Source: an uncultured Pelagibacteraceae bacterium (GTDB lineage Bacteria; Pseudomonadota; Alphaproteobacteria; Pelagibacterales; Pelagibacteraceae). From it: DNA of 64,000 bases. Positions 1 through 64,000 of the stretch are shown here, piece by piece (position 1 is the first letter of the stretch; every line of letters starts with the position of its first letter). The notes beneath the pieces were generated by a model. That model worked only from the letters and a program-made list of their open reading frames with translations. It had not been told where the DNA came from and did not search any database. The stretch spans positions 1 to 64,000 of the forward strand of contig CACAWY010000006.1 of NCBI GenBank assembly GCA_902536385.1. The letters run 5' to 3'. A program made the translations under genes and the position numbers.

Positions 1-2
1 AC

Positions 3-140
3 GAAATATTAAACTTAAGAATCGAAGCTCAAAAGAAATATAAAATTGAGGCTACACCAACAATATTTATTAATGGAAAGAAATATTCAGGTAGTATTGA
101 TTACAAAAAATTTAAAAAAGCTGTAGAAAAGAATCTTTAA
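3..140 (+). CDS. Thioredoxin-fold (DsbA-family) protein, C-terminal fragment
   Basis: The gene enters from the left edge and only its last 45 codons are present. The fragment contains the cis-proline loop A-T-P-T-I-F-I-N-G-K, which follows the active-site domain in DsbA/DsbC/DsbG-type periplasmic thiol oxidoreductases, and then a terminal helix. The CxxC active site would lie upstream and cannot be seen, so the exact subfamily is open. The TAA stop is directly followed by the ATG of smc with no gap, so the two genes are probably co-transcribed. The family assignment rests on this one motif but fits well. Confidence 0.7.
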   Translation, partial: EILNLRIEAQKKYKIEATPTIFINGKKYSGSIDYKKFKKAVEKNL

Positions 141-2585
141 ATGAAATTTAAGAATTTAGAAATGACAGGTTTTAAATCTTTTTCTGAGAAAACAACCGTG
201 CTTATTGAAAAAGGTCTTACAGGAATTGTCGGGCCCAACGGATGTGGAAAATCGAATATTGTAGAAGCGCTTAGGTGGTGTATGGGAGAGAATTCAGCTA
301 AAAGTATGAGAGGTTCGGGTATGGAAGACGTAATTTTTTCTGGAACTTCAAATAGACCATCAAAAAATATTTCTGAGGTAGCGGTGTTACTTGATAATAA
401 TGAGAAAAGTGGGCCTGCCCAATACAAGGATTTCGATGAAATATCAATAAAAAGAAAAATTGAGAAAGATAAAGGATCGAAATATTATATAAATGATAAA
501 GAGGTTAGAGCTAGAGATGTTCAAACTTTTTTTGCTGATCTCTCAACGGGCGCTCATTCCCCATCTCTTATCAGCCAAGGTAGAATAGGTCAGCTTGTAA
601 CAGCAAAACCTATCGAAAGAAAATCTATTTTAGAAGAAGCTGCAGGGATTTCAGGCATTCATGCTAGAAGACAAGAAGCTGAAACTAGATTAAACGCTGC
701 TGAGAATAATCTCAAAAGGGCAGATGAATTAAAAAGGCAACAGCAAAAGCAATTAGATAATCTTAAAAAACAAGCTGAAGAAGCAACTAAGTATAAAGAA
801 ATTTCGAAACAAATCAAAAAAATTGAAGCAGGTTTATATTATTTAAAAATTAAAGAAATTGAAAAAGATAAAAAACAAATTCAAGAAAAGCTAAATGAAT
901 TAGATGATGAAATAAGCGCTATAAATATTGATTATAATCACAATAATACACTTCTTGATGAAGAAAATAAGAAACTTGCACCGTTAAGAGATAAAAAGAT
1001 GGAGAGTGCAGCAACTTTGCAAAAATTAAATTTGGACATGACAAATCTAGTTGAGGAGGAGGTGAGAGTAAAATCACTTCAAGAAAAACTAGAAAAATCT
1101 ATCAAAACCGTTGAGTCAGATTTGGACAGAGAAAAAAGTATATCTTTAGACGCCAATTTAAATGAAAAAAGAATTTCTAAGGAAAAAGAGGATCTTTTAA
1201 ACACAGAAAATAGATTATTAGATGTTGAAACAAATTCTTCGAAAGAACTTCAAACATCGAAAGCTGAATTAGAAAAGCTACAAAATCAACTAGATGCCAT
1301 GTTAGATCAAATAGAAGATGATATAGACAATGATAAGAAACTCTCTAAAGAAAGTTTTAAAGAATTAAAAAAGATAGTTAAAAAAATTACACTTTCTCAA
1401 GAAGAATATGCTGAAAAATACGGAAAAAATAAATCTATTGAAAGTGACTCAATAAAAAGAAAAGAAAGAATAAAAAATATTGATATAGAGTTAGAGAATT
1501 GGCGGAACTTGAAAACAAATTCAGAAAAAATGATTTCTGAATTAAATGATAGAAAAAATAAAATTAAATCAGAAATAAACGAAAATCAGAAAAACCCAGA
1601 AAGAATAGCAACCTCTAAGGGTCAAAATTTACAAAATCTTGACAATATTAGAAGGAGAAATGAGGAAATTGAAAGCGAACTGATTGAAGCGGAAAAAAAA
1701 TTTAATGCAATTAATGAAAATCTAAGAGAGATACAATTAAAGCTTACAAATCTGAAGGAAAACAAGGCTCGAAATGAGGCTACAATAGAAGGTATAGAAA
1801 ATAGAAAAAAGGATCTTCTATATTCAGTTAAAAATGAATTGAATATAGATAACGAGACATCAATTTTACCTCAATCAGATTTAAGTACTATTGAGTCAGA
1901 AAATTTTCCTAGTATAGAAGAACAAACTGAAAAAATTGAGAAAACAAAAAAACAAAGAGAGTCTTTAGGTTCGGTAAACTTAAGAGCTGATGAAGAAACT
2001 AAAAAATACGAAACTGAAATAAAAAGAATGGAGGATGATAGAGCCGATCTTTATTCGGCAATAGTTAAATTAAAAACAAGTATTGACGAATTAAATCAGA
2101 AAGGAAGAGAAAGATTGCTCGAGGCTTATACAAAAGTAAACAGAAAATTTAACGAAGTTTATACAAAACTTTTTAATGGAGGAACTGCTAAAATTGAATT
2201 AGTCGACTCTGATGATCCACTAGAGGCAGGACTGGAGATGTTTGTTTCTCCCCCTGGAAAAAGACTACAATCAATAACCTTGCTCTCTGGAGGTGAGCAA
2301 GCTTTAACAGCTTTATCTTTAGTGTTTGCAGTTTTCTTAGTAAATCCCTCTCCGATTTGCGTACTTGATGAAGTGGATGCCCCGTTAGATGACGCTAACG
2401 TAACAAGATTTTGTAGTTTGCTAGATGATTTGACAAAAATTACTAATACAAAATTTATTATTATCACACACCATGCTTTGACTATGTCAAGAATGGACAG
2501 GCTCTACGGAGTGACAATGGCAGAGCAAGGTGTAAGCCAACTTGTTTCTGTGGACTTGCAAAGAGCAGAAGAATTGGTAGCCTAA
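141..2585 (+). CDS. smc: Chromosome segregation protein SMC, short form without a recognisable hinge
   Basis: An 814-residue SMC ATPase, much shorter than the usual 1150-1200. The N-terminal head has Walker A GPNGCGKS at residues 31-38. A predicted coiled coil of about residues 170-390 follows, then a short middle segment, then a second coiled coil to about 690. The C-terminal head carries the signature LSGGE (about 715) and Walker B VLDEVDAPLDDAN (about 741). Both ATPase halves look intact and the frame is continuous. The globular glycine-rich hinge of about 150 residues that dimerises SMC is not visible, and there is no CxxC zinc hook. SMC compacts and segregates the chromosome, usually with ScpA/ScpB, which are not in this window. 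The ATG directly follows the preceding stop. Confidence 0.93.
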   Translation: MKFKNLEMTGFKSFSEKTTVLIEKGLTGIVGPNGCGKSNIVEALRWCMGENSAKSMRGSGMEDVIFSGTSNRPSKNISEVAVLLDNNEKSGPAQYKDFDEISIKRKIEKDKGSKYYINDKEVRARDVQTFFADLSTGAHSPSLISQGRIGQLVTAKPIERKSILEEAAGISGIHARRQEAETRLNAAENNLKRADELKRQQQKQLDNLKKQAEEATKYKEISKQIKKIEAGLYYLKIKEIEKDKKQIQEKLNELDDEISAINIDYNHNNTLLDEENKKLAPLRDKKMESAATLQKLNLDMTNLVEEEVRVKSLQEKLEKSIKTVESDLDREKSISLDANLNEKRISKEKEDLLNTENRLLDVETNSSKELQTSKAELEKLQNQLDAMLDQIEDDIDNDKKLSKESFKELKKIVKKITLSQEEYAEKYGKNKSIESDSIKRKERIKNIDIELENWRNLKTNSEKMISELNDRKNKIKSEINENQKNPERIATSKGQNLQNLDNIRRRNEEIESELIEAEKKFNAINENLREIQLKLTNLKENKARNEATIEGIENRKKDLLYSVKNELNIDNETSILPQSDLSTIESENFPSIEEQTEKIEKTKKQRESLGSVNLRADEETKKYETEIKRMEDDRADLYSAIVKLKTSIDELNQKGRERLLEAYTKVNRKFNEVYTKLFNGGTAKIELVDSDDPLEAGLEMFVSPPGKRLQSITLLSGGEQALTALSLVFAVFLVNPSPICVLDEVDAPLDDANVTRFCSLLDDLTKITNTKFIIITHHALTMSRMDRLYGVTMAEQGVSQLVSVDLQRAEELVA

Positions 2586-2594
2586 ATAATTGTA

Positions 2595-2879
2595 ATGACA
2601 ATATCAGAAGATTTTAAAACTCGCCTAAAAATTGCAAAATCTAAAATAAAAAAACAATTAGATAATGACAGTGAAAAAAGAGGATCTTTTCTAGGCAATG
2701 CCTTAAAATTAGGCACTGAACTGGTTGCTGCAGTAGCAGTTGGGACAATAATTGGGTTTATTTTAGATAGCTGGTTTGATACTAAACCTTGGTTAATAAT
2801 AATTTTCTTTTTTTTGGGAGCAGCTGCGGGCATGCTTAATGTTATAAGGGCCGCTAACAAAATGCAGAAAGAGGACTAA
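2595..2879 (+). CDS. atpI: ATP synthase protein I (AtpI), Fo assembly factor
   Basis: A 94-residue protein with a charged N-terminus and two hydrophobic segments (about residues 45-63 and 65-85) separated by a short turn at DSWFDTKPW. This is the usual layout of AtpI, a small membrane protein that helps assemble the c-ring or supply Mg2+ to the ATP synthase. It lies 9 bp after smc and 8 bp before atpB, the standard position at the head of an Fo operon. AtpI sequences are poorly conserved, so the call relies on topology plus position. Confidence 0.88.
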   Translation: MTISEDFKTRLKIAKSKIKKQLDNDSEKRGSFLGNALKLGTELVAAVAVGTIIGFILDSWFDTKPWLIIIFFFLGAAAGMLNVIRAANKMQKED

Positions 2880-2887
2880 AAGGTTTT

Positions 2888-3622
2888 ATGGCAAGCAATC
2901 CGATGCAACAATTCACTGTCTACCGAATTGGACCTGAAATAAAAATTGCAGGCATTGATCTATCTTTTACAAATTCAAGTCTATTTATGGTAATAAGTAC
3001 TTCAGTAATTTTACTGTTTTTATTTTTTGGTTCTAAAGAAAAAAAAATTATCCCGGACAAAATTCAATTAATCGCAGAGATGTTTTATAATTTTGTAGCT
3101 AAGATGATAAGCGATACTGCAGGTTCGAAAGCAAAACCTTTCTTTCCGTTTATATTCAGTCTCTTTATGTTTGTATTATTGTGTAATATGGTAGGTATGC
3201 TTCCATACTCTTTTACTGTTACAAGCCATATAATTGTAACACTTATAATGGCTTTATTTATATTTGTAGCAGTAACTATAATTGGTTTTTTCAAACATGG
3301 CTTTAAATATTTAAGTATTTTTGTACCTAGTGGTGTGCCAGCTGTGCTTTTACCTTTAATTACTATTATAGAAATTATTTCTTATTTAAGTAGGCCAGTA
3401 AGTTTATCTGTCCGGTTATTTGCAAATATGATGGCTGGTCACACAATGTTAAAAGTTTTTGGGGGTTTTGTAGTAAGTTTAGGAATATTGGGTGGATGGT
3501 TACCACTTAGTTTTTCAGTAGCATTAACTGGCTTGGAAATTCTAGTAGCGTTTTTACAAGCTTATGTTTTTGCAATTTTAACCTGTATCTATTTAAATGA
3601 TGCATTAAATTTACACCATTAA
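2888..3622 (+). CDS. atpB: ATP synthase Fo subunit a
   Basis: A 244-residue polytopic membrane protein forming the proton half-channels of the F-type ATP synthase. The hallmark SRPVSLSVRLFANMMAGH is at about residues 168-185. Arg176 corresponds to the essential arginine facing the c-ring carboxylate. Length and five to six membrane segments are normal for the family. It is followed 15 bp later by atpE. The F1 genes (atpHAGDC) are not in the window, as is usual for alphaproteobacteria, which keep Fo and F1 in separate operons. Confidence 0.97.
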   Translation: MASNPMQQFTVYRIGPEIKIAGIDLSFTNSSLFMVISTSVILLFLFFGSKEKKIIPDKIQLIAEMFYNFVAKMISDTAGSKAKPFFPFIFSLFMFVLLCNMVGMLPYSFTVTSHIIVTLIMALFIFVAVTIIGFFKHGFKYLSIFVPSGVPAVLLPLITIIEIISYLSRPVSLSVRLFANMMAGHTMLKVFGGFVVSLGILGGWLPLSFSVALTGLEILVAFLQAYVFAILTCIYLNDALNLHH

Positions 3623-3626
3623 ATAA

Positions 3627-3633
3627 AAGGAGG
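3627..3633 (+). promoter_or_regulatory. Strong Shine-Dalgarno sequence of atpE
   Basis: AAGGAGG lies 4 nt before the atpE ATG and is the best match to the anti-Shine-Dalgarno sequence among the starts examined here. Most genes in this window have weak or no such motif. Strong initiation fits the need for many c subunits per ATP synthase. Confidence 0.8.
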
Positions 3634-3637
3634 AAAA

Positions 3638-3865
3638 ATGGAGTTAGAAGCGGCAAAAATGATTGGAGCAGGTCTTGCTGCAATCGCGTTGGCTGGTGCT
3701 GGGGTTGGTATCGGAATTATTTTCGGTAACTATCTTTCTGGCGCAATGAGAAATCCGTCTGCAGCTCAAAAACAATTCCCTAACCTGTTATTGGGATTTG
3801 CTTTAGCAGAGGCGACAGGATTGTTCGGGCTTGTGGTGGCTTTAATTATTTTATTTGCATTTTAG
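3638..3865 (+). CDS. atpE: ATP synthase Fo subunit c (proteolipid)
   Basis: A 75-residue hairpin of two transmembrane helices joined by the polar loop R-N-P (about residues 38-40). The ion-binding carboxylate is Glu58 in ALAEATGLFGLV. The surrounding residues are those of ordinary proton-type alphaproteobacterial c subunits, and I see no sodium-binding signature. It forms the rotating c-ring. It is preceded by an unusually good ribosome binding site and followed within 10 bp by the b' subunit gene. Confidence 0.97.
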   Translation: MELEAAKMIGAGLAAIALAGAGVGIGIIFGNYLSGAMRNPSAAQKQFPNLLLGFALAEATGLFGLVVALIILFAF

Positions 3866-3875
3866 TAAATTAAAT

Positions 3876-4451
3876 ATGAAAAGTTTTAATTACTTAGCAA
3901 TAGCTGTAGTGGCTACAAATAAGTATTTGTATGCGGCTGAGGCAGGTATGCCTCAGCTGGATCCGACATATTGGGCTTCACAGGCTTTTTGGCTTATACT
4001 AATTTTTTCAATTCTTTACATTTCAATTTCAAAATTTTATTTACCAAAAATAAAAGACAATTTAGATAATAGAGAAAATAAAATTAAAGAAGATATAGAA
4101 AATGCAAATAGATTTAAGGAGCAGTCAGAAGCAAAACTTAAAGAATACGAACTTATTTTAGAAAATGCTAAAAAGGAAGTTGCTAAAATACTTTTTGAGT
4201 CAAAAAATATTTTAGATAAAGAAATTAAAATAAAAAAAGATGAAATGGAGAAAGAGATCGAAAAAGAAATTTTAAAAGCACAAAAAGAAATCTCTGAACT
4301 AAAAAAAAATTCTATTTCTTCTATTCAAGATATTTCAGAAAATATCACATCGAATATAATTGAAAATATTTCAGGTAATAAACTAAATAAAAATAGTATA
4401 AAAGCAGCAGTTGAAGAAATATCAAAAAAAAATATTGGTAACTTACTATGA
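3876..4451 (+). CDS. atpF': ATP synthase Fo subunit b'
   Basis: A 191-residue stator subunit. The chosen ATG is 10 nt after the atpE stop. An in-frame TTG further upstream (3855) would overlap atpE and is less likely. The N-terminus ends in AGMPQLDPTYWASQAFW, a typical b' lead-in, followed by one transmembrane helix (about residues 30-52). The rest is a long charged amphipathic helix, which forms the peripheral stalk with subunit b. Paired b and b' genes are typical of alphaproteobacteria and photosynthetic lineages. Its 3' end overlaps the b gene by 4 bp. Confidence 0.93.
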   Translation: MKSFNYLAIAVVATNKYLYAAEAGMPQLDPTYWASQAFWLILIFSILYISISKFYLPKIKDNLDNRENKIKEDIENANRFKEQSEAKLKEYELILENAKKEVAKILFESKNILDKEIKIKKDEMEKEIEKEILKAQKEISELKKNSISSIQDISENITSNIIENISGNKLNKNSIKAAVEEISKKNIGNLL

Positions 4452-4945
4452 CATTTGACGCAACTTTTTGGGTTACTATTTCTTTTTTTATTTTTCTTGG
4501 AATATTGATATATTTCAAAATACCACAAAAGATAAAGGAAACTTTAGAACAAAATATTTTAAATATTAAAAATCAAATTGGTGAAGCTGAAAAACTTAAA
4601 GAAGAAGCAAAAAATATTTTAACTGAACATGAAAAAAAAATAAGTAGCTCAAAAAATGAAGTTAAAGAAATGATTAATAAGGCAAACGAAGACGCAGAAA
4701 AAAATGTGATTAGAACAAATGAAAATTTTCATAATTTTATGGAAAATAGGAAAAAAAATGCTGAGGAAAGAATAAGGCAAATAAGAATTCAGGCTGAGAA
4801 AGATATTAAAAATGCCTCAGTTAAAATAGCTATAGAGTCAGTAGAAAAATTGATTAAAAACTCTCTAGATAAAAGCGAATTAGATAAAATTTATAGTTCT
4901 AGTATAGAAGAAACAAAATTAGCACTTAAGAAAAAATCCAGTTAG
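4448..4945 (+). CDS. atpF: ATP synthase Fo subunit b
   Basis: A 165-residue stator subunit with one N-terminal membrane helix (about residues 6-25) and a long Lys/Glu-rich coiled coil. It overlaps the b' gene by 4 bp (ATGA), suggesting translational coupling and 1:1 production. It is the last Fo gene. The carotenoid gene crtI begins only 17 nt after its stop with no visible terminator between them. Confidence 0.95.
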   Translation: MTFDATFWVTISFFIFLGILIYFKIPQKIKETLEQNILNIKNQIGEAEKLKEEAKNILTEHEKKISSSKNEVKEMINKANEDAEKNVIRTNENFHNFMENRKKNAEERIRQIRIQAEKDIKNASVKIAIESVEKLIKNSLDKSELDKIYSSSIEETKLALKKKSS

Positions 4946-4962
4946 TATAGGCCATAAAAAAA

Positions 4963-6432
4963 ATGGCAAAAAAAACAATTGTTATTGGTTCAGGTTTTGG
5001 AGGTTTAGCTGCTGCGCTTAGGTTAAAAGCTAAAGGCCATAAAGTTACTTTAGTAGAAAAACACCCTGATCTAGGCGGTCGAGCAAGAGTTTTTAAAAAA
5101 GATCAGTTTATTTACGACGGTGGTCCAACAGTAATAACTGCCCCTTATCTTTTCGAAGAATTATTTTCACTATTTAATAAAAATATTTCTGACTATGTTG
5201 AAATAGTACCTTTAGATTTATGGTACAGATTTGTATTCAGTAATGGTGATACATTCGATTACAACGGTGATGATAAATCTATGGAGCAGCAAGTTAAAAA
5301 ATTTAATCCTACTGATTTTGAGGGATATAAAAATTTAGTAAAGTTTACTGAAAAAATCTTTGATAAAGGTTTTACAGATTTATCTGACAAACCATTTAAT
5401 AATTTAGTCTTTATGATGAAACAAATTCCATCTTTATTAAAATTAAAAAGTTATAAGTCTGTTTATAGTTTAGTTTCGAGCTACATAACCAATGAAAAAT
5501 TAAGAAGAGTATTTAGTATGCACCCACTTTTAGTAGGTGGCAATCCTTTCAGTACTACGTCAATATATACATTAATTTTATTTTTAGAGAAAAAATGGGG
5601 TATTCACTACTCAATGGGAGGAACAGGAAGTGTTATTAAAGCGATAGAAAAACTGATGAATGAAGAAAATATTAAAATTATTAAAAACGCTGAAGTTACA
5701 GAGATACTTACAGAAAATAAAAAGATTAAAGGTGTTAAAATTAATAATTCAAAAATAATTAATAGCGACTATGTAATTTGTAACTCCGATCCCCCAAATG
5801 TTTATAACAACTTGATAAAATCAAAAGAGGATTATGATTTTTTATTTAAACAAAAAATGAGAAGAATGGATTATTCAATGGGTTTATTTGTTTATTATTT
5901 TGGATCTAAAAAAAAATATAATGATGTTGCGCACCATACAATTTATTTTGGAGAATCTTACGAAAAACATCTTGATAAAATCTTTGAAAAGAAAATACTT
6001 TCTGATGATATAAGCTACTATTTACATCGTCCATCTGCAACAGATCCTAATATGGCCCCAGAAGGCCAAGATGCTTTTTATGTATTGGTCCCAGTTCCTA
6101 ATAATTTATCTAAAGTTAATTGGATCACAGAAGGCAATAAATTTAAAGATTTAGTTTTAAATAAAATGAATAAAACTGTTTTACCTGGTATTAAAGAAAA
6201 TGTGGTAAGTGATTTTTATTTAACACCTGACTACTTCGAAATAGATCTTGCAACACTTTATGGATCCGGATTTTCAATTCAACCAAAATTTTCTCAGTCG
6301 GCATATTTTAGATTTCATAATCAATCTGAAATATATAAAAATTTATACTTTGTAGGTGCTGGTACACATCCAGGCGCTGGTATGCCCGGGGTTCTGTCAT
6401 CGGCAAAAGTTTTAGATAAATTATTTCAATGA
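4963..6432 (+). CDS. crtI: Phytoene desaturase CrtI
   Basis: A 489-residue FAD-dependent desaturase that converts phytoene to lycopene through successive dehydrogenations. The N-terminal dinucleotide-binding motif GSGFGGL is at residues 8-14, with the following acidic residue and LGGRARVF as in CrtI. The C-terminal signature FVGAGTHPGAGMPGV (about 466-480) is typical of bacterial CrtI. Length is normal. It starts 17 nt after atpF and overlaps crtB by 4 bp (ATGA). It is the first of four consecutive genes making retinal from geranylgeranyl diphosphate. Confidence 0.95.
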   Translation: MAKKTIVIGSGFGGLAAALRLKAKGHKVTLVEKHPDLGGRARVFKKDQFIYDGGPTVITAPYLFEELFSLFNKNISDYVEIVPLDLWYRFVFSNGDTFDYNGDDKSMEQQVKKFNPTDFEGYKNLVKFTEKIFDKGFTDLSDKPFNNLVFMMKQIPSLLKLKSYKSVYSLVSSYITNEKLRRVFSMHPLLVGGNPFSTTSIYTLILFLEKKWGIHYSMGGTGSVIKAIEKLMNEENIKIIKNAEVTEILTENKKIKGVKINNSKIINSDYVICNSDPPNVYNNLIKSKEDYDFLFKQKMRRMDYSMGLFVYYFGSKKKYNDVAHHTIYFGESYEKHLDKIFEKKILSDDISYYLHRPSATDPNMAPEGQDAFYVLVPVPNNLSKVNWITEGNKFKDLVLNKMNKTVLPGIKENVVSDFYLTPDYFEIDLATLYGSGFSIQPKFSQSAYFRFHNQSEIYKNLYFVGAGTHPGAGMPGVLSSAKVLDKLFQ

Positions 6433-7280
6433 AAAGCAATTTATTAAAGAAACATGCTAAATCTTTTTATTGGGCAAGTTTTTTCCTTTCGAGAAATACA
6501 TTGGACAAATGTTCATCTTTATATAATTTCTGTAGAACGTTAGACGATATAGTTGATGATGATGATAATAATCTAAGTTTAAAAAAAGAAATTTTCTTAA
6601 AATTTAAAAAAGATTTTGAGAATAAAAATCTAAATAATCAAATTATTAAAGATATGTGGTCCATCATTGATAGTGAAGGTATTTCTTATCAAATAGTAAC
6701 AGATTTATTTGATGGGGTTAAAACAGACTTAGAGGAAAAAGTAGTGATTAGTTCAAAAAAAGATTTACTTGTTTATTCTTACAGAGTTGCCGGAACAGTT
6801 GGACTAATGATGTCAAAAATAATGAAAGTAAAAAACAAGGAGGCTCTAAAAGGTGCGATCGATCTTGGTATAGCCATGCAGCTTACTAATATTGCTAGAG
6901 ATGTTTGTGAGGATAAAGCCCGTAATAGACAGTATATTGAACACGATTTTTCATCAATTCGAGCTATTATAAATGAGTCTCAAGCATTTTACGAAAAATC
7001 ATTTACATCTATTAGCAGCATACCAGTTAAATCTAGATTTTCAGTTCTTGTCGCAAGACGAGTTTATAGAAAAATAGGTGACTACATTCTCAAACAAAAT
7101 AACATAGATAATTATAATAAAGCCGGTAAGATCTATGTCCCCATATTTGAAAAGATAATTCAGACTTTTTTATCTATCATTGACTTTATTAAGTTATTAT
7201 TCATAAAAAAATTAAATTACGACAATCAATTAAATCATAATATTTTAGAACAAGAGATTAATTTGAATGAAAGAATTTGA
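6429..7280 (+). CDS. crtB: Phytoene synthase CrtB
   Basis: A 283-residue squalene/phytoene synthase family enzyme that joins two geranylgeranyl diphosphates head to head into phytoene. Both Mg2+-binding aspartate-rich motifs are present: DDIVDD at residues 39-44 and D158-V-C-E-D162. It overlaps crtI by 4 bp and crtY by 14 bp. No geranylgeranyl diphosphate synthase (crtE) occurs in the window, so that substrate must come from a gene elsewhere. Confidence 0.95.
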   Translation: MKSNLLKKHAKSFYWASFFLSRNTLDKCSSLYNFCRTLDDIVDDDDNNLSLKKEIFLKFKKDFENKNLNNQIIKDMWSIIDSEGISYQIVTDLFDGVKTDLEEKVVISSKKDLLVYSYRVAGTVGLMMSKIMKVKNKEALKGAIDLGIAMQLTNIARDVCEDKARNRQYIEHDFSSIRAIINESQAFYEKSFTSISSIPVKSRFSVLVARRVYRKIGDYILKQNNIDNYNKAGKIYVPIFEKIIQTFLSIIDFIKLLFIKKLNYDNQLNHNILEQEINLNERI

Positions 7281-8334
7281 TTATATTATCGTTGGAGGTG
7301 GGTGTGCGGGTTTATCTTTGGCCTATGAGCTTGAAATAAATGATAAGTTAAAGGAGAAAACTTTAGCAATAATTGAAACCCGTGAAGAGTATAAGAGAGA
7401 CAAAACTTGGTCATTCTGGAAAGTATTTGATCATAATTTTGAAGATTGTGTAATTAAAAGTTGGAATAATTTTACAATTAACACTGCTGAAAACTCTAAC
7501 GAATTAACAAATAAAAAATTTCCTTACCAGAGTATCGATAGTGGAAAGTTTTATAAAAAGATAAATTCTAAACTCTCTACAAATTCAAATATTAGTTTTT
7601 TCAAAAATCTAAACGAAATTAATTCAGAAAATTCAGTAATTTTTAATAGTATTTTTGATAAAGAACTTGATAAATCTGAGTTATGGCAGCACTTTCAAGG
7701 TATCGAAATAGAGACACCTAAAAATATTTTTGATGAGGAAATAATAAACTTAATGGATTTTAATTGTGATCAGAGAAAAGATGTACATTTTTTCTACACA
7801 TTGCCATTCAGCAAAAATAAAGCTTTAATTGAAACTACTTGGATATCAGATTTAGAAGATCAGAGCCTAAAAGATTATGACCTTCAGTTAGAAAATTATA
7901 TTGAGAATAATCTGGGTATAAAAAAATATAAAATAAATTTTACTGAAAAAGGAGCTATACCACTCTTTTGCCCATCATTAAGTAGTAATAATAAAATAAT
8001 TAATATTGGATCAGCTGGAGGAATGACTCGGTTAAGTACAGGTTACACTTTTTTGAACATTCAAGAACATAGTCGTTTTATTGTAAAAAATGTTGACAAT
8101 ATTAATAAAGTAAAAATATTCTCCATAGGAAAAAAATATCAATTTTTAGATAAAGTATTTCTAAGAGTATTAGAAAAACATCCCGAAAAGATGCCTAAAA
8201 TTTTTTTTAATATGTTTGAAGCTTCTTCAAGTACGATTATAAAATTTTTATCAAATAAAAGTAATATTATTGAAGATATAAATATTATCAGCAAAATGCC
8301 AAAATTAATTTTTTTAAAAGCATTGTTTAATTAA
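7267..8334 (+). CDS. crtY: Lycopene beta-cyclase CrtY
   Basis: A 355-residue flavoprotein of the CrtY/CrtL family that cyclises lycopene to beta-carotene. The N-terminal nucleotide-binding motif GGGCAGLSLAYEL is at about residues 10-22. Further support comes from DKTWSFW (about 40-46), the acidic active-site-like segment ALIETTWIS, and the later G-S-A-G-G-M-T-R-L-S-T-G-Y stretch. The start overlaps crtB, and the stop overlaps the ATG of blh (TAATG). Sequence is more divergent than for crtI and crtB, but the context is decisive. Confidence 0.92.
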   Translation: MKEFDYIIVGGGCAGLSLAYELEINDKLKEKTLAIIETREEYKRDKTWSFWKVFDHNFEDCVIKSWNNFTINTAENSNELTNKKFPYQSIDSGKFYKKINSKLSTNSNISFFKNLNEINSENSVIFNSIFDKELDKSELWQHFQGIEIETPKNIFDEEIINLMDFNCDQRKDVHFFYTLPFSKNKALIETTWISDLEDQSLKDYDLQLENYIENNLGIKKYKINFTEKGAIPLFCPSLSSNNKIINIGSAGGMTRLSTGYTFLNIQEHSRFIVKNVDNINKVKIFSIGKKYQFLDKVFLRVLEKHPEKMPKIFFNMFEASSSTIIKFLSNKSNIIEDINIISKMPKLIFLKALFN

Positions 8335-9239
8335 TGGAAAATATTAACTTTAAGCACTCAATTATATTTTTTAATTTTTGTATTTTGATAAGTCCTCTTC
8401 ATCTAATGCTCAATTTTGAACCAGTTATCTTTTGCTTATTTTTGATTTTAATTTTGGGAATTTCTCACGGTGCATTAGATAATATCAAAGGAAAAAAACT
8501 TTTAAAATTATTTGGATACAAACGAACTGTATCCTTTTATCTTGCCTATGTATTAATTTCATCATTGATAATAATATTCTGGTGGATATTTCCTAATACA
8601 ATTTTATTAATATTTTTAATTGTGGCCTCCTATCATTTTGGAAAAGAAGATACAGTATTTTTTTTTAGAAAGAAGTTTTTCATATCTGAGTGTTTGTTCT
8701 TCTTAAAAGGATCAACAGTAATTATTGCTCCATTGTTATTAAATAGAGAAGAAACTAATGAAATATTTAGGTTTCTAAATTTTACAGTTTTTGAAGCAGG
8801 ATTTTTTAGTAATGAATTTTTGCTTGGGATGTTATGTTTTGGTTTTTTATCATCTATGTACATTTCAAAAAAAGAAAACACAAATTTAAAAGGTATCATG
8901 ATCATGGACTTCTTTTCTTTAATTATACTAAATCTTTTTTTGTCGCCTATTTTAGCTTTCACTTTTTATTTTTGTTTTCTTCACTCAATAAGACATTCGA
9001 TTACTCTTATTTTTGAGTTGGATAGATCTTTCAAGCCAGGACTTAAAAAATTTATAAATAAAGCTATCCCTTTAACTTTTGTAACTGCAGTAATTTTTTT
9101 GTTTGCAATATATTTTTTAAATAATTTTTATAAGATTGATGAGGCTATTTATAAGGTAATATTTATTGGTTTGGCGTCACTTACTTTTCCGCATATATTG
9201 TTAGAATATCTTTTAGAAAAAAATGAAAAAAGAACTTAA
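8334..9239 (+). CDS. blh: Beta-carotene 15,15'-dioxygenase (Brp/Blh family), retinal-forming
   Basis: A 301-residue multi-pass membrane protein of the Brp/Blh family, which cleaves beta-carotene into two retinal molecules. The histidines expected to bind the active-site iron are visible as H45 (SHGALDN), H101 (YHFGKED), H217 and H221 (FLHSIRHS). It is the last step of the crtI-crtB-crtY-blh run. Retinal is the chromophore of proteorhodopsin, whose gene is not in this window. It overlaps ispH by 17 bp. Confidence 0.93.
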   Translation: MENINFKHSIIFFNFCILISPLHLMLNFEPVIFCLFLILILGISHGALDNIKGKKLLKLFGYKRTVSFYLAYVLISSLIIIFWWIFPNTILLIFLIVASYHFGKEDTVFFFRKKFFISECLFFLKGSTVIIAPLLLNREETNEIFRFLNFTVFEAGFFSNEFLLGMLCFGFLSSMYISKKENTNLKGIMIMDFFSLIILNLFLSPILAFTFYFCFLHSIRHSITLIFELDRSFKPGLKKFINKAIPLTFVTAVIFLFAIYFLNNFYKIDEAIYKVIFIGLASLTFPHILLEYLLEKNEKRT

Positions 9240-10167
9240 AATTTATTTAGCATCACCAAGAGGATTTTGTGCTGGAGTTAAAAGAGCAATTGAGATAGTT
9301 GAAAAATCTATCAGTAAGTTTGGAGCTCCGGTATATGTTCGTCATGAAATAGTGCACAATAAGCAGGTTGTTGAAGAGTTAAAAGAAAAAGGTGCAATTT
9401 TTGTTGATGAATTATCTGACGTAGATGACGCAAGTAGACCTGTAATTTTCTCAGCTCATGGAGTACCAAAGTCAGTCCCGGAAGAGGCTAAATTAAAAAA
9501 TTTATCCTTTGTAGATGCAACTTGTCCATTAGTTTCAAAAGTTCACAGAGAGTCGGAACAATTAAATAAAAATGGTTTCGATATATTGTTAATCGGACAT
9601 AAAAATCACCCTGAGGTTATTGGCACAATGGGTCAGCTTCCGAAAGGATCAATTAAACTAATCGAGACAAAAAATGATGTTGATCTGCTAAAAGAAAACG
9701 ATTTTAAAAAACCTCTTGCATATATTACTCAAACAACTCTATCCGTAGATGATACAGCTGAAATAATTGAAGCTCTTAAAAACAAGTTTCCAAAAATTAA
9801 AAGCCCTATTAAAGAGGATATATGTTACGCAACTACTAACAGACAGTCAGCGGTTAAAGAGATAGCTTCTAAATGTGATATGTTTTTTGTAGTGGGTAGT
9901 CGTAACTCATCTAATTCTGTCAGATTAGTTGAAGTAGCAAAAAAAGCGGGTTGTAATAATTCTCATTTAATGCATTCTGAAAAAGAAATTCCTTTTAATG
10001 AAATAGAAAATTCTGAAACCATCGGGATATCTTCTGGAGCGTCTGCACCAGAAAAGCTTGTTCAAAATTTGTTGAACAGTTTAAAAAAAGATAGAAATGT
10101 TTCTATTGAAGAAGTAATAGTTGCAGAAGAAAAAGTTGTATTTAAATTGCCGAAAGAACTAAATTAA
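9223..10167 (+). CDS. ispH: 4-hydroxy-3-methylbut-2-enyl diphosphate reductase
   Basis: A 314-residue iron-sulfur enzyme (LytB family) catalysing the last MEP-pathway step and producing IPP and DMAPP. The three cluster cysteines are C16 (RGFCAG), C101 (DATCPLV) and C201 (DICYATTNRQ). The active-site SGASAPE is near the C-terminus. It overlaps blh by 17 bp, and its stop overlaps the thrB start (TAATG). Its position behind the retinal genes makes metabolic sense because it supplies their isoprenoid precursors. The ispH-thrB-rnhA order is also an old alphaproteobacterial block. Confidence 0.97.
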   Translation: MKKELKIYLASPRGFCAGVKRAIEIVEKSISKFGAPVYVRHEIVHNKQVVEELKEKGAIFVDELSDVDDASRPVIFSAHGVPKSVPEEAKLKNLSFVDATCPLVSKVHRESEQLNKNGFDILLIGHKNHPEVIGTMGQLPKGSIKLIETKNDVDLLKENDFKKPLAYITQTTLSVDDTAEIIEALKNKFPKIKSPIKEDICYATTNRQSAVKEIASKCDMFFVVGSRNSSNSVRLVEVAKKAGCNNSHLMHSEKEIPFNEIENSETIGISSGASAPEKLVQNLLNSLKKDRNVSIEEVIVAEEKVVFKLPKELN

Positions 10168-11135
10168 TGGCTGTCTATACAAAATTAAATCAAAAAAAGA
10201 TTGAGGAAATTTTATCTAATTATAGTTTAGGCAAGTTGGATTCATTCAAAGGAATTGAAGATGGTATTGAAAATACAAACTATTTTTTATCAGTTAATAA
10301 AAAAAAATTTATATTAACTATTTACGAAAAAAGAGTTAAGTCTGCTGATCTTCCTTTTTTTTCTGATCTAATGTCCTCTTTAAATAAAGCTAGCTTTAAA
10401 TGTCCTGCTCCTATTTCTAATAATAATAACAAAACTATTACAAATTTTGGGGGGAAAAAATTAATGATTGTGTCATTTCTTAAGGGAAAGGCAAAACAAA
10501 ATTTATCTCCAGCCAATTGTAAATCAATCGGATCTGAAATTGCTAAAATGCACGAACTCACAAAGAATTTAAAATTAAAACGACAAAATGACCTATCCGT
10601 AAATTCATGGAGAAAATTATTTAATTCAGTCAAAGACAAGTGTGAAAATATACATAAAGATCTGCCAAGATTAATTGAGGAAAATCTTAATGATGTTGAA
10701 AAAAATTGGCCAAAAAATCTGCCAAGAGGAATAATTCATGCAGATTTATTCCACGACAATATTTTTTTTATTCAAGATAAATTTAGCGGTGTAATTGACT
10801 TTTATTTTTCATGTGAAGATTTTTTTGCTTTTGAAATTGCTATTTGCTTTAACGCTTTGTGTTTTGACGGCCTAAAAAGTAATCTAAGTTTTAACGTTAC
10901 TAAAGCAAAGAATTTTATAGATGGATATACATCTGTAAGAAAATTGTCTGAAGAAGAATTGAGTAATATTAAGGTTTTATCTCAAGGCGCTGCTTTAAGA
11001 TTTTTGCTAACTCGAGTATTCGATGCGTTAAATAAGGTAGAAGGAGCAATAGTTAAAATCAAAGATCCAATGGAGTATTTAAAAAGATTAGAATTCCACA
11101 AAAATGCAAAAAATCATGAGGATTATTTTTTTTAA
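10167..11135 (+). CDS. thrB: Homoserine kinase (ThrB, aminoglycoside phosphotransferase fold)
   Basis: A 322-residue kinase phosphorylating L-homoserine in threonine synthesis. It belongs to the APH-fold type II ThrB used by alphaproteobacteria, not the GHMP type of enterics. The catalytic loop IIHADLFHDNIFF (H-x-D-x5-N) is at about residues 190-202, and the metal-binding DF in GVIDFYFS follows. The product is used by threonine synthase, which is encoded on the opposite strand at 12035-13411. The stop overlaps the rnhA start. Confidence 0.94.
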   Translation: MAVYTKLNQKKIEEILSNYSLGKLDSFKGIEDGIENTNYFLSVNKKKFILTIYEKRVKSADLPFFSDLMSSLNKASFKCPAPISNNNNKTITNFGGKKLMIVSFLKGKAKQNLSPANCKSIGSEIAKMHELTKNLKLKRQNDLSVNSWRKLFNSVKDKCENIHKDLPRLIEENLNDVEKNWPKNLPRGIIHADLFHDNIFFIQDKFSGVIDFYFSCEDFFAFEIAICFNALCFDGLKSNLSFNVTKAKNFIDGYTSVRKLSEEELSNIKVLSQGAALRFLLTRVFDALNKVEGAIVKIKDPMEYLKRLEFHKNAKNHEDYFF

Positions 11136-11560
11136 TGAAATTAAAAATTTATACTGATGGTGCTTGTTCAGGTAATCCTGGGAAAGGAGGTTGGGCTGCC
11201 ATCATATTAGATAACAATTCCAATCAATCAACTATTTCGGGAAATGAAAATAATACAACTAACAATAGGATGGAATTGTTGGCTGCAATTATGGCATTAA
11301 AAAAAATAAAAAGGAAATCAGAGATTACAATTTTTACGGACTCAAAATACGTTAAGGATGGAATAACTGATTGGATTAAAAAGTGGAAAGTTAATAATTG
11401 GAAAAATTCAAATAAAAAACAAGTTAAAAATAAAGATCTTTGGATTAAATTGGATAATGCTTGCCTTAAACATAAAGTTACTTGGAAATGGGTTAAGGCT
11501 CACTCAGGCAACAAATATAATAATCTTGTTGATGAGTTAGCAGTTTCGAACACTAAATAG
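11135..11560 (+). CDS. rnhA: Ribonuclease HI
   Basis: A 141-residue RNase H1 degrading the RNA of RNA-DNA hybrids. The conserved acidic residues are visible: D8 in YTDGACSGNPG, E47 in NNRMELLAA, the Asp of FTDSKYV, then the basic handle KWKVNNWKN and the C-terminal H-S-G-N-x(4)-N-x-x-V-D-E-L-A. Length is typical. It overlaps thrB by one base and meets the convergent peroxiredoxin gene tail to tail with an 8-bp overlap. Confidence 0.97.
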   Translation: MKLKIYTDGACSGNPGKGGWAAIILDNNSNQSTISGNENNTTNNRMELLAAIMALKKIKRKSEITIFTDSKYVKDGITDWIKKWKVNNWKNSNKKQVKNKDLWIKLDNACLKHKVTWKWVKAHSGNKYNNLVDELAVSNTK

Positions 11561-12038
11561 ATTTTAAAAAGCTTTCAGCTGAAGATAATTCACAAGAAGC
11601 TGTTTCTTTTTCTTCCTCTACTTTTTTAACTTCGCTATTCTCTACAAGCATAGTGTATCTATTTGATCTAATTCCTAATCCTTTTTCAGATTTATCTACT
11701 TCTGCTCCAATAGCTTTTGTAAATTTAAGAAAGGGATCGCCAGCCATAAAAATTTTATTACCAGTATTTTGGTTTTCACCCCAAGCCTTCATAACATTGG
11801 GATCATTTACAGCGATGCATATAATTTTCGTAATTCCTTTTTTAGTAGCTAAGTCATAATTTTTTATATACCCAGGAAGATGAACAGCCGAACAAGTTTT
11901 AGTAAAAGCTCCAGGCATACCTAAAATAATAGTCTTACCTTTACAAAGATCTAAAATATCAATTTTTTTTACATCATTATTTTGGTCAAGATAAAATAAC
12001 TCCGAGTTAGGTAGTTTGTCTCCTATTTTTATTCTCAT
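11553..12038 (-). CDS. Peroxiredoxin, Prx5-type
   Basis: A 161-residue thiol peroxidase reducing hydrogen peroxide and alkyl hydroperoxides. The active site PGAFTKTCS (residues 42-50) contains the P-x3-T-x2-C signature with peroxidatic Cys49. The form PGAFT..CS..H.PG.. is typical of the Prx5/AhpE-like 1-Cys or atypical 2-Cys group. Its start overlaps the thrC stop by 4 bp, so it is the last gene of the cox-thrC run. Confidence 0.92.
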   Translation of the reverse strand: MRIKIGDKLPNSELFYLDQNNDVKKIDILDLCKGKTIILGMPGAFTKTCSAVHLPGYIKNYDLATKKGITKIICIAVNDPNVMKAWGENQNTGNKIFMAGDPFLKFTKAIGAEVDKSEKGLGIRSNRYTMLVENSEVKKVEEEKETASCELSSAESFLKSI

Positions 12039-13411
12039 TGAATTTTACCTAAAATATAGTTTTTTACTTCTGAATTTGAATTCCTGATAATATCAAATGT
12101 TTCCTTTTTATCTATATTCAATTTTAAATGCTCAGGTTTGTCTAAATTTTTTCCTATAGCTTTTTTAATAGTATCGTTAAACTTGTAGGGATGAGCTGTG
12201 CCAAGTACAACTATATCTCCTAAATTTTTAAAACTTTTTGCTGCTCCTACTCCAGTAGCAGTATGAGGATCAATTATAAATTGATGCTCTTTATAAATTT
12301 TATTAATTATAGATACTGTCTCTTCATCTGTAACTTTTACTGCTTCAAAATCCTTTTTAATTTTATCGATTTCTTTTTTGTCTAAATTGAATAAACTTTT
12401 TGATGATAGATCATTCATTAATGACCCTACCTTACTATCGCTTTCATCTAATATATAATAAAGCAGCCTCTCAAAATTACTGGCAACTTGTATATCCATA
12501 CTTGGTGTAATAGTTGCTTTCACTTTATCAGGTTTATATTCACCTGTATTAATAACTCTTTGTAAAATATCATTTTTATTTGTTGCGACTATAAGTTTAT
12601 TAATTGGTAAACCCATTTTTTTTGCAACGTATCCAGCATAGATATCACCAAAATTACCAGTTGGTACTGAAAAGCTTATATTATTTTTTTTTAATCTAAA
12701 GAAAGAATAAAAATAATAAACAATTTGACAAACAATTCTCGCCCAATTGATAGAATTTACGCCTGACATATTTATTTTTGATCTAAAAATATTTTCATTA
12801 AAAAGATCTTTTACAATTTTTTGACAATCATCAAATGAACCCTCAATAGCTATATTGTAAATATTAGCTCCACCGATTGTTGTCATTATTTTTCTTTGAA
12901 TATTTGAAATCTTATTGTGAGGATGCAGTACAAAAAGATTTATATTTTTTCTATTGCTTAATGCAGCTATAGCCGCTGAACCAGTATCTCCTGATGTAGC
13001 AACTATGACATTTACAGTTTTATCTTTAGCGACTTTTAAATGGTCATACATATTGCCAATTACCTGCATTGCAATGTCTTTGAAAGCTAAAGTGGGTCCA
13101 TGATAAAGTTCGAGAAGATTTATATTTCCAATTTTTTTTATATTTACGACTTTTTTATCTTTAAAACTACTATAAGATTTTTGAATCAGTGAGCTAAGTT
13201 CTTCCTTTTTAATTTCACCTGAACAGAAATTAAAGATAATTTCTGTAGCAAGTTCGTTATAATTTAGTTGACTTAAATTATTAAGTTCTTCTTGACTATA
13301 CTTCTTTATTTCAACAGGCAAAAATAACCCTCCGCCTGGTGCAAGTCCTCTTAAGAAAATATCTTTAAAGCTAAATTCTAAAGATTTATCTCTAGTGCTA
13401 AAATAATTCAT
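12035..13411 (-). CDS. thrC: Threonine synthase
   Basis: A 458-residue PLP enzyme converting O-phosphohomoserine to threonine. The PLP lysine is K111 in GPTLAFKDIAMQ. The phosphate-binding region (ATSGDTGSAAIAAL, about residues 138-151) and the N-terminal thrC-type motif (Y-F-S-T-R near residue 5) are present. Length matches the long class I proteobacterial form. It overlaps the SURF1 gene and the peroxiredoxin gene by 4 bp each. Confidence 0.96.
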   Translation of the reverse strand: MNYFSTRDKSLEFSFKDIFLRGLAPGGGLFLPVEIKKYSQEELNNLSQLNYNELATEIIFNFCSGEIKKEELSSLIQKSYSSFKDKKVVNIKKIGNINLLELYHGPTLAFKDIAMQVIGNMYDHLKVAKDKTVNVIVATSGDTGSAAIAALSNRKNINLFVLHPHNKISNIQRKIMTTIGGANIYNIAIEGSFDDCQKIVKDLFNENIFRSKINMSGVNSINWARIVCQIVYYFYSFFRLKKNNISFSVPTGNFGDIYAGYVAKKMGLPINKLIVATNKNDILQRVINTGEYKPDKVKATITPSMDIQVASNFERLLYYILDESDSKVGSLMNDLSSKSLFNLDKKEIDKIKKDFEAVKVTDEETVSIINKIYKEHQFIIDPHTATGVGAAKSFKNLGDIVVLGTAHPYKFNDTIKKAIGKNLDKPEHLKLNIDKKETFDIIRNSNSEVKNYILGKIQ

Positions 13412-14070
13412 TTTTTTCTTCTAAAATATAAATAATAAAAAATTATCGAGATTGATATTGCATACCATGTTATAGCATATTTAAGGTGATTATTTGGCAC
13501 ATCTATACTTATCTTTTTAGGAAGTGGTGTCTTAGCCTTATTATCCTCTAAAAAAATTACAAACTCATTAAATTGCTCTCCCGTAGCTTCTTTTAGATCT
13601 TTTAAATTTAATGAAAACCAAATATTATTTGAAATATCATTATCTGGTTTAAATATACTTGGTTTATAAATTTCTCTTAAAAGACCAATTATTTCACTAT
13701 CACTCTCAGCTTTGAAGTTTATGCTTGCGCTATCTTTTAGTTCTTTTTTAATCCATCCTCTATTAATTAAAACATTTTGATTTTTGTCAGTCCTAAAAGG
13801 AGTGACCACATCATATCCAGGTTTTCCACTATCATTCAAGCTATAAAGGTAAATTTGCTTTTTAAAATTAAATTTTCCTTTAGCGCTTACTCTCTGATAA
13901 TTTTTCTTAATTGAATTAGAGTACTCTATTGGTTTAGAGTCTAATCCAAAAGTAATTTCGCTTATTAGTTCTAGCTTCCATTGCAATCTATAAAGTTGCC
14001 AAGTTCCTAAAGCACAAAATACTGTTACAAAAAAAATTACGAATAGTTGAAATAAAAATGCTCTTTTCAA
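13408..14070 (-). CDS. SURF1-family cytochrome oxidase assembly protein
   Basis: About 220 residues with an N-terminal membrane helix (LGTWQLYRLQWK follows it), a periplasmic domain, and a C-terminal helix ending in YYLYFRRKK, the Surf1/Shy1 topology. The motifs GxW-Q-x-x-R and NRGWI (about residues 115-125) are family hallmarks. SURF1 assists heme a insertion into subunit I. No ATG precedes the first helix. I chose TTG at 14070, 7 nt after the coxC stop. An in-frame TTG at 14106 would add 12 residues overlapping coxC. The gene overlaps thrC by 4 bp. Confidence 0.88.
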   Translation of the reverse strand: MKRAFLFQLFVIFFVTVFCALGTWQLYRLQWKLELISEITFGLDSKPIEYSNSIKKNYQRVSAKGKFNFKKQIYLYSLNDSGKPGYDVVTPFRTDKNQNVLINRGWIKKELKDSASINFKAESDSEIIGLLREIYKPSIFKPDNDISNNIWFSLNLKDLKEATGEQFNEFVIFLEDNKAKTPLPKKISIDVPNNHLKYAITWYAISISIIFYYLYFRRKK

Positions 14071-14077
14071 TTTGAGA

Positions 14078-14869
14078 TTAGCTTCCCCAAATATAGATCG
14101 CAGCAAATAAGAATAACCAAACTACATCAACAAAATGCCAGTACCAGGCTGCTGCTTCAAATCCAAAATGGTGTTGAGGTGTCGAGTGACCTCTCATTGA
14201 TCGAAACAAACAAACTGCGAGAAAAACTGTTCCGACAATTACATGGAACCCATGAAAACCAGTCGACATATAAAATGTAGAACCATAAATTCCACCATCT
14301 AAAGTAAATGTTGCATGGTGATATTCGTAAGCTTGAAAACAAGAAAATATAAATCCTAAAAATACTGTAGCGATCAAACCATTTACTAATCCTTTTCTGT
14401 CATTTTCTAACATTGCATGATGCGCCCAAGTGACAGTAGTTCCTGATAACAATAAAATTAGAGTATTAATTAATGGTATATCCCAAGGATCAAAAGTTTT
14501 AATATCTGCTGGAGGCCATATTCCTCCTATAGAATCTGGTGGAAATAAACTTGCGTTAAAGAAAGCCCAGAACCATGCTACAAAAAACATTACTTCAGAT
14601 GCAATAAATAGTGTCATACCGTACCTATGTCCAATTTGAACTACAGGCGTATGATGACCTTGATGTTCTGCTTCTTCTATAACATCTCTCCACCACATAA
14701 ATGCGCCATAAACAACTAAAGCAAAACCAATCAATAATAACCAAAGGGCTTTAGAGTGAAAGTAATAAACTGCTCCAAAAGCTAAGACTAAAGTTGCGAA
14801 TGAAACATAGATCGGCCAAGGACTTGGGTCAACTAAATGGTAATCGTGTTTTGGTTTTTCTGCTGACAT
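14078..14869 (-). CDS. coxC: Cytochrome c oxidase subunit III
   Basis: A 263-residue subunit III of aa3-type oxidase with seven predicted helices. Family features include HDYHLVDPSPWP at the N-terminus, the MWWRDVIEEAEHQGHHT region (about residues 58-74), the SEVMFFVAWFWAFFN segment, and the C-terminal HFGFEAAAWYWHFVDVVWLFLF. It shares a one-base stop/start overlap with ctaG. Subunit III stabilises the enzyme and shapes the proton uptake path. Confidence 0.98.
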   Translation of the reverse strand: MSAEKPKHDYHLVDPSPWPIYVSFATLVLAFGAVYYFHSKALWLLLIGFALVVYGAFMWWRDVIEEAEHQGHHTPVVQIGHRYGMTLFIASEVMFFVAWFWAFFNASLFPPDSIGGIWPPADIKTFDPWDIPLINTLILLLSGTTVTWAHHAMLENDRKGLVNGLIATVFLGFIFSCFQAYEYHHATFTLDGGIYGSTFYMSTGFHGFHVIVGTVFLAVCLFRSMRGHSTPQHHFGFEAAAWYWHFVDVVWLFLFAAIYIWGS

Positions 14870-15420
14870 TATGTGTTACTCTTTTCGTAATAGCCTGATG
14901 AAAAAAAAGTAAAAGACAAAGTTACATCAGACATATTTTTAGTTTTATTATCATCAACGACTTTAGGATCCAAGAAGAATGTTAATACAAACTCTTTTTT
15001 TTCACCTGGTTGTAAAGTTTGTTTTTCAAAACAAAAACAACCGATCTTATTCAGATAAATACCAAATGGTGATGGAGATACATTAAATGTTGCTGACCCT
15101 GAAGAAATTTGATTACTAGGATTTTCAACGTTAAATTTGACTGTATGAACTTCACCTGGTTTTAAGTTTAAAGTATTCATCTCAGGATAAAATTTCCAAT
15201 CTAAAGTACTATTAATGTTTGTATCAAATCTCATTTTATAGTCCTGGTTTACTATAATTTTTGGAATTTCTTTGTTAGTAGCGTTTTGAGTAGTTCCACC
15301 GAATCCTGTTACTCTGCAAAACAAATCATATAAAGGAACTGCTGCAAAAGACAATCCAAGCATTAGTAAAAATATCGATACTAAAGCGATAGGTGTTAAG
15401 TTTTTTTTGCTTATATTCAT
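14869..15420 (-). CDS. ctaG: Cytochrome c oxidase assembly protein CtaG/Cox11
   Basis: A 183-residue copper chaperone needed to form the CuB site of subunit I. One N-terminal membrane helix (residues 11-30) includes the conserved AAVPLYDLFCRVTGFGGTT exit. The periplasmic domain has the copper-binding C-F-C motif in IGCFCFEKQTL (about residue 125). Length is typical of alphaproteobacterial CtaG. The start overlaps the stop of the small coxF-like gene (TAATG), suggesting coupled translation. Confidence 0.97.
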   Translation of the reverse strand: MNISKKNLTPIALVSIFLLMLGLSFAAVPLYDLFCRVTGFGGTTQNATNKEIPKIIVNQDYKMRFDTNINSTLDWKFYPEMNTLNLKPGEVHTVKFNVENPSNQISSGSATFNVSPSPFGIYLNKIGCFCFEKQTLQPGEKKEFVLTFFLDPKVVDDNKTKNMSDVTLSFTFFSSGYYEKSNT

Positions 15421-15533
15421 TATATTTCTCGATTATAAATTCCAATATTATAGAAAGTTAATACAAATAAAAAAATCATAAATAAGATTAATATTAAAGC
15501 TGTTATGAGGTTTTTTTTCTTTTTGTTCATCAT
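15420..15533 (-). CDS. coxF: CoxF-like small membrane protein of the cytochrome oxidase operon
   Basis: A 37-residue reading frame filling the gap between ctaB and ctaG. It starts MMNKKKKN, has one hydrophobic helix (about residues 9-28) and ends YNIGIYNREI. The first ATG at 15533 overlaps the ctaB stop, with a second ATG directly after it, and its TAA overlaps the ctaG ATG. Alphaproteobacterial cox operons carry a tiny gene, coxF, in exactly this position, encoding one helix and a C-terminal N-R-x-[LI]-like end, which matches here. The role is unknown, presumably oxidase assembly. The call rests on position, topology and the short C-terminal match. Confidence 0.75.
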   Translation of the reverse strand: MMNKKKKNLITALILILFMIFLFVLTFYNIGIYNREI

Positions 15534-16450
15534 ATTACTCTTAAAAAATTATCAATTAATAAAATTAAGAAAACAAAAAACAAATAAAAAATTGAGTATA
15601 TGAAAATTTTTCTCGCTATTTTATTTGAAATACTTGCTATTTTAGACCTATATAATCTTAAACATAAATAAACATAGTATGCAGACATCATAGAAGATAT
15701 GGCTAGATAAAATACGCTAGCAAAATTTAAAAAGTAAGGTGCAATTATTGCAGGAAGCATCATTAAAGCATAAAAAAGTATATTCACTTTTGTTGTTTTT
15801 GTTCCAGAAATTATAGGGAGCATTGGAATTTTCGCTTTTTTATAATCACTTGATTTATATAAACTTAACGCCCAAAAATGTGATGGTGTCCATAGAAAAA
15901 TAATTAAAAATAAAATTAGTGGCTCAACAGAGATACTTCCGGTTGCTATTGTCCATCCAATAACAGGTGGTAATGCCCCGGCTGCACCACCTATAACAAT
16001 ATTTTGTGGAGTTTTCCTTTTTAACCAAATCGTATAAATAAAAAAATAAAAAGCAATTGTTGAGGCTAATAAAATTGCAGAAATTAAGTTAGCTGAAAAA
16101 TAAATTATGCTTACTGACATAACTGATAAAACTATACCAAAATATAAAGCTTGATTTTTTTTTACTTTTCCAGTTGGTATTGGTCTTAAACAAGTTCTGC
16201 TCATCAAGGCATCTAGGTCTGATTCATACCACATGTTAAGAGTTCCAGCAGCTCCAGACCCAATAGCTACAGCTAAGAGAGAAATGCAGGCAGATGTGAA
16301 GTCTACATTAATCGGTGCTATTAATAAACCTACCATACATGTAAATAGAACAAGAGACATTACCCTAGGTTTCATTAAGTTAAAAAATGAACTTAGGTCC
16401 AATGTTAAACCGAGTTTAGAGTTTCTAGATTTTATACTTATCTGGCTCAA
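15530..16450 (-). CDS. ctaB: Protoheme IX farnesyltransferase (heme o synthase)
   Basis: A 306-residue UbiA-superfamily membrane prenyltransferase that attaches farnesyl to heme b to make heme o, the precursor of the heme a used by CoxA. The first aspartate-rich motif is N-M-W-Y-E-S-D-L-D-A-L-M-x-R-T-x-x-R-P (about residues 89-107), and the second region includes TPSHFWALSLYKSSDYKKAKIPMLP. About eight membrane helices are predicted. The start is 1 bp after the coxA stop, and the 3' end overlaps the coxF-like gene. Confidence 0.97.
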   Translation of the reverse strand: MSQISIKSRNSKLGLTLDLSSFFNLMKPRVMSLVLFTCMVGLLIAPINVDFTSACISLLAVAIGSGAAGTLNMWYESDLDALMSRTCLRPIPTGKVKKNQALYFGIVLSVMSVSIIYFSANLISAILLASTIAFYFFIYTIWLKRKTPQNIVIGGAAGALPPVIGWTIATGSISVEPLILFLIIFLWTPSHFWALSLYKSSDYKKAKIPMLPIISGTKTTKVNILFYALMMLPAIIAPYFLNFASVFYLAISSMMSAYYVYLCLRLYRSKIASISNKIARKIFIYSIFYLFFVFLILLIDNFLRVI

Positions 16451-16451
16451 T

Positions 16452-18880
<2,429 letters not shown>

Positions 18881-18885
18881 GAGTT

Positions 18886-18913
18886 TTTATACAGCTTTTA
18901 GATGATTTCACAA
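18886..18913 (-). promoter_or_regulatory. Putative promoter of the cox operon, possibly giving a leaderless coxB mRNA
   Basis: On the minus strand TTGTGA (18913-18908) and TATAAA (18891-18886) are separated by 16 nt. The -10-like box ends 5 nt before the coxB ATG, so transcription would start at or next to the start codon. No Shine-Dalgarno motif is present. AT-rich DNA often yields such boxes by chance, so this is tentative. Confidence 0.35.
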
Positions 18914-18931
18914 TTTCAATTAATGCGACAA

Positions 18932-19642
18932 TTAATGAAAGTTATTGATAAAATTTACTAATGAAATCGCGCTTATTACAGCAGTATCAGACCTTAGAAT
19001 GTTTCTAGATAACGTAAAAGGTTTTACAACTCTATTTTGTAGGATTAACTCACGTTCTGCTGGAGAAAAATCACCCTCAGGACCAATTAATATACAGAAG
19101 GATTTAACATTTTTTAGATCCTCGGTTTTTAAGTTTTCTTTTGAATTAACATCAGCAAATAAAATTTTTGAGTTTTCGTTAAAAGTTTGTAGAAAATCTT
19201 TTAATTTAATTACATCTACAATTTTTGGTGGCACAAGTTGATTAGATTGTTCAGTAGCTTCAATAACTATTTTTATTGCTCTATCAATATTTAATTCCTT
19301 AACTTCTGTTCTTTCTGAAACTATTGGAATAATTTTACTTATACCAAGCTCTGTAGCTTTTTGTAAAATATTATCCATTGGAATTTTTTTAACTAAACAA
19401 ATAGCTAGCTCGGTTTTAGATAAATTATTAGCTTCTTTGATTTTTTCTAAAAACCTTACTTCAACTCTATCTTTGTTTAAAAAAATTATTTCGCTTTTCC
19501 ATTCTCCGTTTTTATTAAAAAAATTTAGGTTTGAGCCTCTTTTAAGTCTCATAACATTAACAATATAATGAGTGTGCTCTTTACTTAATAAACTTGTATT
19601 ATTTTCTAGTATACTGTCAGGATGATATAATCTAATATTCAT
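18932..19642 (-). CDS. rsmE: 16S rRNA (uracil(1498)-N3)-methyltransferase RsmE
   Basis: A 236-residue SPOUT-class methyltransferase. The N-terminal PUA-like part includes HYIVNVMRLKRG (about residues 25-36). The C-terminal knot region has LIGPEGDFSPAE (about 182-193) and LSRNILRSDTAVISA (about 207-221), the RsmE SAM-binding signatures. It methylates the 30S decoding region. It is encoded upstream of coxB on the same strand, 51 bp away, and may be a separate unit. Confidence 0.95.
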   Translation of the reverse strand: MNIRLYHPDSILENNTSLLSKEHTHYIVNVMRLKRGSNLNFFNKNGEWKSEIIFLNKDRVEVRFLEKIKEANNLSKTELAICLVKKIPMDNILQKATELGISKIIPIVSERTEVKELNIDRAIKIVIEATEQSNQLVPPKIVDVIKLKDFLQTFNENSKILFADVNSKENLKTEDLKNVKSFCILIGPEGDFSPAERELILQNRVVKPFTLSRNILRSDTAVISAISLVNFINNFH

Positions 19643-19688
19643 TAATATCTATAATATAAACAAATTTTGAAGATATAAAGGAGCTTTA

Positions 19689-19925
19689 ATGAAAAAAGGA
19701 AAAAGAGCTGGAGATTCCCCAATAGGCATTGATGTAATAGAGGGAAAATCTTATTTTTGGTGTACTTGTGGAATTAGTTCAAAGCAACCTTTTTGTGACG
19801 GTTCACATAAGGGAACCGAGTTTATACCTTTTAAATATTTAGCTGATCAATCTAAAAAAGTTTTTTTCTGCTCATGCAAACAAACAAATGATCAACCATT
19901 ATGCGATGGTTCACATAACATTTAA
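19689..19925 (+). CDS. Tandem CDGSH iron-sulfur protein
   Basis: A 78-residue protein with two CDGSH motifs: C-T-C-G-x6-PFCDGSH (about residues 30-45) and C-S-C-K-x6-PLCDGSH (about 61-76). Each follows the C-x-C-x2-(S/T)-x3-P-x-C-D-G-S-H pattern binding a [2Fe-2S] cluster through three cysteines and one histidine. Two-domain CDGSH proteins of this size are common in proteobacteria and are thought to take part in redox or Fe-S homeostasis; the exact role is not known. The HAD gene follows 3 bp later. Confidence 0.92.
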   Translation: MKKGKRAGDSPIGIDVIEGKSYFWCTCGISSKQPFCDGSHKGTEFIPFKYLADQSKKVFFCSCKQTNDQPLCDGSHNI

Positions 19926-19928
19926 TAA

Positions 19929-20591
19929 ATGATAAAAACAAAGGCAGTAGTATTTGATGCTTACGGTACATTGTTCGATGTAAATTCAGCTGCTAAAAAA
20001 TGTAAAGATAAAATTGGAGCTAAGTGGGAATCATTTGCAAATTTTTGGAGAACTACTCAGCTTGAATATACTTGGCTTAGAAGTTTAATGAAAAGACATA
20101 AAAATTTTTGGGATGTTACTGAGGACAGTTTGGATAAATCAATGAAAGTGTTCAATATTGATAAAAATATGAAAAATGAGTTGCTTAGTCTTTACAAAAT
20201 TTTATCTCCTTATCCTGAAGTAAAGGGAGTCTTGGAAGATTTAAAAAAGAAAAACTTCAAACTTGCTATACTTTCTAACGGGACATATGATCTTCTAAAT
20301 GAACTAGTCGAAAGTAATAAGTTAAATAATTTATTTGATGATCTTTTTTCTATTGAAGAAGTGAAAATTTATAAACCTGACCCAAGAGTTTATGAACTAC
20401 CGATTAAAAAATATAAAATTAAATCAGATGAAATTACTTTTTTAAGTGCGAATACATGGGATGTTTCAGGAGGTGGAAACTTTGGATATAATTCCATTTG
20501 GGTAAATAGACATAACTCAGTATTCGATATCCTCGATTTTCAACCAAAAAACGAAATCAACAATTTAACGCAGCTACTTGATATAGTTTAA
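19929..20591 (+). CDS. HAD-superfamily hydrolase, (S)-2-haloacid dehalogenase type II-like
   Basis: A 220-residue HAD protein. The nucleophile motif VFDAYGTLFDVN is at residues 8-19 (Asp10), followed by a helical cap domain, motif II in LSNGT (about 116), the lysine in KPDPRVYEL (about 150) and motif IV region SANTWDVSGGGNFGYNSIWVNR (about 172-193). SANTWDxxGAxxxG is characteristic of type II haloacid dehalogenases. The true substrate cannot be told from sequence. It lies between the CDGSH protein and pirin on the same strand. Confidence 0.88.
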   Translation: MIKTKAVVFDAYGTLFDVNSAAKKCKDKIGAKWESFANFWRTTQLEYTWLRSLMKRHKNFWDVTEDSLDKSMKVFNIDKNMKNELLSLYKILSPYPEVKGVLEDLKKKNFKLAILSNGTYDLLNELVESNKLNNLFDDLFSIEEVKIYKPDPRVYELPIKKYKIKSDEITFLSANTWDVSGGGNFGYNSIWVNRHNSVFDILDFQPKNEINNLTQLLDIV

Positions 20592-20612
20592 ACTTTCATT
20601 ATAAATATTTCT

Positions 20613-21455
20613 ATGTCTCAAATTGAAGTAAAAAAAATTATTAAAGCCTTAAACGCCTCAGATGGTGCAGGAGTAAAATTAAAGAGAAGCATAGGAACTC
20701 CAGAAGCAGATTATATCGATCCATTCTTAATGCTTGATGAATTTGGTTCTGAAAACAAAGATGATTATGTGGCTGGTTTTCCACCTCATCCACATAGAGG
20801 AATAGAGACGGTAACTTATATGTTAAACGGAGAGTTTGAACATCAAGATAGTACTGGGGCTAAAGGTATTATGACATCTGGAGATGTACAATGGATGAAA
20901 ACTGGAAGAGGAATTATTCATTCCGAAATGCCTGCTATGAAAGAAGGTAAGTTATTAGGCTTTCAACTTTGGATTAACATGCCTGCTAAAATGAAAAAGA
21001 ATAAGCCAGAATACCTTTATATTAAAGGAAATGAACTTGGAGAGCATAAAGATAGTGAGAAAATTGTAAAAGTAATTGCAGGTAAATATGAAAAAGCTGA
21101 AGGACCAGAAAAAAATCATAACGTTGATCCTATTTATTTTCATGTAATTTTAAATGAAAGAAAAGAATTTAATTGTAACGTACCATCAGGGCATAACTCT
21201 TTTGTATACTTGTTAAAAGGAGAGTTAAGAATTGGAGAAAGGGATCATAATAAAACAGGTGACTCAAACTTAATTTTGTTAGAGCAAGGAACTAAACTAA
21301 AAATTACAGCAAGCAAACAATCTGAGTTTTTATTCATAGCTGGCAAGCCAATTGGTGAACCAATTGCAAGAGGTGGACCATTTGTGATGAATACAAAAGC
21401 TGAAATACTTGAAGCTATTCAAGATTATAACAACGGAACATTTGCTAAATATTAA
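20613..21455 (+). CDS. Pirin family protein
   Basis: A 280-residue bicupin. The N-terminal cupin has the metal-binding HPHRGIETVTYMLNGEFEHQDS (split over about residues 57-78) and GDVQWMKTGRGIIHSEMP (about 92-109), the pirin signature with three histidines and one glutamate. The C-terminal cupin is more diverged. Bacterial pirins include quercetin dioxygenases and redox-related proteins, and the substrate here is unknown. It is followed 24 bp later by a quinone oxidoreductase. Confidence 0.93.
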   Translation: MSQIEVKKIIKALNASDGAGVKLKRSIGTPEADYIDPFLMLDEFGSENKDDYVAGFPPHPHRGIETVTYMLNGEFEHQDSTGAKGIMTSGDVQWMKTGRGIIHSEMPAMKEGKLLGFQLWINMPAKMKKNKPEYLYIKGNELGEHKDSEKIVKVIAGKYEKAEGPEKNHNVDPIYFHVILNERKEFNCNVPSGHNSFVYLLKGELRIGERDHNKTGDSNLILLEQGTKLKITASKQSEFLFIAGKPIGEPIARGGPFVMNTKAEILEAIQDYNNGTFAKY

Positions 21456-21479
21456 AACTTAAAGTACGTTTCTGTAAAA

Positions 21480-22454
21480 ATGCCAAAATCAATAATTATT
21501 AATAAAAACGGTGGACCCGAGGTTTTAGAACTTCGAGATGTCAAAGTTGGATCGCCTGGACCTGATGAAATTAAAGTAACTAATCATGCGATTGGATTAA
21601 ACTATATTGATACATATCACAGGTCGGGTTTGTACCCCATTAAATTGCCAAGCGGTATTGGACTAGAGGCAGCAGGAAAAGTAGATGAAGTTGGTTCTAA
21701 TGTTACCGATCTAAATAAAGGAGATAATATAGCTTATGCATCAGTTCCTTTAGGTGCTTACTCTCAAGAAAGAATTATTCCAGCAAAGATAGCAGTCAAA
21801 GTTCCTAATGGAATTTCACATGAACTTGCTGCAACTTTAATGACAAAAGGTTTAACAACAAACTATTTAATTACCAAAACGTATAAGCTTAAAGCTGGTG
21901 AAACAGTTTTGTTTCATGCTGCAGCAGGAGGTGTAGGACAAATCTTTGCTCAGTGGGCGAATAGTATTGGAGCAAAAGTAATTGGAACAGTAGGGTCAGA
22001 TGAAAAAATAAAAATTGCAGAAGAAAATGGTTACGTAAGTGTTATCAATTATACTAAAAATGACTTTTCTAAAGAAGTAATGAAAATAACTAAAAATGAA
22101 GGGGTTACAGCTGTATTTGATGGAGTAGGAAAAAATACCTTCCAAAAATCTTTGGCGTGTCTTAAGACAAGGGGAATGATGATTAGCTTCGGCAATGCAT
22201 CAGGACCCTTGGATCCTGTGAACGTTCCCAAAGATATTCAACCTAAAGGTCTTTACCTTACAAGGCCATCAATCGCACAATATTTCACAAACAAGAAGGA
22301 ACTTCAAGCTGGTGCTGACTCAATTTTTGAAAAAATTAAATTTGGTAAAATAAAAATTAGGATTGCAAAAAAATACAAACTTTCTGATGCTAAAAAAGCT
22401 CATGCTGATTTAGAGTCAAGAAAATTACTTGGGCCTGCAATTATAATTCCTTAA
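21480..22454 (+). CDS. qor: NADPH:quinone oxidoreductase (zeta-crystallin-like MDR)
   Basis: A 324-residue medium-chain reductase without zinc-ligand cysteines. The nucleotide-binding motif HAAAGGVGQIFAQWA is at about residues 145-159, followed by G-A-K-V-I-G-T-V-G-S. Other family features are GLEAAGKVDEVG near residue 60, GVGKNTF after 215 and LLGPAIIIP at the end. It reduces quinones with NADPH and likely acts in oxidative stress defence. The stop overlaps the following ATG (TAATG). Confidence 0.92.
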   Translation: MPKSIIINKNGGPEVLELRDVKVGSPGPDEIKVTNHAIGLNYIDTYHRSGLYPIKLPSGIGLEAAGKVDEVGSNVTDLNKGDNIAYASVPLGAYSQERIIPAKIAVKVPNGISHELAATLMTKGLTTNYLITKTYKLKAGETVLFHAAAGGVGQIFAQWANSIGAKVIGTVGSDEKIKIAEENGYVSVINYTKNDFSKEVMKITKNEGVTAVFDGVGKNTFQKSLACLKTRGMMISFGNASGPLDPVNVPKDIQPKGLYLTRPSIAQYFTNKKELQAGADSIFEKIKFGKIKIRIAKKYKLSDAKKAHADLESRKLLGPAIIIP

Positions 22455-22717
22455 TGTCAGACGAAATAATTTCACCTTGCATCAGCATTTGTAAAACTGA
22501 TCCAGTGACAGGCTTTTGCTATGGATGTGCTAGAACAAATGAAGAAAAAAAATTATGGAAGGAAGAAAAAACATCTAATGAATGGAAGAAAGAAAATTTA
22601 AAGATAATTATAAACAGAATGAAAGGTTGGCAATTAGAAACATTCAAAGATTCATATGAGCATAAAAAAAAAGAGGGTATATCCTTATTTAAAAAAAAAT
22701 TATTAGAAAATCATTAG
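22454..22717 (+). CDS. DUF1289 family small cysteine-rich protein
   Basis: An 87-residue protein opening with SPCISICKTDPVTGFCYGCARTNEE. The four cysteines (C-x3-C-x8-C-x2-C) and the following W match DUF1289, a widespread proteobacterial family likely binding a metal. Function is unknown. It shares a one-base stop/start overlap with qor, suggesting coupled expression, and its stop overlaps the stop of the convergent DUF2721 gene. Confidence 0.88.
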   Translation: MSDEIISPCISICKTDPVTGFCYGCARTNEEKKLWKEEKTSNEWKKENLKIIINRMKGWQLETFKDSYEHKKKEGISLFKKKLLENH

Positions 22718-23124
22718 AGGTCTTTTTTCATTGAGTCCATATCACTTAAATGAAATTTTAATGCTTCATTAGAAAGTCTTATCTCTTGTAAAAATAAAAA
22801 TATTGAAAAGATCATACATAGACAACATAATGCAAAACTTAATCTTGCATAAAAAAGAAGGTCTAAATATAAAAGTAGAACTGTAAGCATGTTAAATAAA
22901 AAACCAAAAGCTGAAAAGCCCATTACAAACTTAAGATAATTTGTTCTTTTGTTAAGAACGTGTAGTTGATTTTCCCATTCAGGTGGAACCCTTTTTTCAA
23001 AAGTGTATTGATCATGTATTTTTCTTATTAATGCACTAAGTGTATGAAAACGGTTACTATACATTGTCATCATTAATGGAATTGCTGGAAACATTAAGGC
23101 TGCTACTGTGTAATCTATATCCAT
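22714..23124 (-). CDS. DUF2721 family membrane protein
   Basis: A 136-residue protein with an N-terminal hydrophobic segment (ALMFPAIPLMMTMYSNRF, about residues 8-25), a central amphipathic stretch, and two adjacent membrane helices (about 66-88 and 91-113). The layout and the N-R-F-H-T-L-S-x-L-I-R-K segment match DUF2721. Function is unknown. It stands alone between convergent DUF1289 and divergent ubiA. Confidence 0.8.
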   Translation of the reverse strand: MDIDYTVAALMFPAIPLMMTMYSNRFHTLSALIRKIHDQYTFEKRVPPEWENQLHVLNKRTNYLKFVMGFSAFGFLFNMLTVLLLYLDLLFYARLSFALCCLCMIFSIFLFLQEIRLSNEALKFHLSDMDSMKKDL

Positions 23125-23177
23125 ATCGAATCAAATTGATTATGTAGATAGTGTTTGATATTTACAAGTAGTATTTC

Positions 23178-24044
23178 ATGCAACACATAAAAATTTTCAT
23201 TGAATTGACTAGATTGAATAAGCCCATTGGTTTTATGCTTTTATTTTGGCCATGTGCATGGGGTTTAGCATACGGAAAAAGTTTTAGTCAAATTGAAAGT
23301 AATTTTACATATTTTATGTTTTTATTTTTTTTTGGTTCAGTTTTGATGAGAAGTGCTGGATGTATATTCAATGATATAATAGATAAAGATTTAGATAAAA
23401 GAGTTTCAAGAACAAAACTTAGGCCAATAGCTTCAGGAAAAATATCAGTAAGAAACGCACTTATTTATGTTTTCATTTTGTGTTTGCTAGCACTATGTAT
23501 TCTTCTTCAATTTAATTTTTTAACGATTGCCTTAGGTATGGGTTCTATGATTTTTGCATTTGCTTACCCTTTTATGAAAAGAATTACATACTGGCCTCAA
23601 CTTTTTTTAGGTCTAACTTTTAATTGGGGGCTAATAATGGCTTGGACAGCATTGAATGAAAATATATCTTTAGAAATAGTTTTGTTTTATTTAGCGGCCA
23701 TATTTTGGACATTGGGTTATGACACGATCTATGGGGCTCAAGACATTATAGACGATGAAATTATTGGAATTAAATCAACATCAATTAAATTTAAAAGAAA
23801 TATTAAACAATTTGTGAGTACCAATTACTTTTTGACATTTGTAATACTAATTTATCTTTTTAAAGATTTTATTGGCATAAATTTTTTTACTTTTTTGTTT
23901 ATAATATTTTTTCTAAGTTTAATTTTTCAATTATTAAAATTTGATAAAAAGAAACCAAAAACTTGTTTGATTGCTTTTAAAACAAATAATTTTTCAGGTA
24001 TGTTTTTGTTTCTTGCATTAATTTTTTCAACTCTTAAGCTATGA
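23178..24044 (+). CDS. ubiA: 4-hydroxybenzoate polyprenyltransferase
   Basis: A 288-residue UbiA-type membrane prenyltransferase catalysing prenylation of 4-hydroxybenzoate in ubiquinone synthesis. The two aspartate-rich motifs are NDIIDKDLDKRVSRTK (about residues 63-78) and YDTIYGAQDIIDDEIIGIKS (about 185-204). Length is normal. It overlaps msbA by 4 bp (ATGA) and leads an operon that otherwise makes lipid A and LPS core. Confidence 0.95.
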   Translation: MQHIKIFIELTRLNKPIGFMLLFWPCAWGLAYGKSFSQIESNFTYFMFLFFFGSVLMRSAGCIFNDIIDKDLDKRVSRTKLRPIASGKISVRNALIYVFILCLLALCILLQFNFLTIALGMGSMIFAFAYPFMKRITYWPQLFLGLTFNWGLIMAWTALNENISLEIVLFYLAAIFWTLGYDTIYGAQDIIDDEIIGIKSTSIKFKRNIKQFVSTNYFLTFVILIYLFKDFIGINFFTFLFIIFFLSLIFQLLKFDKKKPKTCLIAFKTNNFSGMFLFLALIFSTLKL

Positions 24045-25783
24045 AATTTAACGAACTTATTATAATATTAAAAAGATTATATAAAGAGTATATAAGAAAA
24101 CATCTTTTCAAGATTTTTATAGCATTAATTTTATCTGTTTTTGTAGCTTTAAGCACATCAAGTATTGCTTGGCTATTAGACCCAGCAGTTAAAAAAATCT
24201 TTGAAGAACAAGATACAACTATGGCATGGTTAATTCCCTTATCAATAATTGTAGCATTTACTACTAAGGGCCTTACTTTATATTTTGCAAGAACAACGAT
24301 AATTAGAGTATCGCAAGAAATATGTGGAGAAATTCAAAAAAAAATATCTGAAAATATTTTGTTTTCGGATATTAAAACATTAGATACCCGCCATTCAGGA
24401 AAATACATATCAAATATAATGTTTGACTCACATCAAGTGCAGCAGTTAGTTGGTGTTGGTGTGCTCAACCTAATGAAAGATAGCTTGACTGCAATATTTT
24501 TAGTTGCCCTTATGTTTTATCAAAATTGGAAATTAGCACTTTTTGCAGTTTTGATGATTCCTTTAGCAGGAGGTTTTGCAAAAAGTTTAGGTAAAAGAAT
24601 TGGTAAAGTGGTTACTCAAGTCGGTGAGATGTCTGGTAAGTTAGCAACAATGCTAGCAGAAATCTTTAAAGCTTCAAGAATGATAAGAATTTATCAAAGA
24701 GAAAATGATGAAAATAAAAAAGCAAATAAGTTAATTGATGATCTAGTTGAAAAAAATATTAAATACAACAGTGTAATGATCAGAGCAACACCAATTATGG
24801 AAACTTTAACTGGAATAATGATTGCAGGATTTATCTTTTTTTCAGGGAAATTGATTTCATCTGGAGAATTAGGTGTAAATAATTTTTTTTCATTTTTAGC
24901 AGCAATGATGTTGGCTTATCAACCCATAAGATCATTAGCTACTATAAATATTACTGCTTACCAAGGCGGGGCAGCTTTTAAGCGAATATCAAAAATAATA
25001 GATAAAAAAATAGAAATTAAAAATGAACCTAGCTTACCAGATTTAAAACTTTCAAAATCCAATATAATATTTGAAGACGTAAATTTTAAATATGATTCTA
25101 CTAATGAAAAAGCATTGAAAAATTTAAACCTTCAAATAGAAGGTGGGGCTATGTCGGCATTGGTAGGTCATAGTGGAGCAGGTAAAAGTACAGTTATAAA
25201 TTTGTTATCACGTTTTTATGACCCTCAAGAAGGAAGTGTCATGATAGATGGATATAAAATAAATGAAGTTAATCTAAATTCTTTAAGAAGAAATATTTCA
25301 TTGGTCAGTCAAGATGTAATTTTATTTGATGACACTATTAAAAATAATATTATATTTGCTAACCCATCAGCATCTGAGGAGGAGATTTTTAAAGCATGTG
25401 AAAGCGCTGCAGCAACAGAGTTTATAGACAGATTGCCAAATAAATTTGACACTATTGTTGGTGAAAACGGAGTTAGACTTTCAGGTGGTCAAAAACAAAG
25501 AATATCTATTGCAAGGGCGATCTTAAAAAAATCAAAAATTATACTTTTAGATGAAGCTACATCATCACTTGACTCCGACTCAGAAGAAATAGTTCAAAAA
25601 GCAATCACCAACTTAACAAAAGGTAAAACAACTATAGTGATTGCTCATAGACTTTCCACAATCCATAATGCTAATAGAATTTTTGTCTTGCAAAATGGAA
25701 AGTTAATAAATTTCGGTAATCATGAGTTCTTAATTAAAGAGTGTATCGAATACCAATCATTATATCAAAAACAATTAAAATGA
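24041..25783 (+). CDS. msbA: Lipid A/LPS flippase-type ABC transporter MsbA
   Basis: A 580-residue half-transporter with an N-terminal six-helix domain and a C-terminal ATPase. Walker A GHSGAGKST lies near residue 370, with the signature LSGGQKQRISIARAI, Walker B IILLDEATSSLD and the H-loop AHRLST following. In this context, directly ahead of waaA, lpxK and an lpxL-like gene, transfer of lipid A-core across the inner membrane is the best role. A related multidrug half-transporter cannot be ruled out by sequence alone. Confidence 0.92.
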   Translation: MKFNELIIILKRLYKEYIRKHLFKIFIALILSVFVALSTSSIAWLLDPAVKKIFEEQDTTMAWLIPLSIIVAFTTKGLTLYFARTTIIRVSQEICGEIQKKISENILFSDIKTLDTRHSGKYISNIMFDSHQVQQLVGVGVLNLMKDSLTAIFLVALMFYQNWKLALFAVLMIPLAGGFAKSLGKRIGKVVTQVGEMSGKLATMLAEIFKASRMIRIYQRENDENKKANKLIDDLVEKNIKYNSVMIRATPIMETLTGIMIAGFIFFSGKLISSGELGVNNFFSFLAAMMLAYQPIRSLATINITAYQGGAAFKRISKIIDKKIEIKNEPSLPDLKLSKSNIIFEDVNFKYDSTNEKALKNLNLQIEGGAMSALVGHSGAGKSTVINLLSRFYDPQEGSVMIDGYKINEVNLNSLRRNISLVSQDVILFDDTIKNNIIFANPSASEEEIFKACESAAATEFIDRLPNKFDTIVGENGVRLSGGQKQRISIARAILKKSKIILLDEATSSLDSDSEEIVQKAITNLTKGKTTIVIAHRLSTIHNANRIFVLQNGKLINFGNHEFLIKECIEYQSLYQKQLK

Positions 25784-25787
25784 TTTA

Positions 25788-27071
25788 ATGCTCTCAATTT
25801 ATAGATTTCTCACATCATTTTTTTATCCATTTTTAATAATTCTCATATATTTTAGAATGATTTTGAAAAAGGAAGATAATCTAAGATATAAAGAAAAAAT
25901 ATTTCCTGGCTACTTCAATCCAAGAAAAAATAAAATTAAAAAACTTATATGGTTTCACGCTGCAAGTGTTGGTGAATTAAAGAGTGTCCTTCCGATAATT
26001 AAAAAAATTAATAATGATAATAAGAATTTAGAAATTTTAATCACTACAGTTACTTTAAGTTCTGCAAATTTAGCAAAAGATGAAATTAAAGAATATGATA
26101 ATGTTTACCATAGATTTTTTCCGCTTGATGTTACATTTTTAATTAACAAATTTATTAAATTATGGAAACCAAGTAAAATTTTCTTGGTAGACTCAGAAAT
26201 ATGGCCTAACTTAATTTTAATTTCAAGAAATTATAATATTCCAATTTCAATTTTAAATGCAAGAATAACTTTTAAAACATATAAAAAATGGATAGCTGTG
26301 CCTAACACTGCAAAGATAATCTTTAGCTCTTTTAATTTATGTTTAACATCAAATGAAGAAACAAAAAAATATTTATTAAATCTTAATGCTAAAAATGTTA
26401 TTTACATTGGTAATATTAAATTCATTACACCTAAATACGAACAAAAATTTAATAGTTTCAACTTAGATAAATTGTCTAACAAAAAAATTTGGATTGCTGC
26501 AAGCACTCATGATGGTGAAGAGGAAATTTGTATTCAGGCTCATTTAAAGCTTAAAGAAAAATTTAATGAAATAATAACAATAATTGCACCGCGTCACATT
26601 AATAGAGTAGAAGATATAAAAAAAATTTGTGAAAATTACGATTTAAAATGTAAAATTTTAAACAAAAATCAAAGCTTTGATGAAGAAAATGAAATTTTTA
26701 TTATTAATTTCTTTGGTTCACTTCCATATTTTTATAAATACGCTAGTAGCGTTTTTGTTGGCAAGTCTACGATAAAAAAATTAATAAAAGATGGAGGACA
26801 AAACCCTATCGATGCTGTCAGAATGGGTTGTAAAATATATCATGGTCCTTACTTTTATAATTTTCAAGAAATTTATGAATTTTTAATTAAAAATAATATT
26901 TCCAAAGTTGTTTGGAATTCTGACGAGCTTTTTAATTATCTTAAAGATGACTTAGAAAATAATAAAAAAAACATTGGACAATTTTCTAAACTAATAGACA
27001 GTATTGGTGAAAAGACTTTTGATGAAACAATGAAAAAAATTAACAAATTTTTAGATGTTGAAACTTTTTAA
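25788..27071 (+). CDS. waaA: 3-deoxy-D-manno-octulosonic acid (Kdo) transferase
   Basis: A 427-residue GT30 glycosyltransferase adding Kdo to lipid IVA. It has an N-terminal membrane anchor (residues 1-24), the catalytic region HAASVGELKSVLP (about 57-69, including the base Glu), VDSEIWPNL (about 134-142), NARIT, and the C-terminal nucleotide-sugar site IIAPRH and GGQNPIDA. ATG is 4 nt after the msbA stop. It overlaps lpxK by 17 bp. CMP-Kdo would be supplied by KdsB, encoded at 50896-51633. Confidence 0.95.
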   Translation: MLSIYRFLTSFFYPFLIILIYFRMILKKEDNLRYKEKIFPGYFNPRKNKIKKLIWFHAASVGELKSVLPIIKKINNDNKNLEILITTVTLSSANLAKDEIKEYDNVYHRFFPLDVTFLINKFIKLWKPSKIFLVDSEIWPNLILISRNYNIPISILNARITFKTYKKWIAVPNTAKIIFSSFNLCLTSNEETKKYLLNLNAKNVIYIGNIKFITPKYEQKFNSFNLDKLSNKKIWIAASTHDGEEEICIQAHLKLKEKFNEIITIIAPRHINRVEDIKKICENYDLKCKILNKNQSFDEENEIFIINFFGSLPYFYKYASSVFVGKSTIKKLIKDGGQNPIDAVRMGCKIYHGPYFYNFQEIYEFLIKNNISKVVWNSDELFNYLKDDLENNKKNIGQFSKLIDSIGEKTFDETMKKINKFLDVETF

Positions 27072-27999
27072 ACCTAAATTCTGGGACTCAAATAATTTAT
27101 ATTTACCTCTACTAATGTATCCATTTAGTTTGATTTTTAAGGTTTCAACTCTAATGAAAAGAATTTTTTCAAGATTATATTTTTCATCAATTCCAATTAT
27201 TTGTGTTGGTAATATTTATATAGGGGGGACGGGAAAAACGCCCACATCGATTCTTTTAGCAAATGATCTGCGAAAAAAAGGTAAAAAACCGGTAATTGTT
27301 AAAAAATTCTACCATGATCATGAAGACGAACACAGATTAATTAAAAAATATTATAATTTTCTTATTCTTAATAAAAATAGGTTAGAGGCTATCAAAGGCG
27401 CAGAAAAAGAAAATTTCGACTGTGTTATTTTAGATGACGGTTTCCAAGATCATAACATACATAAAAATTTAAACATTTTGTGCTTTAATCAAAATCAATT
27501 AATTGGAAACGGTTTCACTTTTCCTGCTGGGCCTCTAAGAGAAAATATCAACTCATTAAAGAAGGCGCAAATCATAATAATTAATGGGAATAAAGACTCA
27601 GATTTTGAAAAAAAAATTTTATCTATTAATTCAAAAGTTGAAATCTTTTACTCTAAATACAAAATTAACAATGTAGATAAATTTAAAAAAAAAAAGATAT
27701 TAGCTGTTGCTGGAATTGGAAATCCAGAAAATTTTTTTCAAACCCTTCGTGATAATTTTTTAGACATAAAAAAACACATTACTTTTCCAGATCACTATGA
27801 TTTTAAAAGAAAAGATATTTTGAAAATTATAGAGATAGCAAAAAAAGATGATTATCAAATTTTAATGACAGAAAAAGATTATATGAGAATTGAGGATTTT
27901 AAATTTAATGAAATTGATTATGTAAAGGTTGATTTAGAAATAATAAACAAAGAAAAATTGCTAAGTAAAATTCTGGAAACTTATGATAAAAATAATTAA
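27055..27999 (+). CDS. lpxK: Tetraacyldisaccharide 4'-kinase
   Basis: A 314-residue membrane-associated kinase of the lipid A pathway. The P-loop variant GNIYIGGTGKTPTS (about residues 57-70) and the DDGFQDHNIHKN stretch (about 133-144) are diagnostic. It phosphorylates the 4' position of the disaccharide before Kdo transfer. It overlaps waaA upstream and the acyltransferase gene downstream by 17 bp each. Confidence 0.96.
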   Translation: MLKLFKPKFWDSNNLYLPLLMYPFSLIFKVSTLMKRIFSRLYFSSIPIICVGNIYIGGTGKTPTSILLANDLRKKGKKPVIVKKFYHDHEDEHRLIKKYYNFLILNKNRLEAIKGAEKENFDCVILDDGFQDHNIHKNLNILCFNQNQLIGNGFTFPAGPLRENINSLKKAQIIIINGNKDSDFEKKILSINSKVEIFYSKYKINNVDKFKKKKILAVAGIGNPENFFQTLRDNFLDIKKHITFPDHYDFKRKDILKIIEIAKKDDYQILMTEKDYMRIEDFKFNEIDYVKVDLEIINKEKLLSKILETYDKNN

Positions 28000-28840
28000 G
28001 CACTTGTTTCAAGCAATATTTATATATCTTTTTTTTATAACAGGCAGAATCTTAGGTATTAAGAAAAGTAGAAAAATATTTGCAAAATTATTTTTCTGGA
28101 TAGGTCCTTTTTTTAAATCTAAAAATATAGTAAAAAAAAATCTTGATATATTTTCTGATCATTCAAAAAATGTAAATAAAAAAAAAATCTATTCTAACAT
28201 GTGGAAAAACTATGGCATGACATTTATTGAATATATTTTTTTAGACAAATTGAGACAAAATAATTCTCATATAATATTAAAAGGTGAAGAAGTTTTAAAA
28301 AAGGTAATTGATGATCAAAAGCCAGTCATATTTGTTTCAGGACATTTTGCTAATTTTGAATTAATGTCCATGGAAATTACAAAAAATAATATAGACCTTG
28401 CAACAATATATAGACCTTTAAATAATATTTTCTTAAACCCTTTAATGGAATATTTAAGAAAAAAATATGTTTGTAATAATCAAATTAAGAAAGGGATTAA
28501 TGGTGTTAGAGATGCAATAGATTATCTAAAAAATAATTGTAGTATTGCACTAATGATCGACCAAAGAGTAAGTGAAGGTGAAAAAATTGAATTTTTTGGT
28601 AAACCGGCTTATACAACTACATTACCTGCGCAACTTGCAATCAAATATAACCTCTCTATAATTCCCGTGTTTATTGAAAGAGATAATAATGAAAACTTTA
28701 AAATTGAATTTATGAATGAAATAAATTCAAAAAATTTTAAAGACAAAGTTGATTTAACAAAAAAATTAAATCTTACTCTTGAAAAAATGATTTTAAAGAA
28801 TCCAAATCAATGGATTTGGACACATGATAGATGGAAATAA
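27983..28840 (+). CDS. lpxL: Lipid A biosynthesis late acyltransferase (LpxL/HtrB family)
   Basis: A 285-residue membrane-anchored acyltransferase. The H-x4-[DE] catalytic motif is SGHFANFELM (about residues 120-129). The family also shows RPLNN (about 146), IDQRVSEGEKIEFFGKP (about 193-209) and the terminal QWIWTHDRWK. It adds a secondary acyl chain to Kdo2-lipid IVA. It is not possible to say whether it is LpxL or LpxM from the sequence. It closes the ubiA-msbA-waaA-lpxK run. Confidence 0.9.
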   Translation: MIKIIKHLFQAIFIYLFFITGRILGIKKSRKIFAKLFFWIGPFFKSKNIVKKNLDIFSDHSKNVNKKKIYSNMWKNYGMTFIEYIFLDKLRQNNSHIILKGEEVLKKVIDDQKPVIFVSGHFANFELMSMEITKNNIDLATIYRPLNNIFLNPLMEYLRKKYVCNNQIKKGINGVRDAIDYLKNNCSIALMIDQRVSEGEKIEFFGKPAYTTTLPAQLAIKYNLSIIPVFIERDNNENFKIEFMNEINSKNFKDKVDLTKKLNLTLEKMILKNPNQWIWTHDRWK

Positions 28841-28842
28841 AA

Positions 28843-29040
28843 TTATTTTTTTTGAAGTTTTCTTAATCTTTCATTTACTTCTTTTGGTGAAAAATAAGCC
28901 TCTTGCAACTCTACATTCCAGTAATTTAAGTCTTTTAACTTAATTTGACGATTTGAAACTGCACAAACAACATAGTCTCCCTCTTCTATTATATCGAAAG
29001 AATTGTGTTTAAAGATAAGTTTAGCTTTTTTTTTATTCAT
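28843..29040 (-). CDS. DUF2093 family protein
   Basis: A 65-residue soluble protein. The core F-D-I-I-E-E-G-D-Y-V-V-C-A-V-S and I-x-L-x-x-L-x-Y-W-N-V-E-x-Q-E-A-Y matches DUF2093, a small family nearly confined to alphaproteobacteria and often found near DNA repair genes. The ATG at 29040 is preferred; an in-frame extension to 29070 would run into purD. Function unknown. Confidence 0.87.
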   Translation of the reverse strand: MNKKKAKLIFKHNSFDIIEEGDYVVCAVSNRQIKLKDLNYWNVELQEAYFSPKEVNERLRKLQKK

Positions 29041-29068
29041 CAATAAATTATACAATATAACTCTTATC

Positions 29069-30337
29069 ATGAATATTGGAATAATAGGTAGTGGAGGTAG
29101 GGAGCATGCTTTATGTCAAAAAATTTTTGAGTCTAGTATCACAAAAAAAATATTCTGCTTCCCAGGTAATGCAGGAACTTATGAAATTGCAAAAAATATT
29201 GATATAGATATTCTTAACTTTAAAAATTTACTAAAATATTTGAAATTTTATAAAATTGACCTTGTAATAGTGGGTCCGGAGGAGCCGTTAGTAAAAGGAT
29301 TAGTTGACTTTTTAAATAAAAACAAAATAAAAGTTTTTGGTCCCAACAGGTACGCTTCAAAATTAGAGGGATCTAAAGCTTTCATGAAAAGCTTATGTAA
29401 AAAAAATAATATACCAACTGCAAATTTCAAAATTTGTAAAAATCAAAGACAAGTTTTGGAATTTATCAAAAAAAGTGAACTACCTCTTGTTGTTAAAGCA
29501 GATGGCTTGGCAGCAGGTAAAGGTGTAACTATTTGTAAAGCAAAAAAACAAGTTATAGAAATTTCAAATGAAATATTTAAAGGAAAATTTAAATCTTCAA
29601 ACAAAATTGTTTTAGAAGAATTTATTGAAGGTGAAGAAGCAAGTTATTTTCTTTTAGTTGATAAGGATAGTTTTAAGTTTTTTGGATCTGCGCAAGACCA
29701 TAAACGAGTTGGTGAAAATGATACTGGTCCAAATACTGGTGGGATGGGAGCATATTCGCCTGCTCCAATTATAAACCAAAAATTAGAATTAAAAATTATT
29801 AATAGAATTGTAAAGCCGACATTAAAAGCATTAAAATTAAAAGGGAAACCATATAAAGGATTTTTATATGTTGGTTTGATGATTAAAAATAATGAACCAT
29901 TCTTAATTGAATATAATGTTAGAATGGGTGATCCAGAATGTCAGGTAATTTTACCTAGGCTAAAAACAGACATTGTCAAAATAATAACTGATGTGGTGAA
30001 TAATAAACTTAAAAAAACTAAGATTGTTTGGAATAAAAAAAAAAGTATGACTATAGTATTATGCTCAAAGGGTTATCCTGGTAAATACAAAAAAGGAATT
30101 TATATCAATAACTATTACAATTTGAAAAAAGATGAAAATAATTTTATCTATCATGCAGGAACTAAAATTTTCAATGGAAAACTTGTTTCAAATGGAGGAA
30201 GAGTTTTAAACTTTACCTCAATGGGAAATAATCTTCTCCAAGTGAGAAAAAAAATAATTAATATGATAAAAGAATTGAATTGGAAAAATGGTTTTTATAG
30301 AAAAGATATTGGCTGGAAAATTGTAAAAAAAAAATGA
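29069..30337 (+). CDS. purD: Phosphoribosylamine-glycine ligase
   Basis: A 422-residue ATP-grasp enzyme of purine synthesis joining glycine to phosphoribosylamine. The start MNIGIIGSGGREHALCQK is the canonical PurD N-terminus, so the ATG at 29069 is used rather than an upstream in-frame codon. Also present are VVKADGLAAGKGVTIC (about residues 138-153), FGSAQDHKRVGENDTGPNTGGMGAYSPAP (split, about 205-233) and RMGDPECQVILPRL (about 285-298). It overlaps rsmD by 4 bp. Confidence 0.97.
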   Translation: MNIGIIGSGGREHALCQKIFESSITKKIFCFPGNAGTYEIAKNIDIDILNFKNLLKYLKFYKIDLVIVGPEEPLVKGLVDFLNKNKIKVFGPNRYASKLEGSKAFMKSLCKKNNIPTANFKICKNQRQVLEFIKKSELPLVVKADGLAAGKGVTICKAKKQVIEISNEIFKGKFKSSNKIVLEEFIEGEEASYFLLVDKDSFKFFGSAQDHKRVGENDTGPNTGGMGAYSPAPIINQKLELKIINRIVKPTLKALKLKGKPYKGFLYVGLMIKNNEPFLIEYNVRMGDPECQVILPRLKTDIVKIITDVVNNKLKKTKIVWNKKKSMTIVLCSKGYPGKYKKGIYINNYYNLKKDENNFIYHAGTKIFNGKLVSNGGRVLNFTSMGNNLLQVRKKIINMIKELNWKNGFYRKDIGWKIVKKK

Positions 30338-30888
30338 GAATTATAAGTGGAAGGTTCAAAGGTAAAATAATTAATTTTATAAAAACTGGATCTACTAGGC
30401 CTTTAAAGGACTCGGTTAAAGAAAATATCTTCAATATTTTAAATCACTCCAATGAAATTTCAATTAATATCAAAAACTCTAAAGTATTAGATTTGTACTC
30501 TGGTATTGGATCATTTGGATTAGAGTGTTTATCTAGAGGTTCTAAAAAAGTGACTTTTGTGGAATTTAATGAGAATGCTTTTTATATGCTTAAAGAAAAC
30601 ATTTCAAAATTATCAATGATCAAAAAAGTGTATTTAATTAATAATAAAATTGAGAATATAAAAAACTGGGAAAAAGGTTATGATATTTTTTTTTTAGATC
30701 CTCCGTTTGCAGATAATGAATTTATAAATTCTTTAAAAATGCTGAAAGGGAAAAAACTTTTTAAAAAAAAACATATAGTTGTAATCCACAGAGAAAGATC
30801 CTCGAAAGACAATTTTACTAATATATTGAATATTTTAAAAATAAGAACTTATGGTCGGTCAAAAATAATTTTTGGGATTTTTAGCTAA
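30334..30888 (+). CDS. rsmD: 16S rRNA (guanine(966)-N(2))-methyltransferase RsmD
   Basis: A 184-residue Rossmann-fold methyltransferase. The opening MRIISGRFKGKII and TRPLKDSVKENIFNIL are typical, followed by the SAM site VLDLYSGIGSFGLECLSRGS (about residues 50-69) and the catalytic D-P-P-F motif FFLDPPF (about 120-126). It modifies 16S rRNA in 30S subunits. The start overlaps purD, and the end overlaps the convergent pgi stop by 8 bp. Confidence 0.95.
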   Translation: MRIISGRFKGKIINFIKTGSTRPLKDSVKENIFNILNHSNEISINIKNSKVLDLYSGIGSFGLECLSRGSKKVTFVEFNENAFYMLKENISKLSMIKKVYLINNKIENIKNWEKGYDIFFLDPPFADNEFINSLKMLKGKKLFKKKHIVVIHRERSSKDNFTNILNILKIRTYGRSKIIFGIFS

Positions 30889-32092
30889 GTATCTTTTTTG
30901 TAGCTTTTTTTACTTGCTCTACTGCAGGTTGGTCAAACGGATTTACGTTGCTAAGTTCAGCAACAAAAATTGTTTCTAAAATAAAATACGAAAATAACTC
31001 TCCTAACGTCTCCTCATTATGATTTTTAAGTTTGAATTCTCTAAAAGATATTCTATTTTTTTTAAATACATTTATTAGGGCTTTTCTTTGAGCAAACTTT
31101 ATTTGATTAAGATTCTTATTATCTAAAAAAAATCTTCTTTTTAAATGCTTTTTTAAACTAAGTTTTTTAGTAAGTTTTTCTTCTCCGCTAAAAATATAAA
31201 ATAATTTGTCTTTTGGACCGTCTAAATAAAGCTGCAATAAACTATGATGATCTCTTGGGGCACTTGATATTACTGGAAAATATCCTTTACCTTTTTTACC
31301 CAAACTTTCAGCCATTAATTGCTGTGCCCAATATAAAAATTTTTCTAAATTCGGAGCATAATTTAAAAAGACAAGGTTATTAATTTTCTTTCCACTCATT
31401 ATGTTGGCAATTTTTTTTGTTTTTTCTAATATAAGTTTAATTTGATTAAGATTTTTTTTTAGGTTCTTTCTAATTTTAAAAATGTTCAAACCCATCAAAT
31501 AAGCCGGAACTAAACCAACTTCTGATAAAACTGAATATCTCCCCCCTATGAAATTCTTGTGCTCTATAAAAAATAAATTATATTTTTTGTAAATATTAAA
31601 GAGAATACTATTTTTTTTTTCAGTTATAATAATAATATTTTTAGAATTTTTTTTTATAATATTAAGATAAAACAAATTTGATAGAGTTTCGGTAGTATTT
31701 CCGGACTTAGATATCACTATAAAAAGAGTTTTTTTAATTCTAAGATTTTTTTTTAAATTAAAAAGTTTTTCTAAATCAAGATCATTTAAAAAATGTACCT
31801 TTTTTTTTATTTTATTAAAAAAGAATTGGTGTATCGCTTCTGCTCCAAGCGAAGATCCTCCCATACCTATTATCACAATAGTTTTAAATTTTTTGAATTT
31901 GTTTAAATCTTTATTCTTAAAGTTTAATTTAAATCTTTCAGTTAAAATATTAATAACTTGATTTGGTTTATCTAGTTTTTTGATTGTATCTTGAATTAAT
32001 TTTCTTGAATTTTTTGAATAATTTTTAATTTGAAAAGTGCTTAAGTGTTTCCTTGATATATTTTCTATAATTTTTAAATTATGTGTTTTCAC
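30881..32092 (-). CDS. pgi: Glucose-6-phosphate isomerase
   Basis: A 403-residue phosphoglucose isomerase, shorter than the 540-residue enterobacterial enzyme but with the key segments: IGMGGSSLGAEA (about residues 71-82), SKSGNTTET (about 127-135), GGRYSVLSEVGLVPA (about 182-196), and the signature PFDQPAVEQVKK (about 386-397). It interconverts glucose- and fructose-6-phosphate. The start overlaps the lipoprotein stop by 4 bp. Confidence 0.93.
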   Translation of the reverse strand: MKTHNLKIIENISRKHLSTFQIKNYSKNSRKLIQDTIKKLDKPNQVINILTERFKLNFKNKDLNKFKKFKTIVIIGMGGSSLGAEAIHQFFFNKIKKKVHFLNDLDLEKLFNLKKNLRIKKTLFIVISKSGNTTETLSNLFYLNIIKKNSKNIIIITEKKNSILFNIYKKYNLFFIEHKNFIGGRYSVLSEVGLVPAYLMGLNIFKIRKNLKKNLNQIKLILEKTKKIANIMSGKKINNLVFLNYAPNLEKFLYWAQQLMAESLGKKGKGYFPVISSAPRDHHSLLQLYLDGPKDKLFYIFSGEEKLTKKLSLKKHLKRRFFLDNKNLNQIKFAQRKALINVFKKNRISFREFKLKNHNEETLGELFSYFILETIFVAELSNVNPFDQPAVEQVKKATKKILS

Positions 32093-32397
32093 TTACGAAT
32101 TTTTTCAATAATTGAATTCTCAATTGAAGTTGACTTATTTTCACTTGAAGTCTCTTCCTCGGATGCTTTTAAAATTTTTTTGATTTTTTCTTTATTACCT
32201 ACTTGAAGATCCTTCTGTGTCCCTGGTTCAGGAATTTTGTTATAGTCAGGAGGAAGCACTAATGGTTGTTTTTTTTGTATCAAAAATTCATCAGAAGTCT
32301 TTATTTTTTCATTTCTAAGAACTTGTCCAGCTTCTTTCATTGAGGCACATGAATTAAGTAGAAAAATTACTATTAAAAAAAGTTTTATATTTTTCAT
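32089..32397 (-). CDS. DUF3035/BamF-like outer-membrane lipoprotein
   Basis: A 102-residue lipoprotein with signal peptide MKNIKLFLIVIFLLNSC and lipobox cysteine C17. The mature part has the motif RNEKIKTSDEFLIQKKQPLVLPPDYNKIPEPG, close to the DUF3035 consensus (P-D-E-F-x-V-x-x-x-x-P-L-x-x-P-P-D), the family of Caulobacter BamF, a part of the outer-membrane beta-barrel assembly complex. The ATG at 32397 is used because it begins the signal peptide. It is encoded directly after lspA, the peptidase that would process it. Confidence 0.82.
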   Translation of the reverse strand: MKNIKLFLIVIFLLNSCASMKEAGQVLRNEKIKTSDEFLIQKKQPLVLPPDYNKIPEPGTQKDLQVGNKEKIKKILKASEEETSSENKSTSIENSIIEKIRK

Positions 32398-32399
32398 GA

Positions 32400-32891
32400 T
32401 TAATTTTTTACAAGAAGATCCTTTATAATAAAACAAATTATTCCAATTGTGATAAAAATATCTGCTAAATTAAATGTAAACCAATGAAATTCTTTAAAAT
32501 GTACATCGATAAAATCAGGAACAGCATAAAGTAATACTCTATCATAAAAATTTCCTACAGCTCCGCCAATAATTAAAGCGAATATTATTTTATCAAATTT
32601 ATCTGCTTTAAATGCAAAAATTAATAAACCAATAATTACTAATGCAATAATCGCAGAAATTGAATTGTATACCATTGAAGAATTAGAGCTAAATAAACCA
32701 AAACCGATACCAGTGTTCCATACAAGATCAAAGTTTAAAAAATTATTTATATAAACAGATTTATCGCTAAAATCTTTCATAACTATAATTTTTGAATATC
32801 TGTCCAGAAAAAAAATAGTAGAAATAATAAGAAGAAAATAAAAATTTTCTTTTTTAAGTATTTTGTTTTTTATTTCTTTAAGATCAATCAA
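32400..32891 (-). CDS. lspA: Lipoprotein signal peptidase
   Basis: A 163-residue aspartic membrane peptidase cleaving prolipoproteins. Four helices are predicted. The catalytic aspartates are D126 in VPDFIDVHF and D144 in FNLADIF; N-x-x-D-R in GNFYDRV is also conserved. The start appears to be a TTG at 32891 (no ATG upstream of the first helix). It lies 17 nt after ileS and 2 nt before the BamF-like lipoprotein gene. The ileS-lspA order is widespread in proteobacteria. Confidence 0.94.
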   Translation of the reverse strand: MIDLKEIKNKILKKENFYFLLIISTIFFLDRYSKIIVMKDFSDKSVYINNFLNFDLVWNTGIGFGLFSSNSSMVYNSISAIIALVIIGLLIFAFKADKFDKIIFALIIGGAVGNFYDRVLLYAVPDFIDVHFKEFHWFTFNLADIFITIGIICFIIKDLLVKN

Positions 32892-32908
32892 AATATTGAC
32901 TTTCTATT

Positions 32909-35638
32909 TTACTGGAGAACTTTCGAGCATCTTTCACATTTTTTCTCTAAAATTTTCCAACATCTTTCACATTTTTGTCCTCGGGCCTTCTTCACTTCAA
33001 TCTTAATATCATCATTATTTGACAATTCTTTCTCTGCTTTTGAAACTATAAAGTAATCTGCTAAATCTAATTTATCGAGAAGTTCAAATTTCTCCTTCTT
33101 CAATTTAAGTTTAATTTCTGCTTCTAAACTTGACCCAATTTCTTTGTTAGCTCTTTTCTCCTCAATCGCAATATTTGCCTCTTGTTTGATTTTGAATAGA
33201 TTATTCCATTTTTCATTTAGTTTATCATTCTTCCAATTATCTGGTATTTTAACAAAATTATTTTCATGAATACTTTCAGAATTATCATTATTCACTAAAC
33301 TATAGATTTCCTCAGTTGTAAAAACTAAAATTGGAGCGAACCACTTTAATAAGCTTTCTAAAATTATGTTTAAAACAATTACACAATTTTTTCTTTTTTT
33401 TGAATTTATACTATCACAGTAAAGAACATCTTTTCTTATATCAAAATAAAAAGAAGAAAGGTCAAGTGTACAAAAATTTAATAATTCCTTATAAAGTTTA
33501 TGAAAATTATAATTTTTTAAATTTTCACCAACAGATTTATTTATTAAAAATAGTTTATGCAAAATAAATTGCTCTAATTCATCAAAATCGTTTAATTTAA
33601 TTTTTTCAAAGTTTTGTTTTTCAAAATTATCTTTTAAATTTCCAAGCATAAATCTAAAAGTATTTCTAATTTTTCTGTAAGACTCTGCATGCTGAATTAA
33701 AATATTTTTATCTATTCTTAAATCTTCGGCATAATCAGAAGCTGAAGCCCAGACTCTAAGTATATCTGCACCATAATTCTTTAATATGTCTTCAGGAGAG
33801 ATAACATTGCCCATTGATTTTGACATTTTCATACCTTTACCGTCTACTACGAAACCGTGTGAAAGAATACTTTTAAATGGTGCTTTGCCTCTTGTTCCAC
33901 ACGACTCTAACAAAGATGAATGAAACCATCCCCTATGCTGGTCAGATCCTTCTAAATACATATCTGCAGGCCATTTGAGATCTTTTCTTTTTTCTAAAAC
34001 AAAACTGTGTGTTGAACCACTATCAAACCATACCTCAACTATATCGTTAAGTTTTTCATAATCTTTAGTATCATAGTCATCGCCTAAAAAAATTTTTGCA
34101 TCGTCTGTAAACCAACAATCGGAGCCTTGCCTTTCATAAATAGAAGCAATTCTATCTATAATTTTTTGATCTCTTAATGGTTCTTTTGTTTTTTTATTAA
34201 TAAAAATTGGCAATGGCACCCCCCAGACTCTTTGTCTTGAAACACACCAATCTGGCCTTCCCTCAATCATTGATAAAAGTCTATCCTTTCCCTTATTTGG
34301 GTAAAAGACAGTCTCGTTTATGGCTTTGACAGCTTTATCTCTTAATTTATTTTTTTGCATAGAAATAAACCATTGAGGTGTTGCTCTATAAATTAACGGA
34401 GCTTTAGATCTCCAAGAATGAGGGTAACTATGATTAAGTTTATCAGATTTAAGCAATTTATTTTGCTCTTTTAATTTTTCTATAACTATCGGGTCAGCTT
34501 TAAATACATGTGTATTTGTAAAATAAGGCACCTCCTTTGTATAAACACCAGCGTTATCAACTGTATAAAGTGATGGTATATTATTTTTTAAACACAAATT
34601 AAAGTCATCTGGACCATGACTTGGAGCACAATGAACAATTCCTGTTCCTTGTTCTAAATTTACAAATTGAGCATCTAACATTGGAACATTATATTCAAAA
34701 TCCATTTTCACAAATGGATGGCTACATATTGTTCCTCTAAATTCAGAACCCTTAAAAGTTTTTAATTCTTTATAGCTTTTGATGTCACATGCTTTAGTTA
34801 TTGACTCTATTAAATTTTTTGCAACAACAATTCTCTTATCTTTAAAATGTTCAAGATTATCAATTTCTAGTATTGCGTATTCGATGTTGCTATTAAAAGC
34901 TAATGCTTTGTTGGCAGGTATAGTCCATGGCGTGGTCGTCCAAATTATTATGCTTGTATTCTTAAGAAAATCTTTATCAGTCTCCTTAACTTTAAATGCA
35001 ACATATATCGTATTAGAAGTGTGATCTAGATATTCTACTTCAGCATCAGCTAAAGCAGTTTTTTCAACAGTAGACCAAAGAACAGGTTTAAAACCTTGAT
35101 ATAAACTTCCATCTAAGAGGAATTTACCTAACTCTCTCACAATTTGGGCTTCAGCCTCGTAACTCATTGTGGAATAATAATTTTCAAAATCCCCTACTAC
35201 TCCTAATCGCTTAAACTCCTTAATGTGAACTTCAATCCAACTTTTTGCAAATTCTCTACACTCTTGTCTAAAATCTTTGATAGGAACCTCATCTTTATTC
35301 TTTTTCTTTTTTTTATACTGTTCTTCTATCTTCCACTCTATTGGTAGTCCGTGACAGTCCCAACCTGGAACATAAACAGAGTCTTTGCCATTCATCTGGT
35401 GAAAGCGAGTTATCATATCTTTCAAAATTTTATTTAATGCAGTTCCCATGTGTATATGACCGTTTGCATAAGGGGGACCATCATGAAGTACAAATTTTTC
35501 TTTGCCCTTAGACTTTTTTCTAAGCTTTTCAAAAATTTTATTTTTTTCCCATTTCTTTAAAATCTCAGGTTCTTTATTTGGGAGACTAGCTTTCATTGAG
35601 AAAGCTGTTTTAGGTAATTGTAAAGTATCTTTTGACAT
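32909..35638 (-). CDS. ileS: Isoleucyl-tRNA synthetase
   Basis: A 909-residue class I synthetase. The HIGH motif appears as GHIH in DGPPYANGHIHMGTALNK (about residues 54-71) and KMSKS in GKGMKMSKSMGN (about 600). The editing domain includes TTTPWTIPANKALAF (about 234-248), and the anticodon-binding domain follows. The C-terminal zinc finger is compact, KCERCWKILE then KCERCSKVLQ, with less spacing between its two CxxC pairs than in E. coli. The ribF-ileS-lspA order is conserved in proteobacteria. The start overlaps the ribF stop (TAATG). Confidence 0.98.
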   Translation of the reverse strand: MSKDTLQLPKTAFSMKASLPNKEPEILKKWEKNKIFEKLRKKSKGKEKFVLHDGPPYANGHIHMGTALNKILKDMITRFHQMNGKDSVYVPGWDCHGLPIEWKIEEQYKKKKKNKDEVPIKDFRQECREFAKSWIEVHIKEFKRLGVVGDFENYYSTMSYEAEAQIVRELGKFLLDGSLYQGFKPVLWSTVEKTALADAEVEYLDHTSNTIYVAFKVKETDKDFLKNTSIIIWTTTPWTIPANKALAFNSNIEYAILEIDNLEHFKDKRIVVAKNLIESITKACDIKSYKELKTFKGSEFRGTICSHPFVKMDFEYNVPMLDAQFVNLEQGTGIVHCAPSHGPDDFNLCLKNNIPSLYTVDNAGVYTKEVPYFTNTHVFKADPIVIEKLKEQNKLLKSDKLNHSYPHSWRSKAPLIYRATPQWFISMQKNKLRDKAVKAINETVFYPNKGKDRLLSMIEGRPDWCVSRQRVWGVPLPIFINKKTKEPLRDQKIIDRIASIYERQGSDCWFTDDAKIFLGDDYDTKDYEKLNDIVEVWFDSGSTHSFVLEKRKDLKWPADMYLEGSDQHRGWFHSSLLESCGTRGKAPFKSILSHGFVVDGKGMKMSKSMGNVISPEDILKNYGADILRVWASASDYAEDLRIDKNILIQHAESYRKIRNTFRFMLGNLKDNFEKQNFEKIKLNDFDELEQFILHKLFLINKSVGENLKNYNFHKLYKELLNFCTLDLSSFYFDIRKDVLYCDSINSKKRKNCVIVLNIILESLLKWFAPILVFTTEEIYSLVNNDNSESIHENNFVKIPDNWKNDKLNEKWNNLFKIKQEANIAIEEKRANKEIGSSLEAEIKLKLKKEKFELLDKLDLADYFIVSKAEKELSNNDDIKIEVKKARGQKCERCWKILEKKCERCSKVLQ

Positions 35639-36546
35639 TATTTTTTTGCTTGTTTTAAATCTTGTTTGATTTGTTTTTTTAAATATTTCAAATTTTCAAA
35701 TTTTTTTTCAGATCTTATAAATTTTTTAAAACTTACATTAATTACTGTATTATATAAATTTTTATTAATTCCAAAGATATTTGTTTCTAATAACAAGTTT
35801 TGTCCGTTAAAAGTTGGTCTATAACCTACATTTGCTATACCTTTTTTATTAAAATTCTTACTTTTAACTTTAACTGCATAGACTCCAAGTTTAGGAATAA
35901 CATAATTGTCCAGTTTTAGATTGCATGTTGGAAAACCAATTTTACGCCCTCTTTTCTGTCCTTTAATTACTTTTCCAGTTACGGTCCAATTACGGTCTAA
36001 TAATTTATTTACCTCTACTATCTTACCTAATCTAATTTTCTTTCTTATAAATGTGGAAGAAATTATTTTATTATTTTTCTTTAAAGGCTTTGTAATAATA
36101 TTCTTAAATCCATATTTTTTTTCAAATTTTTTTAGAGTTCCTATATTACCTTGTCTTTTATGACCAAACTTGAAATTTTTACTAACATACAAATATTTAC
36201 ATTTTGTTTTTTTAAAAACTATATTTTTAATAAAATCTTCTGCAGATAGAGATGAAAACCTCTTATCAAATTTAATTTGAATAAAAAAATCTAGCTTAAA
36301 ATTTTTAAGTTGACTCTTTTTTTGTTCTAAAGAATTAATTCTATGATATTTAATTTTTTTATTAAAGAACATTACAGGCACTGGTTCAAAAGTCATGACA
36401 CCACATGGTATCCCGTTTTTTTTAGCTGTTTGTTTTGCCTCGCTGATAACTTTTTGATGACCTAAATGCAGTCCATCAAAATTACCTATTGCTATAACTC
36501 CATTACAATGTTTATGATTTAAATTTGGATTCTTGTAAATTTTCAT
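35638..36546 (-). CDS. ribF: Bifunctional riboflavin kinase/FMN adenylyltransferase
   Basis: A 302-residue FAD-forming enzyme. The N-terminal adenylyltransferase domain has IGNFDGLHLGHQKVI (about residues 21-35) and the S-S-T-F-I-R-K motif (about 161-167). The C-terminal kinase domain has GKVIKGQKRGRKIGFPTCNL (split, about 190-210) and the GVYAVKV strand. It converts riboflavin to FMN and then FAD. It sits 1 bp after the HAD gene and overlaps ileS. Confidence 0.95.
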   Translation of the reverse strand: MKIYKNPNLNHKHCNGVIAIGNFDGLHLGHQKVISEAKQTAKKNGIPCGVMTFEPVPVMFFNKKIKYHRINSLEQKKSQLKNFKLDFFIQIKFDKRFSSLSAEDFIKNIVFKKTKCKYLYVSKNFKFGHKRQGNIGTLKKFEKKYGFKNIITKPLKKNNKIISSTFIRKKIRLGKIVEVNKLLDRNWTVTGKVIKGQKRGRKIGFPTCNLKLDNYVIPKLGVYAVKVKSKNFNKKGIANVGYRPTFNGQNLLLETNIFGINKNLYNTVINVSFKKFIRSEKKFENLKYLKKQIKQDLKQAKK

Positions 36547-36547
36547 T

Positions 36548-37354
36548 TTACCATTTTAATTCTTTTTGAAAAAAATTTGCACTGACTTTATATTTTTCTA
36601 AAAGCTTATTTATATCAGAGAAATTATCAATTTCTTTTCGATGAACGCCTTCAGTTATAAAAATACAATCTATTTTTAAATTATTAGCACCTTTAATATC
36701 TGTTCTTAAATTGTCACCTATGGCTAAAACCTTTTCATTTGATCCAAAGCACATGTTGTAAACTTCTTTATGTGGTTTGCCAAAATAAACTACCTCTCCT
36801 CCCAGATCTTCAAAAACCTTTGCGACTGAGCCTGCGCAGAGTTCTTCAACACTGCCCCTGTGAACTATTAAGTCTGGATTTGTACAAACCAATTTTTTTG
36901 AGATATGTTTTAATAAAAATTTTTTGTAATAATTTAAATCATTTTCATAATTATCGAACAATCCGGTGCATAAAATAAAATCACAACTTTGAAGATCAGT
37001 TTTATTATCTTTAACTTTTTCAAATACCGAATTATCTCTGCTTGGTCCAAGATGGTAAAATGTTTTTCCAAATTTTCCATTATTTATTGCTTGCATTGCT
37101 GCTTCTCCCGAGGTCATCACATGCTCAAGGTATTTTTTATCCATTTTCATTTGAATTAAAAAATTAACGACTTTTGAACTTGGCCTAGGTGCATTAGATA
37201 GAAACACTATTTTTTTTGAATTTTTTTTCAATTGATCTACTGCCTCTATAGCTTTTAAATTAAGAGTAACACCATTATGCATTACTCCCCATAGGTCTAT
37301 TACAAATGTGTCATATTTTTCGAATATGTCTCCTAAGTGGTTAAGTTCTTTCAA
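36548..37354 (-). CDS. HAD-superfamily hydrolase, NagD-like (TIGR01459 type)
   Basis: A 268-residue HAD phosphatase. Motif I is FVIDLWGVMHNG (about residues 17-28), motif II FLSNAPRPSSKV (about 51-62), then CTNPDLIVHRG and YFGKPHKEVY (Lys, about 195-204), and motif IV AIGDNLRTDIKGAN (about 216-229). The DLWGVxHxG form is typical of alphaproteobacterial TIGR01459 proteins of unknown substrate. The start is probably TTG at 37354, since a good AGGAG motif precedes it and no ATG is available. Confidence 0.87.
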   Translation of the reverse strand: MKELNHLGDIFEKYDTFVIDLWGVMHNGVTLNLKAIEAVDQLKKNSKKIVFLSNAPRPSSKVVNFLIQMKMDKKYLEHVMTSGEAAMQAINNGKFGKTFYHLGPSRDNSVFEKVKDNKTDLQSCDFILCTGLFDNYENDLNYYKKFLLKHISKKLVCTNPDLIVHRGSVEELCAGSVAKVFEDLGGEVVYFGKPHKEVYNMCFGSNEKVLAIGDNLRTDIKGANNLKIDCIFITEGVHRKEIDNFSDINKLLEKYKVSANFFQKELKW

Positions 37355-37422
37355 TGTACTGTTTCTCTCCTTTTAATGCTCATAAATATAGTATTTAGTG
37401 GTTTTTTTAATGATTTTTGCCT

Positions 37423-37450
37423 CTTGAAATCTTATTAAAACATACCATAT
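37423..37450 (+). promoter_or_regulatory. Putative sigma-32 (RpoH) heat-shock promoter of groES-groEL
   Basis: CTTGAAA (37423-37429) and CCATAT (37445-37450) are separated by 16 nt counted from CTTGAA, a good match to the proteobacterial RpoH pattern CTTGAA/CCATnT. It lies about 36 nt before the groES ATG, which is preceded by GGAG. No CIRCE inverted repeat (the HrcA operator) is visible in the 130-bp gap, so RpoH control is the likely mode. Confidence 0.65.
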
Positions 37451-37485
37451 CAACACTACATTCAAAATTATAGGAGAAAATATAT

Positions 37486-37782
37486 ATGAAATTTAGACCT
37501 CTACACGATCGTGTACTTATTAAAGTGCTAGACAGTGAAGAAAAAACTGCTGGCGGAATTATTATACCAGATACTGCTAAAGAAAAACCTCAAGAAGGCG
37601 AGGTTGTAGCTGTAGGACCTGGGGCAAAAAACGAAAATGGTAAAGTTTCTGCAATGGACGTAAAAGTTGGAGATATAGTTCTTTTCGGAAAATGGTCTGG
37701 AACTGAAGTAAAAATAGACGGTAAAGAATTTAGCATTATGAAAGAGTCAGACATAATGGGAATTTCAAAAAGTAAAAAATAA
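37486..37782 (+). CDS. groES: Co-chaperonin GroES
   Basis: A 98-residue Cpn10. The start [36 protein letters not shown] carries the mobile loop (about residues 17-33) that contacts GroEL, and the end has [21 protein letters not shown]. It caps the GroEL cavity during protein folding. GGAG lies just upstream of the ATG. The groEL gene follows 18 bp later. Confidence 0.98.
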
Positions 37783-39459
<1,677 letters not shown>

Positions 39460-39485
39460 TCTACTCTAATAAAAATTTTAAATTA

Positions 39486-39520
39486 AAAACCTCAGATGTT
39501 TTACTTCTGAGGTTTTTTTT
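39486..39520 (+). terminator. Rho-independent terminator of groES-groEL
   Basis: Stem CCTCAGA (from 39490) pairs with TCTGAGG (39506-39512). It is flanked by an A-run on the 5' side and a run of eight or more T on the 3' side. It is 30 bp after groEL and the only textbook intrinsic terminator I see in the window. Confidence 0.92.
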
Positions 39521-39546
39521 TATCTTTTTTAAGATATAAATTACAA

Positions 39547-40308
39547 ATGGGTTTAAGAAGAATAATTAAAAACTATATCTATAGAAAAAAATTTAAAATT
39601 AAAGACTCGGAAGTAAGTCAAAAAATAGAAAAACAAAATATATTAATAACTGGAGCTAACTCTGGATTAGGGTTAGCCCTTACAAAGAAATTTTTGAAAT
39701 TTGGAAATAAAATTTTCGCGACTTATAATGAAAGGAATGATAATTTAATAAAATTAAATAATAAGAATTTAACAGTTTTTAATTGTGATCAAAGTAAAAT
39801 TGAAAATATTGAAAAATTTAAAGATTTCATTTCAGATAAACCAATTAATATCATCATAAATAATGCTGGTATTTGGGGTGGGAATCGGCAAAATTTTAAT
39901 GATATTGACTATGACAATTTTAATAAAGCAATTAATATCAACGCAATTTCAATCATTAAAATTAGTGAGACAGTTTTAAAGTATTCTAAACAGGGCAGTC
40001 TTAAATCAATAATCAACATCAGTAGCCAATATGGAAGTACTGAACATAATACCTCAGGACATAATTATATTTATAAAGGCACAAAATCTTTAATGAATTC
40101 ATTTTCAAAAAACTTATCAATAGATTTAAAAAATCAACATAAAGTTAACGTTTTTTCTGTTTGCCCAGGTCAAGTAAAAACAAAAATGAATCCTAATGGT
40201 ATTTTAGAACCAGATCTTGCGGCACTTAAAATTATTAATCTTTTAAGTTTTAGCGAGGCCCTTAATGGTAAATTCGTGGATTTAAATAAAAATATTTTAA
40301 CTTGGTAA
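39547..40308 (+). CDS. Short-chain dehydrogenase/reductase (SDR) family oxidoreductase
   Basis: A 253-residue classical SDR. The cofactor motif ITGANSGLGLALTKKF (T-G-x3-G-x-G) is at about residues 33-48. NNAGIW (about 101-106), the catalytic Ser in NISSQYGS (about 158-165) and Y-K-G-T-K (Y-x3-K) near 177-181 are all present. An N-terminal extension of about 30 basic residues precedes the fold. Substrate cannot be inferred. It stands alone downstream of the groEL terminator and converges with hisG. Confidence 0.87.
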   Translation: MGLRRIIKNYIYRKKFKIKDSEVSQKIEKQNILITGANSGLGLALTKKFLKFGNKIFATYNERNDNLIKLNNKNLTVFNCDQSKIENIEKFKDFISDKPINIIINNAGIWGGNRQNFNDIDYDNFNKAININAISIIKISETVLKYSKQGSLKSIINISSQYGSTEHNTSGHNYIYKGTKSLMNSFSKNLSIDLKNQHKVNVFSVCPGQVKTKMNPNGILEPDLAALKIINLLSFSEALNGKFVDLNKNILTW

Positions 40309-40316
40309 AATTAAAA

Positions 40317-40988
40317 TTAATTTGTAAATAACTTTTTTGATAACTTTTTGCTTTTTTTCGCAATTAGAAGACATGCTGTTGATTTTAAGATCATCCCATC
40401 TTTTAGCACTCTCAAATTATTATCATTTAATGTCTTTCCAGTAGAACTTATATCTGTGATTATTTCAGAGGAGCCTATAAAAGGATAAGTCTCAGTCGCT
40501 CCAAGGCTAGGAATTATTTTATATTGGGTTACGCCTTTTGAAATTAGAAAATCATTTGTTAAATTTGGATATTTTGTAGCTACTCTCAATCTAGTATTTC
40601 TTTTTGATCTAATATCAAAAGCTACTTCCTCAAGATCCGCAATAGTTTGGACATCAATCCAATCATCTGGGACTGCGACAACTAAATTTGCATTTCCAAA
40701 ATTAAGTTTACGCTCAATATTTATTTTATCGCGTAAATTTTTTTTAGACTCGTGTAATAAATCTAATCCAGATATCCCTATATCTAAAGTGCCATCTCCT
40801 AGTCTTTGAATAATTTCTTTAGCATGTAAAAAAATAATTTTTATATAAGGTTTATTTTCAATATTAGCAAAATAATTTCTCTCTTTATTACTTAAAGATA
40901 TTTTAAGATTACTCTCCTCCAAAAAAGATATTGCTTTATCTTTTAATCTGCCTTTGCTAGGCAAACCTATAGTAAGTTCTTTTTTCAT
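40317..40988 (-). CDS. hisG: ATP phosphoribosyltransferase, short form (HisG-S)
   Basis: A 223-residue catalytic subunit for the first step of histidine synthesis. It is the short form lacking the C-terminal regulatory domain and so needs HisZ, encoded just upstream. Features are LPSKGRLKD (about residues 9-17), GDGTLDIGISGLDLL (about 65-79), and the phosphoribosyl-pyrophosphate loop near EIITDISSTGKTLNDNNL (about 171-188). It overlaps hisZ by 4 bp. Confidence 0.94.
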   Translation of the reverse strand: MKKELTIGLPSKGRLKDKAISFLEESNLKISLSNKERNYFANIENKPYIKIIFLHAKEIIQRLGDGTLDIGISGLDLLHESKKNLRDKINIERKLNFGNANLVVAVPDDWIDVQTIADLEEVAFDIRSKRNTRLRVATKYPNLTNDFLISKGVTQYKIIPSLGATETYPFIGSSEIITDISSTGKTLNDNNLRVLKDGMILKSTACLLIAKKSKKLSKKLFTN

Positions 40989-42022
40989 ATATTTTTAAGA
41001 TTAATTGCAGCCCCTACCGCAGGAATGTTTTTTTTAGCACCTAAGCTTTTAAGTAAATCATCATATCGTCCACCTCTAGCAATTTCTTTCTCATCCACCA
41101 AAATTTCAAAAACTATTCCGGTATAATATTCTATCTCTCTACCAAAGTTTGAAATAAAATTTATATCATTTTTTATTTTCTTTAAATTTTGAATAGATTT
41201 AAGATTTTTAAATATATTTCTTTTAATTTTATTTTTTTTTGAAAAATCTGTTAACTTCTTATTAAGTTGAGATAATTTACAATTTATTTTAAGAAAAGAT
41301 CTAATAATTTTCACTATTTTTTTTCCCTCTTTAAATGATCTTGGGTCCTTAATTTTTTTATTAAATCTTTTCAAAATTTCTGAAATTGAGCGACCTACAA
41401 TATTCTTTTCTTGATCCATTTTTTTCATTTCATAAAATCTTTTTTTATCTGTATCGAAATTTTCTGCATCGATATCCGAATTTTTTTCCAATCTATTTAA
41501 TAATTCCTCAAAGTATTTGGGTCTCCAAAAATGTCTTATTAGCCTAAGTTTCCAACGCTCAGGCATATCAAGAGAATTAATCAAGCTTTTAAATAAACTA
41601 ATATCCCCAATCTTTATCTTAATTTTTTTTCTTTTAATTTTTTTGGCTGCATTCAAAATTGTGCATATCACTTTATAGTCATCTTGGGCTTCATTCTTTG
41701 AGCCCAGTATTTCAATTCCTAATTGATCGTTTACAAAATCTGAGCCCTTCTGACTTGATCTCCTATAAGCTTTTCCCGAGTAATAAATTCTTGATGCAGT
41801 TTTACTTTGCAAATATTTGATACACGACGCTACCGTCAGATCCGGTCTTAAGCACATACTTTTACCATCTTCATTTTCGAAAGTAAGCATTGAACTTCTA
41901 AACTTTTCACCTGATCTTTGGATAATGTATTCTGAATCTAGTAATACTTCTGGTTCAGATAAAACAAAACCGTTGCTTTTAAAAGTTTTTATTATTTTCT
42001 CAGATAATTTTTTTGATCTCAC
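40985..42022 (-). CDS. hisZ: ATP phosphoribosyltransferase regulatory subunit HisZ
   Basis: A 345-residue HisRS-like protein without tRNA charging function. It keeps class II synthetase-like stretches such as MCLRPDLTVASCIKYL (about residues 56-71), RIYYSGKAYRRSSQKGSDFV, and the C-terminal EIARGGRYDDLLKSLG (about 315-330), but lacks a full anticodon-binding domain. It assembles with short HisG and confers histidine feedback. The start is a GTG at 42022 overlapping hisS by 23 bp. It lies between hisS, its relative, and hisG, its partner. Confidence 0.9.
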   Translation of the reverse strand: MRSKKLSEKIIKTFKSNGFVLSEPEVLLDSEYIIQRSGEKFRSSMLTFENEDGKSMCLRPDLTVASCIKYLQSKTASRIYYSGKAYRRSSQKGSDFVNDQLGIEILGSKNEAQDDYKVICTILNAAKKIKRKKIKIKIGDISLFKSLINSLDMPERWKLRLIRHFWRPKYFEELLNRLEKNSDIDAENFDTDKKRFYEMKKMDQEKNIVGRSISEILKRFNKKIKDPRSFKEGKKIVKIIRSFLKINCKLSQLNKKLTDFSKKNKIKRNIFKNLKSIQNLKKIKNDINFISNFGREIEYYTGIVFEILVDEKEIARGGRYDDLLKSLGAKKNIPAVGAAINLKNI

Positions 42023-43334
42023 TTGCTAACTCCTTAATTTCCACTGACTTTTCAATTCCAGAGACTAAATCTCTTATGATTGGTGTGCCTGATTTAATTT
42101 CATCTTCACCATAAAGAATTACTGCTGGTGATTTTATTTTATTTGCATATTCCATTTGTTTTTTTAACTTCCCTTCTCCAGGATAAATCTCAGTACTAAT
42201 ACCAGCATTTCTTATAATCTTTTGTAAATTTATATATTCTTTGATTAAATTTTTATCAAAAACACAAATAATCACGGGTTTTGATTCTTTGAGATTAAAA
42301 TCTTTTTTTTGCATTAGTGCGTACACTAATCTATCTAATCCAATAGAAATACCAGTTGCAGGAGCATCAAAATTTCCAAAACTTTTAACTAAATTGTCAT
42401 ATCTTCCTCCGCCTCCAATAGATCCGAATTGGATAGTTTTGCCTTTATCATTTTTAACATCAAATTTTAAATTGACCTCAAAAATAACACCAGTGTAATA
42501 TTCTAGGCCTCTAATTACTGATGGATCAAATTCATAATTTGTAAATTTATAATCATTAAAAATATTTAGTACTTCTAATAAATCTTCAGTCTCTGGTGAT
42601 TTTTTTTTTAGCTCAGTTTCAATAATTTCTATATTTTGAGAACCTAGTTTAGCGCCCTCTGTGTAATCGCCAGATTTATCTTTTCTACCATCACCTAATA
42701 ACTGTTTAACGGATTCCCAACCCAAACGGTCTAGTTTATCTAAAGCTCTTAAAATTGTTAATTTCTGTTTAGAATCATTTAGATTAATTTTTTTAAATAA
42801 ATTTTCTGTAACTTTTCTTGATGAAATTTTGATTATATACTCAGATTTACTTAGACCAGATCTTTCAAGAATTTCAGAAATCATAATACATAACTCGGCA
42901 TCGGCGCGAAGATTATTTGTTCCCACAAAGTCGGCGTCAAATTGTAAAAATTCTCTGTATCTACCTGGTCCAGGTTTCTCGTTTCTCCACACTGTTCCTA
43001 ATTGATATCTTTTGAATGGTTTAGGAATCTCTAAATAATTTTTTGCAACATATCTTGCTAGCGGGGCAGTTAGATCGTATCTTAAAGATAGCCATTTATT
43101 TTCATCTTTAAAAGAAAAGACACCTTTGTCTGGTCTTTCTTTGTCAGGTAAAAATTTTCCAATACTATCTGAAAACTCAAAACTTGGAGTTTCAAGATAT
43201 TTAAAACCATACTTGATCATTATTTCTTTTATATTGGAAATAATGAAATCTCTTACAAGTAATTCTTTTTCTTGTCTGTCTACAAATCCTAACGGTAACT
43301 CTTTCGAAGGTTTGCTATTATTCTCTTTTGTCAT
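42000..43334 (-). CDS. hisS: Histidyl-tRNA synthetase
   Basis: A 444-residue class II synthetase. Motif 2 is TVWRNEKPGPGRYREFLQFDADFVG (split, about residues 105-128), with HisA-type RGLEYYTGVIFEVN (about 272-285) and the motif 3 region GGGGRYDNLV followed by GISIGLDRLVYAL. The F-D-A-D form of motif 2 is that of the alphaproteobacterial clade whose tRNA-His lacks G-1. The ATG at 43334 is chosen because a longer in-frame version would be read out of the tRNA gene. Only 4 nt separate this ATG from the tRNA 3' end, with no Shine-Dalgarno motif. Confidence 0.95.
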   Translation of the reverse strand: MTKENNSKPSKELPLGFVDRQEKELLVRDFIISNIKEIMIKYGFKYLETPSFEFSDSIGKFLPDKERPDKGVFSFKDENKWLSLRYDLTAPLARYVAKNYLEIPKPFKRYQLGTVWRNEKPGPGRYREFLQFDADFVGTNNLRADAELCIMISEILERSGLSKSEYIIKISSRKVTENLFKKINLNDSKQKLTILRALDKLDRLGWESVKQLLGDGRKDKSGDYTEGAKLGSQNIEIIETELKKKSPETEDLLEVLNIFNDYKFTNYEFDPSVIRGLEYYTGVIFEVNLKFDVKNDKGKTIQFGSIGGGGRYDNLVKSFGNFDAPATGISIGLDRLVYALMQKKDFNLKESKPVIICVFDKNLIKEYINLQKIIRNAGISTEIYPGEGKLKKQMEYANKIKSPAVILYGEDEIKSGTPIIRDLVSGIEKSVEIKELASEIKKII

Positions 43335-43338
43335 TTTT

Positions 43339-43415
43339 TGGTACAGCAGGGTGGATTCGAACCACCGACCCCTAGTTCCACAAACTAGTGCTCTAACCAA
43401 CTGAGCTACTGCTGC
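43339..43415 (-). tRNA. tRNA-His (anticodon GTG)
   Basis: A complete 77-nt cloverleaf on the minus strand. Acceptor GCAGCAG pairs with CTGCTGT (G1 opposite U72), the D stem is GCTC/GAGC, the anticodon stem CTAGT/ACTAG encloses TTGTGGA with anticodon GTG, the T stem GGTGG/CCACC encloses TTCGAAT, and the 3' end is an encoded ACCA. Position -1 in the DNA is T, so no G-1 is encoded, and the discriminator is A73 rather than C73. It is directly upstream of hisS. Confidence 0.97.
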
Positions 43416-43469
43416 ATCCCTATTATTTTTATATTAATTTTAATTAAATTTATATGTTTTTGATTATAA

Positions 43470-43505
43470 GCTAAGCAAAAGCCTAGCGTGCATTCTGTGA
43501 GAATG
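43470..43505. repeat. Two tandem small hairpins in the cspA/tRNA-His gap
   Basis: GCTAAGC-AAAA-GCCTAGC (43470-43487; on the minus strand a 7-bp stem with one G-U pair) is followed by CATTCT-gtg-AGAATG (43491-43505). They lie upstream of tRNA-His and about 150 bp beyond the cspA stop, in a gap of about 240 bp that otherwise shows no gene. They could be an RNA 3' end, a processing site or a small RNA; I cannot decide. Confidence 0.45.
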
Positions 43506-43590
43506 TGATCTTAATGTTGAATTGTATCCTTTTTTTATAATCATAGTTACTATGTAGAAAATAATTGTGTCTATTTCAAGATAAATTAAC

Positions 43591-43629
43591 GGGACAATTT
43601 AAATAGTATAAAACTAAAGTCATTGTCCC
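43591..43629. repeat. Inverted repeat downstream of cspA
   Basis: GGGACAAT (43591-43598) and ATTGTCCC (43622-43629) form a perfect 8-bp stem with a 23-nt loop, starting 27 bp past the cspA stop on the minus strand. It has four G-C pairs in a very AT-rich gap. There is no clear T-run, so it is not a standard terminator; it may stabilise the cspA transcript 3' end. Confidence 0.5.
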
Positions 43630-43655
43630 ATCAATCAGTATTTTGGAAATTTAGA

Positions 43656-43868
43656 TTAAGATGTTTTCTGCAGTTTTACTGCTGAAGGACCTTTTTCTGT
43701 GCTCTCCACTTCAAACGTTAACTCATCACCCTCGTTTAAATATTTTAAACCAGCTTCTCTTACAGCAGAAGAATGGACGAACACGTCTTTTTCTTTGTCT
43801 TCTCTTTCAATGAAACCATATCCTTTAGTACCATTGAACCACTTTACTTTACCTTTTAGTGTACTCAT
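43656..43868 (-). CDS. cspA: Cold shock protein (CspA family)
   Basis: A 70-residue single cold shock domain. RNP1 is KGYGFIER (about residues 16-23) and RNP2 is VFVHSSAV (about 29-36), preceded by [13 protein letters not shown]. It binds single-stranded RNA and DNA and acts as an RNA chaperone. It is monocistronic, with 132 bp upstream to accA. The upstream 75-90 nt could serve as a leader, with TTGACT about 100 nt before the ATG as a possible -35 element. Confidence 0.96.
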
Positions 43869-44000
43869 ATTTTACTTTATCCTTATTATTATTAACTTCG
43901 ACTAACTTTAAGCAAGTCTTGCAACTCTTTAATAGATTTGCTTCGTGAAAGTCAATAGTAGAATAATAATATTTGACGCAATTGTTTTTTTGCAACAATT

Positions 44001-45107
44001 CTAAGATAAAACCGCTATTAAGCTTGCAAATACCGTAAGTCCAAGGCCACAGTAAACATATTTATTTTGAATAATATGTGATTTGATTTTTACAATTATT
44101 GACTCTTTGTAACTTAGTCCACCATCATTTAGATTAGTTGATTTACTAAAACCTTGATCTCTTCCAATTTGAAGAAATTTTGATTTCCTGTGTTCATAAA
44201 CCTCTTCTTTGCTGAATGTTTCAAAAAATTTCAAGTTCTTTATTATTGAATGTTTAATATCTGCTGCAATGCTTTCTGGATCTCTATGTGCTCCACCTAA
44301 CGGTTCTGGAATTATTTCATCTATAATTTTTAAATTTAATAAATCTTTTGCAGTTAACTTCATTGCTTCAGCTGCTTGTAAAGATTTACTTGGATCACGC
44401 CAGAGTATTGACGCACATCCCTCTGGAGAAATCACTGAGTAAATAGAGTTCTCAAGCATGACAACTTTATTCGAGGATGCTAAAGCAATAGCTCCGCCTG
44501 ATCCACCCTCTCCAATTATAATTGAAATGTTTGGAACAGTTAAGGACATACAACATTCTATTGAATTTGCTATTGCTGAAGCTTGACCTCTTTGTTCAGC
44601 TCCTAAACCTGGGTAAGCTCCTGGAGTATCAATAAAACTTATCACTGGTATTTGAAATCTATCAGCGAGTTTCATTAATCTGATACATTTTCTATATCCC
44701 TCTGGACGCATCATTCCAAAATTTCTTTCTATCCTGCTGTTTAAATCTTCACCTTTTTCTTGACCAATAATTAATACTGATTTGTTATCTATCAAACCAA
44801 ATCCAGTAATTACAGATTTATCATCACCAAAATATCTATCTCCAGAAAGTAAAGAAAATTGAGAAAAAATTTTTTTTATATAATAGTTTGCTTTTGGTCG
44901 ATCCTCATGTCTAGCAACTTGTGTTTTTTGCCAACTATTTAAATTTGAATAAATTTCCTCTAATTTTTGATTAATTTCTGATTGGGTAGTTTTTATTTTA
45001 TTTGTGTCAACTTCTGATATACCTTCAGATCCAAAAGGACTCTTCAAACCATCGACTTCTTGTTCTAAAGCTTTTATTTCTTTTTCAAAATCTAAATAAT
45101 TTTTCAT
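44001..45107 (-). CDS. accA: Acetyl-CoA carboxylase carboxyltransferase subunit alpha, with C-terminal membrane segment
   Basis: A 368-residue alpha subunit; the normal length is about 317. The core is canonical: HEDRPKANYYI (about residues 67-77), RNFGMMRPEGYRKCIRLM, FIDTPGAYPGLGAEQRGQ (about 155-172) and IGEGGSGGAIAL (about 195-206). After the usual end near KFLQIGRDQG there are about 45 extra residues finishing with a hydrophobic segment (YVYCGLGLTVFASLIAVLS) that could anchor the enzyme to the membrane. It transfers CO2 from biotin to acetyl-CoA. It is divergent from glcB, with 60 bp between them. Confidence 0.95.
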   Translation of the reverse strand: MKNYLDFEKEIKALEQEVDGLKSPFGSEGISEVDTNKIKTTQSEINQKLEEIYSNLNSWQKTQVARHEDRPKANYYIKKIFSQFSLLSGDRYFGDDKSVITGFGLIDNKSVLIIGQEKGEDLNSRIERNFGMMRPEGYRKCIRLMKLADRFQIPVISFIDTPGAYPGLGAEQRGQASAIANSIECCMSLTVPNISIIIGEGGSGGAIALASSNKVVMLENSIYSVISPEGCASILWRDPSKSLQAAEAMKLTAKDLLNLKIIDEIIPEPLGGAHRDPESIAADIKHSIIKNLKFFETFSKEEVYEHRKSKFLQIGRDQGFSKSTNLNDGGLSYKESIIVKIKSHIIQNKYVYCGLGLTVFASLIAVLS

Positions 45108-45167
45108 ATAAAATGATACAATAATGCTAGTATTATTATATTATGAAATAATGTAAAGATCGACGAT

Positions 45168-47312
45168 ATGAAAATGTTAGAAAAAAATGGCCTTAAAATT
45201 AGTTCTTCTTTGTTTGAATTTATAAATAACGAGGCTATTCCAGGAACAAATATAAAGGCTGAGGAATTTTGGGATAAATTTTCAAAAGCTGTGCATGCGC
45301 TTAGTCCAACAAACCGGAATTTAATTGAAGAAAGGGAGATTATACAAAAAAAGATAGATGCTTGGCATAAATCAAATAATGATAAGGAATTGAATAAAAT
45401 TGAGTATATAAATTTTTTAAAATCTATTAACTATATAGTGCGAGAGGAAAGTGACTTTGATATTCAAACTTCCAATGTGGATAAAGAAATATCTTCAATA
45501 GCGGGTCCGCAACTTGTGGTTCCAGTTGATAATTCCAGATACGCTCTAAATGCTGCCAACGCCCGATGGGGGAGTTTATATGATGCATTATACGGAACTG
45601 ATGTTATATCTGGAAATTTTGATAAAAACTGGGATTCTAAAAGAGCCAAAACAGTTATAAATTATGTTAGAGATTTTCTAGATGAAAGTTTTCCACTGCT
45701 AAGTAAAAGCTGGAAAGAGATATCCAAAATTCAAGTTGAAGAGGAAAAACTTATTCTATTATCAAATTCTGAGAAATACTTTCTTAAAAGTAATGACCAG
45801 TTTATAGGATACAATGGAAGTAAAGATAATCCAAATTCAATTTTAATAAAAAATAATAATCTGCACGTCGATTTATTAATTAATCCAAGTACTCCTGTTG
45901 GAGAAATTGACAAAGCCTCAATATCGGATGTAGTGGTAGAATCAGCATTGTCGACGATTGTTGATAATGAAGACTCTGTGGCTGCTGTTGATGCCTCTGA
46001 TAAAGTAAAATGCTACCGAAATTGGTTAGGGCTAATGAAAGGTGATCTTACATCAACTTTTAAGAAGAATGGAAAAACAATCAAAAGAAAATTAAATCCC
46101 GATAGAACTTACACATCTAAAGAAGGAAAAAAAATTATTCTTCATGGAAGAGCTTTATTGTTAAATAGAAATGTTGGTCACTTAATGACCAACCCATCGA
46201 TACTTTTAAAAGATGGATCGGAAATTCCTGAGGGCATAATGGATGCATTTATATCATCACTATGTGCTTTACATGATTTCAAAAATAAAAAAAATTCTAG
46301 GACTGCATCTGTTTATATAGTTAAACCAAAAATGCATGGACCAGAAGAAGTAAAATTTACAAACACTTTATTTGAAAAAGTTGAAGACACTTTAGGAATC
46401 AAAAAATATTCTATTAAAGTTGGTATAATGGATGAGGAAAGAAGAACTACGGTCAATTTAAAAGAGTGTATAAGACAGGTAAAGAATAGAATTGTTTTTA
46501 TAAATACTGGCTTCCTAGATAGAACAGGAGACGAGATGCACACATCTTTTGAGGCAGGGCCTATGATTTTTAAAGGGGACATGAAGAAATCAACTTGGCT
46601 GAATTCGTATGAAAATTGGAATGTTGATATAGGTTTGAATTGTGGTTTTTCAGGTAAAGCACAAATCGGTAAAGGAATGTGGGCTATGCCTGATCAGATG
46701 GCTAATATGATGGAACAAAAGATAAATCATCCAAAATCTGGAGCTAATTGTGCTTGGGTTCCATCTCCAACTGCAGCAACTTTACATTCTCTTCACTATC
46801 ATAAAGTTAGTGTATTCGATGAACAAAAAAAAATAAAATTGAGAAAAAAAGCTAGTGTGGAAAATATTTTAGAAATACCAAAAGCTGATAGACCAAACTG
46901 GTCTGTCGAAGATATAAATAGAGAGCTAGAAAATAATGCACAGGGGATATTAGGTTATGTGGTTAGATGGATTGATCAAGGAGTTGGTTGTTCTAAAGTT
47001 CCTGATATAAATAATATAGGATTAATGGAAGATCGCGCAACTCTACGAATATCTTCTCAACATATTGCTAATTGGCTTCATCATGGTATTTGCAGTAAAG
47101 ATCAAGTTATGAACGTAATGAAAAAGATGGCTGCTATCGTTGATGAACAAAATAGAAATGACCCTCATTACAAAAAAATGTCAAATGATTTTGAAAAATC
47201 TATAGCGTTTTCAGCTGCATGTGATTTAGTTTTTAAAGGAAGAGTTCAGCCTTCAGGTTATACAGAGCCACTGCTTCATCAAAAAAGGCTGGAGAAAAAA
47301 GCTTTAATCTAA
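45168..47312 (+). CDS. glcB: Malate synthase G
   Basis: A 714-residue malate synthase of the G isoform, condensing glyoxylate with acetyl-CoA. Recognisable stretches are [18 protein letters not shown] (about residues 126-143), the catalytic [31 protein letters not shown] (split, about 424-455), [11 protein letters not shown] (about 502-512) and [21 protein letters not shown] (about 525-545). Length is normal. The ATG is only 60 bp from the divergent accA start. In SAR11 this gene is reported to follow a glycine riboswitch, but there is no room for one here. Confidence 0.96.
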
Positions 47313-47914
47313 GTATCTGTCACTGGAACTCTGTTTTTAAAAGCTGAAAATAAAGTTCCATCGTCTAGCTGTTCTATTTCACCCCCTACTGGAAGGCCTT
47401 GAGCTAATTTTGTAATCTTAATTTTATGGTTTTTAATCGTGTCCTCAATATAATGAGCGGTAGTTTGACCTTCTACAGTAGCACTTGTAGCTATAATCAC
47501 CTCTTTTAAATTATTTTTTTTTATTCTTTTTAAAAGAGAGTCTATTAATAAATTTTTTTGTTCAAAATTTTCGTTTGAATTTAAAGTGCCGCCAAGAATA
47601 TGAAAGTGACCTTTAAAAATATTTGCTGAGTCTATTACCCACATGTCAGCTAAATTCTCTACAACACAAATCTTATCGTAGGAATTATCCGAGGAACAAA
47701 TACAAATTTTATCAATTATTTTTAAATTTCCACAGTCTGTGCATCTTACTACTTTTTTATAAACTTGAGCTAACGATTTAGCTAAAGGCTTCACCATGTT
47801 ATCTTTGTTGTTAATTAATTTTAAGATTATCCTCTTAGCAGACTTTGGTCCTAAACCAGGTAGTTTTGAAAACTGTTTTATAAGCTCATTGATTTCAGGA
47901 ATTTCGTTGTCCAT
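47309..47914 (-). CDS. recR: Recombination protein RecR
   Basis: A 201-residue RecFOR-pathway protein. It has the N-terminal helix-hairpin-helix [15 protein letters not shown] (about residues 16-30), a zinc-finger region C-T-D-C-G-N-L...C-I-C-S-S (about 58-75), the Toprim domain [16 protein letters not shown] (about 145-160) and [16 protein letters not shown] near the C-terminus. It loads RecA at gaps with RecO. It overlaps ybaB by one base. The dnaX-ybaB-recR order is conserved across bacteria. Confidence 0.97.
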
Positions 47915-48234
47915 TAAAAGGGTAATTTAAAATCTAACGGCAGATTTAAACCTCCTGTAACTTTAGATAATTCTTCTGCAGATTTTTTTTTTAAGTTTTC
48001 TTTAGCATTATTATAAGCTGCAATTATTAAGTCATTAATAATTTCCTGATTTTCTTTTTTAGCAGGCTCTGTGATTTCAATTGATTTAAGTTCATACTCT
48101 CCAGTAAGTTTCACTTTAACGAGATTGCCCCCTGACACTCCCTCTACCTCAATCCTTTTAATTTGATCTTGTGCCTCTTTCATTTTTTCTTGCATTGCTT
48201 TTGCTTTTGTAAGCATATCTGAAAAGTTATTCAT
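47914..48234 (-). CDS. YbaB/EbfC family nucleoid-associated protein
   Basis: A 106-residue protein with an N-terminal helix rich in charged residues (MLTKAKAMQEKMKEAQDQI), the central strands GVSGGNLVKVKLTGEYELKSIEI (split, about residues 33-55) and the C-terminal GGLNLPLDFKLPF, all characteristic of YbaB. These are DNA-binding dimers often encoded between dnaX and recR, as here. Adjacent starts and stops suggest coupling with dnaX (abutting) and recR. Confidence 0.95.
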   Translation of the reverse strand: MNNFSDMLTKAKAMQEKMKEAQDQIKRIEVEGVSGGNLVKVKLTGEYELKSIEITEPAKKENQEIINDLIIAAYNNAKENLKKKSAEELSKVTGGLNLPLDFKLPF

Positions 48235-49899
48235 TTATTTTTCCTCCTTTACTTCCTCGAGTTTAGCGTCAGGAAAAGCTTTTTCTATCTCTTTTGCTAT
48301 TTGACTTTTTTTGAATTCCCTTATTTGCTCATCTCTGCTTGCTAAATTTTGTTCATAAATACTTTTTGCTTGTGAATTTTTACTCAAGGAGATAATCCAT
48401 CTTTCTCCAGTCCATTTAAGTAATTTCTCGGTTAAATTTTTTATAAAATTTTCATTTAACTTATGATTAAAACTAATATCTATACTTCCTCTATTAAAGC
48501 TAACTAATTTAACATTTCTCTCTAAATCATATTTTAATTCAATCTCTCGCTCATTATCAGCAATGTTTATTAAATCTTGAAAACTTTTAATTTCTATTTT
48601 TGATTTTAAATTTTGATTTGAAACTTTCTTTATCGGTTCTGTTTTAATTTGATTAGTATTTTTAAGTTGATTTTTAATTTGGTTAGTCAGATTTGTTTCT
48701 GGCAAATTTTCATCACCATTTGATAAATTTTTTTGAATATCTATATCTTCATTTATTTTATCATTTGCGTTATCTCGATCGTTTAAATTTTTTAAATGTA
48801 CTAATTGCATTATGTACATTTCCAGAGTCAAGTTTTCATTTCCTACTATACGAAGATCATCGATAGTTTTAATAGTGAACTGCCAAAACAACCCTATATC
48901 TTGCATATCTATATTTTTCGAAAACTGCTCAATCATAGAGGTTTCTGTTTCTGAAATTGACATATCTTTTTCTATGGGTCCTAAATTTATTCTTCTACTA
49001 AATAAGTATAAAACCTCTAAAATATCATTAAGAAAGTTTTTTGCATCTAGACCATCATTGATAAGCTCTCTCAAATTTTGCACTGCTTCTTTCTCTTTCC
49101 CGCTTAAAATATCTTTAAATAACATAATTACTCTTGTTTTATCGGCGAGACCAAGCATCTTTCTCACATCATTCTCTTGTATTTGTTTGTTATTTTCTAC
49201 TGATTGAGAAATTAAAGCTCTATCAAGTAACGAGATAGAATCTCTAAGTGACCCTTCCGAATTTTTTGCAATTAACTTTATTGCATCATCTGAAATGTTA
49301 CCTTTTTCTTTAAAAGAGATATTTTTTAAATGTTCAACTATTTGATCAGTGGCAACTCGTTTTAAATCAAACCTTTGACACCTAGATAATATTGTTACAG
49401 GAATTTTCCTTACTTCAGTTGTAGCTAATATAAATTTTAAACTTGGTGGTGGTTCTTCTAGTGTCTTCAATAAACCATTAAATGCTTGTTTTGATAACAT
49501 ATGAACTTCATCAATTATAAAGATCTTAAACTTAGCACTTGTAGGAGAATATTTTGAATTTTCAATTAGTTCCCTTATATCGTCTATACCTGTTTTTGAA
49601 GCAGCATCCATTTCTAAAATATCAATATGATTTGAATTAATAATTTGTTGGCAAGAGGAACAAAATTTATCAATTGAACATTTTAACTTTGAGTTAAGAT
49701 TGCTTTCACAATTCAAGGCTTTAGCAATTAATCTTGCTGTTGTTGTTTTTCCAACACCTCTAATACCAGTAAGTAAATAAGCGTTAGGAGTTTTTCCAAG
49801 TTTAATGGCATTGATAATAGTTTGAGCCATTATTTCTTGGCCAATCAAATCTTTAAATTCTTGCGGTCTATATTTAAGTGCTAAAATTTTGTTTGTCAT
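48235..49899 (-). CDS. dnaX: DNA polymerase III subunits gamma/tau
   Basis: A 554-residue clamp-loader ATPase. Walker A is GIRGVGKTTTARL (about residues 44-56), zinc-binding cysteines occur in CESN...CSIDKFCSSCQQI (about 69-88), Walker B/DExH is FIIDEVHMLS (about 127-136), and sensor 1 and the arginine-finger region SRCQRFDL (about 172-179) follow. The tau-specific C-terminus is short. There is no convincing programmed frameshift site in the middle of the gene. The ATG lies about 10 nt after the SRP RNA 3' end without a Shine-Dalgarno motif. Confidence 0.96.
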   Translation of the reverse strand: MTNKILALKYRPQEFKDLIGQEIMAQTIINAIKLGKTPNAYLLTGIRGVGKTTTARLIAKALNCESNLNSKLKCSIDKFCSSCQQIINSNHIDILEMDAASKTGIDDIRELIENSKYSPTSAKFKIFIIDEVHMLSKQAFNGLLKTLEEPPPSLKFILATTEVRKIPVTILSRCQRFDLKRVATDQIVEHLKNISFKEKGNISDDAIKLIAKNSEGSLRDSISLLDRALISQSVENNKQIQENDVRKMLGLADKTRVIMLFKDILSGKEKEAVQNLRELINDGLDAKNFLNDILEVLYLFSRRINLGPIEKDMSISETETSMIEQFSKNIDMQDIGLFWQFTIKTIDDLRIVGNENLTLEMYIMQLVHLKNLNDRDNANDKINEDIDIQKNLSNGDENLPETNLTNQIKNQLKNTNQIKTEPIKKVSNQNLKSKIEIKSFQDLINIADNEREIELKYDLERNVKLVSFNRGSIDISFNHKLNENFIKNLTEKLLKWTGERWIISLSKNSQAKSIYEQNLASRDEQIREFKKSQIAKEIEKAFPDAKLEEVKEEK

Positions 49900-49908
49900 T
49901 TATATTTC

Positions 49909-50002
49909 AAAAGAGGCAGGCAACAACCTGAAAAATTTTCACTACGGCTGCTTCTTTTCAGACCTGACCGGGTTTATGAAACATCCACCTGATGCCAACC
50001 TC
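49909..50002 (-). ncRNA. ffs: Signal recognition particle RNA (4.5S, bacterial small type)
   Basis: On the minus strand the core GGTCAGGTC-TGAAAA-GAAGCAGCC (49939-49962 region) matches the universal SRP RNA domain IV, with a GAAA tetraloop and the asymmetric loops bound by Ffh. The flanks pair: 5' GAGGTTGGCA with 3' TTGCCTGCCTC. The 3' end is CTCTTTT. The predicted length of about 94 nt is normal. It lies between pheA and dnaX. A near-consensus promoter sits immediately upstream. Confidence 0.95.
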
Positions 50003-50008
50003 AGTATG

Positions 50009-50038
50009 ATTATATCAAGATAAATTTAAATACTACAA
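50009..50038 (-). promoter_or_regulatory. Promoter of the SRP RNA gene
   Basis: On the minus strand TTGTAG (50038-50033) and a perfect TATAAT (50014-50009) are separated by 18 nt. The -10 box ends 6 nt before the predicted first base of the RNA (50002), the ideal distance. It may also serve dnaX-ybaB-recR by read-through. Confidence 0.65.
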
Positions 50039-50060
50039 GAGTAGAATTGAATTTTGTGGA

Positions 50061-50903
50061 CTATTTTTGTCTAAATGATGAGGCTTCATAAACCCCCAAT
50101 ATATCTAAAGTTTCAGTATGAAATCCGAGTTCCTCCAAAGCCTTTTTTACTTCAGGTTGTTCTATATGACCCTCTAAATCTAAATAAAAATTTGCTTGAT
50201 CAAAAGTATTTTTAACCGAAAAGCTCTCTAGTTTAGTTAAATTTACCTGATTGGTGGCAAAACCACCTAAACATTTGTAAAGTGCTGATGGTTCGCTTTT
50301 GACCCTAAATATACAGCTTGTTATAAATTTTTTGCTATTATTAAATTCAGGTTGTTGAATACTTTTTCCCATTATTAAAAAGCGCGTAACATTTCCTTTC
50401 TCATCTTCAATATTTTTTTCTAAAATTTTTAAATCATATATTTTTGCCGAAAGTTCTGACGCAATAGCTGCTATTGATTTATCATCTCCCTCTGCTAAAT
50501 CCTTTGCTGAACCAGCAGTATCAGCAGAAATTATTGGTTTAAATTTTTTTTTATTAATTAAGTTCTGGCATTGCCCGATAGCTTGTGCATGACTTCTAAC
50601 GAATTTGATATCATCAATACTGGCTTCTTGTTTACAAAGTAAATTATGTTCTACTGGTTGGAAATATTCTCCATGAATTTGTAGCTTATACTTTGTAAGA
50701 AGATAATGAATATCTGCAACTCTTCCAGCTAAAGAATTTTCAATAGGAATAACTAACTGGTAGCTTGGATCTTTATAAACTTGTTTAAATGTTTCTTCAA
50801 AAGTTGTACAAGTTTTTATTTCAGCACCTTTATATAAATTTTCAACAGCAATGTGTGAATAAGCTCCAAGTTCACCTTGTATTGCGATTTTTTTTTTATT
50901 CAT
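50061..50903 (-). CDS. pheA: Prephenate dehydratase
   Basis: A 280-residue monofunctional enzyme making phenylpyruvate from prephenate. It starts I-A-I-Q-G-E-L-G-A-Y-S-H-I-A and has the substrate-binding segments PIENSLAGRV (about residues 56-65), SADTAGSAKDLAEG (about 124-137) and GNVTRFLIMG (about 169-178). The C-terminal ACT domain (regulatory phenylalanine site) includes GALYK-like SEPSALYKCLGGFA and NLTKLESFSVKN. No chorismate mutase domain is fused. It overlaps kdsB by 8 bp. Confidence 0.95.
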   Translation of the reverse strand: MNKKKIAIQGELGAYSHIAVENLYKGAEIKTCTTFEETFKQVYKDPSYQLVIPIENSLAGRVADIHYLLTKYKLQIHGEYFQPVEHNLLCKQEASIDDIKFVRSHAQAIGQCQNLINKKKFKPIISADTAGSAKDLAEGDDKSIAAIASELSAKIYDLKILEKNIEDEKGNVTRFLIMGKSIQQPEFNNSKKFITSCIFRVKSEPSALYKCLGGFATNQVNLTKLESFSVKNTFDQANFYLDLEGHIEQPEVKKALEELGFHTETLDILGVYEASSFRQK

Positions 50904-51633
50904 TTTTTTCCATCAGTTTTTTAACTTTAATTAAATCTTTTTCTGTATCTACACTTAAAGGTGAAGAGTCAACGTAACCTACATGAATTGACATTTTATT
51001 TTCCATAGCTCTAAGTTGCTCAAGTTTCCTTTCAATTTCAAGCTTTGATCTTTTAAAGTTTACATATCTTAATAAAGCATTACTAGTAAAGGCATAAATT
51101 CCGATATGATGATAAATTAAACAATCTGTTTTAGGATTTTTTCTAACAAAATCTATTGCCTCAATAAAATTTCCCACCTTCATTTTTTCCTTTACTAAAA
51201 CTTTAACAATATTTTCGTTGTTAAGTTCAGCAGAGGAATTGAGACTACTTGCTAAAGTTCCAATATCACATTTGTTTTGCTTCATGTAATTTATTAAAGT
51301 TTTGATGTCTTTTGGCTCAATATTTGGCATATCGCCCTGGAGGTTGACTATAATACTTGGACTCCCCTTTAAGGCGTTTTTATAAACTTCAAAAATTCTA
51401 TCAGTTCCTGTTTGGTGGTCGATTGATGTTTTTATAGCTTCTCCGCCATAATTTTTAACTAATTCAATTATTTTTTGATCTGGTGTTGCTACAAAAACCT
51501 CACCTCCTAATGATTTTTTTGCAGCTTCAATGACGTGAAGTATCATCTCTTTATTGTTAATAAGCTTCAAAGGTTTGTTTGGCAATCTTTGAGCGTCTAA
51601 TCTGGTTGGTATTATTATTGCAGTTTTATTCAT
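50896..51633 (-). CDS. kdsB: 3-deoxy-manno-octulosonate cytidylyltransferase
   Basis: A 245-residue CMP-Kdo synthetase providing the activated sugar for WaaA. It has the N-terminal nucleotide motif IIPTRLDAQRLPNKPL (about residues 6-21), DHQTGTDRIFEV (about 92-103), VNLQGDMPNI (about 115-124) and HIGIYAFTSNALLRY (about 182-196). The ATG at 51633 is preferred over an in-frame TTG at 51648, which lies inside a hairpin. pheA follows with an 8-bp overlap. Confidence 0.95.
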   Translation of the reverse strand: MNKTAIIIPTRLDAQRLPNKPLKLINNKEMILHVIEAAKKSLGGEVFVATPDQKIIELVKNYGGEAIKTSIDHQTGTDRIFEVYKNALKGSPSIIVNLQGDMPNIEPKDIKTLINYMKQNKCDIGTLASSLNSSAELNNENIVKVLVKEKMKVGNFIEAIDFVRKNPKTDCLIYHHIGIYAFTSNALLRYVNFKRSKLEIERKLEQLRAMENKMSIHVGYVDSSPLSVDTEKDLIKVKKLMEKNE

Positions 51634-51638
51634 AATTA

Positions 51639-51655
51639 TGCGTCTCAAAGACGCA
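51639..51655 (-). promoter_or_regulatory. Perfect hairpin directly upstream of kdsB
   Basis: TGCGTCT-ttg-AGACGCA (minus strand) is a perfect 7-bp stem with a 3-nt loop and four G-C pairs, ending 5 nt before the kdsB ATG where a ribosome binding site would be. It could be an RNA element limiting initiation or a DNA operator. No T-run follows, so it is not a terminator for kdsB-direction transcription. Confidence 0.45.
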
Positions 51656-51724
51656 AAATAATATGGTAATTTTAAGTTTTTTTTATATAACTCGTGTTAT
51701 ACCTCTAAAATACTTACCAAAATT

Positions 51725-52270
51725 ATGGATAGTTTTGAAATAAATAAAATAATAGCTGCAGTTCTATTAACCGCTTTAATTATAATAGGTATAGGCAAAT
51801 TCGCCGACATATTATTCCATGTAGATAAGCCAAAAATATCAGCTTATAAAGTTGAAGGATTAGAAACAGCCTCGGCTTCAAATCTAGATGAAAAAAAAGA
51901 AGTAGTAGCTGCAGTGGTTGATATTAAAGCTCTTTTGGCAATGGGAGATTTAGCACATGGAGAAAAAGTTTTTAAAAAATGCAGTGCATGTCATCAAATA
52001 GCTGCAGGTGGAAAGAATATGATTGGTCCAAACTTATGGAGTGTAATAGGAAGAACTGCTGGATCCGTTAACGATTATAAATACTCCAAAGCAATGATTG
52101 CCTACGGTAAGGAATGGACATTTGAAGAGATGAACAGCTATTTAATCAAACCACAAGCATACATCAAGGGAACTAAAATGGCTTTTGCTGGATTAAGAAA
52201 AGAAAAAGATAGAGCTTCGGTTATTTTGTACATGAATTCAAAAGGTGAAAATCCAAAACCTTTACCTTAG
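51725..52270 (+). CDS. Membrane-anchored cytochrome c (CycM/c552-like)
   Basis: A 181-residue class I cytochrome c. An N-terminal uncleaved helix (about residues 9-30) anchors it to the membrane, followed by a linker and the heme domain with C-S-A-C-H at 86-90. The conserved GPNLWSVIGRTAG stretch follows, and the distal Met152 is in GTKMAFAGL. It matches alphaproteobacterial CycM-type cytochromes that carry electrons from the bc1 complex to aa3 oxidase. It would be the partner of the oxidase encoded at 14078-18880. Confidence 0.93.
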   Translation: MDSFEINKIIAAVLLTALIIIGIGKFADILFHVDKPKISAYKVEGLETASASNLDEKKEVVAAVVDIKALLAMGDLAHGEKVFKKCSACHQIAAGGKNMIGPNLWSVIGRTAGSVNDYKYSKAMIAYGKEWTFEEMNSYLIKPQAYIKGTKMAFAGLRKEKDRASVILYMNSKGENPKPLP

Positions 52271-53193
52271 TCCAGACACCATTTGATAATACTTTTTTGA
52301 GCATGCACTCTGTTCAAGGCTTGCCTCCAAACTACTGATTGGTTTCCATCAATAACATCATCAGTAACTTCTTCACCTCTACCAACAGGTAGACAATGCA
52401 TAAATATCGCATTTACATTAGCTTTATTCATTAATTTTTTGTTTACTTGATAAGGTTTTAATATTTTCTTTTTTGCTGATTTATTTACTTTATCGTTCAT
52501 TGATATCCATTTATCTGTCATTATGCAGTCCGAATTCTTAACAGCTTCTAAAGGTTTAGTTGTAATTGTTAAATTTACTTTATTTTTTTTTGCCCAACTT
52601 AATATCTTTTTATTTGGAGAATATTTTTTAGGACACCCAATGATTACTTTAAAATTAAATTTTCCTGCAGCCTCAATGAGAGAGTTAGACATATTATTAT
52701 TTCCATCACCTAACCATGAAATTGTCTTACCTTCTATTGTGCCATTACTTTCTTCATAAGTTAAAACGTCAGACATAATTTGACATGGATGACTTAAATC
52801 TGAAAGACCGTTGATAATAGGAATATCTAAATATTTACCAAATTCCTCAAGATTTTTATGAGATGAAGTTCTCAGCATTACTATATCCACATACTCAGTT
52901 AAAACCTTTGCTGTATCTCTTAAAGTTTCATCACCTTTTCCATAATGTATACCATCTGGATTTAAAATAATTGATGATCCACCTAATTGTTTAACAGCAA
53001 TATCAAAAGACATTCTTGTTCTTGTAGATGGTTTTTCAAAAATCATTGCCATTGTTTTTCCGTCAAAGGGTTTATCGTTATCTGCTGCAGATTTATTTAA
53101 ACCAGTTCTATTATTCTTTCTCTTTTTCGCTTCTTCAATTATCTCTCTTAGTTCCTCTGAGGAACAGTCAGAGATATTTATGAAATTTTTCAT
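52267..53193 (-). CDS. argF: Ornithine carbamoyltransferase
   Basis: A 308-residue transcarbamylase forming citrulline from ornithine and carbamoyl phosphate. The carbamoyl-phosphate loop STRTRMSFD is at about residues 56-64, HPCQ at about 137-140 (SDLSHPCQIMSD), and the ornithine-loop HCLPVGRGEEVTDDV near 266-280. The 232-region DKWISMND corresponds to the SMG-type loop. It overlaps argD by 4 bp, so the two arginine genes are coupled. Confidence 0.96.
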   Translation of the reverse strand: MKNFINISDCSSEELREIIEEAKKRKNNRTGLNKSAADNDKPFDGKTMAMIFEKPSTRTRMSFDIAVKQLGGSSIILNPDGIHYGKGDETLRDTAKVLTEYVDIVMLRTSSHKNLEEFGKYLDIPIINGLSDLSHPCQIMSDVLTYEESNGTIEGKTISWLGDGNNNMSNSLIEAAGKFNFKVIIGCPKKYSPNKKILSWAKKNKVNLTITTKPLEAVKNSDCIMTDKWISMNDKVNKSAKKKILKPYQVNKKLMNKANVNAIFMHCLPVGRGEEVTDDVIDGNQSVVWRQALNRVHAQKSIIKWCLD

Positions 53194-54356
53194 CTGAATT
53201 TCTTACAAACTTTTTCAATTATTTTTAATCCTAAATTTATTTCACTCTTTGTGACATTTAAAGGAGGCAAAAGTCTGACAACATTTTCAGCTGCTCTTAC
53301 AGTAAGTAAATTATTGTCTAAAAGCTTTTGTATGAATTTAGCATGATTAACATAAAGACAAAGTCCAATAAGTAGTCCTTTACCTCTGACTTCTTTTATA
53401 ATCTTAGGATACTTATTTTTAATTTTATCTAGTTGATTTAAAAAATATTTTCCATTTTTACTTACATTATTTAAAAAACCTTTTTTAAATATTACATCCA
53501 TAACTGCATTTCCAGCGCTCATTGCTAAAGGGTTTCCTCCAAACGTTGATCCATGGGTTCCCGGTCTCATACCTGAGGCAACTTTCTTGTTAACTAAAAC
53601 TGCACCTATTGGAAAACCTCCGCCAATTCCTTTTGCTATTGGAACAATATCAGGTTTGATTTTTGCATATTCAAAAGCTAAAAATTTACCGCTTCTTCCA
53701 ATACCACATTGTACTTCATCAAGAATTAACAAAATTTTTTTCTTATTACATATTTTTCTAAGACCCTTTAGACAAATATCTGGAATAACTTTAATGCCCC
53801 CTTCACCCATAATTGTCTCAACCATAATAGCAGCAGTCCTGCTGGTTATCGCTTTTTCTAAACCTTTGTGATCACCAAAATTAAAATGATCAAAGCCGTC
53901 TACTTTAGGTTTAAAACCTTCAATAGCTTTTTTACTATTACTGGCAAAAATAGCTGCGATAGTTCTTCCATGGAAACTATTATTAATGCAAAGAACTCTA
54001 TTTTTTCTTGGTTGACCTTTTGAATAAAAATATCTTCTAGCAAATTTAATAGCTGCCTCTGTTGCTTCAGCACCAGAATTTTGAAAAGTTACATAATCAG
54101 CAAATGTTTTTTGGGCTAATCTTTTTGCCAATCTCTCTTGCTCAGGGATAGTAAACACGTTTGAAACGTGCCATAATTTTTTAGATTGCTTATTTATTGA
54201 TCTAATTAAATGGTCATTGGCATGGCCAAGACAGTTTACAGCAATCCCTTGGACAAAATCTAAATATTTCTTTCCATTAGTTGCATACAAGAAACTTCCT
54301 TTTCCCTTGGAAAAAGAGATTTTCTTTCTGTTATAAGTATTTAAAATTTTACTCAT
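53190..54356 (-). CDS. argD: Acetylornithine aminotransferase
   Basis: A 388-residue class III PLP aminotransferase. Features include FVQGIAVNCLGH (about residues 33-44), FQNSGAEATEAAIKFAR (about 94-110), SFHGRT (about 129-134), LLILDEVQCGIGRSGKF (about 210-226) and the PLP lysine in PIAKGIGGGFPIGA (about 240-253), then GTHGSTFGGNPLA. It acts in arginine synthesis and possibly also as the succinyldiaminopimelate aminotransferase. It overlaps both argF and the upstream permease gene by 4 bp. Confidence 0.95.
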   Translation of the reverse strand: MSKILNTYNRKKISFSKGKGSFLYATNGKKYLDFVQGIAVNCLGHANDHLIRSINKQSKKLWHVSNVFTIPEQERLAKRLAQKTFADYVTFQNSGAEATEAAIKFARRYFYSKGQPRKNRVLCINNSFHGRTIAAIFASNSKKAIEGFKPKVDGFDHFNFGDHKGLEKAITSRTAAIMVETIMGEGGIKVIPDICLKGLRKICNKKKILLILDEVQCGIGRSGKFLAFEYAKIKPDIVPIAKGIGGGFPIGAVLVNKKVASGMRPGTHGSTFGGNPLAMSAGNAVMDVIFKKGFLNNVSKNGKYFLNQLDKIKNKYPKIIKEVRGKGLLIGLCLYVNHAKFIQKLLDNNLLTVRAAENVVRLLPPLNVTKSEINLGLKIIEKVCKKFR

Positions 54357-55165
54357 GATTTTATTTTATAACCTTTTTTATACAATAAATAACAAACAAG
54401 CCAGCTAACAAAGCTTAAGGTAGTTAAATATATCAAACCAATAGAGATTGAACCGTCTGAAGTGCCAATAAAACTGTATCTAAAACCATCAATCATATAA
54501 AAAAATGGATTAACTTTACTTACTGCTTGCAAAAAGTCAGGAAGTCTTTCTATTGAATAAAAAGTGCCTGATAAGAAAGATAATGGCACTATTACAAAAT
54601 TAGTGACTGTTGCCATATGATCGAATTTTTCAGCCCATAGTCCAGCAATTATTCCTATGTTTCCCAAAACAAAAGAAGAAAGTAACGTAAAGGCTATGAG
54701 CGTTAAATAGTTTTTTATTTCAATATCTAAAATTAATTTAAATACAATAATTGAAACTATTCCAATTAATACACTTCTTGTTACCGCCGCAAGAGAAACT
54801 GAGATGGTAACTTCTCCAGCAGACAAGGGAGCGAATAATAAATCAACTATAGTTCCATCAATTTTTTTAATCATAAAGGATGATGAGGAATGAGAAAAAG
54901 ATTGCTGAATTACTTGCATAGAAATCAACCCAGGCGCTAAAAAAGTTATAAAAGGAACTCCAAGAACTTCCCCTCTATCTGTTCCAATAGCTAAAGATAA
55001 AACAAGTAAAAAGAGTAAAGATGAAATTAGTGGAGAAAAAATAGTTTGTATCCACACAATTAAGAATCTTAGAACTTCTTTTTTATATAAAGTCCATGTT
55101 CCGTACCAGTTAACTAATCCAAATCTTCTTTTTCCAATTTTATATTTTTTCGAAATTTCAACCAT
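54353..55165 (-). CDS. ABC-2 type transporter permease
   Basis: A 270-residue membrane protein with about six helices and the ABC-2 permease pattern: cytoplasmic N-terminus KEVLRFLIVWIQTIFSPLISSLLFLLV, a central F-L-A-P-G-L-I-S-M-Q-V stretch, and FLSGTFYSIERLPDFLQAVSKVNPFFYMIDGFRYSFIG (split, about residues 193-232). It resembles YadH/NodJ-type exporters. No ATPase gene is next to it, so the partner must be elsewhere. It overlaps argD by 4 bp, which looks like an operon of convenience. Substrate unknown. Confidence 0.88.
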   Translation of the reverse strand: MVEISKKYKIGKRRFGLVNWYGTWTLYKKEVLRFLIVWIQTIFSPLISSLLFLLVLSLAIGTDRGEVLGVPFITFLAPGLISMQVIQQSFSHSSSSFMIKKIDGTIVDLLFAPLSAGEVTISVSLAAVTRSVLIGIVSIIVFKLILDIEIKNYLTLIAFTLLSSFVLGNIGIIAGLWAEKFDHMATVTNFVIVPLSFLSGTFYSIERLPDFLQAVSKVNPFFYMIDGFRYSFIGTSDGSISIGLIYLTTLSFVSWLVCYLLYKKGYKIKS

Positions 55166-55301
55166 TGATAGTCTTATAACCTGTTATTAAAAAAACTGTG
55201 CAAAACTAAATCTACTCACAGCTTTGATGCGTTTTAATGTTTTAAACCCCAATATTATGCCCTAAGTTTTAAATAATTACTAAATATTGTAATTATATAC
55301 T

Positions 55302-55793
55302 ATGAGTTGGACAGAAGAAAAAGTCGCTAAATTAAAAGAACTCTGGTCTAAAGGGCATACTGCAAGTCAGATAGCCGAAGCATTAGGTGACACCACTAGA
55401 AACGCAGTAATTGGAAAAGCTCATAGGTTAAATTTAGAAGCTAGAGCGCCTTCTAAGCAATCAAATTCACCTAGAACCAATGATAATAAGCAGATTAGAA
55501 GAGGGCCAGCGCCAACATCAAGAAAAGCTAAATTTCAATCAATTTTATTAGATAAAAACTTCGAGCCAGAAAACCCTAAATCACTTGAAGAGCTTACTGA
55601 TGAAACGTGCAAGTGGCCTATAGGTCATCCTAATGAGGAGAAATTCTATTTTTGCGGTAGAAAACCTGAAGGAGATTTTCCTTATTGCAAACTTCATGTT
55701 TTGTATGCCTTTCAACCTAAAAATCAAAAAGACGATGATCTTGGTGATGAGATTCCAGAATTTATCGAGAAAAAAGTTAAGGCCTCAGGGTAA
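55302..55793 (+). CDS. gcrA: GcrA cell cycle regulator
   Basis: A 163-residue protein starting MSWTEEKVAKLKELWSKGHTASQIAEALGDTTRNAVIGKAHRL (split), the helix-turn-helix domain of GcrA. It ends in a C-terminal domain with C-K-W-P-I-G-H-P near residue 105 and the cysteine-bearing FCGRKPEGDFPYCKLHVLYAF. GcrA binds sigma-70 and methylated GANTC promoters in alphaproteobacteria to control cell division genes. A CcrM methylase is not in this window. It is divergent from the ABC permease gene, with 136 bp between them. Confidence 0.94.
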   Translation: MSWTEEKVAKLKELWSKGHTASQIAEALGDTTRNAVIGKAHRLNLEARAPSKQSNSPRTNDNKQIRRGPAPTSRKAKFQSILLDKNFEPENPKSLEELTDETCKWPIGHPNEEKFYFCGRKPEGDFPYCKLHVLYAFQPKNQKDDDLGDEIPEFIEKKVKASG

Positions 55794-55804
55794 TTCAAAC
55801 GTAA

Positions 55805-56032
55805 ATGGAATTTATTAAAAAATACCTTAAGTGGTTAAGCACTTTTTTAGTCTTAACGGGAATACTATTAACTAACTTAAATATTTATCCAGTAAATATA
55901 ATGTTCCATGGCGCAGGAGTTGTAGGTTGGACGATAGCTGGTTTTTTATCAAAAGATAAAGCTATTCTTACAAACTTCGGATTACAAATTCCTTTATTTT
56001 TAATAGGATTCTATCAATTGTTACTTCAATGA
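55805..56032 (+). CDS. Small two- to three-helix membrane protein
   Basis: A 75-residue hydrophobic protein. Helices are predicted at about residues 10-28, 32-48 and 55-74, with the conserved-looking core NIYPVNIMFHGAGVVGWTIAGFLSKDKA (split). Similar small integral membrane proteins of unknown function occur in other marine bacteria (DUF6552-like by recollection, not checked). It lies 11 bp after gcrA and overlaps the aquaporin gene by 4 bp, so the three are probably one unit. Confidence 0.8.
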   Translation: MEFIKKYLKWLSTFLVLTGILLTNLNIYPVNIMFHGAGVVGWTIAGFLSKDKAILTNFGLQIPLFLIGFYQLLLQ

Positions 56033-56679
56033 AAAATAGAATATTTATAGGTGAATTTATAGGTAGTGCTTTTTTAGTCATGATCATAGTTGGTTCTGGG
56101 ATAATGGCTCAAAATTTGACTAGAGACTTTGCCGTCATGTTATTAGCTAATACTATTGCAACTGGCGCAGGATTATTTGTTTTAATAAATTCAATTGCAA
56201 ATATTTCTGGAGCTCACTTTAATCCTGTTGTTACAATGACAATGTATTTCACAAAAAAAATTAAAAAAGACTTAATTTTTACTTATATAAGTGCCCAAAT
56301 TTTAGGATGTTTATTGGGAGTAATGCTCGCAAATTTCATGTTTGATTTACCCTTTATAGAATTATCAAGCAAAGCTAGACCAGGGTTTAATATTTTTATT
56401 GCAGAAGTTATAGCAACTTTTGGTTTAATTTTTATAATTTTTGGTTCACTAAAAAATGGAACTGTTGCAGTTGCTGCATCCGTTGCAACTTATATTACTG
56501 CTGGGTATTGGTTTACTTCATCAACTTCTTTTGCTAACCCTGCGGTTGCATTAGCTAGAACTTTCACTGATACATTTACAGGTATAAACTATTTAAATAC
56601 ACCTACTTACATAGTTGCAGAAATTATTGGTGCTTTTTTAGCTTTATTTATAATTCAGAAAATTTTTTTCAAAAAATAA
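56029..56679 (+). CDS. Aquaporin (MIP) family channel, AqpS-like
   Basis: A 216-residue six-helix channel protein. The first half-helix motif is GAHFNPVVT (N65-P-V, not N-P-A), and the second is SFANPAVALARTFTDTF (N170-P-A). The selectivity-filter arginine normally directly after the second NPA is replaced by valine. The STSFANPAV.(I/L)AR.(F/L)TDTF pattern resembles aquaporins associated with arsenic genes, so the solute may be a metalloid or a small neutral compound rather than water. No arsenic gene is nearby. Confidence 0.86.
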   Translation: MKNRIFIGEFIGSAFLVMIIVGSGIMAQNLTRDFAVMLLANTIATGAGLFVLINSIANISGAHFNPVVTMTMYFTKKIKKDLIFTYISAQILGCLLGVMLANFMFDLPFIELSSKARPGFNIFIAEVIATFGLIFIIFGSLKNGTVAVAASVATYITAGYWFTSSTSFANPAVALARTFTDTFTGINYLNTPTYIVAEIIGAFLALFIIQKIFFKK

Positions 56680-56784
56680 TCCCGTGAAATGAACACGTGA
56701 AACTAGTTTAATTTTGATTAAATTTTTTGAAATATAATGTTATTAAATTTTTAAGATAATTATTCTTAATAAAAGAAAATTAAT

Positions 56785-56812
56785 TTGCAATTAGTCAAAT
56801 AATTTTTATAAG
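56785..56812 (+). promoter_or_regulatory. Putative promoter of the PiT-like transporter gene
   Basis: TTGCAA (56785-56790) and TATAAG (56807-56812) are 16 nt apart. The start would leave an unusually long leader of about 130 nt for this genome. The 269-bp gap (56680-56948) contains no reading frame of note; AGGAAAT precedes the ATG at 56949. Tentative because the region is nearly all A/T. Confidence 0.35.
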
Positions 56813-56948
56813 CGATCCAAGCCCTTTTCAAAAAAAAAATTAATAAATTCTTTACTAGATTAATTTTTAACATCCTTTAAAAGTTCTATTAAGTATGACG
56901 ATTCGGATGTCAAGAATAACAATAAAAAAATGACAAAAAGGAAATAAT

Positions 56949-57917
56949 ATGGAACTTAGTTTAGTATACACGATTGTAGGGTTCGGATTAGCAGGTTATA
57001 GTGTAATCGCTAACGACTCTATACAAACATTAGGAACTTTTATTGCCTCAAAGCAAAAATGGTTTAAATGGTACACGCTCGCAAGTGCAGCATCACTAGT
57101 AATGATTGTTGCAATAACATGGGGTTGGTACAGTTATGATGGAGATATTTCTTACGGAAGATTAACAAGAATACCTTTCCAAGAAATTCAATGGTACCAC
57201 GCAGTCGCTCCTGCAATTCTATTGGCACTAACAAGAATAGGTATTCCAGTATCTACAACTTTTTTAGTTTTATCTGCCTTTGCCTCAACAGTTGTTTTAG
57301 AAAAAATGCTTGTAAAAAGTATTGTAGGTTATGGTATAGCGGCAACAGTTGCTTACTTCTGTTGGATTGCAGTTTCTAAATTTATTAATGAGAAACTTGA
57401 TGAAGTTAAAGGAGATAAATGGATTGCTTTTTGGCGAAATTCAGTTTGGGTATCTTCAGGCTGGTTATGGTGGGTTTGGTTATCACATGATGTTGCAAAC
57501 ATTGCTGTGTACTTACCCAGACAATTAGATTTTTCATTACTTTTAATTGTAATAACATACTTTACCGTTCTTCTTTTTTATATCTTCTATATTAGAGGTG
57601 GCTCGATACAACAGGTTGTATTAGAAAAAACTGGAACGAGATATGCTCGATCAGCAACGATCATCAACGTGATTTATGCTGCAGTTCTTTTCTACTTCAA
57701 AGAGTTGAATGATTTACCAATGTCAACGACATGGGTGTTCGTAGGCTTATTGTGTGGAAGAGAGTTGGCAATTTCAACTATGAACAAGGATTATAAATTC
57801 AAATATGTCTTCCCACTAATTGGAAAAGACTTTGTTAAAATGATATTTGGATTAAGTGTTTCGGTAGCAATCGTGCTTGCGATACATTACTTTATAATTC
57901 CTAGAGGATTATTTTAA
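56949..57917 (+). CDS. PiT-like (SLC20/PF01384-type) inorganic anion transporter
   Basis: A 322-residue membrane protein with about nine helices and an internal duplication. Each half has a PiT-like signature: ANDSIQTLGTFIAS (residues 21-34) and SHDVANIAVYLP (179-190), which recall GANDVANAFGT. Likewise IPVSTTFLV (99-107) and LPMSTTWVF (256-264) recall PVSTTHAI. These paired motifs define PiT sodium- or proton-coupled phosphate and sulfate transporters. It is shorter and more diverged than E. coli PitA, so the substrate is open; phosphate fits the nearby ugp genes. Confidence 0.75.
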   Translation: MELSLVYTIVGFGLAGYSVIANDSIQTLGTFIASKQKWFKWYTLASAASLVMIVAITWGWYSYDGDISYGRLTRIPFQEIQWYHAVAPAILLALTRIGIPVSTTFLVLSAFASTVVLEKMLVKSIVGYGIAATVAYFCWIAVSKFINEKLDEVKGDKWIAFWRNSVWVSSGWLWWVWLSHDVANIAVYLPRQLDFSLLLIVITYFTVLLFYIFYIRGGSIQQVVLEKTGTRYARSATIINVIYAAVLFYFKELNDLPMSTTWVFVGLLCGRELAISTMNKDYKFKYVFPLIGKDFVKMIFGLSVSVAIVLAIHYFIIPRGLF

Positions 57918-57926
57918 TAATCAAGA

Positions 57927-58154
57927 CTATTTTTTCTTCTGAAGATCTTCATAAATTTTTTTAAGGTCTTCAGGAGATAGGTTTTTTTCTTTTAATTTAT
58001 CTAAAATTTCTTCGTCTTCTTGCTTGAGTTGCTCTTTTCTTTGTTCCTCTTTAACCTCACCTCTAGCATCAAACCCTGCTTTAATAAATTTCGCCGATAC
58101 AAGAATAACAATGATTGCAATGATGCCTGCTAGTGATAAAAACAACAAAGTCAT
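57927..58154 (-). CDS. Small membrane-anchored coiled-coil protein
   Basis: A 75-residue protein with one N-terminal membrane helix (about residues 2-22) and a charged, Glu/Lys-rich cytoplasmic tail predicted to be helical or coiled-coil, ending in ...DLKKIYEDLQKKK. I do not recognise a family. It converges with the PiT-like gene (9 bp between stops) and lies downstream of another microprotein gene on the same strand. Confidence 0.65.
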   Translation of the reverse strand: MTLLFLSLAGIIAIIVILVSAKFIKAGFDARGEVKEEQRKEQLKQEDEEILDKLKEKNLSPEDLKKIYEDLQKKK

Positions 58155-58185
58155 CTTTAGATTATAGCTGATATTTGGCTAAGTG

Positions 58186-58323
58186 TTAAATGAGTTTTGT
58201 TAGTATGTAAATTTGTAGCAGTAGAATTAAGAAAGGTAAAATAGTTCTAATAAGCTCCATTGTATGGTTATATTCATCAAGTTTTCTCTCTAACCAATTT
58301 CTTTGATATTTTTTTTTTGCCAT
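58186..58323 (-). CDS. 45-residue single-helix membrane microprotein
   Basis: A short frame in the gap between the GDPD gene and the 75-residue protein. It begins MAKKKYQRNWLERKLDEYN, then has one hydrophobic helix of about 20 residues (about 26-43, T-I-L-P-F-L-I-L-L-L-Q-I-Y-I-L) and ends TKLI. The basic and amphipathic N-terminus with a clean transmembrane helix and normal codon use suggests a real gene. A run of ten A at codons 2-5 is a possible slippage site. No family recognised. Confidence 0.55.
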   Translation of the reverse strand: MAKKKYQRNWLERKLDEYNHTMELIRTILPFLILLLQIYILTKLI

Positions 58324-58367
58324 GAGATTATTTACACGATGATAAATATTTTTTCAAGTTTTCAGGC

Positions 58368-59300
58368 TTAAAACCAAGAGATATTTTTAGATTTACAAAT
58401 TTCTTGAACTTTTTTTGGATAGTCAGTGATAATTCCATCAACTCCGTACTCGATCATTCTAATAATATCTTGTTCTCTGTTCACTGTCCAAACACAAGTA
58501 GCTAAACCATGTTTGTGTGCTAATTCTACATTTTGTTTAGTCACATCACGGTAGAAAACACTCCACACATGTCCCTCTAGCGATTTAATAATATTTGGTA
58601 GCAAAAATAATTCTTCCAAAGGATAATTTTTAACCATCCATGGAGAGTTCTCGTAAATATTCTTTTTAGTTATTGAAAGTCCTTGTTGTAGAGTAATAAA
58701 TCCTCTTAGTATATTTGGGTTTTGTTTTTTAAGAGCATACAAAATTCTAAAATCATAAGAAGTGATTAAAGTTCTATCCTCAAGTTTAAAATCCTTAATA
58801 TCTTTAAGGACTAAGGAAACCATTTTCTCTGGATCTGGTGTTACATTTTCTTGTGTTGGAGTTGATTTAATTTCTAAATTTAAAAATACATCTTTATATT
58901 TATCTTCCGTCACTAATTTAAAGAAATCAGTTAATTTTGGTATTTTTTCACCTGTAATAGGTTTTTGATTTTTAAATCTTTTTGCGTACTTTGTTTCGGG
59001 CTTTACACTTCCAATAGTATACTTGCTAATTTCTTCATAAGTGAGTTCTACTAATTTCATGCTTTTATCTGTGATCCAGTTCCCTGAAGCATCTTTAACT
59101 AAATCAGGATTTAATCTGTAATCATGAAATATTGTTGGAATATTATCCTTTGAAATTACAACATCAAACTCAACAGCTTTGATACCAAGATCAAAAGTAT
59201 ATTTAAAACCAGAGATTGAGTTTTCAACAATATCACCTCTAGCTCCTCTGTGGCCGTAAATTCTTATGTAGTTAGGTTTCGTTAAAAATGGATTGATCAA
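58368..59300 (-). CDS. ugpQ: Glycerophosphodiester phosphodiesterase (cytoplasmic UgpQ-type)
   Basis: A 310-residue GDPD TIM barrel. The catalytic region is YGHRGARGDIVENSISGF (about residues 15-32), followed by metal-binding EFDVVISKD and FHDYRLN (about 44-62), FLNLEIKS (about 140-147) and the terminal VWTVNREQDIIRMIEYGVDGIITDYP (split). It hydrolyses glycerophosphodiesters to glycerol-3-phosphate and an alcohol. The start appears to be TTG at 59300, overlapping the ugpC stop. No signal peptide is seen, so it acts on imported substrate. Confidence 0.93.
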   Translation of the reverse strand: MINPFLTKPNYIRIYGHRGARGDIVENSISGFKYTFDLGIKAVEFDVVISKDNIPTIFHDYRLNPDLVKDASGNWITDKSMKLVELTYEEISKYTIGSVKPETKYAKRFKNQKPITGEKIPKLTDFFKLVTEDKYKDVFLNLEIKSTPTQENVTPDPEKMVSLVLKDIKDFKLEDRTLITSYDFRILYALKKQNPNILRGFITLQQGLSITKKNIYENSPWMVKNYPLEELFLLPNIIKSLEGHVWSVFYRDVTKQNVELAHKHGLATCVWTVNREQDIIRMIEYGVDGIITDYPKKVQEICKSKNISWF

Positions 59301-60352
59301 TTAATCCTCAAATCAGTATTAGTATCAAACAGGTGTAGTTTGTCATCTTGAATGGAAAGATTAATATTTTTTCCAATAGTATCTTCTTTAACAACACCTG
59401 AGATACTTGCAACTAAAATTTCATTACTATTTTCAAGTTTACCATGAATAAGTGTATTAGCTCCGATCAGCTCTACAAGTTCAACTTTTAACTTGATTGG
59501 ACCATTTTGATCTAATTCAAAATCTTCAGGTCGCATACCTATATTAACAGGTCCATTAAATTTTGAATTCACTGAAAGTGAAGCTTTGTTTGCCAAAATC
59601 AATTTGTTACCTCCACAATTACCTTTTAAAATATTCATTGCAGGACTTCCGATAAATTGAGCCGTGAATAAAGTTTTAGGTTTTGTATATACTTCTAAAG
59701 GGGTTCCAATATGTTCCACATTACCTTCGTTCATTACAATCATTCGATCAGCTAAAGTCATGGCTTCAACTTGATCATGTGTTACATAAAGAGAGGTAGT
59801 TTTTAATTGAGTTTGAAGTTTTTTAATCTCTAATCTCATTTGAACTCTTAATTTGGCATCAAGGTTTGATAAAGGTTCATCAAATAAAAAAGCTACGGGG
59901 TTTCTAACAATGGCTCTTCCCATAGCAACTCTTTGTCTTTGTCCACCAGATAATTGATTGGGTTTTCTCTCTAATAATTCTCCAAGCTCTAAAATTTCAG
60001 CAGCTTTTTGAACTCTAGACTCAATTTCTTCTTTTGGCACTTTTGCAATTTTTAAACCATAGGCCATGTTACCAAAAACAGTCATATGAGGATAAAGAGC
60101 GTAATTTTGAAATACCATTGCAATATTTCGCTCCATGGGTTCAAGCTCGTTTACTTTTTTATTATCAATTAAAATATTTCCTTCATTAGCATCTTCTAAG
60201 CCTGCCACCATTCTTAATAAAGTTGATTTTCCGCAACCTGATGGTCCAACTATTACAATCAGCTCACCATCTTTAACATCAATACTCAGATCGTGAATAA
60301 CCTGCGTTTTTCCGAAAGATTTCTTTAAATTTTGTAAGCTAATTTGAGACAT
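59297..60352 (-). CDS. ugpC: sn-Glycerol-3-phosphate ABC transporter ATPase UgpC
   Basis: A 351-residue ATPase of the MalK/UgpC type. Walker A GPSGCGKST is at about residues 37-45, Q-loop near FQNYALYPHMTV (about 81-92), signature LSGGQRQRVAMGRAI (about 134-148), Walker B FLFDEPLSNLDAKLR (about 154-168) and the switch histidine YVTHDQVEAMT. A C-terminal regulatory TOBE domain is present. It energises UgpAE. It shares a one-base overlap with ugpE and a 4-bp overlap with the GDPD gene. Confidence 0.95.
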   Translation of the reverse strand: MSQISLQNLKKSFGKTQVIHDLSIDVKDGELIVIVGPSGCGKSTLLRMVAGLEDANEGNILIDNKKVNELEPMERNIAMVFQNYALYPHMTVFGNMAYGLKIAKVPKEEIESRVQKAAEILELGELLERKPNQLSGGQRQRVAMGRAIVRNPVAFLFDEPLSNLDAKLRVQMRLEIKKLQTQLKTTSLYVTHDQVEAMTLADRMIVMNEGNVEHIGTPLEVYTKPKTLFTAQFIGSPAMNILKGNCGGNKLILANKASLSVNSKFNGPVNIGMRPEDFELDQNGPIKLKVELVELIGANTLIHGKLENSNEILVASISGVVKEDTIGKNINLSIQDDKLHLFDTNTDLRIN

Positions 60353-61206
60353 TATTTATCGCTTTCTAATAACCCTTTAACAAAAAACTTTTGCATACTT
60401 ATTACTACTATTACTGGTGGTACCATTGCTAACATTGCTGTTGCCATAACCGTTGGCCAGTGTGCATAATCATCACCTGTAGGTATCATTGAATCAATAG
60501 CCATCACAATAGTTCTCATGTCAGGATCGGTCGTCATTAATAGTGGCCATAAATATTGGTTCCAACCAAAAATAAATAAAATAACAAATAAAGCTGCAAT
60601 ATTAGTTTTACTAATTGGAACTAATATATCAAAAAAGAAACGCATTGGACTACATCCGTCCATTCTAGCTGCTTCAACCATTTCATCAGGTATGGTCATA
60701 AAAAATTGTCTAAATAAAAAAGTTGCTGTAGCTGATGCAATCAATGGGAAGATCAATCCTGTGTAAGAATTAAGTAGATTTAAATTTGCAACAACTTCAT
60801 AAGTCGGTACTATTCTTACTTCTACTGGAAGCATTAGAGTTATAAATATTAACCAAAAACATAAATTTCTGAATGGAAATCTAAAATAAACAAAAGCAAA
60901 AGCTGACAATAGTGAGATAATTATTTTGCCAACTGTAATACCTATTGCCATGATTGCAGAGTTCATCATCATCTTTATTACAGGAACTTTAGCCCCGTAT
61001 CCCTCTGGTGAACCTCTAAATAAAGCATTTGCATAATTTTCAAAAAACTCTGTTCCCGGTAACATTGGTAGTGGAGGATAAATAATTGCATCTTGTGTTA
61101 CCGTGGATGCAACAAAAGTAAGCCACACTGGAAAGAAAATGAATAATACCCCAAGAATTAAACCAAGGTGGGTTAACCAGTATCCAGATTTCTTTTTCTC
61201 AACCAT
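60352..61206 (-). CDS. ugpE: sn-Glycerol-3-phosphate ABC transporter permease UgpE
   Basis: A 284-residue inner-membrane permease with six helices. The EAA loop that contacts the ATPase is MVEAARMDGCSPMRFFFDILVP (split, about residues 175-196), a MalG-type EAA(x3)G variant. The end LLESDK and the beginning WLTHLGLILGVLFIFFPVW agree with UgpE. It shares one base with ugpA upstream and with ugpC downstream. Confidence 0.95.
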   Translation of the reverse strand: MVEKKKSGYWLTHLGLILGVLFIFFPVWLTFVASTVTQDAIIYPPLPMLPGTEFFENYANALFRGSPEGYGAKVPVIKMMMNSAIMAIGITVGKIIISLLSAFAFVYFRFPFRNLCFWLIFITLMLPVEVRIVPTYEVVANLNLLNSYTGLIFPLIASATATFLFRQFFMTIPDEMVEAARMDGCSPMRFFFDILVPISKTNIAALFVILFIFGWNQYLWPLLMTTDPDMRTIVMAIDSMIPTGDDYAHWPTVMATAMLAMVPPVIVVISMQKFFVKGLLESDK

Positions 61207-62087
61207 TAATAATGCACCTTTCTCTCTATATATTTAAATTGAATGACGGTTAAAATTCCGACTAAAACTAGTAGGATTACAGACTGAGCTGCACTTGATC
61301 CTAGATCTTGGCTCACAAATCCATCAGAGAATACTTTATATACAAGAATGGTGGTCGATTGTTCAGGTCCGCCTGAAGTGATTGTATGTATTACTCCAAA
61401 AGTATCAAAGAAAGCGTAGACAATATTTACTACTAATAAAAAGAATGTAATGGGTGAAAGTAGAGGTATTACAATTGTACCAAATCTTTTCCAAAAACTA
61501 GCTCCATCTATTGCTGCAGCTTCAATAATTGATTTTGGAATAGCTTGTAGTCCTGCTAAAAAAAATAAAAAGTTATAACTAATTCTTCCCCAGGATGAAG
61601 CTAAAATAACTAGAAACATCGCTTGATCACCTTTTAAAGTATGGTTCCATTCATAGCCTAAAGCTTTAAGATAATAAGAAGCTAAACCAATATTTCCATT
61701 GAACATAAATAACCATAGAACACCTGCAATAGCTGGTGCTATAGCGTAAGGCCAAATTAATAATGTTTGATAAACGCCTGCGCCTTTAATTAATCTATCG
61801 GCTAATGCTGCTAAGTATAAACCTAGAGCCATTGAAGAAACTGATACTGCAGTTGAGAAAATAACTGTCGTTTTAAAACTTGCTAAATAATAGGGGTCAG
61901 ATAATAAAAATCTAAAATTATCTAAACCAACAAATTCTGTTTTTAATCCAAATGGATCTGGTAAAAATAAAGAATTCCAAATGGCTTGGCCTGAAGGATA
62001 AAAAAAGAAAACAAAAGAAATCAGTAGTTGAGGTGCAACTAGTAGTGCTGGTAACCACCAGCCTTTAAAAAAAACTCTTTTTTCCAT
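61206..62087 (-). CDS. ugpA: sn-Glycerol-3-phosphate ABC transporter permease UgpA
   Basis: A 293-residue permease with six helices. The EAA loop is IIEAAAIDGASFWKRFGTIVIPLL (split, about residues 187-210), and the FDTFGVIHTITSGGPEQSTTILVYKVF stretch is close to E. coli UgpA. It is preceded by a strong hairpin separating it from ugpB, so its expression is likely lower than that of the binding protein. Confidence 0.95.
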   Translation of the reverse strand: MEKRVFFKGWWLPALLVAPQLLISFVFFFYPSGQAIWNSLFLPDPFGLKTEFVGLDNFRFLLSDPYYLASFKTTVIFSTAVSVSSMALGLYLAALADRLIKGAGVYQTLLIWPYAIAPAIAGVLWLFMFNGNIGLASYYLKALGYEWNHTLKGDQAMFLVILASSWGRISYNFLFFLAGLQAIPKSIIEAAAIDGASFWKRFGTIVIPLLSPITFFLLVVNIVYAFFDTFGVIHTITSGGPEQSTTILVYKVFSDGFVSQDLGSSAAQSVILLVLVGILTVIQFKYIERKVHY

Positions 62088-62104
62088 TTGATCTTAAGAA
62101 TGAT

Positions 62105-62126
62105 ACTAGGGGCTTTCGCCCCTAGT
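62105..62126. promoter_or_regulatory. GC-rich hairpin between ugpB and ugpA
   Basis: ACTAGGGGC-TTTC-GCCCCTAGT is a perfect 9-bp stem (six G-C pairs) with a 4-nt loop; on the transcribed minus strand the loop is GAAA, a stable tetraloop. It starts 14 nt past the ugpB stop and is not followed by a T-run. It probably blocks 3' exonucleases and protects ugpB mRNA while allowing partial read-through to ugpA. Confidence 0.85.
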
Positions 62127-62139
62127 AAATTAAATTGAT

Positions 62140-63453
62140 TTATTTATTTGCTCTTTCAAACCTTCTTAAAAGAACGTTACCTCTTCTTACAGCGCTGTCT
62201 AAAGCTACTTGAGCAGTTTTCTTACCGCTGTAAACTCCTTCCATCTCTTCATCGATAATACCTCTTATCTGATCAAAAGATCCAAGACGTAAGCCTTTAG
62301 AGTTTTGAGTAACTTTATTTCTCATCATCTGTATTCCGGCTAAATCAGTTCCAGGATTTGCTTTATAGAAACCTGAACTTTTAGTTTTTTTAGCAGCAGC
62401 AGTTGTTACACCTAAATAACCCGTATCTTGGTGCCACTTAGCTTGAATATCAGTTTTAGATAAGAAAGCTAAGAACGCGGCTGTTGCTTTGTTCTCTTCT
62501 TTAGATTTTCCAGATAATGCCCATAGAGATGAACCACCAATAATTGTGTTTTGAGGCGCTTCAGTTGCTCCGTAGTAAGGTAGGTGTCTAATACCAAATT
62601 CGAATTTTGCTTCTTTTTTGATACCAGCATAGCCAGCAGAAGACTCTGTCATTAACATACATTCACCGGCTCTAAAATTTTTACCAGCTTCATTTCTTCT
62701 ACCCATATATTTAAATTTACCTTCTTGAGCCCATTTACCTAAAGTTTGAATGTGCTTGATATGAACTGGGCTGTTAAATGCCAACTCAGTGTCTAAACCA
62801 GCAAATCCATTAGCTTTAGTTGCAAATGGTATGTTGTGATACGCTGAAAAATTTTCTAAATGCACCCATGAGTGCCAGCAAGTGCAAAATGGCATATCAA
62901 TTCCCTTAGCTTTTGCTGCATCAAGTGCATTTCCAACTCTTTTCCAAGTACTTAAATCCATTTCTGGATCTAAACCTGCTTTTTTCATTAGGTCTTTATT
63001 TACCCAAAGAACAGGCGTTGATGAGTTATATGGCATAGAGAGCATTTTACCGTCTGTAGTAGTGTAGTAACCACTTACCGCCGATACAAATCCTTTAGGA
63101 TTGAAACTTTGACCAGCGTCCTTCATAAGTTGGTACATAGGAACGTAAGCTCCCTCAGCAGCCATGAGTGATGCGGTGCCAACTTCGAACACCATGAGTA
63201 AGTTTGGGTGTTGTCCGGCTCTAAATGCAGCTATTCCTGCGTTAAGAGTTTCTGAATAGTTTCCTTTTCGAGTATGAACAACAGTGTATTTGTTTTGGCT
63301 TGCGTTAAACTTGTTTACTTGTTCGTCAAGTAATTCACCAAGTCTTCCACCAAAAGCATGCCACCATTGTATCTCTACTTTTGCTTGGAGCGAAGTTCCC
63401 GCAAACATTGCGAAAAGAGCTAACGAAGCAATTATTGCTTTTATTGTTTTCAT
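62140..63453 (-). CDS. ugpB: sn-Glycerol-3-phosphate-binding periplasmic protein UgpB
   Basis: A 437-residue solute-binding protein with a cleavable signal peptide (MKTIKAIIASLALFAMFAGTSLQA). The mature part begins EIQWWHAFGGRLGELLDEQVNKFN (split), closely matching UgpB. It keeps KGNYSETLNAGIAAFRAG, VSGYYTT, NSSTPVLWVNKDLMKKAGLDPE and the C-terminal KGLRLGSFDQIRGIIDEEMEGVYSGKK pattern. The ATG at 63453 is preceded by GGGGGA, a reasonable ribosome site. Codon use suggests high expression. It is the first gene of ugpB-A-E-C-GDPD, which imports glycerol-3-phosphate and its diesters for phosphorus. Confidence 0.96.
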   Translation of the reverse strand: MKTIKAIIASLALFAMFAGTSLQAKVEIQWWHAFGGRLGELLDEQVNKFNASQNKYTVVHTRKGNYSETLNAGIAAFRAGQHPNLLMVFEVGTASLMAAEGAYVPMYQLMKDAGQSFNPKGFVSAVSGYYTTTDGKMLSMPYNSSTPVLWVNKDLMKKAGLDPEMDLSTWKRVGNALDAAKAKGIDMPFCTCWHSWVHLENFSAYHNIPFATKANGFAGLDTELAFNSPVHIKHIQTLGKWAQEGKFKYMGRRNEAGKNFRAGECMLMTESSAGYAGIKKEAKFEFGIRHLPYYGATEAPQNTIIGGSSLWALSGKSKEENKATAAFLAFLSKTDIQAKWHQDTGYLGVTTAAAKKTKSSGFYKANPGTDLAGIQMMRNKVTQNSKGLRLGSFDQIRGIIDEEMEGVYSGKKTAQVALDSAVRRGNVLLRRFERANK

Positions 63454-63548
63454 TTTTATTTCCCCCGTTTTCTTTAAAAAGAAAAAAGCTAGCACAAATT
63501 ATATATAAAGAGGAGTCGGTTAAAAAAAATTAATTTCTACCTGAGGTT

Positions 63549-63893
63549 TTATTTTACTTTGCCAAAAACGTTCAGAAGCACTACTCCAAAAACAATTAAA
63601 ATTAAGCCTAATGTTCCAAGTAGGTTAGGAATTTGATTGTACTTAAAAATACCAAATAAAGTTACTGCTGTAATAGTTAAAGCTCCGTATGAAGCATATG
63701 TGGTTGATACGGGAATAATGCTCATCGATTTTGATAAACAAAATAAACAAATAAGAATACTGGTCACACAAAAAATAGATGGATAAATTTTTGTAAAACT
63801 TTCAGTAGTTTTTAAAAACCCATTTGCAGCAATTCCAGTAATTATTGCAATAATTAAATATATATATCCTGATAATAAACTAAGATTTTTCAT
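63549..63893 (-). CDS. SMR-family (EmrE-like) small membrane protein lacking the essential glutamate
   Basis: A 114-residue four-helix protein. YIYLIIAIITGIAANGFLK aligns with YIYL...AEVIGTTLMK of EmrE, and SFTKIYPSI, LSKSMSIIPVSTTYA, and LGTLGLILIVFGVVLLNVFGK continue the match over the whole length. The membrane glutamate that binds drug and protons in SMR transporters (E14 in EmrE) is Gly20 here, and the W63 position is Tyr69. It therefore cannot work like EmrE, and may be half of a heteromeric pair or have another role. The ATG at 63893 overlaps the preceding gene by 14 bp. Confidence 0.8.
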   Translation of the reverse strand: MKNLSLLSGYIYLIIAIITGIAANGFLKTTESFTKIYPSIFCVTSILICLFCLSKSMSIIPVSTTYASYGALTITAVTLFGIFKYNQIPNLLGTLGLILIVFGVVLLNVFGKVK

Positions 63894-64000
63894 TAGGTTT
63901 CTCCAAGGAAAACTGTCCACGATCACGAAAACGTACAAGCCACTTGCCCATAGCTTTTTCTATATCTGATGGTGTAATATTTAAATCATTTAGAGTTAAA
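63880..64000 (-). CDS. Unidentified gene, C-terminal fragment at the right edge
   Basis: An open frame enters from the right edge and ends with TAG at 63880, giving 39 residues that include DLNITPSDIEKAMGKWLVRF and RDRGQFSLEKP. Its codons are richer in G and C than random AT-rich sequence, which supports coding. I do not recognise the family from this tail. It overlaps the start of the SMR gene by 14 bp, so the two are probably co-transcribed. Confidence 0.5.
   Translation of the reverse strand, partial: LTLNDLNITPSDIEKAMGKWLVRFRDRGQFSLEKPNEKS

Follow-up and report, generated by a model that had tools for sequence, protein, structure and literature searches.

The glycine riboswitch of glcB, the malate synthase gene, in Candidatus Pelagibacter ubique was reportedly described by Tripp et al. 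in 2009. It serves as a standard illustration of the link between glycine and central carbon flux in SAR11, a group that ranks among the most abundant marine heterotrophs. The glcB switch was first reported in metagenomes (PMC2211319). According to the available part of that article, about 59% of 119 metagenomic glycine riboswitches precede gcvT and about 20% precede glcB. In P. ubique HTCC1062, Table 1 of Meyer et al. 2009 (PMC2704228), as far as available, gives a 249-nt region with a glycine riboswitch between glcB (minus strand) and accA (plus strand). In HTCC7211, the glcB transcription start was mapped 162 nt upstream of the start codon, with the caution that assembled reads were linked to gcvT (PMC5069720, available sections). 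The switch is described as tying the glycine level to carbon partitioning via malate synthase (excerpts of PMC5069720 and of PMC13198564, both citing Tripp et al. 2009). GlcB phosphorylation in HTCC1062 varies with conditions (PMC13198564, same excerpt).

The window analysed here, a 64,000-nucleotide stretch of contig CACAWY010000006.1 from an uncultured Pelagibacteraceae bacterium, carries the same accA/glcB pair in the same divergent arrangement as P. ubique, but the gap is 60 nt without a riboswitch instead of 249 nt with one. glcB (45168..47312, plus strand) encodes a 714-aa malate synthase G matching PRK02999 (1180 bits, cut-off 565) and TIGR01345 (1061 bits, above the curated cut-off of 989). 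accA (44001..45107, minus strand) encodes the 368-aa alpha subunit of the acetyl-CoA carboxylase carboxyltransferase, with 437 bits against PRK05724 (cut-off 357) and 392 bits against TIGR00513, also above its cut-off. Residue 1 of AccA falls on position 2 of PRK05724 and residue 2 of GlcB on position 3 of PRK02999 (NCBIfam models), so both starts look right. The two start codons are exactly 60 nt apart (intergenic region 45108..45167), as the initial annotation had stated. At its C-terminus, AccA extends 52 residues past the family-model match and ends in a hydrophobic run (minus strand, 44001-44160); most relatives align to the end of AccA. Gaps of 56-63 nt are found at 23 accA-glcB loci from 22 genomes, the window among them (locus L061 is a second copy from the genome of L039). 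The 60-nt gap is thus no assembly accident. The assignment to SAR11 made from the sequence holds: the nearest named glcB matches are Pelagibacteraceae genomes, AH-326-G20 among them, and trees of the two flanking genes, glcB and accA, give the same grouping.

The absence of a glycine aptamer from the gap was also confirmed. An Rfam search of the window at gathering score returned only a tRNA and a small SRP RNA, and no RF00504. A permissive scan of 44700-45600 on both strands (E up to 10) gave a single snoRNA match at chance level. It revealed no glycine aptamer, including in the 5' region of accA, where a hit had been named as an observation that would refute the claim. No covariance match reaches 32 bits, the score for membership in RF00504, in the glcB leader. 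RF00504 matches in relatives span at least 73 nt, and the 60-nt gap includes the promoters. As had been proposed, there is no room for even one aptamer between promoter and start codon.

The genome-wide covariance search suggested in the initial annotation gave no RF00504 match in the whole assembly (974,312 bases, 23 contigs, 81.5% complete); among 14 control genomes, those of B. subtilis and C. vibrioides were positive. This zero does not mean that all glycine riboswitches are lost, since the assembly lacks the gcvTHP stretch, which falls at a contig edge. The assembly contains neither a close gcvT nor any gcvP. Relatives carry a transporter gene two genes ahead of gcvT; its match here has only 22% identity. 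The first bases of contig C15 already lie within the gene found three genes downstream of gcvP in relatives (94% identity; query residue 78 corresponds to contig base 3). Among the sampled congeners, a close gcvT is accompanied by its glycine riboswitch in all 26 cases. The missing gcvT riboswitch is best read as an assembly gap at a contig break, and the idea that this species has lost the glycine cleavage system was rejected on the same ground.

Glycine riboswitches are found in 26 of the 37 genomes of the window's genus (its own genome counted). These 26 are exactly the genomes with a close gcvT (at least 76% identity). The gene after the element is gcvT in 25 of them. In the 26th, G024, the element lies at a contig end, and a different contig carries its second half in front of gcvT. 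Four of the 26 (G007, G016, G027 and G033) have a second tandem RF00504 pair directly upstream of glcB, in gaps of 276-285 nt. G106 and G168 likewise have tandem RF00504 matches just ahead of glcB, in gaps of this size.

Comparison of glcB upstream regions across SAR11, also proposed at the outset, extended this picture. An order-wide sample of 147 genomes gave 92 with a glcB match, of which 88 were kept after removal of two fragments (G096 and G077) and two weak matches (G065 and G090). Among the matches listed, a riboswitch lies within 350 nt upstream of glcB in 27 of these 88 full-length genes, a count also given by a core-motif check on the fetched gaps, and is absent in 61. At least 71 of the same 88 genomes have a glycine riboswitch elsewhere. 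In G081, the one genome checked for this outside the window's genus, the open reading frames show that this other riboswitch precedes gcvT. The 130 loci with an adjacent accA fall into three gap-length groups of 53-63, 80-213 and 258-285 nt. The riboswitch core motif occurs at 40 of 129 loci (L045, with a cut accA, set aside), in gaps of 258-285 nt except for L198 (213 nt) and L176 (180 nt). Absence of the riboswitch at glcB is common in SAR11, and most sampled species lack it. The suggestion that the window belongs to an unusual branch is therefore weakened. If glycine control of malate synthase, as known from P. ubique, were assumed throughout SAR11, most of the sampled species would be described wrongly.

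Some single loci of the sample deserve mention. At L176 (G072, another SAR11 genus; 180-nt gap), the glcB riboswitch is a single aptamer. Its 5' part resembles that of aptamer 1 and its 3' part that of aptamer 2, as though the two had recombined with loss of one copy. Twelve genomes of the other large genus (L241/G081 and 11 similar ones) have one RF00504 match each among the matches listed. In G081 a second aptamer before gcvT is visible by eye, and in the twelve genomes weak second aptamers may have escaped the filters. At L164 and L167 (G061 and G064, single-contig SAR11 genomes), the 1.5-kb flanks of glcB yielded no accA.

The reading that we favour, with a probability of about 0.85, is that an ancestral tandem riboswitch was deleted on the line to the window's clade, and that glcB is no longer under glycine riboswitch control. 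The ancestor would have carried the tandem switch between accA and glcB, as in P. ubique, and a deletion of roughly 200-220 nt would have taken it out. A glcB+accA tree of 128 loci, built by a quick method and with L061 dropped as the second copy of one genome, requires at least 10 changes of the riboswitch state, 7 of them forced by starred branches. The count of changes does not tell gain from loss. Short gaps without riboswitch are also found far off on this tree, in the other large genus (L234, 53 nt; L236, 57 nt).

A more careful tree of the same two genes used 41 loci of the window's side and three outgroup loci; L234 and L236 were left out. In it, the 21 short-gap loci (56-63 nt) form one clade (98/95*). 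This clade sits inside a group that also holds the riboswitch-bearing loci L063 and L055 (95/94*). A wider group (100/99*) adds the riboswitch-bearing L052, L053, L054, L159 and L160. Nearest to the short-gap clade are L041 and L050, with gaps of 114-116 nt and no riboswitch (support 92/54); no riboswitch remnant appeared at either of them in a shuffle test. Because these nearest loci also lack the switch, the loss cannot be pinned to one branch. A topology that unites the eight riboswitch-bearing loci of the window's side is not rejected (AU p 0.165); the two-gene tree alone is therefore not decisive.

Direct evidence for loss comes from one relative, which holds a fossil of the switch. The gap of G014 (L049), picked by eye from the printed gaps, measures 131 nt; the gaps of L063 and L055 exceed it by 146-154 nt. 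The G014 gap retains the promoter side that its riboswitch-bearing relatives share. Adjoining glcB, it also has a 30-nt stretch in which 26 of 30 bases are identical to the 3' end of the L063 riboswitch. The remnant scores 22.6, compared with a best of 13.6 among 59 other gene starts of the window, and none of 2000 dinucleotide shuffles reached its score; it was the only one of 11 loci tested to lie beyond every shuffle. G014 groups with the riboswitch-bearing L055 (99/94*, 44-locus tree). The remnant gives no match to the RF00504 covariance model even at E 10, so the fossil rests on the alignment to relatives and on the shuffles.

In the window itself, no remnant was found in the 60 nt: 1467 of 2000 shuffles score as high, as do 32 of the 59 background gene starts compared with the riboswitch 3' end. 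Since these 60 nt hold no riboswitch trace, the case for loss in this line rests on the tree and on the relatives. Hints in sister sequences are weak, with 87 of 2000 shuffles as high for L042 and 115 of 2000 for L157, and the conserved GTAAAG of the sisters may be the accA -35 box instead of a riboswitch remnant. On the accA side, the likeness of the window to riboswitch-bearing or intermediate gaps is matched by 6 of 59 background starts. For the other 22 short-gap sequences the figure is 0-5 of 59 in 21 cases and 20 of 59 for L156. The slight resemblance of the accA sides is suggestive only. A search of a phage collection with the accA-glcB DNA gave no match.

The initial annotation had left the choice between a lineage that lost the control and a branch that never had it. 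In the latter case, several relatives would have gained the switch separately, for example by copying their own gcvT riboswitch. We extracted 75 riboswitches, by a pattern that missed 12 others (4 glcB, 8 gcvT), and built a tree of 74 (L176, lacking a second aptamer, was left out). In favour of separate gains, the glcB and gcvT copies of the window's side fall into one group with L198 in this tree, while the remaining copies of the other large genus stand outside it (96/89*). The tree does not require a single clade of all glcB copies, which when held together is not rejected (AU p 0.39); the glcB copies of the window's side held as one clade are not rejected either (AU p 0.205). Against separate gains, the 23 gcvT riboswitches extracted from the window's genus make up a clade to themselves (100/96*), which speaks against each glcB copy being a recent duplicate of the gcvT switch in its own genome. 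In the other large genus, 26 of 27 glcB copies form another clade (97/99*), with L198 apart. A 3' platform, ACCRAW or GCCAAT ... TTGGTG, is common to the glcB copies of the window's side and absent from those gcvT copies that were read. Separate gains would require this platform to arrive repeatedly at one spot, and the G014 fossil shows that loss happens. With riboswitch-bearing relatives surrounding the clade on the two-gene tree and a fossil in another relative, loss is better supported, and a clade that never had the switch appears unlikely.

The platforms themselves may be of two kinds. In the other large genus (L067, 3900-4030), a predicted helix, GCAUA.CACU/AGUG.UAUGC, closes aptamer 2 and includes the start codon of glcB. 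In L063 (3890-4030) and similar loci, the 3' tail ATTGGTG could, by eye, pair with the aptamer's own ACCAAT; the L063 fold is without this pairing. L067-type and L063-type loci perhaps represent two different expression platforms.

If the riboswitch was deleted, the remaining 56-63 nt must act as promoter region for both accA and glcB. Comparison with relatives indicates that this region is conserved. Identity between the window and L036 is 55/60 in the gap and 81/190 at glcB four-fold sites. The corresponding values are 49/58 and 87/199 with L032, 50/60 and 75/194 with L035, and 39/56 and 71/185 with L042. Between L042 and L039 they are 43/56 and 125/224. The gap is thus more conserved than four-fold sites in all five pairs compared. 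The consensus of the window and its 21 sister sequences has the core TA.TATTA.TaTATTATAA.AtAATGTAAAG.

Such constraint might reflect a substitute for the riboswitch, some other element that responds to glycine and sits in the 60 nt or in the opening codons of glcB. We consider this very unlikely: no Rfam family rises above chance in 44700-45600, the RNA of leader and first codons (45128-45200) folds no better than shuffles (z 0.03), and conservation above four-fold sites is expected anyway because back-to-back promoters share the gap. The gap probably corresponds to two interleaved divergent promoters. A consensus scan proposes a candidate glcB promoter, ATGATA-18-TATATT (9 of 12; 45113..45142, plus strand), with its -10 on conserved columns and its -35 off them; its leader would measure about 19 nt. 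The candidate accA promoter, TTTACA-17-AATACT (9 of 12; 45129..45157, minus strand), is interleaved with it, and its -35 (TGTAAA on the plus strand) falls within the best-conserved block. Leaders of about 15-20 nt would follow from these candidates. Two promoter matches were found in a 401-nt region where 2.1 are expected by chance, so the interleaved promoters are a model, not a result. As an extension of this model, mutually exclusive promoters may have tied accA and glcB together after the deletion, the glycine sensor being replaced by a fixed or competitive partition of acetyl-CoA. We hold this to be unlikely. If true, accA (acetyl-CoA to fatty acids) and glcB (acetyl-CoA and glyoxylate to malate) would compete for RNA polymerase in one 60-nt block.

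A metabolic cause for the deletion was also considered. Loss of the glcB riboswitch could follow the gain of a glyoxylate transaminase (AGXT/SgaA type) making glycine from glyoxylate. Among the first ten genomes, the three with the gene (G061, G071 and G120) indeed lack the glcB riboswitch. In the 88 genomes, however, the riboswitch occurs in 5 of 26 with the gene and in 22 of 62 without it (Fisher p 0.20). Independent pairs on the tree show no link, with too few differing pairs to reach significance. The gene is found in none of the 11 searched genomes of the window's genus, its own included. The best solved match of the transaminase protein is serine-glyoxylate aminotransferase. No association with riboswitch loss was found, and this explanation is extremely unlikely.

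Under the favoured deletion, the glcB leader would be at most 60 nt unless the transcript starts inside accA, and no aptamer of the RF00504 class would fit. Malate synthase would therefore not be under glycine riboswitch control, and from the DNA we infer loss of the glycine response of glcB in the window's lineage. Malate synthase may be produced in this clade whatever the glycine level, or be controlled in another way; constitutive expression and allosteric or post-translational control would be possible. The question can be tested on pairs of relatives of which one has the switch and the other does not.

Absence of the glcB riboswitch in marine SAR11 is not reported in the available portions of PMC2211319, PMC5069720, PMC10030771, PMC3160333, PMC12636525 and PMC2704228, nor in those of PMC12478193, PMC3264578, PMC12753301, PMC13198564 and PMC6018831. 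Malate synthase replacement in LD12, as presented in the available part of PMC6018831, is a change at the same genomic location. In LD12, isoform A replaces isoform G, whereas in the window isoform G stays and the riboswitch alone is gone. Other SAR11 malate synthase loci without riboswitch (gaps of 53-206 nt) share with the window the divergent accA/glcB arrangement and the lack of an aptamer. The window's clade differs from them in that its gaps, 56-63 nt, are among the shortest and are conserved as a block.
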